A DNA stretch of 64,000 bases from Amanita rubescens (lineage: Eukaryota > Basidiomycota > Agaricomycetes > Agaricales > Amanitaceae): NCBI GenBank assembly GCA_015039365.1, contig WION01000010.1, positions 496,001-560,000 of the forward strand, given 5' to 3'. The notes below the pieces were generated by a model. It ran no database searches, had not been told where the DNA came from, and saw only the letters and a list, made by a program, of their open reading frames with translations. The position numbers and the translations under genes are program-made. Shown one piece after another: positions 1 through 64,000 of the stretch (its first letter is position 1; every line of letters begins with the position of its first letter).

Positions 1-122
1 TATATATACTCTGACTCATTACTCCCACGCCGTCGTTCCGCAGAATCCTTATGTAAGCGTGGGAACTTCTTGTAAATAAAAAGAAAAGAAAAGAAAAAGA
101 AAAGATAATGAAATATCAACCA

Positions 123-127
<5 letters not shown>
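1..127 (-). repeat. GypsyA 3' LTR, partial
   Basis: Matches 5556-5682 with a few substitutions, including the A/G-rich stretch near 80-105 and the terminal ...TTACA. On the minus strand it begins TGTAATGG, the usual TG start of an LTR. The rest lies left of the window. The stop codon of pol (TAA) is formed by the first bases of this LTR. Confidence 0.9.
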
Positions 128-5081
<4,954 letters not shown>

Positions 5082-5099
5082 TCTTCTTATTTTCACAGG

Positions 5100-5682
5100 G
5101 ACGAAGGGAGTTCTTTATACTGTTCGTTTGGTTCTAGTTCATCTTCTCCTATGGATCGAATAGGTACGCCCAAACTCGAACGAATCGTAGTTTTACAAGG
5201 TCTGCAACTCTAAGTTTAGAGCAGTCCCTGTTCTATCTCGTTAACCCTCGAGTCCGGGTTTATCAAGCGGTAGTGGATACGCGCGATATGCAGCGTGAGG
5301 AGGTACATGTATCTGAAGTGGGCTACTAGTGCTATCAAGCACAGTGACCGTCGAATAATTTGTACGTCCGTTGTGGGTAACGACGGACGAACGAGTGTGG
5401 TAGTGTTAAGAGCCTTACGATTATGTTAGGAGGTGATCCCAAACACAATCACTAAGACACTCGAGGTCGAACGCAAGACTGGAAAGTGAGACTAGATTGC
5501 GTCTATGGACGACAGAAACAATCGTAAGGCTAAGGAATACATAGGTAGACTTCAGTATATATACTCTGACTCGTTACTCCCACGCCGTCGTTCCGCGGAA
5601 TCCTTATGTAAGCGTGGGAACTTCTTGTAAATAAAAAGAAAAGAAAAGAAAAAGAAAAGATAATGAAATATCAACCGTTACA
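5100..5682 (-). repeat. GypsyA 5' LTR and leader (inner border uncertain)
   Basis: The outer end is clear: the plus strand ends ...CGTTACA at 5682 and 5556-5682 matches the 3' LTR. The inner border cannot be fixed because the partner LTR is truncated. I found no convincing TGG-type tRNA primer site next to the gag start. Treat 5100 as a limit, not a boundary. Confidence 0.6.
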
Positions 5683-6992
5683 ATATAGTTTTGCATCTAA
5701 TTTTCTGGAAAATGACATTGGCCAAACAATGTGATTTGAATAACAGATGCCAGAATAGCAGGATGACATGGCATCAAATTACCCAGGACCATCTCTGCAG
5801 TACCCAGTGCATCAAGCTCATAGCTGCAAACATTGCCTCTCATCGCACACTGAAGTCTAGGGTTGTCATTTCTTATGCAGTGATCATTCAAATGCTTTGA
5901 AGGCTCTTGGGTAGACCAAAGCAATAAGAAATTGTTCTGGAAAGCTGAGATATTTCAAAACATCAGGAACACCCCCAATCCAAAGGTTATTGGCCAAAGC
6001 CCTCCTAGGTGGAAGGTTCAGATCACCATACTTCAAATCGCCAATGCAGCTGCATGGAGAATCCATCCAGCCTTTGTTCCATTCCCAACAGCTCTAGTAA
6101 AAGACCATAGAACAAATCATGAGCAGGATGAGCAGTTCCCGGAACTAAACAAGCTCGGTTAGGGATATCTTGTAAGGAGAACCATTCATTTCATATGCCA
6201 CAATAAACCCCTCCAGCCACATAGGCCACAGATGCCAGATCGTAGACTCTCATTAGATGTAGCATCACAAAACAAACAATAAAATTTCTTCATTTCAGAG
6301 TCTGTAGGAATGTCAAGGAAATGCGATGTATCTCAAGATTGAAGGTTGTTGCCTTTAACACACCTTGCATCCCATTCATAGTCATTGCAGTCGTTTTCAT
6401 CACAAAGATGTTTTGAGGAGGCCCTGCCATCCCATGAGTGTTTCAGCCACAAATGTTAGAAGCTGATGTAAAATAGTGGCAGTGGAGTTCTGGAGAATCT
6501 GATAGATGAGTTCAGGTTTGTAACTTGTTTCTGCAGTCAGTGGAAGGAAGAGCACCAAAAAAGGTTGTGGGTTCCTCGGATTTAACTTGGGGAGAACATG
6601 ATAACAATCTTCTTGTGAAAGGTCCGCTATGACTGCAGGGTCAGACATGTCTATTTAGCTCAAACGATTACGCAAATAGGAGCCTTACATTCCTCAGAGT
6701 GGACAAGAACAATATGGAGTAGTAGTTGACAACAAGAATTTTTCAGAGGCATACAATTGGTGCAAAAGGGACAATATAAAGCAATCAGGTGGGTTCAGAG
6801 TTTGTGAGCTGAGACAGCCCTGCGGTTGCACAATAGCTCTAACAGAGACACTCAGTGCAAGCGATAGCCATGGCAATGATCCCAGAGGGTGGGCCTGGAG
6901 TCCTGAGCCAACAGCATAACTCAGATGCAATGGTTAAGGACTCTAAGGAGCATAGGCCATAGGGGCTGATCAGGCAGGTGGAGCAAGGAGCA
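5683..6992 (-). pseudogene. Remnant with DUF6570 domain (Helitron-associated)
   Basis: In the minus strand 6066-5884 encodes PPRRALANNLWIGGVPDVLKYL and SFPEQFLIALVYPRAFK, and 5870-5697 encodes LQCAMRGNVCSYELDALGTAEM followed by AILASVIQITLFG. These match the usual pattern of DUF6570 (aLaN.lwiG.vP..L..L...E..lia; GNV.tY...; aiLasvi.vtf.G), found next to Helitron-like and Pif1-type helicases in Agaricomycetes. The pieces are in different frames with stops between them. 6100-6992 has only short minus-strand frames (6400-6648, 6694-6930) that I cannot assign. No helicase motifs are present. Confidence 0.55.
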
Positions 6993-7316
6993 TGTTGAAA
7001 TAGACAATCCCGGTCAGTCTATTTTGGTCACTATTTGGTGTTGTACGCGAGTCTTGGGCGTGCTGAGGCATGATTGCTATTTTTGGTAACACGATCGGAA
7101 GACTCGATCTTCGATCATTTAATTAACTGTATAGTTTATAGCTCGTTATAGGCTCGTTTGCAAGCCACATACCTCAGTCGTTTGCACTATCTGACTGAGG
7201 TATGTGGGCTCCTTTACGTTACATTTCTATTATGCTAAATGTATCTTAGCTAAACTACAATAGGTAGTTATCGAATTATAGTCATTTGCACTATCTGACT
7301 GAGCTAAACTACAATA
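6993..7316 (+). repeat. Copia 5' LTR
   Basis: 324 bp, beginning TGTTGAAATAG and ending ACTACAATA. It contains two nested direct/inverted copies of a CTGAGGTATGTGG-type motif near 7167-7208. Compared with the 3' LTR it lacks 18 bp near 7048. Confidence 0.93.
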
Positions 7317-7332
7317 GGTTATGGGCCCCGGC
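7317..7332 (+). promoter_or_regulatory. Copia primer-binding site (initiator-tRNA anticodon region)
   Basis: Directly after the LTR comes GGTTATGGGCCCC. This is complementary to the anticodon stem-loop of initiator tRNA-Met (GGGCCCATAACC-like), not to a tRNA 3' end. Priming by a 5' half of tRNA-iMet is established for Drosophila copia and relatives. Assignment here is by sequence only. Confidence 0.7.
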
Positions 7333-7399
7333 TTTAACAAATTCTAACAGAAAATTTAAAGTCGACCATTTGCATGTTATCAAAGCTACAACTTGTAAA

Positions 7400-9304
7400 A
7401 TGTCAACTACCGGTAATACCAACTCGACTCTGTCGGATTTCTCACATGCGGTTGAGAAATTAGAGTCAGACGGCTCGAACTGGGTTATGTTCCAATCTAG
7501 GTTCTTAATCGCTGTTCGCCAGAAGAAGGTTTACACACAGTTTGATGGGTCTAACCCTAAACCAAAAGCTTCGGCGTCTGTGACGACTGAGGATAGCACC
7601 GTGGACCCTACCACCGAACAGGTCAAGAAATTGCAGACCTGGCAGGACAAGGAAGATTTGGCCATGTATCTTCTGACGCAGAAACTCCCGGACTCGATTT
7701 TTGCAAAGTACATGCAAAAAGCAACTGTAGCTGAAATGTGGTCAGCTATTGTCATTGAGTTTATGCGAAAAAGCATACTCATGCGTTCGAGCTTGCACTC
7801 GGAGTTTATGGCCATGCGTTACGAGAGAGGCGCCAATCTTCATTCTGAATTTGACTGCATTAGGATGAAGTATGAACTGCTGGTCAATGCAGGAATTACG
7901 GTCAGCAAGGATGACTACAGGACCCTTGTAATCAATTTCCTACCTTCCGAGCTCTCCACTTTCATTGCGCAATTATCAGCTCAGATGAAAATGATGAATA
8001 TCTGTCAAGGGGTTTCATCAAGCGACACATCTTCAACTTTGGACGCGAAGTCAAGTGATCCTGATGCCGAGGAATTGATGAGTTTTGCTCTTGAAGAGTG
8101 GGATCATCGAGAATCCTACAAGAAGGCGAATAACAAATCCTCCGGGAAGCAGAAGGAAACTTCTGATGCTACTGCTATGGCGACGGTTTTGAGTGAGAAA
8201 CCAGGGGCTAGCCCAGGAGGTGACAAGGGTGGTAGACACAAAAGGCGGTATGGTAAAGTGGAGTGCTGGAACTGTGGGAGTAAAGGACATATGCGGAATA
8301 ATTGTCCTAACAAAAAGGACAATAAAGACAAGGATGGTTCGGGCAAAAACGAACCAAAGAAGGATGGTGGTTCTTCATCCAGTTCCAAGGATTCCAAGTC
8401 ATCTGGAAAGCAAGCGAATATGGGCGCTGCTACAATCGAGGAAGTTTCTGGCACGTGGGCCATCATTGAAGATGACTTATATGATTATGATGGTATCTGC
8501 GAAATCGATGAACCCATGCTATCAGATGATGCACATGATCTGTACGATTATGGTGCTATATCTGAAATCGATGAGAACAGACCTGTTGACGACGTGTCAG
8601 GGTTGACAGCGTGCATTATGGATGATGACAGAGTCCATATCCCCGAGAAGGTCCATGCGTTCACTACTTCTGTGTCGAACGGCGGCGATTGCATCTGGGA
8701 TCTGTATGATTCTGGAGCCAGTCACCATATGTCTCCATGCCAAGAGGAATTCTTGAACTTCAAAGAAATTGCGCCAAAAGCTCTTACGGCGGCAAATAAA
8801 CAGTTATTCACGGCATCTGGTTTGGGAGATATAGTCATATCAGTTCTGAATGGGGATGAGGTGACAAAAATACCACTGGTTTCTATTGGAAAAGTGGATG
8901 ATGCCGGGCATTACACATTATTTGGGAATGGTCAATGTGTCGTTATGGACAAAGATAAGACCGTAATTGGCATAATCGAGAAGACCAATGGAGTCTATAA
9001 GACCGAACATACCCCATCAGTAACAGTCGCATTGGCGAATAACAGAACGGGTAACAAACTCACCCTGATGGAGTTACACGAACGTATGGGACACATAGCC
9101 ACGTCTACCTTGAAACTTCTTGTGAAGAAGGGCACTATTGATGGGTTTGAAGTCATTGATTTCACCGAGAAACAGTGTCCATACTGTGAACTTGCAAAAC
9201 CTAAAGTGAAGTCAGTACCAACGGTACAAGAAGGGAGCACAAAACGGCATTTGGTGATGAGATTCATTCAGATCTCTGGGGTCCTGTGCAAAAAGAAACT
9301 CTAG
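7400..9304 (+). pseudogene. Copia gag, protease and pre-integrase domain
   Basis: First good ATG is at 7400 (MSTTGNTNSTLSDF). The open frame also extends upstream into the LTR but that part is probably untranslated. Gag polyprotein with UBN2-like region (LTQKLPDSIFAKYMQK, YERGANLHSEFD), CCHC knuckle CWNCGSKGHMRNNC near residue 290, an acidic linker with two similar DLYDY blocks, protease motif D-S-G-A-S-H-H-M, and the pre-integrase zinc domain (LHERMGHIA ... CPYCELAK). The frame is lost at about 9240-9252 by a one-base change, so the last 17 residues are out of frame. Confidence 0.9.
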
Positions 9305-9774
9305 GAGGCAGAACGTACTACATCAGTTTTACGGACGACTGGAGTAGGTGGACGACAGTCTACTTACTCAGGAACAAATCCGACGCATTTAACACGTACA
9401 AGTCGTTTGCTGCCTGGACAAAGACCCAGCTTAATATCACCATTAAGTGCCTGCATAGCGATCGAGGGGGAGAATACCTCAACAAGGCATTTCTCACTTT
9501 TCTAGAGGGTCAAGGGACCGAGAGCAAGCTCGCTGTTCATGATACACCACAGGAAAACAGAGTTGCGGAACGTCTTAACCACACTCTGGTTGAACGAGCT
9601 CGAGCAATGCTTTTTACGTGTCATTTACCTGCGGACCTCTGGGGTGAAGCGCTTATGCATGTTGTCTGGATAAAAAATCGTACCTGGACGCGCTCTCTCT
9701 CCGATTACCAAACTCCCTACAAAATCTTGAATGGCGAACGCCCAGACTTGACATGTTCCTCAATGGGGATGTAA
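9252..9774 (+). pseudogene. Copia integrase core
   Basis: Continues the integrase in another frame: GDEIHSDLWGPV (first catalytic Asp), CLHSDRGGEYLN (second Asp), ENRVAERLNHTLVERARAML (Glu). Ends at 9774 by a second frameshift near 9755. DDE-type strand transferase of the Copia element. Confidence 0.88.
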
Positions 9775-10643
9775 GGTATGGGTTCACGACACCTCTGGTG
9801 GAAAACTTGCTCCGAGAGTGAAGGAAGGTCGTTGGGTGGGCTACGATATGGCAAGCAAGGGTCATAGGATATATTATCCTACAAAATGCTGTGTCGGTGT
9901 CGAGAGGAATGTCGGCTTCTCAAGGTTGCCAGAAGTCTTTGACTTGATAGAGCCCGACGTCAGGGGGAGTGAGGAACAGAGTTCTGATGTGGACGTTGAC
10001 CAAGAAACAAGGGTTGAAGAAGCTGCGGATGATACCCAAAGCGTAAATGCCGAAATGACGAATGTCAAAGTAAACCCACCTGTCAATCCGACCCTGCCTG
10101 AACTCTGACGTTCTATGCAGAACAAGAAGCCTAGCCAATACATTCAGGACCTGAAATCCGGCGAGTTCACTACAGGTTTACATGGACAGACTGTCCCAAC
10201 GGGGATCAGAGTACCGGATGACTTACCCGAGAATCCGGAGTCCTTGAAGCCTGAGCTACATGAGCCAATCAGTGGGTTGGTGATGGCGACGGAGATGGAT
10301 GAGGGAAGCGGACTGGTGCCTAACTTGTTAGCTGAGGCGAAAAGAAGCCCTGATTGGCTGAGGTGGAAAGAGGCTATGGAGGAGGAACTTCAGGCGTTGG
10401 AAGCTCATGATACATGGAAGATCGTACCTGCACCAAGCGGCGTGAATATAGTCGGCTGTCGATGGGTTTTCCATATCAAATATGATGTGGCGGGCAACAT
10501 TGTTCATTATAAAGCGAGATTGGTCGCTCAAGGCTTTTCTCAGGTTCCCAGAGTCGATTTCTTTGATACTTTCGCACCTGTTGTGAAGATGGCTGCGACT
10601 AGAGTGATGTTAGCCAAGGCTGCTCGACGGGATTATGAAATTC
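9757..10643 (+). pseudogene. Copia integrase C-terminus and RT N-terminus
   Basis: Frame reading WGCKVWVHDTSGGKLAPRV through KEGRWVGYDMASKG and an acidic spacer into RT (WKEAMEEELQALEAHDTWK, GCRWVFHIKYD, YKARLVAQGF, TFAPVVKMAATRVMLA). An in-frame TGA at 10106-10108 is probably CGA mutated at CpG. The segment ends where the MITE is inserted in codon I of RRDYEI. Confidence 0.88.
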
Positions 10644-11433
10644 TAGTGTTGTGAGGTTAGGTTAAGTCTGGTTAATTGCCCCAAAATTGATTAACTGTAA
10701 CTGATCAATTAACTGATGACCCAGAATTTTCTTAACCTTAACTGGACCGGTTATAACCGATTAAAATTATGTAATCTGGTAGAGCAGGTTATTAGCATCA
10801 TTTTGAGCCCTTATTCATGTAATTTGGACCAGTGGTTCATGAGATATGAAGTGTTTTGTGAGTGATGTCAAGATGATTGGTTTCCCATTAGCAATGTTGT
10901 CTATGATGCTCATAACTGATCAACATAAGTCAGAAACAAGTCCCAAATGCCAACAGCCTAAGTCAGAAGTATATTGTCCAATACAGAATGATAAACATAA
11001 TGAAAATTGCATACAAATTAGAGCCTCATGACAGCCATGCAAAACTTTGCTCCTCATCAGCATCCCAGAGAACTATGTTTCTGAGTGTGGTGAGGGAAAT
11101 AGCTAGCAGATTGAACATGAGAAACTAATTGTATATTGCTTTTTGCATGTCATGGACCACATTGCTAATGGGAAACACAATAATTTGACATCCCTTCACA
11201 AAATACTTCATATCTCATGAACCACTGGGCCAAATTACATGAATAAGGGCTCAAAATGAAGCTAAGGACCAGCTCTACAAGATTACATAATTTAACCGGT
11301 CATAACCGGTCATAACCGGTCCGGTTAAGGTTAGGGAAAGGGCCTAACCTTAACTGATAATTAACTGGTCAAGCAGTTAGGTTCAGTTAAGTTACGGTTA
11401 ATTGCGGTTACATAACTGAACCTCCAAACACTA
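10644..11433. mobile_element. hAT-type MITE / fold-back element
   Basis: 790 bp, no coding capacity. Ends TAGTGTTGTGAGGTT and, reversed, TAGTGTTTGGAGGTT, with an 8-bp target duplication tgaaattc (10636-10643, 11434-11441): the hAT signature. Most of the element is one long imperfect inverted repeat of about 300-bp arms; for example 10798-10905 pairs with 11165-11260. It also carries ACCGGT/AACCGG motifs. The excised host sequence restores the Copia RT frame. Confidence 0.9.
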
Positions 11434-11441
11434 TGAAATTC

Positions 11442-12052
11442 ACCAAATTGATGTGAAGAATGCGTTCTTGAATGGTGATTTCGAGGAAAGAGAGACCATC
11501 TACATGCGTTTGCCGCCTGGAGTCGATATGACAGACAAACCCAAGCAGGTTCTCGAGTTGAAGAGACCTCTCTATGGCTTGAGGCAGTCAGCCTGTCATT
11601 GGTACATGAAGTTGAGCGGAGTGTTGAAGAAAAGGTTGGGGATGGTTAGATGTGAGGTGGACCATGCTTTTTTCTATCGGCGAACCGACACGGAGTTGAT
11701 TGTCATTGTTGCGCATGTTGACGATTTGACTATTGTGACTTCGAGTGTTGAATTGGTGAAGCATGTCAAAGAGGAGATTGCGAAAGACTTTCGTATCACG
11801 GATCTGGGAGAGATTCATTGGATACTCGGTTTTGAAGTCAAACGCAATCGTGAAAGACATACCATCTCGTTATCCCAGTCAGCCTATATCAAAGCTATGC
11901 TCCGTCGGTACGGTTTTGAAGATATCAAGCCGCGCACTACGCCTATGGATCCCAATACGAAGCTTTCCAAGGCGGATTGTCCTACAACTGCAAAGGAGTT
12001 TGCTGAAATGAAGGGGCGTCCATATCGTGAATCGGTTGGGTCACTGAACTAT
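11442..12052 (+). pseudogene. Copia reverse transcriptase, central and C-terminal part
   Basis: Continues at HQIDVKNAFLNGDFEE, then PLYGLRQSACHWYMKL and the catalytic A-H-V-D-D-L motif, LGEIHWILGFEV, and YRESVGSLNY. Broken at 12053 by GypsyB-1 and resumed at 20894 with ASGGTRID. No lesion seen inside this part. Confidence 0.92.
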
Positions 12053-12480
12053 TGTTACGTTTGTTCGTTCACTGATAAGTCAAGCCTATCAGGTACCGTA
12101 GGTTCCTCAAGGGAGTTCCGGCACTTAAGAATGTTCAAAGAATAAGAGTGTTATCGGATAAGTCCTCAAGGGAGCTTAGACGATAACGAGACAGATTTTG
12201 ACTGTTAAAACTAGACTGAGGTCTAGTCGTATATTTGCGTGTCTTATATAGTACAAGGTATATACGCAAATATAGTAAGTAGGAACGCATGTGATAATGA
12301 AACGGTTGCATGTGATAATGAAATGGTTTACATGTGATAATCGACATGCATGTGATAAAATGAAATAGCATATGATAAATGATGAATGTTCCAGAAGGAA
12401 CGCATATGCAAACAGTGATGTAGGAGGGATAACGGAAGTAATAAGATAAAAAAGATAGGCCATGACGTACGTTTGTAACA
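12053..12480 (-). repeat. GypsyB-1 3' LTR
   Basis: 428 bp, plus-strand ends TGTTACG...GTAACA. Contains a short array of CATGTGATAA-type repeats (12287-12375) that differs in repeat order from the partner LTR. Next to it on the inner side the minus strand reads GGAGAAGGGCTA, the likely polypurine tract (12481-12492). Confidence 0.93.
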
Positions 12481-12537
12481 TAGCCCTTCTCCTACATACG
12501 AAGTCCAATATTCACCGAATATTGAAATAACTCATGA

Positions 12538-15093
12538 CTACGTGTCACGATTATGTTCGGCATCGCTATCATAGACGTAAGAGTCTTTGTTTCCTTGCCA
12601 GGGATGGCAACAGCGGCGGCGGTTGTCAGTAAGTCGTTCTTGAAGAGTTGGTCACTCTTCTCGTGCATTCAAGGCGGTCATAGCAGCAATGGGTCGCATT
12701 GATTGTCCTTGTGTGGGTTGGCCTCAACAGTTTCCAAGGTTTTGTTGTGATGGTGGGGGTCCGGTAGTGGTGGTGGTAAAACGGTTACCTGGGGGATGAG
12801 TATTTGTTCCTCATCGTCTTCTTTCGACAAGCGGGGAAGGTTCGCCTTGCTTGAGTTGAGTGGAATTAATACTGGTGGCAGGTGATGCGGTAGAAACACG
12901 TCGTTCGGGAATTTGTTCAAACGGTGTGGGAGGTGGCTGTGTTACAGCGTCTGGATAAGTGGGAGGAGGGGTTTCTTCATGCACCGGGCCTCGACGTATT
13001 TCTCGTCGTTGATGGTGTTCGGTAGTATGATGCGGGGCTCTGCATATGTAACAACCTTGAGTTCCAGGGATGTCTTCTCCGTCGAAGGCTAGGTTGTTTG
13101 GTTCAAATGATACTAATCGTTCGGCATGTGGATCAGGTCCATGGAGATGGAAAAGAGTGCGATGGATTGGGTTTTCAGGGATAGGGATGTCGCGTCCTTC
13201 AATAGTATGTCCTGTTTGAAGTGCGATAACGGCGGCATCTTGGTATTCGTTACTGGTATTGGGTCTGTTAGGGTTACGATCGTGTCTCCATACGAGATTG
13301 TTAATCGTTGTAATATGGTTATATCCCAGCCATCAGGGGTCAACGTCAGGTTGAGACGGTCGTTAAAGGCTCGGATTTGTTCGAGTGTAGCGATGACAGG
13401 AGTGCAGGGAAATACAGGGCGTCCATGCATCCAGGCCATGCCAGTGTCTAAGGCAGGTTGTCGCGTTGGTTGGATAAAGTGGTGTCAATGTCCGGCAGTG
13501 GTAAGATGGACCACTTCTTCGAGGTATACATCTCCTCATAGATCACAAAACCAATGAATATTGTTCCAGATCATCAAGGTAATCCAGCGGTTACGGTGTG
13601 GTTCTCGGAACCGACGGTGTAACGAGCCGATTCTGGCTACGTTGGAACCGATCTCCGAAACCTTCCGAAGCTCCCCGAAGCACTCCGAGCCTATGCTCGA
13701 TCCCGGAGGATGATCGTTTGTGTTTGGACGCATGCACAGGCCTCGGACTCGGTGCAGGATTCATCACATGGTCACCTCGTGCCTCCGTAGTATATATACC
13801 ATTGTGTACGTAGTTGTAGTTAGCGAATTATCACCCCATTACTGCTCCGAGTTTGATTCCTTTCGTTCCCTTCGTTCCTCGGTGCTTCGGACACCTTCCA
13901 CTCGTTCACCTTCGCATTCGGCACCCTCTCTGCCTCCGAGGCACCCCCAGGACTGACCTCCGAAGCCCCTTTGGCCGAACGCACTTCCGCATCGGCCTTC
14001 TTCTGATCGTTTCAACGGGTAAGATTAATGATGACGTTAACGAGAGCCATCAGATCGGGGCGAACATATCTATTCAAGATGAACAGATGGTTGTTGGCAA
14101 AAGTCCAAGACGTGAACAATGTCCAGATTCGGTAAAAGGCTCATTGAATAATTGGGTCGACGAAGGAAGGAATGGCGTAATGCGTCAAGATGACGTTTAT
14201 AGCAGGAATGTCGGGTGCGGGTACGTTAAAATTGTCGTCATTGACAGAGGTGTGCTGAAACAGGAACCTAGGGATAGGTCCTTCGGCAGGGAGTCTAGGC
14301 ACTGGGCTCATAGATCGAGCGTGGGTTTCCCTCATTAAATCTAATGGGGTGTAAAGGGGTCTTGGCGATGGAGTGTCTTCTGGGAAGACGACAGGGATTG
14401 AGATGGGGTTGACGAGTCTTTCATTAATCTTGTCCTCGACGGCAACAGCATTAGCAGCGGCAGAGATGGCAGCGGCGGTTGCAGCATTGGTGGCGGCGAT
14501 GGTCCTTGCTCTTTCAAAGTAGTTGTTGACGAGTTCTTCGTCGATAGGAGGAATTCCCATGGTAAAGGCAGTGGTATTGAACATGAGTAGTCCTTCTTGC
14601 ATGATCCGGATATCGGCAGGGGTAGTGTCAGGACATGGTCCGCGCGCATAGGTGATAACCAGTTGATCTCTGGTTGCGAATACTTGAGCTACCATTTCCT
14701 GCATCTCGGGCGGCACAGGGGCATCAGGGAGAATAGCGTTCCCCATATCTGTGACGTTTCGCATTAGCTCTTCTATTATAGAAGTGTTTGATGGTGGGAA
14801 GGTATAGGATGAATTAGAAGATAAAGAATCTTCATCTCGTGGCATGAATTCCTCATTAAAGGGAATTATAGGGAACCATTCCGTAGCAATGGATGTATAA
14901 TGTAACATACAGATGGGAGGAGGAATTGGCAATGGTGCGGGTGATTCCTCTCTAGAAGGGGTTGGAGGGATGGTTTCCTCAACGACCGTTGTGGCGGCTG
15001 GGGTAGCAGCGGCAGATAGGTTGTCAATGACATGGTTTCAAGAGCGGCGTTTTCGTGGTTTATGAGTAGTGGGGATAATTGTTGTGATTCCAT
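12538..15093 (-). pseudogene. GypsyB-1 ORF3 (degenerate third ORF)
   Basis: Homologue of the intact ORF3 of GypsyB-2. The start ATG at 15093 overlaps the end of pol. An early frameshift near 15030 and later stops break it, and LTR-D (13618-14014) splits it. Conserved parts: TEWFPIIPFNEEF, MRNVTDMGNAILPDAP, PPIDEELVNNYFERART, alanine-rich segment, and the zinc-finger-like C-Y-I-C...PHH near 13045. The CGA-to-TGA stop after SFVDPII shows CpG decay. Function unknown. Confidence 0.8.
13618..14014 (+). mobile_element. Solo LTR-D copy 1 (inside GypsyB-1 ORF3)
   Basis: 397 bp beginning TGTAACGAGCCGATT and ending GATCGTTTCA, with a 4-bp duplication acgg (13614-13617, 14015-14018). A TATATATA box lies near 13790. 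Similar copies occur at 37888, 38316 (reversed), 46112 and 47332 (reversed). No internal coding part of this family is present in the window. Confidence 0.85.
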
Positions 15094-18000
15094 GTTGTTC
15101 CTTATATTCATTTAAGGTCTCCTCGGAGTGTTCTAGGTTTTCCTCAGTTTCCCATGAATTGTCAGATGTCGGATAACCTTTCCATTTGACTAAAAATTGC
15201 CATTGGTTTCCTTTTCTTCAGTGCGAGACAATCGTCTCGATTTCGTATTCTTCTTTGTTATCTATAAGGTCCGGGGTTGGTCTAGTAAAGTTTGGACCAT
15301 GTGTTTCGTTCTCGTGATAAGGGGTAAGGAGCGAAACATGAAAAACGGGGTGAATCTTCCATCTTGGGGGAAGTTCAAGTTTAGCGGTGACAGGTCCTAA
15401 GATCTTCTCAATCTTGAACGGTCCTTCTCATCTAGGTGAGAATTTTCTTATTTGTCCTGTTTTCAGGTTTCGTGAGTCTAGCCATACCAGATCTCCTTCT
15501 TTGAATGCAGGAGTTTTCCCTTTGACACGTTGAGTCATTAGCTGTCTAGCTAATTCGTGTGCGGCGAGAGCTTCATCTCGTATTTGCGTTAAGATCTTGA
15601 AGCGGTCTTCAGCGGCGGGTACATTGATCCGTGGGAATGCTGTGGGGATAGCCACAGGTTCTATTCCAAACATGATTTCAAACGGCATCATCTTGGTAGA
15701 TTGATGTACGCGTTGATTGTGCACGAATTCTGCTAATGGCAGGTGATCTTTCCATTGTTTTGGATGATCAACGCAGTATAACCGGAGGTAGGTTTCTAGC
15801 TCCTGATTGAGTCGTTCCGATTCTCCGTCAGTTTGCGGATGAAAGGCAGTTGACTTTCTATGATCAATTCTGAAGATTTTGCAGATTTCTTCGAAAACTT
15901 TGGAGGTAAACTGTGGTCCTCTATCGGAGATGAGGGTTATCGGTAATCCGTAACGTTTGTAAATGTCATTAATATAGGAATTGGCAGTATCCATAGCGGT
16001 AAAAGATTTTTTGCATGGTATGAATATTATGCCCTTTGTTAAGCCTTGATCGACCACGGTCAAAACAGAATCAAAACCGTCGATAATTGGCAGATCTGTG
16101 ATGAAGTCCATAGAAACTTGTTCAAATGGGCGTGTGGCATGGGATTTAATAGGCATCAAACCCGGTGTGATTGGATGTGTGTTAACCTTCATTTGTTGGC
16201 ATAAGGCACAGCCTTCGACCCATTTAGATACGGTCATTGTCATTCCAGGCCAATAATAGTCACGGCGGATTAGCTCTAGTGTCTTTAATCGTCCAGGGTG
16301 ACCCATAACTACGGGGTCATGGTGTGACTTGATTATCTCGTTTCGTAATTCTTCGTTTTGGGGGACATAAATGCGTCCTTGATAACAAATGATGTTGTCG
16401 TCGTTCTTCCAGTCATTAAACTTTGATCAGAGAGGTAGCTTTCCGTGTTTAAGACCATCAATTATAACTTTAGCAAATTTATCTTGTGGCAATAATTTGG
16501 TAATTCTATCTGCCCAAGATACATTAATTGCGGCGATAACCATGTCATCAGTGATCATGGTTTGTGGGATTTCTTTTGCTTTTGCCTCTTCTTCGTTAAT
16601 ATGGTCAGGGCGTCTCGATAAAGCGTCTGCCTGAATAAGTTTTGATCCAGGGACATGTTCTAGCTTGATATCAAACTCCGTAATTTCTTGCCACCAGCGT
16701 GATTGTCTGGCGGTCATTTTCTGCGGATGTTTGTAATATGATAAATTCTTATGATCACAGTGGATCATAATCGTGTGCGGGCTTCCTTTAAGAAGGTGTC
16801 TCCAGGTTTCAAACACTTTCTTTATTGCTAATAACTCGCGATCGTATACTTGATATCTTTGTTCGGTATCACTTAACCGATGACTGATAAATCTGCATGG
16901 GTGCAGTTCTCCATCAGATCCCCATTGCTTTAGGACGGCTCCTACCACCCAGTTTGACGCATCGGTCTCTAACAAAAACAGTTTCGTTGGATCTGGCATA
17001 ACTAGAACCGGTTCTTCTAGGAATTTCTCCTTTAACGTGTCAAATGCTTTCTGACACTCTGCATCCCATTGGAAGGGAACTGTTTTCTTCGTAAGTTCTG
17101 TGAGTGGAGCCACTATTTCGGTGTAGTTTCCTATAAATTTCCTGTAAAAATTCACAAATCCTAAAAATGACCGGATTTGTTTAACGGTTTTTGGTTCAGG
17201 CCATTTGCTGATTCCAGCGAGTTTTATGGGGTCCATCATGATCTTTCCTTCTTTGACGATCATCCCAAGGAATTCGACTTCCTTGGCGACAAATTTGCAT
17301 TTTTCCAGTTTCAGGAACAGATCATTTTCTTTTAGCCGTTGCAAGACTTGCTGAGTGCGCTCCCTCGTTTCTGCCTCGTTCGCTCCATATATCAACATGT
17401 CGTCAATGTAGACGACTAGCCATCCTTTGGCTATCATATCATGGAAGTATTTGTTCATCATCATTTGAAATGTCGACGGTGAGTTGCATAATCCAAAGAG
17501 CATTACGGTAGGCTCGAAGAGACCACAATTCGTCGTGAATGCGGCCTTCCATTCGTCACCTTTCTTTATTTGCACATTATTGTAACCCCATCAGAGGTCT
17601 AACTTGGAGAAATATTTCGCTTTTCATAGTTTTAATAATAAGTTGGATACTAAAGGAAGGGGATAGGCGTTCCGTTTCGTCCAGCTATTGATGTATCGGT
17701 AATCTTGACAAGGTCTCAACTCTCCTTTTTCTTTCTTTGCGACATAAAAGAAAGGAGATGCTTGCGGAGATTGTGATGGTCGAATATATCCTTTTTTGAG
17801 TTGTTCGTCGACCCATTTATTCATTAGCTGTTCCTCGTGGATTGATAACGGATAGTTCTTCGCCACTTTAGGTTTAAACCCTTCTTTCAGATCTATCGCA
17901 TGATCCCATTGTCGTGAGATCGGGAATCGTTCCAACGTTTGTTTATCAAAAACTTTTCTCCATTTGTCGTATTCAGGGGGTAACTCTACTTTCGTAGATT

Positions 18001-18632
18001 TATCTTCGTGTTCATGTGCAAGTGCTTGAGACGCTGATGTTTTCACTTGGATCCAAAGGTGATCAGTCTCGAGATCTTCGTCTTCATCTGCGTCCAATTC
18101 TTCTTCTTTTTGGATATACCGAAGGTACATTTCGGTTTCTTCGTCATAATCAAATGTAGTTTCTTCTTCCGGATCGATCTTCCTATCATCGGGGAACCTA
18201 ACCGTTCCTTCAGACCAATCTATTCTGGGGTTGATTTCTCAGAGCCAAGGTAATCCTAGTATCAGTCGTTGATCGCCTAGTCGTGTGACGTAAAACCAGT
18301 CTCTAAACCGGTTGTCTTCGATGTTATAGCTTATCTGGATTTTATACCGTATGTCTCCAGACTTGTTGTTTGTTCCGTCCACATTTCGCACTGGGATGGG
18401 TTTCTTTAAGCGGGTGATTTTGTTCCAATTGACAAGTGAACTGTCAACAAATTTTCCTTGTGCGCCTGAATCGATAAGGGCCTTGGTTTCAGCGGTTTTC
18501 AGATTCGAACATTGAGTAATGGGAATGGTGATTTTATTTCTGGACATAGATGATACTGTTACACCATTTATACATAATTGTTCGTTTTCAGAGACGACGG
18601 ATGCTGATTCATCGTCATCTCATTCTAAAAAC
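15038..18632 (-). pseudogene. GypsyB-1 pol
   Basis: Protease (ALIDSGAQGKFVD), RT with V-V-Y-I-D-D-M, RNase H (FLLETDASNW retains the Asp), integrase (HPGRLKTLELIRRDYYW, CALCQQMK; SMDFITDL, ISDRGPQF, DGESERLNQE) and chromodomain. Broken by at least five nonsense codons: after LGLPWL, twice around LLLKL and DL before WGYNN, after KLPL, and after KFSPR. At most of these sites GypsyB-2 has CGA (AGA at one), so CpG transitions explain them. Enters from gag by the slip heptamer at the gag stop. Confidence 0.9.
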
Positions 18633-19632
18633 CCTTTTTATTCAATTTTCGGCGGGCGCTGCGTGGTAATGTTTTTGCCATTTCTCGTATGACGGCGATT
18701 CTCTGGTTTTCGTCGTTTTCACTGTCGGATTCTTCACTTGACAAGCCACTTTCGTCTTTGTCACTATCTGCATCCAGCGCTCTGATTTGTCGTCCTTTTC
18801 CTTTGTTGCGGTTACTGTTTCGTCCGCGTGGTTTTCCTTGTAACTGTCCTCTAGGGGCTGCTTTTCCTCGTGAATTCCCAAGGTTTTGTCATTTCTTTTT
18901 GGGATTAGGGCAGTCCAAGATCAAATGTCCTGTTTTTCCGCATCCATAACATACAGCGGTTTTTACCCATTCCATGGAAGTTTCTGCAATCTGCATTCGT
19001 CGTGCTTGTTGGTTTAGTTCTAATATGGCTTCGTCGACCTCCATTTTGTCGTCAAGTTCCTTAGCTTGGCCAAAAGTGGAGAATAACGTGTTCGCCACTT
19101 CTATGTCAAGGATACGAGTTCGTAATGATTTATAGGTTGTCGGGGCACCTCCTAGCCGTAGTTTTTCTCGTAAGGTATTTGGTAATCCCAAAACTAGGAG
19201 ATGACATTTCGTCGTATCATCGGTGACTTTGGCTAAATTAAGATCTCGATCGATGCACGTGATGTATTGGTTAATTGATTGCTTCGGGAGTTTTCTCCAT
19301 GTGAGTAATCTGTGCATAGCTAGTCCTGGTTTGTCTACTTGTCCCCAATCTTCTTTTAGTTCCTTAACAAAAGCATCGTAATTGGCGTATTTTGTCGTTT
19401 CAGCATCGTATTCAGTTATCTTGTTATCGCGCCATTGTTGAGCATTGCCGTCAATATGATACATAATGAACTGTATCTTATCTTGGGCGTCTGTCATCTT
19501 ATTCATTTTCATGAATAATTCGGCTTTTGCTAAGAATGGATTGAGATATTTTCGATCTCCTTCAAATGGTTTGGGAGGTTTGATCTTTGGTAGATCCGAC
19601 CTTGGTTTGGTTCGAGATCCTGATCCACTCAT
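18625..19632 (-). pseudogene. GypsyB-1 gag
   Basis: First ATG is at 19632 (MSGSGSRTKPRS). Retrotransposon Gag core (FMKMNKMTDAQDKIQFIMYH ... LPKQSINQYI ... LRLGGAPTTYKSLRTRILD) and zinc knuckle CYGCGKTGHLILDC. Nonsense codons after NPKKK (CGA to TGA) and near the C-terminus (CAA to TAA). Upstream, 19633-20425 is the decayed copy of the ATG-less frame seen in GypsyB-2, with one TGA and one frameshift. Confidence 0.88.
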
Positions 19633-20459
19633 ATCTCTTTCTTTTCCTTTTCTAGAGGGAAATGGATTGATTGGTGGGGTGAACAAGTATGGGAAAGTAA
19701 CAGGGGGTAATGGTGCGGGTCGTGTAGCTTCGAGCTTTGGTTCGGTTACAAGGGATAAGGAAGCGATGAGTTGAGCTGAGGTTTCGTCTTCAACTCATTG
19801 TTCGACTGTGGGTATAACAATGTCTTCGGTTCCAGGTGCATATTCGAGTTTATCCTGGGGTTCTTCTTCTTTCTCTTGTTCAGAGAAAGGGTCTTTAATC
19901 GTCTTCTTTATCAGACTCTCCTGATGGTTCGGCGCTTTCTCTATAATGAACTTGTGGTGATGCGATGGGAGTTTCTTGACTAGTGATTACGGTTTCTGGT
20001 TCGTTCACTTTCTTCCAACGCTGTAGCTCGGTTCGTGATAACTCCTCTTTTCCTCCTAAGAAGGGTTCTCCTTCAAAATATTCGTCTCTGATATAGTACG
20101 CTTCTTCTCCTGTTTCCGATTCAGTGGCGTACCAGTGTCTATTCTTTTGGTCAAAGTCAAGCTTTCGTTCGTTTAGGTATAATCCTCCTTCAAATGCGAA
20201 GGATTGATTTGGTGGTCTACCGAGTTTTTGCTTGACCCAAAACTGATGGCCTGATACAGGTTTTCCTGAAGCGGTATAACACCAACTGTTTTCTAGTTTA
20301 TCCCAATGAACAGAATGTTCGTTGAGATAATAGCGATTATCAACGGGATTTCTTTTGGCATTATTCGGAGGGGTACTTTTAGATTGTTGTGGAGCAATGA
20401 TGAATGATGGGAGGTGAGAGCGTTAAAGCTATCGTGCTCGGAGAGGAGTCTAGTTTTAT

Positions 20460-20888
20460 TGTTACGTTTGTTTGTTCACTGATAAGTCAAGCCTATCAGG
20501 TACTGTAGGTTCCTCAAGGGAGTTCCAGCACTTAAGAATGTTCAAAGAATAAGAGTGTTATCGGATAAGTCCTCAAGGGAGCTTAGACAATAACGAGACA
20601 GATTTTGACTGTTAAAACTAGACTGAGGTCTAGTCGTATATTTGCGTGTCTTATATAGTACAAGGTATATATGCAAATATAGTACGTAGGAATGCATGTG
20701 ATAATGAAACGGTTTACATGTGATAATCGACATGCATGTGATAATGAAACGGTTTACATGTGATAAAATGAAATAGCATATGATAAATGATGAATGTTCC
20801 AGAAGGAACACATATGCAAACAGTGATGTAGGAGGGATAACGGAAGTAATAAGATAAAAAAGATAGGCCATGATGTACGTTTGTAACA
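20460..20888 (-). repeat. GypsyB-1 5' LTR
   Basis: 429 bp. Differs from the 3' LTR at many sites (for example tactgtagg against taccgtagg, CpG type) and by rearrangement of the CATGTGATAA repeats, so this insertion is older than GypsyB-2. Confidence 0.93.
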
Positions 20889-20893
20889 ACTAT

Positions 20894-21520
20894 GCTTCTG
20901 GAGGTACTCGCATCGACATTACTTATGTCATTGGAATCCTATCAAAGTACCTTGATAACCCTGGTCCGACTCATTGGGAAGCCGTCAAGCGTGTATTTGC
21001 CTACCTTTCTGGTACAGCCAATTGGTCCATGACGTATGGTGGTGAGGAAAGCGATTTGACAGGTTTTGCGGATGCGGATGGGTCCATGCACAAGGACCGT
21101 AAAGCTATCTCGGGCTATGCCTTCTTGATGGATGGAGGAGCGGTATCCTGGAGTTCAAAGCGGCAAGAAATCATTGTGTTGTCGACAATGGAGGCGGAAT
21201 ACGTGGCGGTCACCCATGCAGCGAAAGAGGCGCTCTGGTTGCGAAATTTTATTGGTGAAGTCTTTGGTGACATCAATGGTCCCACGACACTATATTCGGA
21301 TAATCAATCAGCTATCTGTTTGACAAAAGATCATCAATTTCATGTGCGCACCAAGCACATTGATATTCGCTTCCACTTTATCTGATGGATCATTGCCGAT
21401 GGAAAGGTCAAGTTGATCTATTGTCCCACGGAATCCATGCTAGCGGATTCGTTGACGAAAGCATTGCCAAACTTGAAAGTGAAGAATTTTGCGAAGGCTT
21501 TGGGTCTTGCACGGGATTGA
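20894..21520 (+). pseudogene. Copia RNase H and C-terminus
   Basis: ASGGTRIDITYVIGILSKY through RNase H with D (GFADADG), E (STMEAEYVA) and D (LYSDNQSAICL). A TGA at 21383-21385 after RFHFI is probably CGA mutated at CpG. After it the same frame continues (WIIADGKVKLIYCPTES) to the natural TGA at 21518-21520, immediately before the polypurine tract GGGGGAG (21521-21527). Confidence 0.92.
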
Positions 21521-21527
21521 GGGGGAG

Positions 21528-21869
21528 TGTTGAAATAGACAATCCCGGTCAGTCTATTTTGGTCACTATTTGGTGTTGTACGTGGTGCGTACAGCGGACA
21601 CGAGTCTTGGGCGTGCTGAGGCATGATTGCTATTTTTGGTAACACGATCGGAAGACTCGATCTTCGATCGTTTAATTAACTGTATAGTTTATAGCTCGTT
21701 ATAGGCTCGTTTGCAAGCCACATACCTCAGTCGTTTGCACTATCCGACTGAGGTATGTGGGCTCCATTATGTTACATTTCTATTATGCTAAATGTATCTT
21801 AGCTAAACTACAATAGGTAGTTATCGAATTATAGTCGTTTGCACTATCCGACTGAGCTAAACTACAATA
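21528..21869 (+). repeat. Copia 3' LTR
   Basis: 342 bp, TGTTGAAATAG...ACTACAATA, preceded by polypurine tract GGGGGAG and followed by the duplication gagca. Holds an extra 18 bp (around 21583-21600) absent from the 5' LTR. Confidence 0.93.
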
Positions 21870-21874
21870 GAGCA

Positions 21875-22024
21875 TTGAGATGCCCAGAAGTAGCCATTGT
21901 TATATGGTTTATTGTGGCAAAAACTGAACATGAATAAACCTTGCTCTTCAAGCAAGGTAATTTGGGAATAATGGCAAATAAGTAGAGGATGGTTAAAATT
22001 ATACAGGGTAGCTGGATGTTACTA
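21875..22024. other. Short unassigned spacer
   Basis: AT-rich sequence between the Copia target site and the GGTCC-rich element. No coding sequence or repeat recognised. Confidence 0.5.
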
Positions 22025-22792
22025 CTAGAGTTTTAAAGTCCGGTCTGGTCCAGTTTTTATTGCCTTTTTTGGAAGGACCAGAACCGGACCGGTCTCACGG
22101 TGTCCCTGATATCAAAAGAACCAGAACTGGACCGCTTAAGACCGGTAACTGGTCTAAATTTACAAAAAAGACTGGTCTTGGACCAGTCTGGACCAGGACC
22201 GGTCTTAGACCAGTTCAGGACCAGTCTTCAAAGTCAGAACTAACTTGTGTAAACCATGTGAAACCCACTGTTGTTAACCCTCACCCTCCCACTGCTCAAC
22301 TATGCATCCTATGCCCCATCAGTGGACTGCACCCTCTCTCACACCCAGCTGCATGCCAGTTAAGCTACATGAAAACCATTTTTGATGATGGCAGGAGACT
22401 GCCAAACATTGCCAAAGAGAGATTCAGAGAGAATGAAATCCATTGTTTCTGACCCTTGCATCCCTCCCACTGCTCAACTAGTGTGCCCCATTGGACCCAC
22501 TGCCATCTCACACTCTCTCACCCTAGCTGCACTCCAGGTAAACCACATGAAAACCATTTTTGATGATACCAGGAGACTGCCAAACATTGCCAAAGAGATC
22601 ACCAAAGAGATCTTTTTTTTTTTTTTTTTTTTTTTTTTCCGAATAGAAATGAGTTTATTATGTAGTCTATCATAAATCTATAATGAGTGATTCACCTCAG
22701 CGGAGGCTTGTATAGTAAGCGTATAGCGCAGTAGTTGCATTATGGTAGTATACGGTAAGCTACTAATGACATCTAGGCAGGGGAAGGGGGCT

Positions 22793-25700
22793 TCATGGTG
22801 GTTCGGGGGGAAGGTCGTCGAACGTGAAGGCGGTGGGGTTTTCTTTGAGGAATTGTTTGAGTTTTTTGCTGTTCTTTTTATCAGTGCGAATTTTCTGTAT
22901 CGAGGCAAAGTGAGAGGTGTACTTGCCGCAAGTGGATAGAATGTGCGACCTTGAGTGGAGCACGGGGTCTGGGCAGTGAGGGCATTGTGTGGACTGATCT
23001 GGGAAGAAGCGCTCTCGGTATTCTCCTGTTGGTGCGTGGTTTGTTAAGGCACGCGTTAGGCGAGCCATCAAGGCTGGGTCGTTCTCTGCCATCTCCCGCA
23101 TCACGAAACGTCGAGTGGCGTGGCCCAGGGAGGGTTGAATGGGCTTCTTTTTGCGTCTAATCAGTAGCCAGCCATGTCCTGTATATTGTGGGCTGCGATA
23201 TCTTGCCTTCCACCAGCGTTGAGCACAATGTTTGGCCATCTGTATGAAGTGTTCGTGCAGGATGCCTGGTGCCGTGGATTCGTCTTGTTCCCTGCTTGCT
23301 AATCTGTCGGCGCGTTCGTTTCCTGCAATTCCTACGTGAGATGGGCACCATGAGATTCGTAGGGTGTGGTCAGGTGAACGACTTAGCCAGTCCCGTGCTA
23401 ATATGCATATTTTGAGGGACGTGATTTGGCTTGAGTGTGTATTTGTGTCGAAAAGGGCATTGATGGCTGCTTTGTTGTCTGTGACAATGGTTGCGCATTT
23501 TATGTCTGTGCGCTGGATAAGCCATGTGAGCGCGATTTCGCAGGCAGCAAGTTCCGCATCAAAAGAAGAAGCAGCAGCGCACCACTCCCTTTTTTCCCCG
23601 ATCCATTGTCCTTCACTCCAGCATACACATGCTGCGGTGCCCCGTTGGTAAAAAAGATGACTTGTGATTTCATTTCGTCAGACATCCACCGTTTGTATGA
23701 TGTTAGCCATGTCTTGAAGGAGTCACTGTTCTTCTTCGGAGCATCCATGTTGAGGAAGGAGATCCTTGTCAGGTAAGTGTCAAGGACCCTGTCCCCGGGT
23801 TTTGCTTCGTTGTGATATGGTTCGAAGTATTCTTGGATTTGGTCTGTTTTGAGCCGGATTATGGGGTTGTCATCAGGTAAGTTACGGCGTCGACGCCGTG
23901 GGTGGATGTGACAGTAACGGGCTGGGACCGGGTCATAGTGGAATATTTGTCTGAGAAGATGATTTTCAGGGAGGGTCATAATACGCGCACTGTACTTAGC
24001 GAGGCAGATGTTGAACCATAGGGCAAGTGGTGGGATGCCGGAAAGGACTTCTAGGGCTCCATGTGGAGTGGTGTGGAAAGCGCCGGTGACCCATCTGGTT
24101 GCGAATGATTGTACTCTTTCCATTCGTGTAAGGCACTTTTTCGCGCCATCCCCAAAGGGGGCGTACCATAACGCTAGACCATATGCAAGGATCGGGAGTG
24201 CGCATGCTTTGTAGACGACCGCACGTTCTTCCGGCCCGAGTCCGCTGTGCGAGTTTCCGAGCATCTGGCATGCTCGCATCGTGCTAAAGGCTTTGTTAGT
24301 ATATATTTTCACATGGGAGGTAAAGTTGAGGCGGGAATCAAAGTAGAAGCCCAGATAGCGCCATAAGTCTGAGGGTGGAACTGTCCACGTCCTTTCTTCC
24401 CACTCGAAAGTGAGGGGGGGTTGTTGTTCCTCTTTAAACCTTCGGGTTGGGCTGCTGAGGTCGAATGCGAAGAAGTGTTTGAGTTCGAGCTTTGTGTGCT
24501 CGGAGGTGAGGCCGAAGTAGGAAAGGAAGGTGAGGAGGGTCTTGTATATTGTGGCGAGGAAATCTACATTTGCTTGCATGGACTCTGAGGAGGTGACCAA
24601 GGCACCGTCATCAACGAATGTTAGTATGTTGACGCTTTTGTCCGTTCCCCACTGGAGAGCAAGTGTCAGTAAAGCTGCGAGATAAAGGGCAGAGAGGATT
24701 GGGGAGAGGCCATCTCCTTGAGGGACTCCGATGCTGGCGTCTATGGGTGGGGATGTGTCTGAGCCCCAGCAATATCGTGTGGTGCAGTTTGAGAAGAAGG
24801 CGACCATGAAGTTAGCGATTTTCCTGTTGAAGCCAAATTTGGTCAGTATTGTGAACATTACACGGTGATTGAGTGAGGGGAAGAACTGAGCGATGTCGAG
24901 GGCGAGAATGGTCGTGTGTTGTCCCCGTTCACGAGCTTTGACTATTGTATCCATAAGTATGAGGGCAACGTCAGTGGTGGCGTGTTTTTGTATGCCGCCG
25001 AACTGGCCTGGGTGGAGGAGGTTGTGTTTGTTTGCGTCATATTGAAGCCGAGCTGCCAGGACCCTCATGAGGAGCTTGCCAATCGTGTTGAGGAGGGCGA
25101 TAGGGCGGTATGCTTTGGGGGTTGAGTAATTGTTTTTCTTCGGCTTGGGGATGATGACGCTTTCTGCTTCTTTGAGCTGTGTCGGCCAAAAACTTTCATC
25201 CATGATCCTGTTGTAAAGTTTCATTAGTGCTTTTGTCACATCGTAGGATGAGAGCACTCTTTTGAGTAGCCGCCACGTAATGTGGTCGTTTCCCGGGGCA
25301 GAGGAGTTTGATGTGGATTGTAGGGCAGTGCGGATTTCGTGGACTGCGATGGGGGGGAAATCGTGTTCTGGGTGTGTAGGCAGCGCGTTGATGAAGTCCC
25401 AGTTAATTTCTGAGGCGGCGTTGGTGTTGAACTGCTTGTCAAAAACCCTCCAGAGGTGGTCCGTGCTGGTGACCGTTTCACCGTTGTCTTTAATCGTCGA
25501 AATTGGGGGGGCTTTGCACGCTTTGGTCCATTGAACGCCTTCCCAGGGAGCTTTGACGCTTGTCATAGTTTTCAGCTTTTTCCCAAAGAAAGACTTCTGT
25601 GCCGCCTTGACAGCTTTCTGGAAGGCTTTTCGTGCTGCAGGGGAGCATTCTTCTTGGAGGCGGGTTTTGGCTGCTTCGCAGTCTTTGTCCCACCACATGG

Positions 25701-26652
25701 AGGGGTTAGATCCTAGTTTTGGGCATCGTGAGTTTTGGCGCCAGGCACGATCGACAGCCCTGTAAATCTCGTCAAAAACGTTAGCAAGGCTGGAGGAGGA
25801 GTTTTCCGCTCCAATGAGGATGGCTAGTTTGATGGTATTGACAAAGTTGTCTTCCTGTTCGCTTCCCCCTTTTATGTATGGGGAGCCCCGCCAAGTCTTA
25901 TTGACACCGAGGTCGAGCTTGAGGAGGGAGTGGTCACTCTGTCCCCTGTCTTCTATGCAGTTTTGGTAGGTCCATTTGTTGTGGCTCAGCAGGGACGTGT
26001 GGGCGAAGACGAGGTCGAGGACCGAGGAGCGGTTTTGTTTTGGGTTATGCCACGTTGGTTGCCCGTCTTCGTTGACTAAGTGGTGGTCAGTGAGCATGAG
26101 GGTGTTCAGCAGCTCGATCGCTGTGTCGTCCGCTTCTGTACATTGTGGGTCCCATTCGGGGGAGTGGAGGTTGAAATCGCCCTGTATGACGGCCACATTT
26201 CGGAGGAAGGGGAGGGTCGCAATAAGAGAGTTGACAGCTTCATTGCGGGTGGGCGGACGGTTATAGAGGCAAACGAAGGTGGCACTTGATTGGTCAGCAT
26301 TTCTGGTAAGGCGAAGGGTCAGTACATTTGGCGATGGGACCTCGAAGGGGTCCATGAAAAGTGAGAAAACGGGGAGGATACGCTTATTAACATAGATGGC
26401 AACCTGGGATTCTGGGAAGGTAGAGCGTTTGTCTACGCAAGCCCACTGGGGGTGGGACGCTGAGCCCATGAGTGGGTCGCCTTCCTCGTTGGTTGAGGAA
26501 GCGAGGTTTCGGACTTTGTAGACCGGGAGTTCCTGGATAAACAAAAGGTCAGTGTTTGCCTGCAAGGTTTCAAGGAGGGAATGGAGATGGGGCCTGGTTT
26601 TGCGGACGTTTTGGAAGGCAAATTTTAGTTCTGAGACGAAGCCTATCGCCAT
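22793..26652 (-). pseudogene. LINE pol: endonuclease, RT, RNase H, zinc finger
   Basis: ATG at 26652 overlaps the stop of the previous ORF as TAATG. APE-type endonuclease: E41 (FIQELP), GDFN at 158-161, D213, and SDH at 239-241. RT: LDIAQFF (D586), GVPQGDGLSP, FVDDG (D681, D682). The frame changes at the C-run 23640-23643, just inside RNase H. Beyond it another frame gives EWCAAASSFDAELAACEI, then VTDNKAAI, HVGIAGNERADRLA, and the C-terminal zinc finger CPHCPDPVLHSRSHILSTC, ending at 22793. RNase H begins FFTNG where FTDG is usual, so the first catalytic Asp looks mutated (GAC to AAC). Full product would be about 1280 residues, a Tad-clade layout. Confidence 0.92.
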
Positions 26653-27971
26653 TACATTGATGGGTTTGGGGGGTTGGGGGCGCCGTGCTTGATCTCAGAG
26701 GCAACGCGGTTGCAAGCTGCCAGTGATCGTCGTTCTCGGGCGAGGTTTTGCAGCTCTCTGATTTTGCCATCATCGTAGTGTGCCGCATAGAAGTTGCATG
26801 CGGAACTGGTTGCCTCGTGGTTGTCGCCGCAGTTTATACATGTGGGGGGGCACGGTTGGCCCGATTTGCAGGAGGTGCATTGAGCAGGGTGGGAGACGGT
26901 GGCGTGGTTGCCGCTGCATCGTGCGCAGGTCGCCTGTTGGGATCGGCACCAGTAGGCAGGGTGGCCCCACCTCATACATGTGGTGCACTGTTTCGCACTG
27001 TTTTTGATGATCCAGGGGAGGCATCGGCGAGGGCCGCAGGAGAAGTGTATGGTCGTATTAAGGAGTTTTTTGCCCACAGATCCTTGGGAGTCGTCTGCTA
27101 CGCTGACGAGGACGACTGCAGTGAGGCCCTTTTTCTGTCCTCTAGGGGTAATGAACTTGGGTTGCTCAACGAATTGGACGTCAGCCCAAGCTGGGTGGGA
27201 CCTGATGTCATTTTCAAGGTCATACTCATCTGTCTCTGAGCCGTCAAAGTTTACCGTGGGGACCGCCGTGAATTTCAGGAGGGTGGTAGGCGGGCGGTTG
27301 GTGATGGTTACCGTGTCGTCGTCAAGGGAGTCGGCTGCTTTCTTCAGGAGCCCTATCATTGCTTCATCAAGCAGACTGAAACATTGGATGATGAGTGTGC
27401 CACGCATGGACCATTTGGCGGAGACGATTGGGTTTATCTTGGTGCATTCTAGTTCTTGGTTGGAGGCTGTGGTGTTGACAGCCCTGATTATGGATTCCAT
27501 GAGGAGGTTGCCAGTCTGAGCCCTGAGGGTATCGGTTTTGGCGTTCTTTCCTAGTGAGACATGGAGCTCGGTGCTTCGGGTGCCACGTATGGTGGGGCGG
27601 TGAGCAGGTTTGCCCCCCGACGGGCGCTTGTTCTGGACGACAGTCCATGGGGCTTCAGAATCTATGCAGGCAATGTTAGCTTATGATCTAAGGGATGAAT
27701 TGGGAGGGGGCTTAGCCGAGGGCTGGGGGCCCCTGTGTCTGCGTCACTCTTCTATACCCCTGTTTGTTTCGGTGTAGGCCGCGCAGATGTCTGCGTCAAT
27801 GTCCGCAAGGGTGTGGGCCATTCGTTCTTTGGCTTCTTTAGTGGGACCATTTGTGAGGGAAGAGGCAGGGGGTTTGTGCTTCCTGTGCTGTTGGTTTGTG
27901 TTGACTTGGTTTCCTGCGGCAGGTGTGGGTTTCAGGATCGAGTGCGCTACATTTGCCATTTTGAAGGACAT
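26652..27971 (-). pseudogene. LINE ORF with CCHC zinc fingers (gag-like)
   Basis: One frame from ATG 27971 (MSFKMANVAHSILK) to TAA at 26652-26654, 440 codons, interrupted by TGA at 27744 and a TAA near 27690; both are explained by C-to-T changes of CGA and CAA. The central part resembles LINE nucleic-acid-binding domains (HFSCGPRRCLPWIIKN). Zinc fingers: CTTCMRWGHPAYWC, CARCSGNHATVSHPAQC, then C-x2-C and CINCGDNHEATSSAC. Probably the RNA-binding component of the RNP. It lies 13 nt after the coiled-coil ORF. Confidence 0.85.
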
Positions 27972-27984
27972 TTTGACGAGGGCG

Positions 27985-29637
27985 TCAATATCTGCACCGG
28001 GGTTGTTTTGTACATTGTATTTGAGGAGCTGGGAGATACATAGTCTCTGGAGGGGGGGTCCCCCACATCACGATAACGCCATCCTGTTCCGCAACAGTGT
28101 TGATTGGCCGACGCCTACGTGTGGGGTCGTTTGTCGGAGGCGGGGGAGCTGCTGGTCTCTTCGGCCGGTACCCGAGGGTGAGGGGGGACGGCGGAGTGGT
28201 GGTGGTGTCGATGGCCATGGCTGCTGCTGCTGCTGCATTGTCAGCAGGTTCCTCTTTGGTCTGTGGAGGCGGGTTTACGCCCTCGCCGTTTTCCCGCTCC
28301 CTTAGGCGTAGCATCAATTCCTGGTTCGCCGTTCGAAGGATTTCCATTTCCTGGCCTTGGCGCCTGTGGGACTCTATTTCTTTCTCTAGTTCGTTTGATA
28401 ACATGTTGTATTCATTCTGTAGCTGGGTGAGTTGTGTGTGAAGGTTCATGGAGGATTTGTCCGCTTCGTTGGCCTTCGCATTTGCCTGGGAGATGGATTT
28501 GGCGAGGTTGTTTGCGTGTTTTTGTTCTCTCTCAAGGTCTAGTCTAAGGTGCCTGTTGTGTTCTTCTATCTGTTTTATGCGAGAGTTAGCATCACGGAGA
28601 TCTGACTTAGTAGAGACAAAGGACTTAGCCATGGATTCGGCCCACGTGTAGACTTCCTTGAGGCTTTGGATTTCCGAGGCTTGTTCCCGGAAGCGTTCAT
28701 CTGATTTCTTGATGGATAGGTCGCCTCCGAGGAGTGTCGGGGAGAAGGTCTCAGCAATGTAGCTGACGACGTCTACGATTTGGTCTCTAGACCCACGGGT
28801 CCTAAAAGGGGAGATTATGTCAATGATAAGGTAACCGAGAGAGAAAACGTTTGGAGATTCTGAGAGGATGTCTCGGACCGTTCGTCGGACCGTGTCGATT
28901 AGCTTGGGGATGTTCAGGTGGGCGGTTGCGTCAGTTCGTAGCGGAGCGGCTGCATTGGTCAGCGCTTTGTGTTCAGCGTTGATATCTACTGGCGCATCGC
29001 AGTTGTTCCCGGTGGGAGGGGGGGTTGGGGCGCCCTGTGTCTCGTGAGCTTTCTGGATGCACATCTTGAGCGTATTGAGGGGGGTGGTGTCCACCACCGG
29101 TTCCGATCCAGGGGTTTTGCAGGGCAGCTTTTCCAGCTGGCGAATTGTGTTGGCCAAAGGGGAGGGGAGTAGGCCCAAGGGGGTGAAGCGATTTGCGCGG
29201 CTGCTTTTACTCTTGCTCTTATGCTTTGGGCGGGGCGTCCTGGGGTCGTATTCGCGTTCTTGGGATTGTAAGGGCGAAACTGTTTCGATCATGTCGTCAT
29301 CGTCCGGGGAGTTACCCCAGAACTTCCCTTGGGGGGGGGGAGGACCTCTGTATGGTGAGCCCAGTAGTAGCTGGTCTTCTGCATTTTTGGCCGCGTCCGT
29401 GTAGTGCGGGCTTACGTCATAGCTGATGCTGGAGTCGCGGAGTTTGGCCGGGTCAAGCAGTTGTTGAGTTGTCGGGTAAAGTAGAGAGGGCAGCGGGGTG
29501 GGGGTCCGCGTTGGGCCTTTGGCTACGGAGTCGATGTAGGAGAGCGCCGGGGTGGGGGACCTGTCGTTGGGAGGAGTTTTATTAGCGTGGTGGTGGTACG
29601 AGGTGGGGTGGGAGGGGGGGCTCCCTCGGTCTGCCAT
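27985..29637 (-). CDS. LINE ORF1 coiled-coil protein
   Basis: 550 residues from ATG 29637. N-terminal half is proline- and serine-rich, with a basic stretch (RPKHKSKSKSSRANRF, about 135-150) that could be a nuclear signal. The segment from about 310 to 450 is a long heptad-like coiled coil (RIKQIEEHNRHLRLDLEREQ, LQNEYNMLSNELEKEIE), suited to multimerisation as in LINE ORF1 proteins. C-terminus has poly-Ala and an Arg cluster (PTRRRRPIN). No zinc finger; that function is in the next ORF. The frame is intact. I know of no named family for it. Confidence 0.8.
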   Translation of the reverse strand: MADRGSPPSHPTSYHHHANKTPPNDRSPTPALSYIDSVAKGPTRTPTPLPSLLYPTTQQLLDPAKLRDSSISYDVSPHYTDAAKNAEDQLLLGSPYRGPPPPQGKFWGNSPDDDDMIETVSPLQSQEREYDPRTPRPKHKSKSKSSRANRFTPLGLLPSPLANTIRQLEKLPCKTPGSEPVVDTTPLNTLKMCIQKAHETQGAPTPPPTGNNCDAPVDINAEHKALTNAAAPLRTDATAHLNIPKLIDTVRRTVRDILSESPNVFSLGYLIIDIISPFRTRGSRDQIVDVVSYIAETFSPTLLGGDLSIKKSDERFREQASEIQSLKEVYTWAESMAKSFVSTKSDLRDANSRIKQIEEHNRHLRLDLEREQKHANNLAKSISQANAKANEADKSSMNLHTQLTQLQNEYNMLSNELEKEIESHRRQGQEMEILRTANQELMLRLRERENGEGVNPPPQTKEEPADNAAAAAAMAIDTTTTPPSPLTLGYRPKRPAAPPPPTNDPTRRRRPINTVAEQDGVIVMWGTPPPETMYLPAPQIQCTKQPRCRY

Positions 29638-29816
29638 CCTGGCAACACGAGGAAAAGGAAGGGGGGGTTAAAAAGGTGAAAGCCGGACTGAGGGGGTTTT
29701 CAGGGGCTCTCAGGGTGTGTTGCTTGTAGAGCAGGGTTTTGGATTCTGATTTTCGGTGTGTTTCCCAATCCGGAAGGAGGTGGTAAAAGGAAAAGAGCCG
29801 ATGCACCAAAGAGATC

Positions 29817-30250
29817 ACCAAAGAGAGAATGAAACCCATTGTTGCTGACCCTTGCCCTCCCACTGCTTAACTATGCCCAATTAAATTCACTGCACCCTCT
29901 CACACACTCCCACACCTGTACCTACATTAATCATGTTTAGATTATCTTAGAATTCAGATGTTATTTGATTTTATATGAAAAATGTTACTGTGAGCTGAAA
30001 TCTTGACTGTTTCCCACATTTCATGGCTCAAAAAATTGGTAAAATAGAGGGTAACAAATGTAGAATAGGTTCCATGTATGTAGGGCTCAAAGGACCGGTC
30101 CAAACTGGTCCAAACCGGTTTTTTGCAGTTTTTTTATTTTTAAAAATCTGAAAAAAGACCGGTCCACTTTAGGAAGGACCCTGTGTGACCATGGACCAGT
30201 CCCAGTCCAAATCCGGTCACAGTCCAGTCTGGTTCCAGTTTTTTTCAGTC
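29817..30250. other. Right part of the GGTCC-rich element, non-coding
   Basis: After the LINE duplication the sequence repeats the CCAAAGAGAGAATGAAACCC block seen at 22420, then AT-rich spacer, then the inverted GGTCC/ACCGG cluster (30085-30240). No gene. Confidence 0.6.
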
Positions 30251-30299
30251 CTAATGGAGAGTACTTTACGCTTACCCACTGATTCCGCGCAGAATGTCC

Positions 30300-30490
30300 C
30301 AGTATTCCTAGGAACCATTCCTAGATTCCTAGCTGGACAAAACAAGTTTTCTACAGTGTGAATTGGCTGTAAAATTCCTAGACCATTCCTAGCCCATTCC
30401 TAATACATTCCTAGTCATTTTGCTAGGAATTCTAGGAGTTTCCTAGGAATATGACCACTAGGAATGGTTAGGACTAGGAATATTCCTTGT
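30300..30490 (+). repeat. Left subterminal CCTAGGAAT repeats
   Basis: About ten copies of ATTCCTAG or CTAGGAAT in both orientations. Mirror partner at 35865-36035. Such clusters are typical transposase-binding subterminal repeats; that role is inferred. Confidence 0.75.
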
Positions 30491-30777
30491 TATTAACAGT
30501 ATCTTTCATTTCTCACTACATATTGGGTCAAATACATAGCTATTTGTGAGTAAACGAATGTCCCTGATCTGACCCTGAATTATAGTAATTTTTGTGTATT
30601 TTTACAACCTGTTCTGGCATCTCCATTGAGCAAATACTATTGTGGGTGACACATGTCACGTGTGACTTGGTCCGGCATTTTGCGTCGCATTTTGCCGAGC
30701 ATTACAGTTACATGTTACATGTTGGGCACAGGGCTCGCCGCCTTTCTCACTCACCACTACCTCACCCTCACCTCGCT

Positions 30778-30923
30778 ATGCCTACCACCCATTCCACCGC
30801 CGCCACCGCTGCAAGCAAACCGTCCCGGAAACGTGCGCAGTCTGTGAGCTCTACCAAGAGCTCCGGGAAGGGAAAGAAGAAGGCAAAGACCACCACCAAG
30901 GACGAAGATGACAAGCGTACGAG
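30778..30923 (+). CDS. Candidate first exon, basic Ser/Thr/Lys-rich peptide
   Basis: ATG at 30778 gives MPTTHSTAATAASKPSRKRA, then SSGKGKKKAKTTTK (a nuclear-localisation-like run), ending at a donor GAG|GTATGT at 30924. Could be the first exon of the KDZ transposase, with a satellite-filled intron, or of a different lost gene. No long frame bridges it to 32053. Confidence 0.4.
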
Positions 30924-30969
30924 GTATGTAGTACAACCCTCCACACACACAACGCGCTGACCAGGTGCT

Positions 30970-31935
30970 TGCCTACTCGTCCCATCTGTGCACCACCACA
31001 ACTGTTTCCTACCCCGTAACCGGTCTTCGCACTGCAACCCTCTGTCTACCATAACTGATCTGCTCGCACTGCAACCCTCTGCCCACTGTAACCCGATCTG
31101 CTCGCACTGCAATCCTCTGCCCACCCTGGTTCTGCCCACCTGCCCCGGTTCTGCCTCCTGCGTCCACTAACCTGTGCACCCCGCGACCGCTACCTGTTCG
31201 AACTGCAACCCTCTGCCCACAGTAACGGTCTACTCGCCTCGCCCAACCCGGTTCTGCCCCTGCGCCCACTACCTCGCTGCTGCGACCGCTACCTGTTCAG
31301 ACTGCAACGCCCATGGTAACGGCCTACTCACACTGCAACCCTCGCCCACCCCGGTTCTGCCCCCATGCCCACTACCTCGCTGCAACCCTCTGCCCTGGTT
31401 CTGCCCACCCGTACCCTACCTGTTCACACTGCAACCCTCACCCACTTCGGCTCTGCCCCCTGCCCTGGTTCTGCCTGCCGTCTGCGCCCACTAACCTCGC
31501 TGCAACCCTCTGCCCCACCCCGGTTCTACCATCTGCCCGCCTGCGCCCACTCACGCCCACCGCTACCTGCCCACTAACCTCGCTGCAACCCTCTGCCCCA
31601 CCCCGGTTCTACCGTCTGCCTGCCTGCGCCCACTAACATCCACCGCTACCTGTTCGCACTGCAACCCTTGCCCGCGCCCACTAACCTTGGCTGCAACCCT
31701 CTGCCCCACTCCGGTTCTACCGTCTGCCTGCCCGTCCCCACTAACGTGTGCCGCTACCTGTTTGCACTGCAACCCTTGCCCACCCTGGTTCTCCCCCCTG
31801 TCCCCCGGTTCTGCCTGCCCCTAACCCCAGTTCTACCTGCCCACTCCCACTAACCTACGTACCCCTGCTTGCACTGCAACCCTCTCCCCACCCTGGTTCT
31901 GCCTGCCTGCTCCCATTGACTTGCACACCCCACGT
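30970..31935 (+). repeat. GC-rich minisatellite
   Basis: About 1 kb of imperfect tandem copies built from CTGCAACCCTCTGCCCAC, CCCCGGTTCTGCC and CGCCCACTAACCTCGC modules, many units of 30-80 bp. Strongly C-rich on this strand. The short frames across it, on both strands, are consequences of the repeat and not genes. It lies between the candidate first exon and the transposase exons. Confidence 0.9.
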
Positions 31936-32052
31936 CCGTTCTACCGTTACACTACTAATGTATATATCATGTATATAATATAATATATAAACTAATGTAT
32001 ATGCTACGCTATACTACATGGCTAACATAATCTAGAACAGAGAAGATATTAG

Positions 32053-33425
32053 ATGAAAGCAACATTCCACTGCAGCCACCTCCGCCACATATGGCAGGCA
32101 TTTGTTCAAGGATCTATATGGTTCATTGGATCAAAAGAGGGCATGAATCTGACATTAGATGATAAACTTCCCATTGATCAGGTCACAAAAGAAGCATTTG
32201 ATGCTCTTGGAAGCAATGGGATTATATCTGACTCACTAGAGCACAGTTGTGATGAGTGTACTCAGAAATATAAAGCAATGGCAGAGTTCATACCTAATGC
32301 TGATCATTCAGCTACAGTTGGCATGGAAGATGTTGATATGAATGTCACAGCTGTGCAAGGATCTGTTGGGAATGTGAGAAGTGAAAATGGAACAGTTGTA
32401 CAGATGATTGTTGTTGATGGTATTGTCATGGGGCATACAGTAAGTTCAATTGTTGCATGAAGAGAACAGAATTACAAATTATTATTCAGTACTGTGCATA
32501 TGAAAATTGTTCAAGAGATTTGGCTAATGCACGTGGTGGTGTTTACTGTGCTTTGCATGAGAATCTGAATGGAAGAATATGTCATGTTGCCAATTGTAAC
32601 AATATTAAGGTGCCTGGCACTCAGGCTTGTGGAAGGCACCAAGATAAATGGCAAGATCATCTGAACAAGTGCAGGCAGAGAACATTAGCTGGTTACAGAA
32701 GAGGAGTGAGGAGGCCTGATGAGACTCAGCCTTGGATGCCACAAAATTTACAGAATAATGCTCAATCATCCCATGATCAGAGTGAATCATCTGAAAGACA
32801 TGTTTCACAAGATCATTTCACTCCTCCAAGGATGTACTGTGTAGAAACCATTTGTGCACCTTGTGGAGTAGTAGTTGCATGGGCCAAGTTTCTGAAGTCT
32901 GAAAGTCCAACAAACATACTAAACTTCCTACAAAGAGTGTACCCAACAGAAAGGGCCAGGCCATCTTATGTTTGTATTGATAAGGCATGCTTAGTTCTTC
33001 GAACCTGTGTAGCAAATGGAAGCTTGGAGAGTTGGAAAAACACCAGATTTATTGTTGATTCTTACCACTATTCCAATCACCGAGTAACAGATGCATTGTG
33101 TCAAAAATGGTGCAACCCTGCACCTTTGGATGGCTCACAGCCAAATTTGGTGGTAGTTGAGGTTGATGCTCAAGGAAGAAGATATTATAAAAGAGCATTC
33201 AATACACAAGCTTGTGAGCAATTAAATGCTTGGCTTGGGGGTTATGAACAGATCTTGAAGAGAATGACTCCTGGAAACTTTGATTGGCTTTTACATACCA
33301 TGCTAGTGTATCACACTACACAGGGCATTGAAAGACAATCAAGAAAAAACAATGAAGAAGCAGATGATGACTCTGATGGTGATGATGAAGGTGATGGTGA
33401 TGGTGGTATAAACAATGTAGATTAA
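32053..33425 (+). pseudogene. KDZ-like transposase, C-terminal exons with cysteine cluster
   Basis: Exon 32053-32439 follows an acceptor-like ATATTAG; a 50-bp intron (GTAAGT...TTCAG, 32440-32489, phase 0) joins it to exon 32490-33425. The spliced protein has SCDECTQKYK and, after a hydrophobic VDGIVMGHT, the cluster YCAYENCSRDLAN, GVYCALH, CHVANC, CGRHQDKW. This matches the CxC5/CxC6 cysteine clusters of KDZ transposases. It is followed by the RNase-H-like region (VETICAPCGVVVAWAKF, YVCIDKAC, FIVDSYHYSNH, ACEQLNAWLGGYEQILKRMT) and an acidic tail. About 440 residues, so the N-terminal half normally expected is absent. Likely a truncated but still readable gene. Confidence 0.8.
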
Positions 33426-33435
33426 AATGTTGTCT

Positions 33436-34270
33436 CCATACAATGTAAAATTGTAATTTTACATTCCTCAATAATAATCTAAGACAACCTGAAAACACTT
33501 TCAAACATTCACTCTGAGGGAGATCAATCTGATGGAAGATGAGATGTACAATCTAAAATTACAATCTTACATTCCTCAATAGTGATCTAAGATGACACTT
33601 TCAAACATTCACTCTGAGGGAGATCAACCTGATGGAAGATGAGATATACAATCTGAAATTACAATCTTACATTCCTCCAGAATAATCTAAGACAACCTGA
33701 AAATACTTTCAAACATTACCTCAAGAATAATCTAAGACAACCTGAAAACATTTTCAAACATTCACTCTGAGGGAGATCAACCTGATGGAAGATGAGATAT
33801 ACAATCTAAAATTACAATCTTACATTCCTCCAGAATAATCTAAGACAACCTGAAAACACTTTCAAACATTCACTCTGAGGGAGATCAATCTGATGGAGGA
33901 TATGAGATGTACAATCTAAAATTACAATCTTACATTCCTCAAGAATAATCTAAGACAACCTGAAAACACTTTCAAACATTACCTCAAGAATAATCTAAGA
34001 CAACCTGAAAACATTTTCAAACATTCACTCTGAGGGAGATCAATCTGATGGAAGATGAGATGTACAATCTAAAATTACAATCTTACATTCCTCAATAATA
34101 ATCTAAGACAACCTGAAAACACTTTCAAACATTCACTCTGAGGGAGATCAATCTGATGGAGGATGAGATGTACAATCTAAAATTAAAATCTTACATTCAG
34201 ACAACCTGAAAACACTTTCAAACATTCACTCTGAGGGAGATCAATCTGATGGAGAATGAGATGTGCTCAT
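33436..34270 (+). repeat. AT-rich satellite, about 110-bp unit
   Basis: Seven to eight imperfect copies of a unit containing CTAAGACAACCTGAAAACAC, TTTCAAACATTCACTCTGAG, GGAGATCAATCTGATGGA and TACAATCTAAAATTACAATC. Copies vary by internal deletions. It begins just after the transposase stop. No spacers, so not a CRISPR array. Confidence 0.9.
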
Positions 34271-34329
34271 ACCTCAATTGGCAGCTGAATGTCCACATAT
34301 GTAAGACCATGGTGTGAGCCCATTTGTCT

Positions 34330-34632
34330 GTTACATACATACTATTCCTGTACCCAAAAAAATGCTTTCAATTGATACCATATCATGTATGACCTGACCC
34401 TCACACCCTGCAATGACACCATATACTCATGGTGGTCAAAAAATGCTCTCTAATGATACCCATATGATGTATGACCTGTCTGTCCCTGTCACACCCTGTA
34501 ATGTCACCATATACTCATGGTGGTCAAAAAATGCTCTCTAATGATACCCATGATGTATGGCCTGTCACTGTCCCTGTCACACCCTGTAATGTCACCATAT
34601 ACTCATGGTGGTTAAAAAATGCCTTCAAATGA
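34330..34632 (+). repeat. Second satellite, about 85-bp unit, three copies
   Basis: Units share GATGTATGACCTG, TCCCTGTCACACCCTGTAAT and CACCATATACTCATGGTGGT. Non-coding. The palindrome ACCATATACTCATGGT recurs in each copy. Confidence 0.8.
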
Positions 34633-34872
34633 TTCCCGCTACGTAAGTAGTGGGTTCAGTACGACGCTTCTGCCAGTGATCAGGATCACGCAATCACATT
34701 TGTGACCTTTACTCGTTTTGGCAAGCCGTGTGGAGCTTTTTCTGACTTCTTTTCCGCTATTCCGTGATCGACAATCGGTCAAGTTCAATAACGCGTTGTT
34801 GAAGAATGAGATCGAACCCGCCCCCTTTTCATTTCTACACTTTATAAGACTATCGCTTGAATCTTAGCAGGT

Positions 34873-35634
34873 AATCGACGTCTGCGGATTCGGTGAAGCC
34901 GATAGTTCCTCCTAACGGCGGTAAGTGTATCTCAGTTTGCTTCAGACATTTTTTGACGCTGAAAAGATATTGTTGTCGGTGCATATTACGACCCTCATCT
35001 GCTTCCCGATTTCGGTGGCCCCACGTTTCGTCTCGTAAACGCGAAGCTCTTGCAACGAGAAATTGTAGATGCAGAAGGCAATCTGATCCCACCTTGGGAG
35101 ATGTACGACAAATTGCGTCCAGGAACTTTAGTCCTGATGAAAGTCCAGCTGCTCACATTCGAACTCCCTGACCGTCAAAAAAGTGGACTTCGGAAGGTAC
35201 TTACTGATTCTATGTTTCCAACTTTGTTTCTGATGTTCTTCTCAGACTTACCAGTTCCTGATTGATCATATTCGCGTCGTCGCACATTCAGAAGGGGAAA
35301 TGGAAATGCCAGACAATGTAAATCCGGGATTTTCTACCCGTCGAAGCCAATTGGCCGAACATGACGAAACAGACGACGCATTAGACGTGTTGTTCGCCTC
35401 AAAGAAAAGAAAGACGGGAGAACTGCCTTCTGCATCCACCTCGCAGGTCTGTCCCATCTGACTTCTCGTTTGGCATCGGCTGAATCAACACAGATCGTTG
35501 AAACTCCGTCCACCAAACCAAAGATGCAGAAAGAGACGAAAACCCGATCTGGCAAAGGAAAAGAAGAAGCTACCGCCGGTTCAAATGATGAAGAATGGAA
35601 TGACAGCAGCGATATCGCCATGACGGAGAACTAA
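34873..35634 (+). CDS. Multi-exon passenger gene in the KDZ element
   Basis: Four exons join in frame: about 34873-34920, 34967-35196, 35246-35446 and 35494-35634, with introns of 46, 49 and 47 bp (GTAAGT...AAAAG, GTACTT...CTCAG, GTCTGT...ACACAG). The spliced product reads ADSVKPIVPPNGDIVVGAYY, then DPHLLPDFGGPTFRLVNAKL, LLQREIVDAEGNLIPPWEMY, KLRPGTLVLMKVQLLTFELP, TYQFLIDHIRVVAHSEGEME, and ends in a charged tail with KKRKTGEL and a stop at 35632-35634. No ATG is found in the first exon, so it may lack 5' exons; a TATA-like TTTATAAG sits at 34842. About 210 residues. I do not recognise the family; similar small proteins are repeated in Agaricomycete genomes (impression, not searched). Confidence 0.65.
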
Positions 35635-35864
35635 ATTTAAAATCTAAGTCTTATACTCTATTGATGTAACTGTATTCTTGTAATGGCATCTGAAATCCTT
35701 ACCTCCGGAATTATGTGACAATGGCCAAAACGTAGCGGGACTTGCGGCACTTGTGCCGCCCTCAACATTTATACCCATATCATCTCAGACCTAACCTTGT
35801 CACAGTTAGTCACCTGTCACATCCCCCTCACAGTGCTTGGGAAGGTAATAGAGTACTTTTCTAC

Positions 35865-36040
35865 AATAATGTGGTTAACTAGGAATGGGCTAGGAATGGT
35901 CTAGGAATGGTCTAGGAATGGTGTGGGACCAGAGTAGGGCTCCCATGCCATTCCTAGGAAATATTTTAGATTTCACTAGGAATCCTAGGAAAGTCCTAGG
36001 AAAGTCCTAGGAATACTAGGAATCCACTAGGAACCGTGGG
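35865..36040 (-). repeat. Right subterminal CTAGGAAT repeats
   Basis: About a dozen CTAGGAATGG and TCCTAGGAA units, the mirror image of 30300-30490, ending at the right terminal repeat. Confidence 0.75.
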
Positions 36041-36084
36041 TGAGTGTAAAGTACTGCTAATGGACTGGACTTTCAAACATTACT

Positions 36085-36517
36085 CTCAATGTTCAAATCT
36101 GAAAACCGCTGAAACTAAAGCCCTCATCGACTCAGGCACGCAAGGAAAATTTGTTGACAGTTCACTCGTCAATTGGAACAAAATCACTCACTTAAAGAAA
36201 CCCATCCCAGTGCGAAATGTAGACAGAACAAACAACAAGTCTGGAGATATATGGTATAAAATCCAGATAAGCTATAACATCGAAGACAACTGATTTAGAG
36301 ACTGTTTCTACATCACACGACTAGGCAATCAACGACTGATATTAGGATTACCTTGGCTCCGAGAAATCAACCCCAGAATAGATTGGTCTGAAGGAATGGT
36401 TAAGTTCCCCGATGATAGGAAGATCGATCCAGAAGAAGAAACTGAAATGTACCTTTGGTATATCCAAAAAGAAGAAGAATTGGGCGCAGATGAAAACGAA
36501 GATCTTGAGACTGATCA
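36085..36517 (+). pseudogene. GypsyB-3 protease fragment
   Basis: CSNLKTAETKALIDSGTQGK with the D-S-G motif, then RLILGLPWLREINPRIDW and an acidic spacer. One TGA after NIEDN (CGA to TGA type). Ends in the MITE at 36518. Confidence 0.85.
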
Positions 36518-36864
36518 CATCAGCTAACACGTCAAAAGTCTGATTTCATCTGATGCTTCATCAGATAGGCAGACCATCAGACAATTAGTGAAACAGTGCT
36601 TGTCAAATAGTCAGGCAGTCAGACAATTAGTGCAACAGCCTGTCAGTGCTTGTCAGATGGTCAGACAGTCAGACATTTAGTGCAACAGTGCCTGTCAGTG
36701 CTTGTCAGATGGCCAGACAATCAGACATTTAGTGCAACAGTGCTTATCAGATAGTCAAACAATCAGACAATCAGTGCAACAGCACCTGTCAGATAGTCAG
36801 ACATTCAGACAAATTTCATGACAGACTCTATTAGACAATCAGGTTTTTGCCGTGTTTGCTGATG
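36518..36864. mobile_element. MITE with internal tandem repeats
   Basis: 347 bp. Ends CATCAGCTAACACGTCAAAA and, reversed, CATCAGCAAACACGGCAAAA. The interior consists of 40-60-bp repeats around GTCAGACAATTAGTGCAACAG. Compared with the empty site in GypsyB-2, only 2-3 bp (CA or CAC) is duplicated. The superfamily is not clear. Confidence 0.8.
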
Positions 36865-37887
36865 CACCTTTGGATCCGAGCGAAAATGTCCACATCCCAA
36901 GCTCTCACACATGAACACGAAGACAAATCTATGAAAGTAGAATTACACCTTGAATACAATGAATGGAGAAAAGTTTTTGATAAACAAACGTCAGAATGAT
37001 TCCCTATCTCACGACAATGGGATCATGCAATAGATCTAAAAGAAGGATTTAAACCTAAAGTGGCAAAAAACTATCCGTTATCAATCCATGAGGAACAGCT
37101 GATGAACAAATGGGTTGACGAACAACTCAAAAAAGGATATATTCGACCATCACAATCGCCGCAAGCATCTCCTTTCTTCTACATTTCTAAGAAAGAAAAA
37201 GGAGAGTTGAGACCCTGCCAAGATTACCAATACATCAATAGCTGGATGAAATGGAATGCCTACCCCCTTCCTTTAGTATCTGACCTATTATTAAAACTAT
37301 GAAAAGCAAAATACTTCTCCAAGTTAGACCTCTGATGGGGTTACAACAATGTGCGGATAAAGAAAGGTGATGAATGGAAGGCCACATTCACAACAAATCG
37401 TGGTCTCTTCGAACCTACCGTAATGCTCTTTGGATTATGCAACTCACCGTCAACATTTCAAATGATGATGAATGAATACTTCCATGACATGATAGCCGAA
37501 GGACAGCTAGTTGTCTACATTGACGACATGTGTATGGAGCGAATGAGAAAGAAATGAGGGAGCGCACTAAACAAGTCTTGCAACAGCTAAAAGAAAACAA
37601 TCTATTCCTGAAACTGGAAAAATGTAAATTCGTCGCCAAAGAAGTTGAATTCCTTGGGATGATTGTCAAAGAAGGAAAGATCATGATGGACCCCATAAAA
37701 CTCACTGGAATCAGCAAATGGCCTGAACCAAAAAGCATTAAACAAATTCAGTCGTTTTTAGGATTTGCGAACTTTTACAGGAAATTTTTCGGAAATTATG
37801 CCGAAATAGTGGCTCCACTCACGGAACTTATGAAGAAAATAGTTCCCTACCGGTGGGATGCAGAATGTCAGAAAGCATTTGACACGT
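36865..37887 (+). pseudogene. GypsyB-3 RT fragment
   Basis: RT from KVFDKQTSE through ASPFFYISKKEKGELRPCQDY, FGLCNSPSTFQMMMNEYF, VVYIDDM and the RT thumb to QKAFDTL. At least three nonsense codons and one frameshift after VVYIDDM. Ends at the LTR-D insertion within codon L of KAFDTL. Confidence 0.85.
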
Positions 37888-38284
37888 TGTAATGAGCCAA
37901 TTCTGGCTACGTTGGAACTGATCTCTGAAGCCTTCCGAAGCTCCCCGAAGCACTCCAAGCCTATACTCGACCCCGGAGGATGATCGTTTGTGTTCGGATG
38001 CACGCACAGGCCTCGGACTCGGTGCAGGAATTGTCACATGGTCACCTCGTGCCTCTGTAGTATATATGCCACCTTGTACGTAGTTGTAGTTAGCGAATTA
38101 TCACCCCAGCTTTGTTCCGAGTTCGATTCCTTTCATTCCCTTTGCCCCTTGGTGCTTCGGACACCTTCCACTCGTTCACCTTCGTCTTTGGCACCCTCTC
38201 TGCACCCGAGGCACCCCCAGGACTGACCTCCGAAGCCCCTTTGGCCGAACGCACTTCCGCATCAGCCTTCTTCTGATCATTTCA
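37888..38284 (+). mobile_element. Solo LTR-D copy 2
   Basis: 397 bp, TGTAATGAGCC...CATTTCA, with a 4-bp duplication acgt (37884-37887, 38285-38288). Removing it restores FDTLKEKF of RT/RNase H. Confidence 0.85.
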
Positions 38285-38315
38285 ACGTTAAAAGAGAAAT
38301 TCCTAGAAGAACCGG

Positions 38316-38711
38316 TGAAATGATCAGAAGAAGGCCGATGCGGAACTGTGTTCAGCCAAAGGGGCTTTGGAGGTCAGTCCTGGGGGTGCCTCAGAGGCAG
38401 AGAGAGTGCCAAAGGCGAAGGTGAATGAGTGGAAGGTGTCCAAAGCACCGAGGAACGAAGGGAACCAAAGGAATCAAACTCGGAGCAGTAATGGGTGATA
38501 ATTCGCTAACTACAACTACATACACAATGGTATATATACTACGGAGGCACAAGGTGACCATGTGACAAATCCTGCACCGAGTCTGAGGCCTGTGTGTGCA
38601 TCCGAACACAAACGATCATCCTCCGGGGTTGAGTATAGGCTCGGAGTGCTTCGGGGAGCTTCAGAAGGTTTTGGAGATCGGTTCCAAGGTAGCCAGAATC
38701 GGCTCGTTACA
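38316..38711 (-). mobile_element. Solo LTR-D copy 3, inverted, 31 bp from copy 2
   Basis: 396 bp in reverse orientation (TGAAATGATC...GCTCGTTACA) with a 4-bp duplication ccgg (38312-38315, 38712-38715). With copy 2 it forms a large palindrome around the 31-bp Gypsy segment encoding KEKFLEEP. Confidence 0.85.
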
Positions 38712-38715
38712 CCGG

Positions 38716-40465
38716 TTCTAGTTATGCCAGATCTGACAAAACAGTTTTTATTAGAGACCGATGCATCAAATTGGGCAGTAGGAGCTGTCCTGAAACAATG
38801 GGGATCTGATGGAGAACTGCACCCATGCAGATATATCAGTCATTGGTTAAGCGATACCGAACAAAGATATCAAGTATATGATTGCGAGTCATTAGCAATA
38901 AAGAATGCATTCAAAACCTGGAGACACCTTCTTAAAGGAAGCCTGCACACGATTATGATTTACTGTGATCATAAGAATTTATCATATTATAAACACCCAC
39001 AGAAAATGACCACCAGACAATCACACTGGTGGCAAGAAATCACTGAGTTTGATATTAAGTTAGAACATGTCCCTGGATCAAAACTTATTCAGGCAGATGC
39101 TTTATCGAGACACCCTGACCACATTAATGAAGAAGAGGCAAAAGTGAAAGAAATCCCACAAACCATGATCACCAATGACATGGTTATTGCCACAATCAAT
39201 GTATCTTGGGCAGATAAAATAACTGAATTACTGCCAAGAGATAAATTTGCTAAAGTCGTAATTGATGGCCTTAAACACGGAAAACTACCCCTCTGATCAA
39301 AGTTTAACAACTGGAAAAACAACAACAACATCATCCGTTATCAAGGACGTGTTTATGTCCCTCAAAACAAAGAATTACAAAATGAAATCATCAAAGTGCA
39401 TCATGACCCTGTGGGTCATCCCGGATGCTTAAAAACCTTAGAACTAATTTGCAGAGATTATTATTGGCCTGGAATGACAACAACCATATCTAAATGGGTT
39501 GAAGGCTGTGCCTTATGTGAGCAAATGAAGGTCAATACGCACCCAACTGCACCCGGAATAATGCCAATTAAATCCAACACAACACGTCCATTTGAACAAG
39601 TTTCAATGGATTTCATTACAGATTTACATACCCCTATTGACGGTTTTGATTCTGTTTTGACCGTGGTCAATCAAGGCTTAACAAAAGGCATAATATTCAT
39701 ACCATGCAAAAAATCTTTTACCACTATGGATACCGCCAATTCCTACATTAATGACATCTACAAACATTACAGATTACCAACAACCCTTATTTCTGATAGA
39801 GGACCACAGTTTACCTCTAAAGTTTTCAAAGAAATCAGCAAAATCTTTGGAATTAACCATAGAAAGTTGACCGCCTTTCATCCGCAAACTGACAGAGAAT
39901 CGGAACAACTCAATCAGAGCTAGAAACCTACCTCCAGTTATACTGCGTAGATCATCCAAAACAATGGAAAGATCACCTGCCATTAGCAGAATTTGCACAT
40001 AATCAATGCATACATCAATCTACCAAGATGATGCTGTTTGAAATCATGTTTGGAATAGAACCTGTGGCTATCCCCACAGCATTCCCACAGATCAATGTAC
40101 CTGCCGCTGAAGACCACTTCAAGGTCTTAACACAAATATGAGACAAAGCTCTCACCACACACGAATTAGCTAGACAGCTAATGACTCAACGTGTCAAAGG
40201 GAAATCTCCTGCCTTCAAAGAAGGAGATTTAGTATGGCTAGACTCAAGAAATCTGAAAACCGCTCATTAGATAAGAAAATTCTCACCTAGACAAGAAGGA
40301 CTGTTCAAGATCAAGAAGATCTTAGGACCTGTCACCACAAAATTAGAACTTCCCACACGATGGAAGATTCACCCTGTGTTTCACGTCTCACTCCTGACCC
40401 CTTATCACGAGAACGAAACACATGGTCCAAACTTTACGCAACCTACCCCAGATCTCAGCAGTTTA
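38716..40465 (+). pseudogene. GypsyB-3 RNase H, integrase and start of chromodomain region
   Basis: VMPDLTKQFLLETDASNWAV (RNase H Asp present), HTIMIYCDHKNLSYYKH, integrase zinc region HPGCLKTLELICRDYYW and CALCEQMK, core SMDFITDL, ISDRGPQFTSK, HPQTDRESEQLNQ. Many stops and frameshifts. Breaks off near 40459 in NFTQPTPDL, where the fold-back element starts. Confidence 0.85.
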
Positions 40466-42944
40466 CACTGAGCCACCTATCCGAGTAGAATCCGAGCTGA
40501 TTACGAGGAATACGAGTAGAGTCCGAGCCCATTCCGAGTAGGGTCCAAGGAGTACTAGTAATCCGAGTAGAATCCGAGCTGAGTCCGAGCCCAGTCCGAG
40601 TTGAGGTGAATCCGAGTGCAAACTCGGAGTGCACTCGGACTCCGAGCTCAGTCCGAGTGGAGTCCGAGTGGAGTCCGAGCTGAGTTCAAGTCAGACTCTG
40701 AACCCAATCTGAGCTTATTCTCAGTTGTTTATCATTGCAATAAAATTCCAAATAAATCCTGAAAAAATGCAGAAAAATCATGTGATCCAGGCCATATAGG
40801 AATTATGAGACCAAACACACCCAAACTTGAGATATTTGCAAAATACTTCTTCAGATGTTCAGAGTGTAATCTTAGGAAATGAACAAAATTCATGATGTGA
40901 TCAAGGACATGCAGAGTTGCTGGTGGTTAGTAAATGATGTTCAGAGGTGTACACCTGTCATTCCCTACTGGTGGTTATGAATGGCTGTCAGTAGTAGAAG
41001 TCAGTTGCAGTGACTTGCAATGGTCAGTACCAGTTGAGGTCTTACTCGGATGATCTGGTTGTGTACAGTGTCACAGTCAACTTCTACAATCCCACCTGTT
41101 GACAACAGCAACCAATCACCTAGTATGACATTGCAGACAGTTTTAGAGCTCCTGAATAAATGATAACCTAGGGTTGGAGATTGTGAGGTGTTTGTATTGA
41201 AGTCAAGGAGAGAAGGGGGGTGGATATGAGTTCTTGGTAATTTAATGATGGTACATGATTATGAGTACTGGTTTTTAACACCATCAGGGAATGTCTGGGG
41301 TATACCCCTGTCGTTCCTTACTACTAGCCCTATCAGTTACACCATATTGATACTCAGTGTGTTATGATCATGTTTGGCAAACCTTTGCCTACCCAGAAAG
41401 CTTCCACACCAGAAGCATCTAGAAAGCCCCACCTGGCACAGCTACTAGTCCAGTAACCACAGTCTGTTGGCATGGACTGAGACTGAATATCTTTCCTACC
41501 TGTGACTTGGAAAGCACTCAGTAGACATGAATAACCCACCACACTTTATCACCTGGCCAGAACATTGTTCCATGGAATCTTTGGATGGGGTGCAACCTGG
41601 TCCAGGTGGCTGGTTTTTGGACAGCTCTCTGTGAGCCTGTGATGGACTCAGGTTGTCTCTGTCTCTATCATTTTAGAATTTTATCATACCAGTAACCAGA
41701 TTTCTGCCAGATTCCATTGCTGCAAATATGTACTCCATTTAATAGTGTTCCAGTTCCACATCAGATGAGCAGGATTTAGTGATTCAGATTTTATTGTATA
41801 TTAACCTGGAACTTGAGCATGACTCTGTGGTTGAATCTTTGAGATTGTCAAGCCAAATTATAATCTGAGAGGAGTTGAAAAAGCCAGTTTCTGGTGTTTA
41901 TTACCACCAATCTCCTTTATTTTATGAGGGTACATGTCTGCACTTGTTTGAAGGATGCTATATTGGATAAAGACTCAACTATCATGGGAATATCAAATGG
42001 CACCCTCAGATAATTTCACAAGAAGTTGGAAATCACTATTGCTGGTGAATCTGTTTCATGGATGTGGTAATTCATGCAGTGCCACAAGGAAAGGAGAGCA
42101 GGTACATACATACATTTAAAGATTGAAGCATTGTAGGAGGCAGGTATCAGTATCAAATTTTCATGTTGATCTGCATAGCTACTCAGAACAATGGCCTAGT
42201 TTGGCTTCACAATTCTTCTATGACCAGTGGAATCTGGACCACATGATTTTTCTACATTTTTGCAAAATTTTCAATTTTCTCACTTGCATTGCAAAAGTGT
42301 TTTGCAAATATCTCGAGCTTGGTTTTGTTTGGCTTCACCATTCTTATATGACCTGGATCACATGATTTTTCCGCATTTTTCAAGATTTTTTGCAGACTTT
42401 GCCATTTTTTACACGAAGCGTCTGAAAAAGTATTTTGCAAATATCTCAAGCTTGGCTTTGTTTGGTTTCGTCATTTTTATATGACCTGAATCATGTGAAT
42501 TTTCCGCATTTTTTACATATTTTTTGGGATTTTATTGGACATGTAAAGAAATCCAAATAGTGCCAAATAGTGCCAAACATAATGGTCATATGTATATAGG
42601 GCCATGCCAATGTTGCCATTGCCCCCCCTGCTGCTCGGAATTGTGCACGAGAATTGAGCTCGGTCTATTCGGACTTGACTTGTATTCCGAGTTGAGTCCG
42701 AGCTGGGCTAGCAGTAGGACTCTATATGGAATACTCGGACTGAGCTCGGATTCCGAGCTCAGTCCAAGCAGAGACAATCCTACTATATTCCGAGCTCAAC
42801 TCGGATTCTACTCGGAGTGAGCTCGGAATACGAGTTCATGTTTTGGTGAGTCATCTGCCATTTCTTTTGCTACTAGTAATCAGCTCAGATTCCGAGCTGA
42901 TTACTCGTAATCCTCGTAATCCGAGATTCTTAGGTGGCTCAGTG
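40466..42944. mobile_element. Fold-back DNA element with CCGAG subterminal repeats
   Basis: 2479 bp. Inverted ends CACTGAGCCACCTATCC and, reversed, CACTGAGCCACCTAAGA. Subterminal zones (40490-40700, 42650-42930) are crowded with TCCGAG/CTCGGA units. A second inner inverted pair links 40750-40850 with 42430-42510 (ATATTTGCAAAATAC type). Near 42220-42520 that inner module is repeated about three times in tandem. No transposase; 40870-42180 has no recognisable gene. No matching target duplication, so the ends may have been rearranged. Confidence 0.65.
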
Positions 42945-43461
42945 CTAAGTGCTCGAGGAATGGGGGGGGGACTGCAAAGTACTGCCCGTTTTGCATCTCT
43001 GCAAACTACCTCATCAACCCTCTCCCTCTTCCACAGCTCAGGATGGTATGCTCGCCGCCATCCAAATTTCATTCCCCGGACCCCCTCACAATGAGAACCA
43101 CATGACCACCTGGAATTGTAGTGCAGAACTTTTGCTCACTACATAAAAAGTTAATACTGATACCATGTTATGATGTATGTAGAAGTTACAGTACATATGA
43201 TATCCCACCTTATAAATTCATTGACTATATCATGCTCACAAGATATGTAGCTTTCTAAATAAAAAAGGTTTTTATCTTGTCATATTTCATAAGTGATTGA
43301 CCAGGAGTAAAGGAAGAAAAAGTCATCCCCTCAGAAGTCAAAGTGGTCTGGAGTACTCAGGCCCAAAGTGAAAGTGATGAGGAGTGAGCTCTCCAAAGTG
43401 AAAGCCCTGCCAGAGTACTGAAAGTGCTTTCAAGGGTTTTGCTGATGAGATCAACTAGTCA
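42945..43461 (+). other. Unassigned insert before ORF3 of GypsyB-3
   Basis: Holds a possible exon fragment after an acceptor-like TTCCACAG at 43037 (AQDGMLAAIQISFPGPPHNE) and a short tandem CAAAGTGAAAG block (43370-43430). Nothing identified with confidence. Confidence 0.4.
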
Positions 43462-45240
43462 CCACGTATTCACGAGGACCACGCACCGACTTCACCCCTG
43501 CCGACATCCAAAGCATGCGAGAAGGATTAATCCTTTTCAACACCACTGCTTTCACCCTAGGAGTACCACCCATTGACGAAGAACTCATCAACAATTACTT
43601 TAGAAGAGCAAGAACCGCCGCCGCTAACAACGCCGCTACAACCGCTGCTATTTCCACTGCCACTAACGCTGTTGCTGCTGAAGCCAGTACTGTTGCTGCT
43701 GCTGCCGCTATTGATGATGAGATTAATGAAAGACTCGTCAATCCCATCTTGCTTCCTATCATCTTACCAGAAGACATTCCTTCACCAAGACCCGCCTACA
43801 CCATGATGGACCTAACAAGAGACATGCGCTCTACTAGCCCCGTGCTCTGACTCCCTACAGAAGCACCCATTCCTGCATTCCCTTATCACCACGCTAGTAC
43901 CAACAACACCAATTTCGACGTACCACCACCGAACATTCCCACTATCGACATCATTCTAACTCATTATGCTATCCCCTCCTTTGTCAATCAAACAACCCAA
44001 CGAACCTTCTATCGAATATGGACACTCCTTACTTCATGGATGTTCGTTAACAACTACATTTCCGTTCTCAACCGAAACATTTGTCTGGATCTAATGGCTA
44101 TTACCAATGTCATTGTCAATCTCACGTGTCGATTCCGAGAACCACACTCCAATTGTTGGGTTACCCTAATGATATGGGATAACATTCGATGGTTATATGA
44201 TCAATGAGGAGACATTTACTTGGAAGAAGCCACTCATTTAACTACTGCTGGCCACCGTCATCATTTCATTCAACCAACTCGTCAAAATGCATTAGATGCC
44301 AGAATGACTTTAATGCATGGACACCCTATTTTCCCCACAACCCCTTACGCTGCCACCCTTGATCGTATTCATACTCTCTAAGATCAGGTGAACCAAACTC
44401 AAACTCATGATGGATGGAACATGCTGGCACTATGACAACTCCAATCTCTAGTCAATAACCTAGTTTGGAGAAATGACTGCTCCCACGAAACCCCTAACAT
44501 CAACAATGTTTATCAAGATGCCACTGTTATTGCCCTACAGGAAGGAAGTACCATCGAAGGATGAGACATACCTATTCCCGAGAACCCTGACTGCTGCACC
44601 ATTTTCCACCTCACTGGATCAGAAAGGCTCATTGCGTTCAAACCGAACAACTTGGCATTTGAAGGAGAAGAAACTCCTGGAACCTGTGGATGCTATACAT
44701 GTGGATGACCACATTATACTTCAGATCATAACGGCCGCCCGCCTATTCGTTGTGAAATTCGACATGAGAGAACTCCCCCTCCCATTTATGAAAACACCAC
44801 AAATGATGCACAACTGACTCCCTATGAGCAAATCCCTGAACGACAAGGAACCACTTCATCATCGTCAATAATTATGTCGGTTATGAATGAAGTGAACCAT
44901 CCTAACCCTCATCCTACTCGTCAAGGAACTCAAACTCGCCCATCCAGAAACAACTCCGTCGTCTACCCAGAACAAATGGGATATAATTTGCATGTACCCG
45001 ACACCGCCATTCCTTCCCCTTCCCGCCGAAACTTAGGACATTGTCAAGGACAACCAACGAGAGGACAACCTGGACGCCCTATCGCAATTATGATGCCGAC
45101 AAACCAGAATCCTCCACAAGAAGAGTGACCAACTCTTCAACAACGACTTGCGGATAACCGTCGTCAACGCTGTCACCCCTGGATTGAAAACCAGGATGAC
45201 TTCATTTATGATCCTGATGCTGAACATAACGGCGATACTT
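43462..45240 (+). pseudogene. GypsyB-3 ORF3
   Basis: Homologue of GypsyB-2 ORF3 from about its residue 150: SMREGLILFNTTAFTLGVPP, IDEELINNYFRRART, alanine-rich run, LLPIILPEDIPSPRPAY, VILTHYAIPSF and the zinc-finger-like C-x2-C...PHY. Several CGA-type and other stops. Shows that ORF3 is an ancestral part of the family and not unique to one copy. Confidence 0.8.
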
Positions 45241-45300
45241 AGCTGAGTAATTTGTTTAATATTCGGAGAATATTGGACTTCATATATAGGAGAGAGGCTA

Positions 45301-45718
45301 TGTTACAAACGTATGTCATGTCATACATATTTTTACCTCAGCCATGGTCACCATTCTCTCTTATTATCTGTTTACCTTTCTTTGCATATGCATTCCTTCT
45401 GGAACATTCATCGTTTATCATATGCCATTTCACTTTATCACATGCATGCCTATTATCACATGTAAACCGTTTCATTATCACATGCATTTCTATTTACTAT
45501 ATTTGCATACATACTTTGTACTATATAAGACACGCAAATATATGGCTAGACCTCAGTCTAGTTTTAACAGTCAAAATCTGTCTCGTTATCATCTAAGATC
45601 CCTTGAGGACTTATCCGATAACACTCTTGTTCTTTGAACGTTCTTAAGTGCCAGAACCCCTTGAGGAACCTATGGTACCTGATAGGCTTGACTTATCAGT
45701 GAACAAACAAATATAACA
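45301..45718 (+). repeat. GypsyB-3 3' LTR
   Basis: 418 bp, TGTTACAAACG...ATATAACA, the reverse of the GypsyB-1 and GypsyB-2 LTRs, preceded by a purine-rich GGAGAGAGGCTA (45289-45300). Followed directly by ORF3 sequence of another copy (AAGCCACTCG). Confidence 0.9.
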
Positions 45719-46111
45719 AAGCCACTCGTCTAACCACTGCTGGTCATCGTCACCACTTCATTCAACTGACTCGTCAAAATGCATTAGATGCCGGAATGAC
45801 TTGGATGCATGGATGCCCTATTTTCCCTGCGACCCCTTACACTGCCACACTCAATCATATTCGTACCCTTTTAGATCAAGTGAACCGAACCCAGACCCAT
45901 GAACTCCAATCTGTGGTTAACAACCTGGTCTGGAGGACTGACCATTCCCATGAAACCCCCAACGCTGACAACGTCTATCAAGACGCCGCCGTTATTGCTT
46001 TACAAGAAGGAAGCACCATTGAAGGATGAGATGTACCCATCCCTGAAAACCCCAACCATTGCACCATTTTCCACCTTACTGGATTGGAAAGGCTTGTTGC
46101 ATTCAAACCAA
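45719..46111 (+). pseudogene. GypsyB-4: ORF3 fragment of a further copy
   Basis: Encodes ATRLTTAGHRHHFIQLTRQN, GMTWMHGCPIFPATPY, NNLVWRTDHSHETPN and IFHLTGLERLVAFKP, the central part of ORF3. GypsyB-3 therefore inserted into an older copy of its own family. Cut at 46112 by an LTR-D relative. Confidence 0.8.
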
Positions 46112-46577
46112 TGTAATGAGCCGGTTCTGGCTACGTTGGAACCGAACACCAAAGCGCACCGCATTCCGAGTCTCGGCATCACATCACGCATCATGGAAGC
46201 TTCCGAAGTCAAACCTTCACGCCGATGACCTTCGGCTACATTGTGACAGGGCCACTCCCGCAACTTGAGCAATATTCGAACGCAACGGGGCACCTAGACG
46301 CGCACGGACCATTGGACTCGGAGGAAGGCTCGTCGCAGGTAAGCCTCATGTCCTCATAGTATATATACAGCATTGTCTGTAGTAGTTAGACATCAAATAT
46401 ACAGCCGGTCTCACTTCTGCTCTCTTTCTCCTTCCTTGCGTCTGATTCCGTTCTCCTTCTCGCTCGGTGACTTGGTCACCGTTCCGTTCCTTCACCTTTG
46501 CTCTTGGCACTCTATCACACTTAAGCACTTTGGTCAGACCTCCGTAGCCCCTTTGGCCGAACACTGTTCCATGTCGG
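46112..46577 (+). mobile_element. LTR-D relative copy 4 (variant, 3' truncated)
   Basis: Begins TGTAATGAGCCGGTTCTGG after ORF3 sequence. Shares the LTR-D plan (TATATATA near 46361; end zone TAGCCCCTTTGGCCGAACAC) but diverges in the middle and lacks the usual TTTCA end, stopping at the start of another TGTAACG unit. Confidence 0.65.
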
Positions 46578-47331
46578 TGTAACGTACCGATTCTGGGTAC
46601 ATTGTACTCAGTGCCAAAACCCGACACCACAGCGGACTCAAACCCTCAACCTCGGGACCCCGTTCCAACAGTTCTGACACGTCGGACCCGACCGTTTCAG
46701 ATCGGACGCATGTAGTACACAAGGCATATCGTATATAGTCATGTCGTAGATAGGGGGATATACACCTTTTCAGTACCCCTCACTTGAGTTCACTATTCCC
46801 GAGCCCCGACGAGTGCAACCGAAGTGGATGAGCACCCTTTGGTGCTGCCTCGGAGGTATCTCTCAAGGCCAGCGGCAGTGCCTCGGAAGCAGGGTGCCTC
46901 CTTGTTCGTTCGGATGGGCATGCGGTGGTTTGGTTCGGTCATGATGTTACTGGTAGGCCGAAGCGAAGCAAGCTATTCTGATGGAAAGTGAGGTGGATCG
47001 GGAGGCTAAGGGATCCAGGGGCAAAAGCTATTGATCGATCGGAGCTGGATTGGGAGTGGCAGCACATGTGGGCGTTATTCGGCTGATGCTGTGCTGGTGC
47101 TGTGGGGCCAGGTGGTGAAGGCTACTGCAGTGTAAAGAGTGGGGAGGGTATAATTGAAGAAAGGTCAGCGGGGTATGGTCTCTGAGCTATGGGGAGGCCG
47201 GCAGAGTGCTTGGAGTGGCTCGGAGCAGATTCCAAGTGACACCGGAACTTGTCCGATGCTTTCTGTGCAGCAGTTGGGTGAAAGGAATGACCGATGGACT
47301 GACCTAAGAGCCCCTCGCGGTGGGCTCCAGT
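46578..47331 (+). other. LTR-D-like start and unassigned sequence
   Basis: Starts TGTAACGTACCGATTCTGGG, like an LTR-D 5' end, then continues as GC-rich sequence with no gene, no repeat partner in the window and no LTR-D 3' end. Possibly the leader or inner part of an LTR-D element. Confidence 0.4.
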
Positions 47332-47728
47332 TGAAACGATCAGAAGAAGGCTGATGCGGAAGTGCATTCAGCCAAAGGGGCTACGGAGATCAGTCCGAAG
47401 GGTGTCTCAGGTGCAGAGAGGATGCCGAAGACGAAGGTGAATGAGTGGAAGGTGTCCGAAGCACCGAGGAACGAAGGGAACCAAAGGAATTGAACTCGGA
47501 ATGCAGATGGGGTGATAATTTGCTAACTACAACTACATACACAATGGTATATATACTACGGAGGCACAATGTGACCATGTGACAATTCCTGCACCGAGTC
47601 CGAGGCCTGTGCATGCATCTGAACACAAACGATCATCCTCCGGGGTTGAGTATAGGCTCAGAGTGCTTCAGGGAGCTTTGGAAGGCTTCGGAGATCGGTT
47701 CCAACGTAGCCAGAATCGGCTCGTTACA
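47332..47728 (-). mobile_element. Solo LTR-D copy 5, inverted
   Basis: 397 bp, TGAAACGATC...GCTCGTTACA. Flanks cagt and ccgt do not match exactly, so it may be one LTR of a rearranged element. Its right side adjoins the hAT gene. Confidence 0.75.
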
Positions 47729-49182
47729 CCGTGCCCGAGAAAAGTCTACATCTAAATCGACAAAGGCTACTGGCAGCCCTAAGAAGGCTAAATCAACTTC
47801 CCACAGCAGTCAGAAACAGAAGCGATGACAGCCTTCTCCAAGTCCACCCCCTCAGGAATCTGATGATGATGATGACAGTCAGAAAGAGAATGCACCACGT
47901 AAGAAAAAGAAAAAGCTTACTCACCGTGAAGAGCCTATTGAAGATATCATCCTTGATGAAGATAATGAAGCGCAGACATCCAAAAATGGTGACAAGATCA
48001 TAGATCTGTTATCCGATGACAAGGTAAGTTGAGATCAACCTTTGTAATTGGTAACTTACCTGGCTGTTAAGGGGAGCAGGCTTGAGACCCACCACCATGC
48101 AAGCATCCCCGACAAAAAAACTGCTAAGAAAGAGATGGCCCATGACATCTTGACTATTTTCTCGCACTGGTGGGATGTCACATTCACCTCGGCTAAGACG
48201 AAAAAGAAAGAGGTCTTGAATGGACATTGGTGCTGGATCTGCATGTGAGCACTATTGTTTACTGCTTCCCAACTAAACTGACCACAGATGTTAGTAAGAA
48301 AGAAGGGAGAAATGGCACCATTGCTTCATCATTGGGGGGAACTCTACACATCGGGTACACTGTTGGCAACATTATGATGAGTACAAAAAAAGATGTGAAA
48401 AAGATAACATACCGGAGCACCACCATGCGGTCCCACGCGATGTTTGGTGCCAAAGAAATGAAAAGGTCGGACAAACGACTCTTGACAGAGTTGTTGAGAA
48501 GGTTGCATCACCACGTGAATTTAAGCGAGAGAAGGTTCTTGAATGCATCACCCAATTCATTGTCTGCGATGATCAGGTAAGCACAACATGAAATGTGACA
48601 AAAAATGGCTAATGTACTCAACCAGTCATTTGAGGTTGCAGAGAAGACAACATTTCAGAATGTTCTAGCATCAATGAGGCCACAAGTGAGCAAAAAGGAT
48701 ATTCCAAGTGCACACAAAGTATCATCATATCTCCACAACAAATATTCAGACTGGATGTCGCAACTGAAGGAAGATATTAAGGTATGCACCAACACAATAA
48801 GAAAATGTAGCTAGGACTTACTACTTCTTGTGCAGAGGGCTCCTGGGAAAGTGTCATGTATGGCAGATACTTGGACAGCAGACAACACGAAGGCATCATT
48901 CCTAGGCATCATGGCGCATTGGATTGATGTGGTAGATGGGAGGTGGCAGATGCGATCGGAGGTAATCGGGTTGCGCTTTGTCTCAGGTAATCACAGTGGC
49001 TTAAATTTGGCATGATACCTGATTGGCTCATTCGATCGGGTGGGCATCTGTTCCGATAACACGTCCAAGGTAGATCTACCAGTCATATCATCTTGATCTC
49101 TGCTGATGGGGATATTTGAATGGAAGCTATTCACCATGACCTTCGACAACACGTCTAGCAATGAGACGACATGCGCAACAAT
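47729..49182 (+). pseudogene. hAT transposase, 5' part
   Basis: Spliced gene with short introns at 48245-48287, 48577-48625 and 48782-48835 (43, 49 and 54 bp), plus a donor at 48024. N-terminus is Lys/Ser-rich with acidic runs. Then a BED-like zinc finger (HWWDVTFTSAKTKKKE, GHWCWIC; HYDEYKKRCE), then TTFQNVLASMRPQVSKKDIP and the hAT core ADTWTADNTKASFLGIMAHW, VIGLRFVSGNHSG. Stops after QKQKR and after LNLA, and a frameshift near 48360, show it is dead. The gene is cut at 49182 by GypsyB-2 and resumes at 57685. Confidence 0.82.
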
Positions 49183-49611
49183 TGTTACGTTCGTCCGTTC
49201 ACTGATAAGTTAAGCCTATCAGGTACCGTAGGTTCCTCAAGGGAGTTCCGGCACTTAAGAACGTTCAAAGAATAAGAGTGTTATCGGATAAGTCCTCTAG
49301 GGAACTTAGACGATAACGAGACAGATTTTGACTGTTAAAACTAGACTGAGGTCTAGTCATATATTTGCGTGATTTATATAGTACAAAGTACATACGCAAA
49401 TATGGTAAGTATATACACATGTGATAATGAAAACGGTTACATGTGATAATGAAACGGTTAACATGTGAAAACGACATACATGTGATAAAAGTAGTTGGCA
49501 TATGATAAACGATGAATGTTCCGGAAGGAACGCATATGCAAATAATGAAATAGGAGGAATGACATAGATGATAAGATAAGAAAAGATAGGCCATGACGTA
49601 CGTTTGTAACA
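49183..49611 (-). repeat. GypsyB-2 3' LTR
   Basis: Identical to the 5' LTR except one CpG-type site (ACCGTAGG here, ACCATAGG at 57290). The polypurine tract GGAGAAGGGCTA lies inside at 49612-49623 (minus strand). Confidence 0.95.
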
Positions 49612-49668
49612 TAGCCCTTCTCCTACATACGAAGTCCAATATTCGCCGAATATTGAATTTACTTGTGA

Positions 49669-51879
49669 CTACGTGTCACGATTGTGTTCAGCATCGCTGT
49701 CGTAGGTGTAAGGGTCTTCATTTCCTTGCCAGGGATGACGACGGCGGCGGCGGTTGTCAGTAAGTCGTTCTTGAAGAGTCGGTCGCTCTTCTCGGGTATT
49801 CGAGGCGGTCATAGTGGCGACATGTCGTGTCGACTGTCCTCGTGTGGATTGGCCTCGACGGTTTCCAAGGTTTCGTCGTGATGGTGGAGGTCCAGTAGTA
49901 GTAGTAGTGAAGCGGTTGCCTGGAGGACGAGTATTTGTCCCTCGTCGTCTTCTTTCGATAAGCGGGGAAGGTTCGCCTTGTTCATGTTGGGCGGAATCGA
50001 TAGTAGTAGCAGGCGAAGCGGTAGAAATTCGTCTTTCAGGGATTTGTTCAAACGGTGTGGGTAGCGATGATTGTGTTATAGCGTCTGGATAAGTGGGAGG
50101 CGGGGTTTCCTCATGTACCAGTCCTCGGCGTATTTCTCGTCGTTGATGGTGTTCGGTAGTGTGATGCGGGGCTCCGCACATGTAACAACCTTGAGTTCCA
50201 GGGATGTCTTCTCCCTCGAAGGCTAGGTTATTCGGTTCGAATGATACCAATCGTTCGGTTGAGGGATCAGGTCCGTGCAGGTGAAAGATGGTGCGACGTG
50301 TCGGGTTTTCAAGGATAGGGACATCGCGTCCTTCAATTGTATGTCCTGTTTGGAGTGCGATGACGGCGGCGTCTTGGTATTCGTTACTGGCATTGGGTCT
50401 ATTAGGGTTACGATCGTGCCTCCACACGAGATTGTTAATCGTCGTTTGTAGTTGTCGTAATATAGTTATGTCCCAACCATCAGGGGTCATCATCGGGTTG
50501 AGTCGGTCACTAAGGGTTCGAATTCGTTCGAATGTGGCATTGACGGGAGTGCGGGGAAATACAGGGCGTCCGTGCATCCAGGCCATGCCAGTGTCTAAAG
50601 CGGGTTGTCGTGTCGGTTGGATGAAATGGTGACGATGTCCGGCGGTGGTAAGACGGGTTGCTTCTTCGAGGTATACGTCTCCTCGTAGGTCGCAAAACCA
50701 ATGAATATTATTCCAGATCATCAAAGTGATCCAGCGGTTACGTTGTGGTTCTCGGAACCGACGGGTGAGATTAATGATAACGTTAACGAGGGCCATCAGA
50801 TCAGGGCGAACATATCTATTTAAGATGAATAGATAGTTGTTGGCAAAGGTCCAGGACGTGAAGAGCGTCCAGATTCGGAAAAAGGCTCGTCGAATTATTG
50901 GATCGATGAAGGAGGGGATGGCGTAATGTGTCAAGATGACGTTTATAGCGGGAATGTCGGGTGCGGGCACGTTAAAGTTGTCGTCATTGACAGAGGCGTG
51001 CTGGAAATAGAACCTAGGAATAGGTCCTTCGGCAGGGAGTCTAGGTACTGGGCTCATGGATCGAGCGTGGGTTTCCCTCATTAAATCCAACGGGGTGTAA
51101 AGGGGCCTTGGCGATGGAGTGTCTTCTGGGAAGACAATAGGGATCGAGATGGGATTGACAAGTCTTTGATTGATCTCGTCATCGATAGCAGCATTAATGG
51201 TGATGGTATCGATTTCGGCGGCAACAGCATTAGCGGCGGCAGAGATGGCGGCAGTAGTTGCAGCATTGGTGGCGGCGATGGTTCTTGCCCTTTCGAGGTA
51301 GTCGTCGACGAGTTCTTCATCAATGGGAGGAACTCCCAGGGTAAAAGCGGTGGCATTGAACATGAGTAGTCCTTCTCGCATTATCCGGATATCCTCAGGG
51401 GTGGTGTCAGGACGTGGTCCGCGTGCGTAGGTGATGACCATTTGGTCTCTGGTGGCGAATACTTGAGCTACCATTTCCTGCATTTCAGGTGGCACAGGAG
51501 TGTTAGGGAGAATAGCGTTCCCCATATCTGTGACGTTTCGCATTAGTTCTTCTATCGTAGAAGTGTTTGATGATGGGAAGGTATAGGATGAGTCAGAAGA
51601 TGAAGAATCTTCATTTCGGGGTACGAATTCCTCGTCAGAAGGAATTATAGGGAACCATTCTGTGCCGATGGATATATAATGTAACATACAGGTAGGAGGA
51701 GGAATTGGCAATGGTGCGGGGGATTCCTCCCTAGAAGGGGTCGGAGGGACGGTTTCCTCGTCGACTGTTGAAGCGGCTGGAGTAGCAGCGGCGGATGGGT
51801 TGTTAATGGGGGAGGACATGGTTTCAAGAACGGCGTTTTCGTGATTTACGAGTAGTGGGGACGATTGCTGTAATTCCAT
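49669..51879 (-). CDS. GypsyB-2 ORF3, 736-residue protein of unknown function
   Basis: ATG at 51879, overlapping the end of pol by 56 nt in another frame. Intact. Low-complexity N-terminus (about 1-65), then MLHYISIGTEWFPIIPSDEE, MRNVTDMGNAILPNTPVPPE, a helical alanine-rich part (about 185-215), FPEDTPSPRPLYTPLDLMRE, a hydrophobic/aromatic middle (AFFRIWTLFTSWTFANNYLF, WITLMIWNNIHWFCDLRG), and a zinc-finger-like CYMCGAPHHTTEHH near residue 563, followed by an Arg-rich tail (IERRRRGTNTRPPG, DNRRRRRHPWQ). It occupies the position of env in retroviruses, but I see no signal peptide or clear membrane anchor. The zinc motif plus basic tail suggests nucleic-acid binding (inference). Conserved in at least three other copies here. 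Confidence 0.85.
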   Translation of the reverse strand: MELQQSSPLLVNHENAVLETMSSPINNPSAAATPAASTVDEETVPPTPSREESPAPLPIPPPTCMLHYISIGTEWFPIIPSDEEFVPRNEDSSSSDSSYTFPSSNTSTIEELMRNVTDMGNAILPNTPVPPEMQEMVAQVFATRDQMVITYARGPRPDTTPEDIRIMREGLLMFNATAFTLGVPPIDEELVDDYLERARTIAATNAATTAAISAAANAVAAEIDTITINAAIDDEINQRLVNPISIPIVFPEDTPSPRPLYTPLDLMRETHARSMSPVPRLPAEGPIPRFYFQHASVNDDNFNVPAPDIPAINVILTHYAIPSFIDPIIRRAFFRIWTLFTSWTFANNYLFILNRYVRPDLMALVNVIINLTRRFREPQRNRWITLMIWNNIHWFCDLRGDVYLEEATRLTTAGHRHHFIQPTRQPALDTGMAWMHGRPVFPRTPVNATFERIRTLSDRLNPMMTPDGWDITILRQLQTTINNLVWRHDRNPNRPNASNEYQDAAVIALQTGHTIEGRDVPILENPTRRTIFHLHGPDPSTERLVSFEPNNLAFEGEDIPGTQGCYMCGAPHHTTEHHQRREIRRGLVHEETPPPTYPDAITQSSLPTPFEQIPERRISTASPATTIDSAQHEQGEPSPLIERRRRGTNTRPPGNRFTTTTTGPPPSRRNLGNRRGQSTRGQSTRHVATMTASNTREERPTLQERLTDNRRRRRHPWQGNEDPYTYDSDAEHNRDT

Positions 51880-54800
51880 GTTGTTCCTTATATTCGTTTA
51901 AGGTCTCCTCGGAGTGTTCTAAGTTTTCCTCGATTTCCCATGAATTGTCAGATGTCGGATAATCTTTCCATTTGACTAAAAATTGCCATTGGTTTCCTTT
52001 TCTTCGGTGCGAGACAATCGTCTCGATTTCGTATTCTTCTTTGTTATCTATAAGGTCTGGGGTTGGTCTGGTAAAGTTTGGACCATGTGTTTCGTTTTCA
52101 TGATAAGGGGTAAGGAGTGAAACATGAAAAACGGGGTGAATCTTCCATCTTGGGGGAAGTTCAAGTTTAGCGGTGACAGGTCCTAAGATCTTTTCGATCT
52201 TGAACGGTCCTTCTCGTCTAGGCGAGAATTTTCTTATTTGTCCAGTTTTCAGATTTCGTGAGTCTAGCCATACCAAGTCTCCTTCTTTAAATGCGGGAGA
52301 TTTCCCTTTGACACGTTGAGTCATTAGCTGTCTAGCTAATTCGTGTGCGGCGAGAGCTTCGTCTCGTATTTGTGTTAAGACCTTGAAGCGGTCTTCAGCG
52401 GCGGGTACGTTGATTCGCGGGAATGCTGTGGGGATAGCCACAGGCTCTATTCCAAACATGATTTCAAACGGCGTCATCTTGGTAGATTGATGTATCCGTT
52501 GATTGTGCGCGAATTCTGCTAATGGCAGGTGATCTTTCCACTGTTTTGGATGATCAACGCAGTATAACCGGAGGTAGGTTTCTAGCTCCTGATTGAGTCA
52601 TTCCGATTCTCTGTCAGTTTGCGGGTGAAAGGCGGTCGACTTTCTATGGTTAATTCCAAAGATCTTGCAGATTTCTTCGAAAACTTTAGAGGTAAATTGT
52701 GGTCCTCTATCAGAGATGAGGGTTGTCGGTAACCCGTATCGTTTATAAACATCGTTAATGTAAGAGTTGGCGGTATCCATAGCGGTAAAAGATTTTTTGC
52801 ATGGTATGAATATTACGCCCTTTGTTAAGCCTTGATCGACCACGGTCAAAACAGAATCAAAACCGTCGATAATTGGCAGATCTGTGATGAAGTCCATTGA
52901 AACTTGTTCGAATGGGCGTGTGGCGTGGGATTTAATAGGCATCAAACCCGGTGTGATCGGATGTGTATTAACCTTCATTTGTTGACATAAGGCACAGCCT
53001 TCGACCCATTTAGATACGGTCGTTGTCATTCCAGGCCAATAATAGTCACGGCGGATAAGCTCTAGTGTCTTTAATCGTCCAGGGTGACCCATAACTACAG
53101 GGTCGTGATGTGATTTGATTATTTCGTTTCGTAATTCTTCGTTTTGAGGAACATAAACGCGTCCTTGATAACGAATGATGTTGTTATCGTTCTTCCAGTC
53201 ATTAAACTTTGATCGGAGGGGTAGTTTTCCGTGTTTGAGACCGTCAATTACAACTTTAGCAAATTTATCTTGTGGCAATAATTCGGTGATTTTGTCTGCC
53301 CAAGATACATTGATCGCGGCGATAACCATGTCATCAGAGATCATGGTTTGTGGGATTTCTTTTGCTTTTGCCTCTTCTTCGTTAATATGGTCAGGGCGTC
53401 TCGATAAAGCGTCTGCCTGAATAAGTTTTGATCCAGGGACATGTTCCAACTTGATATCAAACTCCGTGATTTCTTGCCACCAGCGTGATTGTCTGGCGGT
53501 CATCTTCTGCGGATGTTTATAATATGATAAATTCTTATGATCACAGTGGATCATTATCGTATGTGGGCTTCCTTTAAGAAGGTGTCTCCAGGTTTCAAAC
53601 GCTTTCTTTATTGCTAATAACTCGCGATCGTATACTTGATATCTTTGTTCGGTATCGCTTAACCGATGACTGATAAATCCGCATGGGTGCAGTTCTCCAT
53701 CAGATCCCCGTTGTTTCAGGACGGCTCCTACCGCCCAGTTTGACGCATTGGTCTCTAATAAAAACGGTTTCATTGGATCTGGCATAACTAGAACCGGTTC
53801 TTCTAGGAATTTCTCCTTTAACGTGTCAAATGCTTTCTGACATTCTGCATCCCATCGGAAGGGAACTGTTTTCTTCGTAAGTTCCGTGAGCGGAGCTACT
53901 ATTTCGGCGTAATTTCCTATAAATTTCCTGTAAAAGTTCGCGAACCCTAGAAATGACCGTATTTGTTTAACAGTTTTTGGTTCGGGCCATTTGCTGATTC
54001 CAGCGAGTTTTACGGGGTCCATCATGATCTTTCCTTCTTTGACGATCATCCCAAGGAATTCGACTTCCTTGGTGACAAATTTACATTTTTCCAGTTTCAG
54101 GAACAGATCGTTTTCTTTCAGCCGTTGCAAGACTTGCTTAGTGCGCTCCCTCGTTTCTTCCTCGTTCGCTCCATATATCAACATATCGTCAATATAGACG
54201 ACTAGCCATCCTTCGGCTATCATGTCACGGAAGTATTCGTTCATCATCGTTTGAAATGTTGACGGTGAATTGCATAATCCAAAGAGCATTACAGTAGGTT
54301 CGAAGAGACCACGGTTCGTCGTGAACGCGGCTTTCCATTCGTCGCCTTTCTTTATTCGCACATTATTGTAACCCCATCGGAGGTCTAACTTGGAGAAGTA
54401 TTTTGCTTTTCTTAGTTTTAATAATAAGTCGGATACTAAAGGAAGGGGATAGGCATTTCGTTTCGTCCAGCTATTGATGTATCGGTAATCTTGGCAAGGT
54501 CTCAATTCTCCTTTTTCTTTCTTTGCAACGTAAAAGAAAGGAGACGCTTGCGGAGATTGTGATGGTCGAATGTAGCCTTTTTTGAGCTGTTCGTCGACCC
54601 ATTTATTCATTAGCTGTTCCTCGTGAATTGATAACGGGTAGTTCTTCGCCACTTTAGGTTTAAACCCTTCTTTTAGATCTATCGCATGATCCCATTGTCG
54701 TGAAATGGGAAATCGTTCTGATGTCTGTTTATCAAAAACTTTTCTCCATTTGTCATATTCAGGGGGTAATTCTACTTTCGTAGATTTATCTTCGTGTTCA

Positions 54801-55418
54801 TGTGCGAGTGTTTGAGACGCTGATGTTTTTGCTTGGATCCAAAGGTGATCAGTCTCGAGATCTTCGTCCTCATCTGCGTTCAATTCTTCTTCTTTTTGGA
54901 TATACCGAAGGTACATTTCGGTTTCTTCGTCGTAATCAAACGTAGTTTCTTCTTCCGGATCGATCTTCCTTTCGTCAGGGAATCTAACTGTTCCTTCAGA
55001 CCAATCTATTCTGGGGTTGATTTCTCGGAGCCAAGGTAATCCTAGTATCAGTCGTTGATCGCCTAGTCGTGTGACATAAAACCAGTCTTTAAACCGGTTG
55101 TTTTCGATGTTATAGCTTATCTGGATTTTATACCGTATATCTCCGGACTTGTTATTTGTTCCGTCCACATTTCGCACTGGGATGGGTTTCTTTAAGCGAG
55201 TGATTTCGTTCCAATTGACGAGTGAGCTATCGACGAATTTTCCTTGTGCGCCTGAGTCGATAAGGGCTTTGGTTTCAGCGGTTTTTAGATTCGAACATTT
55301 GGTAATGGGAATGGTGATTTTATTTCTGGATATAGAAAATACTGTTACACCATTTATACATAGTTGTTCGTCTTCAGAGACGACGGACGCTGATTCATCG
55401 TCGTCTCGTTCTAAAAAC
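51824..55418 (-). pseudogene. GypsyB-2 pol, one nonsense codon
   Basis: About 1198 codons from the slip site 55414-55420. Protease ALIDSGAQGKFVD; RT with FGLCNSPSTFQTMMNEYF and VVYIDDM; RNase H where ETDAS has become ETNAS (catalytic Asp lost); integrase HPGRLKTLELIRRDYYW, CALCQQMK, SMDFITDL, ISDRGPQF, then TDRESE followed by TGA at 52598-52600 (CGA in GypsyB-1). The rest is open: [19 protein letters not shown] and chromodomain [32 protein letters not shown]. All three lesions (Asp to Asn, Gly to Arg, Arg to stop) are CpG transitions relative to GypsyB-1. Confidence 0.93.
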
Positions 55419-56424
55419 CCCTTTTGTTCAATTTTCGGCGGGCGCTACGTGGTAATGTTTTCGCCATTTCTCGTATGACGGCGATTCTCTGGTCTTCGTC
55501 GTTTTCACTGTTGGATTCTTCACTTGACGAGCCACTGTCGTCTTCATCGCCATCCGCATCCAGCGCTCTGATTCTTTTTCCTTTTCCTTTCCCTTTGTTG
55601 CGGTTATTATTTCGGCTGCGTGGTTTTCCTCGAAATTGTCCTCTAGGGGCTGCCCTTCCTCGTGAATTCCCAAGGTTTTGTCGTTTCTTTTTGGGATTAG
55701 GGCAGTCCGAGATTAAATGTCCTGTTTTTCCGCATCCATAGCATACAGCGGTTTTTACCCATTCCATGGAGGTTTCAGCAATCTGCATTTGTCGTGCTTG
55801 TCGGTTTAATTCTAGTACAGCCTCGTCGACTTCCATTTTGTCATCAAACTCTTTTACTTGGCCAAAAGTGGAGAATAAGGTGTTCGCCACTTCTATGTCA
55901 AGGATACGAGTTCGTAATGATTTATAGGTTGTCGGGGCACCTCCTAGTCGTAGTTTTTCTCGTAAGGTGTTTGGTAATCCTAAAACTAGGAGATGACATT
56001 TCGTTGTATCGTCAGTGATTTTGGCTAAATTGATGTCTCGATCGACGCGCGCAATATATTGATTAATTGATTGCTTTGGGAGTTTTCTCCATGTGAGTAA
56101 TCTGGGCATGGCTAGTCCTGCTTCGTCTACTTGTCCCCAATCTTCTTTCAGTTCTTTAATAAAAGCGTCATAGTTGGCGTATTTTGTCGTTTCGGCGTCA
56201 TATTCAGTTATTTTGTTGTCGCGCCATTGTTGAGCGTTGCCATCAATATGATACATAATGAACTGTATCTTATCTTGAGCATCCGTCATTTTATTCATTT
56301 TCATGAATAATTCGGCTTTCGCTATGAACGGATTGAGATATTTTCGATCTCCTTCGAACGGTTTAGGAGGTTTGATCTTCGGTAGATCTGACCTTGATTC
56401 GGTCCGGGGTCCTGATCCACTCAT
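55411..56424 (-). CDS. GypsyB-2 gag
   Basis: From the first ATG of the frame (56424, MSGSGPRTESRS) it is 337 residues: Gag core FMKMNKMTDAQDKIQFIMYH, LPKQSINQYIARVDRDINLA, LRLGGAPTTYKSLRTRILD, zinc knuckle CYGCGKTGHLISDC, then an Arg/Gly-rich tail and acidic run, ending KLNKRGF at the slip site. Forms the particle and binds RNA. The open frame also continues upstream of the ATG to about 57216 (see separate entry), so the true Gag may be much longer. Confidence 0.9.
   Translation of the reverse strand: MSGSGPRTESRSDLPKIKPPKPFEGDRKYLNPFIAKAELFMKMNKMTDAQDKIQFIMYHIDGNAQQWRDNKITEYDAETTKYANYDAFIKELKEDWGQVDEAGLAMPRLLTWRKLPKQSINQYIARVDRDINLAKITDDTTKCHLLVLGLPNTLREKLRLGGAPTTYKSLRTRILDIEVANTLFSTFGQVKEFDDKMEVDEAVLELNRQARQMQIAETSMEWVKTAVCYGCGKTGHLISDCPNPKKKRQNLGNSRGRAAPRGQFRGKPRSRNNNRNKGKGKGKRIRALDADGDEDDSGSSSEESNSENDEDQRIAVIREMAKTLPRSARRKLNKRGF
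55414..55420 (-). promoter_or_regulatory. Putative -1 frameshift heptamer (GGGTTTT), GypsyB
   Basis: Minus strand gag frame: AGG GGT TTT TAG. G GGT TTT fits X XXY YYZ and lies directly before the gag stop; a -1 slip continues as LERDDDESAS into protease. GypsyB-1 keeps the heptamer although a neighbouring G has become A. Confidence 0.7.
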
Positions 56425-57216
56425 ATCTCGTTCTTTTCCTTTTCTAGAAGGAAATGGGTTGGTTAGTGGGGCAAACAAGTATGGAAATACGACAGGGGGT
56501 GATGGTGCGGGTCGTGTAGCTTCGAGTTTAGATTCGGTTGCAAGGGATAAGGAAGCGATGAGTTGAGCAGAGGTTTCGTCTTCAACTCGTTGTTCTACTG
56601 TGGGTATAACAACGTCTTCAGTTCCAGGTGCGTATTCAAGTTTATCTTGGGATTCTTCTTCTTTCTCTTGTTCAGAGAAGGGATCTTTATTGTCTTCTTT
56701 ATCGGACTCTCCTGATGGTTCAGCGCTTTCTCTATAATGAACGTGTGGTGATACAACGGGAGTTTCTTGGCTAGTGATTAAGGTTTCTGGTTCGTTCGCT
56801 TTCTTCCAACGTTGTAGCGCAGTTCGTGTTAACTCCTCTTTTCCTCCTATGAAGGATTCTCCTTCAAAGTATTCGTCTCTAATAAAGTACGGTTCTTCTC
56901 CTGTTTCCGATTCAGTGGCGTACCAACGTTTACTTCCTTCGTGAAAGGCAAGTTTGCGTTCGTTTAGATATAATCCTCCTTCGAACGGGAAGGATTGATT
57001 TGGTGGTCTTCCAAGTTTTTGTTTTACCCAAAACTGGTGACCTGGTACGGGTTTTCCTGAAGCGGTATAACACCAGCCGTTTTCTCGTTTATCCCAATGA
57101 ATGGAATGTTCGTCGAGATAATAGAGATGGTCAAGGGGGTTTCGTTTGGCGTTATTCGGAGGGGTACTTTTAGATTGTCGTGGAGCAATGGTGAATGATG
57201 GGAGGTGAGAGCGTTA
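56425..57216 (-). other. GypsyB-2 ATG-less open frame in phase with gag
   Basis: 264 codons with no stop, no ATG and (before 56478) no GTG or TTG. It starts just after a TAA at 57217-57219. It reads like protein: LDHLYYLDEHSIHWDKRENG, CYTASGKPVPGHQFWVKQK, GGLYLNERKLAFHEGSKRWY, GEEPYFIRDEYFEGESF, then an acidic segment. A codon ATT in the context ACC ATT GCT (57187-57189) is a candidate non-AUG start and is kept in GypsyB-1. Alternatives: a start supplied by splicing, or cap-proximal near-cognate initiation. Confidence 0.65.
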
Positions 57217-57250
57217 AAGCTATCGTGCTCGGAGAGGAGTCTAGTTTTAT

Positions 57251-57679
57251 TGTTACGTTCGTCCGTTCACTGATAAGTTAAGCCTATCAGGTACCATAGG
57301 TTCCTCAAGGGAGTTCCGGCACTTAAGAACGTTCAAAGAATAAGAGTGTTATCGGATAAGTCCTCTAGGGAACTTAGACGATAACGAGACAGATTTTGAC
57401 TGTTAAAACTAGACTGAGGTCTAGTCATATATTTGCGTGATTTATATAGTACAAAGTACATACGCAAATATGGTAAGTATATACACATGTGATAATGAAA
57501 ACGGTTACATGTGATAATGAAACGGTTAACATGTGAAAACGACATACATGTGATAAAAGTAGTTGGCATATGATAAACGATGAATGTTCCGGAAGGAACG
57601 CATATGCAAATAATGAAATAGGAGGAATGACATAGATGATAAGATAAGAAAAGATAGGCCATGACGTACGTTTGTAACA
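57251..57679 (-). repeat. GypsyB-2 5' LTR
   Basis: 429 bp, plus-strand TGTTACG...GTAACA. No TGG-type primer site follows it on the minus strand (ATAAAACTAGACTCC), so the priming mechanism is unknown. Confidence 0.95.
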
Positions 57680-57684
57680 ACAAT

Positions 57685-58230
57685 CACTCAGATTCATAGA
57701 CGCCAAAAATATGACAAGTGGGACAACAGGGAGAATCAATTACTGTGAGTCTTGATCTGATTGATCTGAGAGTAAGCTCATCATCGTCTGTAGATGTCTC
57801 GCTCATGTTGTCCAGCTTGCAATTGTCAACATCATGTCTCACATTACGAAGATCACCGCTGTAGAAACTACCACAGCTATATGGGAATATGATCCTGATC
57901 TCCCCAACAATCACGTTCTAAAAGGTTCTCTAGATGTCATAGCCACAATTTGTACAGTTGCAATCAAGGTAAGCCCCGAATTCCACCCATTATTCTTGTA
58001 TTTTACTCATTGCTCGCGCACATAAGATCCAGGCATCAAGTCAGCGTATTGAATATTTTTACAAACTCCAAGTAGAGTGTGGCATTAAGTAAACAGCCGC
58101 TGAAGATTCCCTTGCACAGCAATGTCCGTTGGGGAACAGCATATAACATGTTAGATTGATCTCTTAAACTTTCGCATGTGCGTCTTCCTTTTTGGACTAA
58201 CTTCCTTATGTGTTTATTGAATATACCATT
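57685..58230 (+). pseudogene. hAT transposase, 3' part
   Basis: Continues CATITQIHRRQKYDKWDNRE, then through an intron 57745-57792 (GTGAGT...TGTAG) to NQLLCLAHVVQLAIVNIMSH, the conserved hAT C-x2-H motif, then VLKGSLDVIATICTVAIK, a second intron, ASSQRIEYFYKLQVECG, and HSNVRWGTAYNML. It decays by stops after LD and near 58220. Together with 47729-49182 it covers most of a hAT transposase; the C-terminal dimerisation domain is not found. Confidence 0.8.
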
Positions 58231-58341
58231 AGGCCATTGATCTTTTCCTGTAAAGTGGATAAGTTTATAAGAGTGGAGATATAATCTCTGAGTTATTCAA
58301 ACGCGCGGTGCACTGTACTGGGTGTATTCCGGTAGTGCTAA

Positions 58342-58510
58342 TGTAAGAATTGACTGCTTATGTAATAGGTATAAAGTGACTTAAGTAGTCACGCGTAACT
58401 ATACTAATGCTATATACAGAAAGAGATAAAATGGGAGTTAGACAAACTCCCCGGAGTCTTCAGCAATGATATATACAACGTCCGGCTTCTACTGACGTAC
58501 GAGCCTTACA
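58342..58510 (-). repeat. GypsyC 3' LTR
   Basis: 169 bp with inverted ends TGTAAG...CTTACA; on the minus strand it is preceded by the purine-rich GTAGGGGAGAG (58511-58521). Identified by structure only, as no second copy is in the window. Confidence 0.6.
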
Positions 58511-58565
58511 CTCTCCCCTACAGGATTGAACTTGGGAGATCCGATCAACTAAGTTGACGTTGTGC

Positions 58566-60130
58566 TTAATCGACGTGCATGCCCGCATCGTTCTGAGAAG
58601 GTCCTTGGACGCGATGGTCTTGATGATGTCTTGTAGATTCACTGGAAGATCCAGTGACGGTATTCGAAGAGGGATGGTGAGGTGGTTCCTGACCGCGATC
58701 GGTAAAGGCCTTGAAGCCGCGTTTCTTTCTCTGAGAGCTCAACGGCCGGGATTCTCTAGGCCGTGAAGGGGGCAAGGTTGACCAGGGGGGCAATGCTGGG
58801 GATGATCTTCCTTGAAGGTAATTCCTCGAGAAGTCCCACAGGTGACTGGCGCAATCAGATACTCGGACTCCGCAGCGGTGGAAGTGGAGCGCGAGTTCAT
58901 CCTTAGTGAGCTCTCGGAAGAACATGAGACGGATAGGGATGTAGCCCTTCGGTTCGTCACGTAGGCTTAGCCAATCCAAAGCCTCCTTGTAATCTCCGAG
59001 ACGTGCAAAAATGTGGCAGGAGGTCCACCAGAACCATTCAGTAACCTGTGGCTCTTCAGGTTCTGCCATCTTGAGGAGTAACCAAGCCGTGACGTCCTTC
59101 ACGTTCAGGCGGCCGTCCGGATCTCGTCGTAAGAAGGAGGGTAAACGGTTCTCTTCCACTAGTTTTTCAACATCGGGCTCAGCCCGAGCACTAAGTAGGG
59201 GAAGGTACCCAGCTCTTGTGGCATCACGAACGGCCCAACGTTGAGCGTCCGATCGTTGGTCGAATGGGACAAAGGAAGCTTCCTTCGCCATCTGCATCGG
59301 GAATCCGCTAACCCATAATCGATATCCTTGGAGACGGTTCGCCTTTTCGAACAGTGCTGAGCTACTGTGATTCCAGTGTGTCGGGTCGCTAACGCAGATG
59401 TGGCCGTGTTTGCTCTGGAACGCTTTAGAGTCCTTGTCGAGACGGAAGGGGGCTTGATCTCCGATGTGTTGACTACACTGCATCGGCTGAGGGGCATCTT
59501 CAGCCGTGGAAGGGGGAGAAGCTTCCCTCCTCTGGGCTGTATTGTATTGAACGGGTCCTTCTTCGTCCGGTATTGAAACCTCATCCGAGTCGTCCGATTG
59601 GTACATCTTGATAGCTTTGCCTGTGCCCTTTGTTCGGATGTTGGAAGACGCATCACTCCGAGGTGATGGGGATCGTGGGGTTGGCTCAATAGGAGGGGGT
59701 GGCGCGTCTAGGCTTGTAGCCTGTTCTTTTTCCTTCTCTTTCACAGAGGAGGTAGGCTTGGCCGTCGAGGGAGTAGGGTTTCCTTCGATTCTAGACAGCA
59801 AGGACCGGTCCAGCTGCGTGGGGGCTGAGGGTGGTTGGCTTCGTTCGTATCCGCATGCTGGAATTCATTGGGTGAGGGAGAGCAAGTGCGTCTCCGGAGG
59901 TCATTTTCCCTACCTGTGACTGGTGGGGGTGAGGACAGACCGTGCTTTGGGCACGAATTCTCGTTTTGTGAGGATTGTCGGGTGAACGTAAAGTCGCACA
60001 ATGTGGACATGAGGATGGTTAGATTAAAGAGAGGACGCATGGGATGTTCCCACAGCTGTCTTACATAGGCTTCCCAATTCAGCGATTGGCGTAAGACGGG
60101 CCAATCGGGAGGGCTCACTGCCACTGAAGG
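58566..60130 (-). pseudogene. GypsyC ORF after pol, unknown function
   Basis: In the same frame as pol, separated by one TGA (60131-60133): VSPPDWPVLRQSLNWEAYVR, EHPMRPLFNLTILMSTLC, then low-complexity sequence. A frameshift at the five-G run 59820-59824 moves to the frame reading LLSRIEGNPTPSTAKPT, ending at 58566. Its second half has RLQGYRLWVSGFPMQMAKEA, DATRAGYLPLLSARAEPDVE, VTAWLLLKMAEPEEPQVTEW, WWTSCHIFARLGDYKEALDW and a basic C-terminus. About 520 residues in all. No zinc motif, no similarity seen to GypsyB ORF3. Could be a C-terminal extension of pol or a separate ORF. Confidence 0.7.
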
Positions 60131-61592
60131 TCAAACTCTCCGAAGTTCGGAGGGCTTGGTGACTCCTTCGAGTTCCAGGTAGTGATCCAAGGCTTCGAGA
60201 TCATTGACCACATGTAGTGGTTCCCAGGTGAAGTCACCCAGAGCCCATCGCACCTTGAATTTAAGGCGGGGCGTCCACTTGTGATCCTCGATGGCCTCTA
60301 CAACCCATTCACGTTCCGGGTCCACACCGACATCGTAGTTTGTTTGTGATTCCCTTTTCGGGAACTTGTCAGGATCATTCCCAACGAATTGTTTTAGTAG
60401 CTTCTCGTGGAATACATCATGCATTTTACGAGATCGTAAGTCGGGGGAGAGTTCCAGCTTGTAAGTTGAACTCTCCGGGCAAGCTTTGATGATCTTGAAT
60501 GGTCTGATAAACTTCGGACACAGTTTCCTAGCGCGTCCGCGAGGGAGATTAATGTTTTCCATCGAAAGGAGCACTAGGTCGTCCTTTTGGAAATGCTGTC
60601 CGTCTCGTCGGTGCTTGTTAGCCTGTTTAGCCTGACGAGTCCTTTGTACGGTGATATTGTCGAAGGTCTTGTCCAGTACGCCTGTGATCCGCTTGACAAA
60701 TTGCTTCACGCCCTCTCGTGGGCTATCGAAGCTGGCGCCATGTATCATATGAGGTAGCCATCCATAGTTTGCTTCGAAAGGGGCGTGGCCAGTGGTTTTG
60801 TTGTGAGCAGAGTTCATGGCAAATTCCACCAGTGGCAATTGTTCCACCCAGTTCGTCTGGTAGTCATTCACCACTGATCGCAGAACTTGCGACATGGTTT
60901 GAATGGCTCTTTCCGATGAACCGTCGGTTTGAGGGTGGTATGATGAGGACATCAGCAAACGCTGGCCTAGGATTTTGCTTAATTCCTTCCAGAATTGGGA
61001 CGTGAACTTCATGTCGCGGTCAGACACGATGGACTCCGGGATGCCATGAAGCCTGACGATCTCCTTAACGTATAATTCAGCCACTCGTTTGGCTGATACG
61101 TCGGTTCACGTCGGGATTAAGTGTACCATCCCTGTCATTCGACAAACAACAAGGAGGATGTAGTTGAAGTTGGGGGCCAACGAAGTCCATGCCGATGCTT
61201 TCCCAAGGCCGTGAAGGGAATGACATGTTATGGAGCCATCCTGGGCTCTTCTGTCAGGAGTGTTTCGTCGTCTGACATTTTCCGCACGATTTGCAGAAGT
61301 CATCGACATCTTCAGCCATTGTGGCCCACCAGAACCAACGTCTGATGTACTTGAGCGTTCGCTCAGTTCCTAAGTGGCCGATAGTCTGGTGACAGGCGTC
61401 AATGACGAGCCCTTTCAGAGATTTCCCTTTGAGCAGGCCATCAGGGACACAGACGACTCTTGATCCCGTGGTATAATCGTAATGAAGCTTTGGATCCTGT
61501 AACAACAAAGGCATGAGCTGTGTATCAGCTGGCTCAAATGTATCTTGATCTTGGTTGTCGTAATCCAAATCAGCAGGCAGGTCGAATTCCAC
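60131..61592 (-). pseudogene. GypsyC integrase and chromodomain
   Basis: Upstream part 61592-61254: LPLLLQDPKLHYDYTTGSR, integrase zinc domain HQTIGHLGTERTLKYI and CKSCGKCQT. Frames change between 61254 and 61090, where IGMDFVGPQ holds the first catalytic Asp. Then VSDRDMKFTSQFWKEL (second Asp) and HPQTDGSSERAIQTM (Glu). The C-terminal part has RRDGQHFQKDDLVLLS, HDVFHEKLLKQF and a chromodomain (EREWVVEAIEDHKW, LKFKVRWALGDFTWEP). Ends SELRRV, TGA. Confidence 0.85.
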
Positions 61593-61636
61593 CAGGTAGA
61601 GCGATCTACAATAATCAAGCAGTTAAGGAAAATCTG

Positions 61637-62040
61637 CTATAAGGATAACAGGGGACTCTGGACACACTGGCTGGGTGTTTTTACTTGAGTAGAGTGGTTC
61701 AAAGCCTTCTTGCCCTTGTTAAGGGCAAGCTGAGTAGCGAGCTTATCATTGTTGGGAGGAAAGTCAGACCTGATACAAAAAACGAGCATGAGCAAGGAAA
61801 ACCATATATGTACAAAGGATAAAACATACTCATCCAAATCATGGTGCTGGTCTTTACCCTTCAAGACGGAGGTGATGGGTTTTATGCTCGCCTTAGGAGT
61901 TGTGGGCCACTGATCATCACCTAGAGGTTCATTGTAAGGAGGCTACAAGAGCATCCTGGAGCCCATATGAATATTCATGGATATGGAGATTCAGAGGATC
62001 TCCAAGCCTGAAGACCAGGGAGTTGTGGAACAACTCCCAT
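61637..62040 (-). pseudogene. Minus-strand coding remnant with a 60-bp intron
   Basis: Encodes LGDPLNLHIHEYSYGLQDAL, then in another frame EPLGDDQWPTTPKASIKPIT and SVLKGKDQHHDLDE. An intron 61770-61829 (GTATGT...TATCAG) joins it to SDFPPNNDKLATQLALNKGK, KALNHSTQ, after which a donor GTAAAA follows. Family not recognised. Possibly the gag side of GypsyC. It contains the first hairpins of the palindrome-rich zone. Confidence 0.45.
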
Positions 62041-63898
62041 AGATATATTGTATATAGATCAAGTCACGTGTGACTTTATATTCACGCGTCGACACCTTAC
62101 ATAATCAGCCCACTATTACTTCGTCATACGCACACACTAGCACGGCTCACCCAATACATTTGGTCCTGTGCACTGTGCGTTCGAGTATATACAAGCTATC
62201 AACCTCTATCAACCTATCCACTTTACACTTTTTTGCACATCCACTGTTGTTGTGCAGCCGTGCCATTGTCAACTTTCATTTTTGGAGTTGAAAATCATTG
62301 GTATTCTCGAAGACGAGTACACTGGTCAATCTACAAGTCCCAGAAGAGTCTACCAACACCCAAACACGAATCCCGGGCTTAGTCAATGCCCAAAGAGCTC
62401 CGTGACACGAAGCTCAACTCACCTGGAGCACTTCGTGGCTCCAGACACCTGCCATACCCGAATCCGCTCTGGAGACCGTCCGTCGGATTCAGGCTGAGCC
62501 GATTGATAGGCTCAGCATACGAACACACACGGACACCCGGGAAGTCCATCCCGGACATCAACTCAACTCAACACGTCGAAAAACCTTCGACGAAAGTGAA
62601 GACCGAGGCTCCCACTGCCTCACGCTCATCACGACGCGCAACGAGCGTCAGTACCTCTGAGTTAATAACTCACACGGACGAGCATACGTTCGGCTCGTCC
62701 CACAACTCAAGCACTCAGTCAGTTTCACGCGACGCTACACGGTTTAAGGCCACTCATGCTCCTCGAGTGAAACAGGAGGTTCTGAGAACCTCTAAGTCAC
62801 CTGGGGAAAGCACAGTGACTCCCGTTATCGAAACGTGTCGCCTTGGCCAGACTCCAACCCGGAGTCAACCTAAGTCTGATTGGCTGGAACCCCGTAAGCC
62901 CGTGAGTGAAACGCAACTAGCAACTCGCAGGGAAGATTCCTTGCGAGTACTTAACAATGCTAGTGGAACAGGAGACTCGACCCTTGAGTCTCGAAACACC
63001 CCGAGACGAGTTCAAGTGACTCGTACTCAAGAGCGTCCGAGCTCGTTGAAGCCGGACTCCACTCTCACATCTCGTGAGCTCCAGAGGAGTTCACCGAGAA
63101 AGTCCAACGAGCCAGCAATAGCTCGTGGCTTAGATTCACGAAGGAAGCTTCCTTCGGAATCATCAAAGAAGACGGAATCGTCCGTCTCTCATACGCCGTC
63201 TCGGAAATCCAATACGCGTGATAAGCGTATACCACTGCCTGTGTTGGAGCCCTCCGTACTTGTCCGGAAGCTTCCGGACAAAAGCACTGGAGTTGTCGGA
63301 TCTTCGTCAAAGTCTCGAGTTGTTGCTGCCGTCGCGCGTTGTGCTCCTGGCCCCCGTGTTGGATCCAAATTGAAGTTTCAAATTGGAAATAAGACAGTTA
63401 GCACGAAGGAACGAGAGAGCGCAGCCGATTACGCACCTTTGGCCGAGACAGCCCCCTCGCTGTCGGAATCTTTGCCCGTCTCCTCTATACAGGCCAACCC
63501 TCCTGTTCTGCTCAAAGATGAGCTAATCCTCGCGCCTTCGTGGCTTCCTAAACGATGCGAACCTCGTGTTGTCAACACTGCAAAGTCAATAGTGAGTAAG
63601 ATTACTCACCATACTGCTGAAGCTCGTCGAAGAGCTCTAAGCCAAACCGGAAACCCGTGGTTTGGTGATCCACCTGCGGAACGAGAGTCAGTACATGCAA
63701 TACAAGCCGTAAAAGCAAAGGAAATTTCACCTTTGCTTCCCGACACCCCGACAGAACATCCACCACGCTCGTCTGATATTCTTGCACTTATGAACGCGCC
63801 CGTTCATATTCCTTCATTTTCGAGTGAAATGGGGGAGAAACGGCAGGATTCTTATGCCGTTATCAATATACAGAGATATAGTGAGGAAGTTTCCTCAC
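61709..63898. repeat. Chain of about 40 short inverted repeats
   Basis: Nearly continuous perfect or near-perfect inverted repeats with arms of 5-14 bp and loops of 0-17 nt. Examples: 61709-61729, 62018-62038, 62493-62516, 62676-62700, 62776-62792, 62923-62948, 63133-63161 (14-bp arms with one bulge), 63260-63281 (22-bp palindrome with arm TTGTCCGGAAG), 63592-63609, 63713-63738, 63789-63808, 63881-63898. Each hairpin has a different sequence, so this is not a dispersed repeat family. Most lie inside the plus-strand reading frame. Confidence 0.85.
62041..62385 (+). other. Leader region before the hairpin-rich frame
   Basis: Contains an AAGTCAC/GTGACTT hairpin (62061-62076), TCACGCGT also seen in the GypsyC LTR (58393-58400), and short frames without support. 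No TATA box in a usual place. It may be an LTR end or a promoter; undecided. Confidence 0.35.
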
Positions 63899-64000
63899 CA
63901 AAAGATCCCGCAACCGTCATGCTGTCTATTCCCGTACCTGCTGTTCACTCGTCACCACCCGCATCCCTTTGTCAATCCACGAGTATGCCCAAATCCGCTC
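62386..64000 (+). CDS. Long open frame, Ser/Thr/Arg-rich, runs off the window
   Basis: ATG at 62386 lies two codons after an in-frame TAG; from it 538 codons stay open to the window end, so the 3' end is missing. Product begins MPKELRDTKLNSPGALRGSR; it is rich in S, T, R, K and P with few hydrophobic stretches, suggesting a largely disordered protein. Segments include SRKSNTRDKRIPLPVLEPSV, GPRVGSKLKFQIGNKTV, HTAEARRRALSQTGNPWFGD and SSDILALMNAPVHIPSF. I recognise no domain. The coding sequence is made of consecutive hairpins. Upstream 62041-62385 has no clear promoter element. Could be a host gene or the first ORF of an unknown element. Confidence 0.7.
   Translation, partial: MPKELRDTKLNSPGALRGSRHLPYPNPLWRPSVGFRLSRLIGSAYEHTRTPGKSIPDINSTQHVEKPSTKVKTEAPTASRSSRRATSVSTSELITHTDEHTFGSSHNSSTQSVSRDATRFKATHAPRVKQEVLRTSKSPGESTVTPVIETCRLGQTPTRSQPKSDWLEPRKPVSETQLATRREDSLRVLNNASGTGDSTLESRNTPRRVQVTRTQERPSSLKPDSTLTSRELQRSSPRKSNEPAIARGLDSRRKLPSESSKKTESSVSHTPSRKSNTRDKRIPLPVLEPSVLVRKLPDKSTGVVGSSSKSRVVAAVARCAPGPRVGSKLKFQIGNKTVSTKERESAADYAPLAETAPSLSESLPVSSIQANPPVLLKDELILAPSWLPKRCEPRVVNTAKSIVSKITHHTAEARRRALSQTGNPWFGDPPAERESVHAIQAVKAKEISPLLPDTPTEHPPRSSDILALMNAPVHIPSFSSEMGEKRQDSYAVINIQRYSEEVSSPKDPATVMLSIPVPAVHSSPPASLCQSTSMPKSA

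What the first reader, a model, noticed from the sequence alone, without database searches (positions are those of the whole stretch)
62386..64000. A protein-coding frame built almost entirely of consecutive hairpins
Reading the plus strand I find about 35 inverted repeats in 1.5 kb, each with its own sequence, at an average spacing near 45 nt. Arms of 7 bp or more with loops of 10 nt or less occur about 17 times (for example 62423-62444, 62493-62516, 62574-62592, 62658-62672, 62676-62700, 62776-62792, 63133-63161, 63170-63187, 63260-63281, 63592-63609, 63642-63665, 63713-63738, 63789-63808, 63839-63861, 63881-63898). My rough expectation for random sequence of equal base composition is about one. 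The frame nevertheless stays open for 538 codons. The transcript would fold as a string of small hairpins. I know of no described gene class with this design; possibilities are an RNA with packaging or decoy function that is also translated, or a mutational process that repairs quasi-palindromes to perfection.
Basis: partly seen in the sequence, partly recalled or inferred. Interest (0 to 1): 0.92.

Follow-up and report, generated by a model that had tools for sequence, protein, structure and literature searches.

The report
Mushroom retrotransposon selected to carry hairpins
The end of this window holds a young mobile element of a mushroom whose 8-kb message, in both its protein-coding part and its non-coding part, is kept full of short perfect hairpins by natural selection, a trait that several other LTR retrotransposons of this genome show more weakly and that we did not find described.

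Summary
In detail: 16 perfect inverted repeats (arm >=7, loop <=10) in 1.6 kb, against about 1 in dinucleotide, synonymous-codon and codon-order shuffles. It is not an isolated gene: the frame is the 5' part of a 1,547-codon ORF in an 8-kb LTR retrotransposon of Amanita rubescens with 295-bp LTRs (99.7% identical), TTCAT target duplication and polypurine tract, and no gag/pol match. Hairpins fill the ORF and the 2.5-kb 3' non-coding part. In ten lineage comparisons, substitutions hit ORF stems at 0.52x, destroyed 71 hairpins (136 expected) and created 52 (14 expected); the 3' part behaves alike; fake pairing rules and longer loops lie near 1x. So short Watson-Crick hairpins are selected. Weaker excess occurs in Ty3 elements with similar ends (possible helpers) and in copia, not in a LINE or a downstream non-element region. 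Most likely role, inferred only: many weak dispersed sites that condense or package the RNA. G-U pairs are tolerated no better than A-C, which does not fit simple sense-RNA stability. The mutational-repair idea is disfavoured, not excluded.

The parts
61928..61932 (+). target-site duplication TTCAT, upstream copy (the downstream copy follows the 3' LTR, outside the window)
61933..62227 (+). 5' LTR, 295 bp, TGTAAGG...CTTTACA; the 3' LTR (99.7% identical) lies at 69596-69890 in window numbering, outside the window
61984..62004 (+). hairpin in the LTR, arm 7, loop 7
62018..62038 (+). hairpin in the LTR, arm 9, loop 3
62228..62238 (+). CTTTTTTGCAC directly after the LTR, at the primer-binding-site position; the same word follows the LTR in both subfamilies and in the Ty3 elements L029 and L030
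   Evidence: primer not identified
62386..64000 (+). 5' part of the 1,547-codon ORF (continues to 67026 in window numbering, then TGA); basic, low-complexity protein without a Pfam family above cut-off, with 10 RR-x-VV(N/S) motifs
62423..62444 (+). hairpin arm 7 loop 8
62493..62516 (+). hairpin arm 8 loop 8
62574..62592 (+). hairpin arm 7 loop 5
62658..62672 (+). hairpin arm 7 loop 1 (6 + 3 as RNA)
62676..62700 (+). hairpin arm 8 loop 9
62776..62792 (+). hairpin arm 8 loop 1 (7 + 3 as RNA)
62923..62948 (+). hairpin arm 7 loop 12
62972..62992 (+). hairpin arm 7 loop 7
63139..63156 (+). hairpin, palindrome of arm 9 (7 + 4-nt loop as RNA)
63170..63187 (+). hairpin arm 7 loop 4
63260..63281 (+). 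hairpin, palindrome of arm 11 (9 + 4-nt loop as RNA)
63592..63609 (+). hairpin arm 8 loop 2 (7 + 4 as RNA)
63642..63665 (+). hairpin arm 7 loop 10
63713..63738 (+). hairpin arm 9 loop 8
63789..63808 (+). hairpin arm 8 loop 4
63839..63861 (+). hairpin arm 7 loop 9
63881..63898 (+). hairpin arm 8 loop 2 (7 + 4 as RNA)

Best explanation
A non-autonomous LTR retrotransposon family of Amanita rubescens (identity, about 0.97). Its genomic RNA is under weak, diffuse but clear selection to hold about 60-100 short perfect Watson-Crick hairpins (stems 6-9 bp, loops most often 4-8 nt) along both the ORF and the 3' non-coding part; single hairpins turn over while the density stays (about 0.9). The mechanism I think most likely, inferred and not shown (about 0.4): the hairpins act together as many redundant, sequence-indifferent sites by which the RNA is condensed or bound by a capsid or nucleocapsid protein supplied by Ty3 helper elements with similar LTRs and leaders, so that the element competes for packaging. 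The element's own long basic disordered protein may assist.
For: Anatomy: LTRs, 5-bp duplications, polypurine tract; LTR pairs found in 13 of 19 fetched copies, 95.3-100% identical; no gag/pol family in the eight frames scanned. Selection: in 10 lineage comparisons in the ORF (2,699 substitutions) stems were hit 162 times vs 308.9 expected, loops 163 vs 133.4, hairpins gained 52 vs about 14, lost 71 vs about 136; 3' non-coding part, 6 and 4 comparisons: stems 0.65x and 0.53x, loops 1.03x and 1.03x, gains 6 vs 2.6 and 10 vs 3.7, losses 18 vs 31.7 and 10 vs 29.7. Three fake pairing rules give loss ratios 0.68-1.30 and gain ratios 0.45-1.36, on small counts; real pairing with loops 13-20 and 21-40 gives losses 0.80 and 0.83, gains 1.08 and 0.91. 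10-23 of about 60 hairpins are in register between subfamilies (0.20-0.34 on shifting; 20 pairs of copies). Helper link: LTR and leader of sub1 match the Ty3 element C224 best and those of sub2 match C156 best, and both carry excess hairpins (3.4-9.8x in 8 of 8 pieces). Excess is seen in the LTR elements examined, not in the LINE frames or the downstream region. Loops are A-rich and linkers A/C-rich; sense-strand folding z is lower than antisense in 7 of 7 hairpin or Ty3-helper elements.
Against: G-U is tolerated no better than A-C in stems (WC to G-U 33 vs 80 expected, to A-C 51 vs 99). Compensatory coupling is weak: 13 double WC-WC changes of 835 pairs (1-7 for shifted partners), while both sides changed 31 times, as for shifted partners (21-40). 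One-mismatch near-hairpins were completed only 21 times vs 14.5 expected. In one search stems beat flanks in 6 of 6 comparisons, but the bootstrap over hairpins excludes the flank value in only 2; one of two comparisons is not significant. Spacing is irregular and there is no common sequence. Between the two Ty3 elements only 3 of 48 hairpins are in register, none in RT and IN, and stem third positions are not clearly conserved (0.410 vs 0.366). The 50 nt before the 3' LTR do not support the helper pairing. Copia, which need not share a capsid with Ty3, also has the excess; the window's own Ty3 and copia elements fold no better than z -0.63. No binding, expression or packaging data.
Confidence: 0.5

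Rival explanations
1. RNA shield: many stems shorter than 10 bp keep sense and antisense transcripts of a multicopy element folded on themselves, so that they neither form long dsRNA nor offer open targets to small RNAs. Stems stay below lengths that dsRNA nucleases would cut.
For: Stems are capped: arm 6/7/8/9/10 counts 243/205/106/42/5 of 601 distinct hairpins. Constraint is nearly strand-symmetric: G-U no better than A-C, and both strands fold better than shuffles. The elements are multicopy.
Against: No small-RNA data. The LINE in the window lacks the excess, although it should face the same silencing.
Confidence: 0.25
2. The hairpins act in single-stranded cDNA during reverse transcription (compaction, pausing, strand transfer or protection), not in the RNA.
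For: The excess was found in LTR elements of two superfamilies, which reverse-transcribe in particles, and not in the LINE. G-U and A-C are equally disfavoured, as expected if pairing in DNA or in both strands counts.
Against: Sense-strand folding z is lower than antisense in 7 of 7 hairpin or helper elements (no significance test made), and loops are A-rich on the sense strand.
Confidence: 0.15
3. A mutational process (template switching by reverse transcriptase at quasi-palindromes) writes perfect hairpins; no function.
For: It would explain perfect Watson-Crick stems, no G-U preference and presence in several LTR elements. 21 of 52 gained hairpins involved 2-11 substitutions in the stem, which recombination or templating could both give.
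Against: Stems change less than flanks in copies not used to find them (transversions 53 of 1717 vs 381 of 6772 sites, p = 9e-6; transitions 123 vs 644, p = 0.002; sites taken as independent), whereas unbiased arm-to-arm copying should leave the per-site rate unchanged. 31 of 52 gains are single substitutions with no arm bias. Double changes are few. Arms of 10 bp are nearly absent (5 of 601).
Confidence: 0.1
4. Artefact of codon or amino-acid composition, or of repeated protein motifs.
For: The protein is low in complexity, with repeated motifs.
Against: Synonymous-codon shuffles that keep the protein exactly give 3.5 hairpins against 43 in the whole ORF; the non-coding 3' part is also rich (5.8 and 8.0 per kb vs 1.4 in window 1-61900) and also selected.
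Confidence: 0.01

Closest known systems
Non-autonomous LTR retrotransposons: LARD, TRIM, TR-GAG (mostly plant classes)
   Same: LTRs, target duplications, no pol, presumed mobilised in trans; LARDs are recalled to have conserved RNA structure in the internal domain (recalled; LARD/TRIM and TR-GAG papers seen only as search listings)
   Different: Here an open frame of 1,375-1,721 codons without gag homology fills most of the element, in a basidiomycete, and the whole RNA is filled with short perfect hairpins
Ty3/gypsy elements of the same genome (L029 = C224, L030 = C156)
   Same: Similar LTRs and leaders, same word after the LTR; excess hairpins in gag, pol and ORF3
   Different: They encode gag and pol; hairpin density is about half (2.4-5.2 per kb vs 6.8-9.3)
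Yeast Ty3 and Ty1 genomic RNA mapped by SHAPE
   Same: LTR-retroelement genomic RNA with structured regions through coding sequence (PMC11381356: abstract and the section on common features read)
   Different: Described there as a mosaic of stable and dynamic regions, up to 30% in stable low-SHAPE regions; no string of short perfect hairpins in what I read
Satellite tobacco mosaic virus RNA, proposed 30 stem-loops
   Same: A string of local stem-loops proposed to be bound by coat protein in succession (PMC3551766: passages read)
   Different: A small virus RNA of about 1 kb; that paper finds the free RNA not consistent with the 30-stem-loop model; no homology claimed

Membership tests
LTR retrotransposon | two direct LTRs with TG...CA ends | tested here: met
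   295 bp, 99.7% identical, TGTAAGG...TTTACA
LTR retrotransposon | short target-site duplication | tested here: met
   5 bp: TTCAT (C2), TGAAA (C7), ACCCC (C473), AAAAA (C252)
LTR retrotransposon | polypurine tract before the 3' LTR | tested here: met
   GTGGGGGAGAG
LTR retrotransposon | primer binding site matching a tRNA | tested here: inconclusive
   CTTTTTTGCAC is shared by the lineage but does not begin TGG; a primer was not sought among tRNAs
Autonomous Ty3/gypsy element | gag, protease, RT, RNase H, integrase | tested here: not met
   no Pfam match above cut-off in the ORFs of C2, C7, C121, C289 and four smaller frames; ORFs of other copies not scanned
LARD | long internal domain without coding capacity | tested here: not met
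   open frames of 1,375-1,721 codons at 17 loci, plus C157 with one in-frame TGA (capped list); dN/dS 0.56-0.70 in 8 pairs
TR-GAG | gag domain between LTRs | tested here: not met
   no gag family match in the frames scanned
Helper-dependent satellite element | helper with matching cis signals in the same genome | tested here: inconclusive
   LTR and leader of each subfamily best match one of the two Ty3 elements compared; the 50 nt before the 3' LTR do not; mobilisation not tested
RNA with dispersed packaging hairpins (STMV-like working) | many local stem-loops under selection | tested here: met
RNA with dispersed packaging hairpins (STMV-like working) | stem-loops bound by capsid protein | not testable with these tools
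   needs CLIP or binding assays

The most novel reading that the evidence does not exclude
LTR retrotransposons of this fungus, gypsy and copia alike, are under genome-wide selection for a quota of sequence-indifferent, strictly Watson-Crick 7-9-bp hairpins in their RNA or cDNA. This would be a kind of genome architecture not described before, in which a parasite element (this one) has become nearly a pure hairpin string with a disordered protein written over it.
Probability: 0.4. Interest if true: 0.9.

Novelty: new variant of a known kind. Interest (0 to 1): 0.76.

Why it matters
How LTR-retroelement RNA outside the 5' leader contributes to packaging and replication is poorly known (my knowledge, not from a call). 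Here selection has left a countable record: many individually dispensable hairpins that evolution keeps adding and guarding, in coding and non-coding sequence alike, in what looks like a natural parasite of the packaging system. The gain/loss test used here (lineage-specific substitutions re-dealt locally, with fake pairing rules as control) can be run on any multicopy retroelement, so the question whether retroelement or viral RNAs are selected for a hairpin quota becomes directly testable. The lack of G-U tolerance is a specific, unexpected clue to what reads the hairpins.

Tried and rejected
Biased first tests, not relied on. Comparing copies at hairpins found as perfect in one of them (also the helix tally) suggested strong stem conservation and covariation, but a hairpin that is perfect in copy A is by that fact unmutated in A. 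When hairpins were found in one subfamily and scored in the other, the third-codon-position effect was weaker: 0.789 vs 0.767 (bootstrap 0.754-0.829, not significant) and 0.802 vs 0.733 (bootstrap 0.773-0.846); double WC changes were 39 of 458 events vs 140 of 2139 with shifted partners. I therefore used designs free of this. In one search (shared hairpins, copies not used to find them) stems exceed 40-nt flanks in 6 of 6 comparisons, the hairpin bootstrap excluding the flank value in 2 of 6. One search shows examples with paired changes, but one search finds both-sides changes no more often than for shifted partners (31 vs 21-40; permutation mean 9.2, 0 of 5000 as high, shows only that changes cluster locally); the Watson-Crick kind is 13 vs 1-7.

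Strand test: G-U against A-C gave no sense-strand preference (one search had too few cases). Lower sense folding z and A-rich loops point to the sense strand; the two lines disagree and I leave that open. The outer flank of stems is poor in G-U (56 vs 158 A-C), the inner is not (93 vs 95); unexplained.

Ty3 helper hairpins are enriched in number, but only 3 of 48 hairpins of L029 (arm >=6, four pieces) are in register with L030, none in RT-RH and IN.

The idea that hairpins mark only this lineage was rejected: copia loci L033, L035, L036 (probably one family, so not independent) had 14, 17 and 14 vs about 2.6; three with a short ORF piece held had 2, 2 and 3 vs 0.27-0.48. In the survey of 35 held frames some unidentified frames also show 2-4x, but on 1-2 hairpins each.

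Gene-only search: no Pfam family above cut-off for the ORF. Literature: eight full-text searches, most with capped listings, listed no title or abstract start on such hairpins in LTR elements; subscription journals are not covered.
Full report
WHAT IS THERE. The frame at 62386 is open to the window's end. The dense inverted repeats are real: 16 perfect repeats (arm >=7, loop <=10) against means of 0.84-1.28 in three kinds of shuffle, 100 each, highest single shuffle 5. The folding energy of 62386-63380 has z = -9.9. In 64 kb there are 102 such repeats, 18 of them starting in the last 2 kb.

THE SURROUNDINGS. The window is G000:C2:496001-560000 of a 75.7-Mb genome. Database proteins on contigs of the same lengths as C7, C157, C252, C321 and C289 are named Amanita rubescens. 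The frame continues to 1,547 codons. A capped search with its first 538 codons gave 86 matches in the genome, of which 17 loci lie in open frames of 1,375-1,721 codons; C157 has a frame of 1,449 with one in-frame TGA in the match. Around the ORF lie direct repeats of 295 bp, 99.7% identical, beginning TGTAAGG and ending TTTACA, flanked by TTCAT on both sides, with GTGGGGGAGAG before the 3' copy. Other copies have other 5-bp duplications (TGAAA, ACCCC, AAAAA); LTR pairs were found in 13 of 19 fetched copies, 95.3-100% identical (the other six stretches did not hold both LTRs or are broken). This is an LTR retrotransposon with recent insertions. No gag or pol family was found in the eight frames scanned. 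Two subfamilies were seen among the copies compared: sub1 (C2, C7, C289, C321, C252) and sub2 (C473, C121, C137, C164, C629, C515), 31-39% identical in protein and 49-56% in DNA.

POSSIBLE HELPERS. The word CTTTTTTGCAC follows the LTR in both subfamilies; the 16-base pattern with the LTR end occurs exactly at 51 places in the genome. Of four further elements fetched, two are Ty3/gypsy: L029 (C224) has gag, protease, RT, RNase H and integrase matches; L030 (C156) has gag, RT and RNase H matches in the three pieces scanned, and its next piece aligns with the L029 integrase at 75% identity. LTR comparison is reciprocal: sub1 scores 48 with C224 (z 21-25) and 21 with C156; sub2 scores 72 with C156 (z 36-38) and 22 with C224; sub1 against sub2 scores 28. 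Leaders agree (20 each, against 15-18). The 50 nt before the 3' LTR do not: there sub1 is closest to sub2 and sub2 to L031. Only these two Ty3 elements and L031 were compared.

HAIRPIN ANATOMY. Across 11 copies there are 601 distinct hairpins of arm >=6 and loop 3-12; arms 6/7/8/9/10 count 243/205/106/42/5, commonest loops 4 and 6. The C2 element has 97 (62 with arm >=7), which cover 24% of its bases. Spacing is irregular. Arms are purine-rich on the 5' side, loops start with A in 120 of 283, and there is no common sequence. Of 236 distinct coding hairpins the three codon phases hold 106, 103 and 27; I read this as the protein limiting where hairpins can lie, without a control. Against synonymous-codon shuffles (60 each; arm >=7, loop 3-12) the ORFs of C2, C473 and C121 have 43, 34 and 43 hairpins against 3.5, 3.1 and 4.6; L031 and L032 17 each against 4.9 and 2.7; the pieces of L029 3.4-8.3x and of L030 5.7-9.8x; the window's Ty3 and copia frames, with one unassigned neighbour frame, 2.0-3.9x on 2-5 hairpins each; the LINE frames and a downstream region without an element match 0-1.7x. 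Copia loci L033, L035 and L036 have 14, 17 and 14 against about 2.6. A non-redundant survey of 35 held frames of 330 aa or more gives a similar picture, with some unidentified frames at 2-4x on 1-2 hairpins. The 3' non-coding parts of C2 and C473 have 5.8 and 8.0 per kb, window 1-61900 has 1.4.

IS IT SELECTION? Hairpin positions are partly conserved: between the subfamilies 10-23 of about 60 are in the same columns, against 0.20-0.34 on shifting (5 x 4 copies). My first conservation tests were biased by ascertainment (see Tried and rejected). In tests in which hairpins were found in other copies than those scored, stems changed less than flanks: transversions 53 of 1717 against 381 of 6772 sites (p = 9e-6), transitions 123 against 644 (p = 0.002), third codon positions likewise (p = 0.0009 and 0.04). 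Sites are not independent, so these p values are guides: with a bootstrap over hairpins the flank value is excluded in 2 of 6 comparisons, and without requiring the hairpin to be shared one of two comparisons was not significant.

The strongest test takes substitutions private to one copy (sister and outgroup agree) and re-deals them to random sites with the same base and codon position within 45 nt. Ten comparisons, 2,699 substitutions: hairpins lost 71 against 136 (simulations 122-151), gained 52 against 14 (9-22); stems hit 162 times against 309, loops 163 against 133. The comparisons share some branches, so they are not ten independent replicates, and blocks imported by recombination may contribute. 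With substitutions dealt over the whole ORF (11 comparisons) the totals are lost 74 vs 212 and gained 52 vs 22. In the 3' non-coding part six and four comparisons gave losses 18 vs 31.7 and 10 vs 29.7, gains 6 vs 2.6 and 10 vs 3.7, stems 0.65x and 0.53x, loops 1.03x in both. Controls: three fake pairing rules at arm >=7 have 20, 35 and 36 ancestral structures instead of 378, loss ratios 1.30, 0.68 and 1.12 and gain ratios 0.45, 1.36 and 0.64; the real rule with loops 13-20 and 21-40 gives losses 0.80 and 0.83 and gains 1.08 and 0.91; loops 3-8 give 0.45-0.47 and 3.2-4.2. So what is selected is a short-loop Watson-Crick hairpin.

WHAT READS IT? Watson-Crick pairs of ancestral hairpins turned into G-U 33 times (80 expected), A-C 51 (99), other mismatches 18 (65). 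G-U is not favoured, which is odd for a structure judged by sense-RNA stability alone. Near-hairpins with one mismatch were completed 21 times against 14.5 expected, a weak excess. On the other hand sense windows fold better relative to shuffles than antisense ones in 7 of 7 hairpin or helper elements (for C2 z -2.30 against -1.55), while the window's two Ty3 stretches, its copia, the LINE and the downstream region lie between -0.63 and +0.08 on the sense strand (the strand difference was not tested for significance). Paired changes within shared stems: 13 double Watson-Crick of 835 pairs (1-7 for shifted partners), with both sides changed 31 times, as often as for shifted partners. A selected but individually dispensable, quickly replaced set of hairpins fits this better than individually conserved structures.

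MECHANISM. Shown: LTR element, no pol found, selection for short hairpins in coding and non-coding parts, weaker hairpin excess in possible helpers and copia. Inferred: the function. I favour condensation or packaging by many weak sites because the trait was found in LTR elements and not in the LINE or the downstream region. The rival that stems below 10 bp keep transcripts out of long dsRNA explains the length cap and the strand symmetry better; a cDNA role explains the G-U result. The template-switch model is disfavoured by slow stems, single-base gains without arm bias (31 of 52; 16 in the 5' and 15 in the 3' arm) and few double changes; the 21 gains with 2-11 substitutions leave it some room.

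THE PROTEIN. dN/dS is 0.56-0.70 in eight pairs; stem constraint lowers dS, so protein constraint may be somewhat stronger than this ratio suggests. A repeated motif (R/K/Q)(R/Q/H)x2-5(V/I)(V/I)(N/S), defined by eye from these proteins, occurs 5-12 times per copy in 11 of 11 copies, against means of 0.23-0.43 in shuffled proteins. It may be a multivalent binding motif.

KNOWN OR NEW. The element is a new variant of a non-autonomous LTR retrotransposon. By the features tested it is not a LARD (long ORF) nor a TR-GAG (no gag match). I read the abstract and the section on common features of the Ty3 SHAPE paper (PMC11381356), which describes mosaic structure, and passages of a satellite tobacco mosaic virus paper (PMC3551766), where a model of 30 stem-loops bound by coat protein is cited and found inconsistent with the free RNA. 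Eight searches (listings mostly capped) listed nothing that describes this trait.

Noticed in passing
L029:680-9445 (C224); L030:621-7343 (C156): Gag-PR, RT-IN and a coiled-coil-like ORF3 of L029 lie in one continuous frame separated by two single stop codons, with a 100% identical LTR pair; L030 has four pieces in one frame separated by single stops. Readthrough or reinitiation may be used, or copies are decaying.
   Followed up: partly
L029:7385-9445, L030:7509-9359: A third ORF of 617-687 aa downstream of integrase, with weak coiled-coil-like matches and no Pfam family above cut-off.
   Followed up: no
window 23503-29667 (-): LINE-like element with endonuclease and RT (1,050 aa) and two further ORFs upstream, one coiled-coil-like; hairpin-poor, and the plus strand is strongly G-skewed there, so the coding strand is C-rich.
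   Followed up: partly
C121:63533 and C148:70517; C321 and C93; C164 and C640: Near-identical copies. C121/C148 share flanks (haplotypes or assembly duplicates); C321/C93 are 99.8% identical with different flanks, so separate insertions; C164/C640 are judged by equal scores only.
   Followed up: partly
L010:1692-6674 and L023:1-4983: A stretch of at least 4,983 bp downstream of the element is 99.9% identical, inverted, on contig C629: a segmental duplication or haplotig.
   Followed up: no
L032:7074-8358: Open frames of 428 codons on both strands over the same 1.28 kb in a hairpin-rich element.
   Followed up: no
last 50 nt before the 3' LTR in C2, C473, C331: A short hairpin of different sequence but at the same place lies just before the polypurine tract (AGATCA...TGATCT, GATTGCAATGCAATC, AGACTGCAGGGCAGTCT).
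   Followed up: no
L009:8683-8802 and 8815-8930: A tandem repeat of about 120 bp (82.5% identical) in the 3' non-coding part of the window's element.
   Followed up: no
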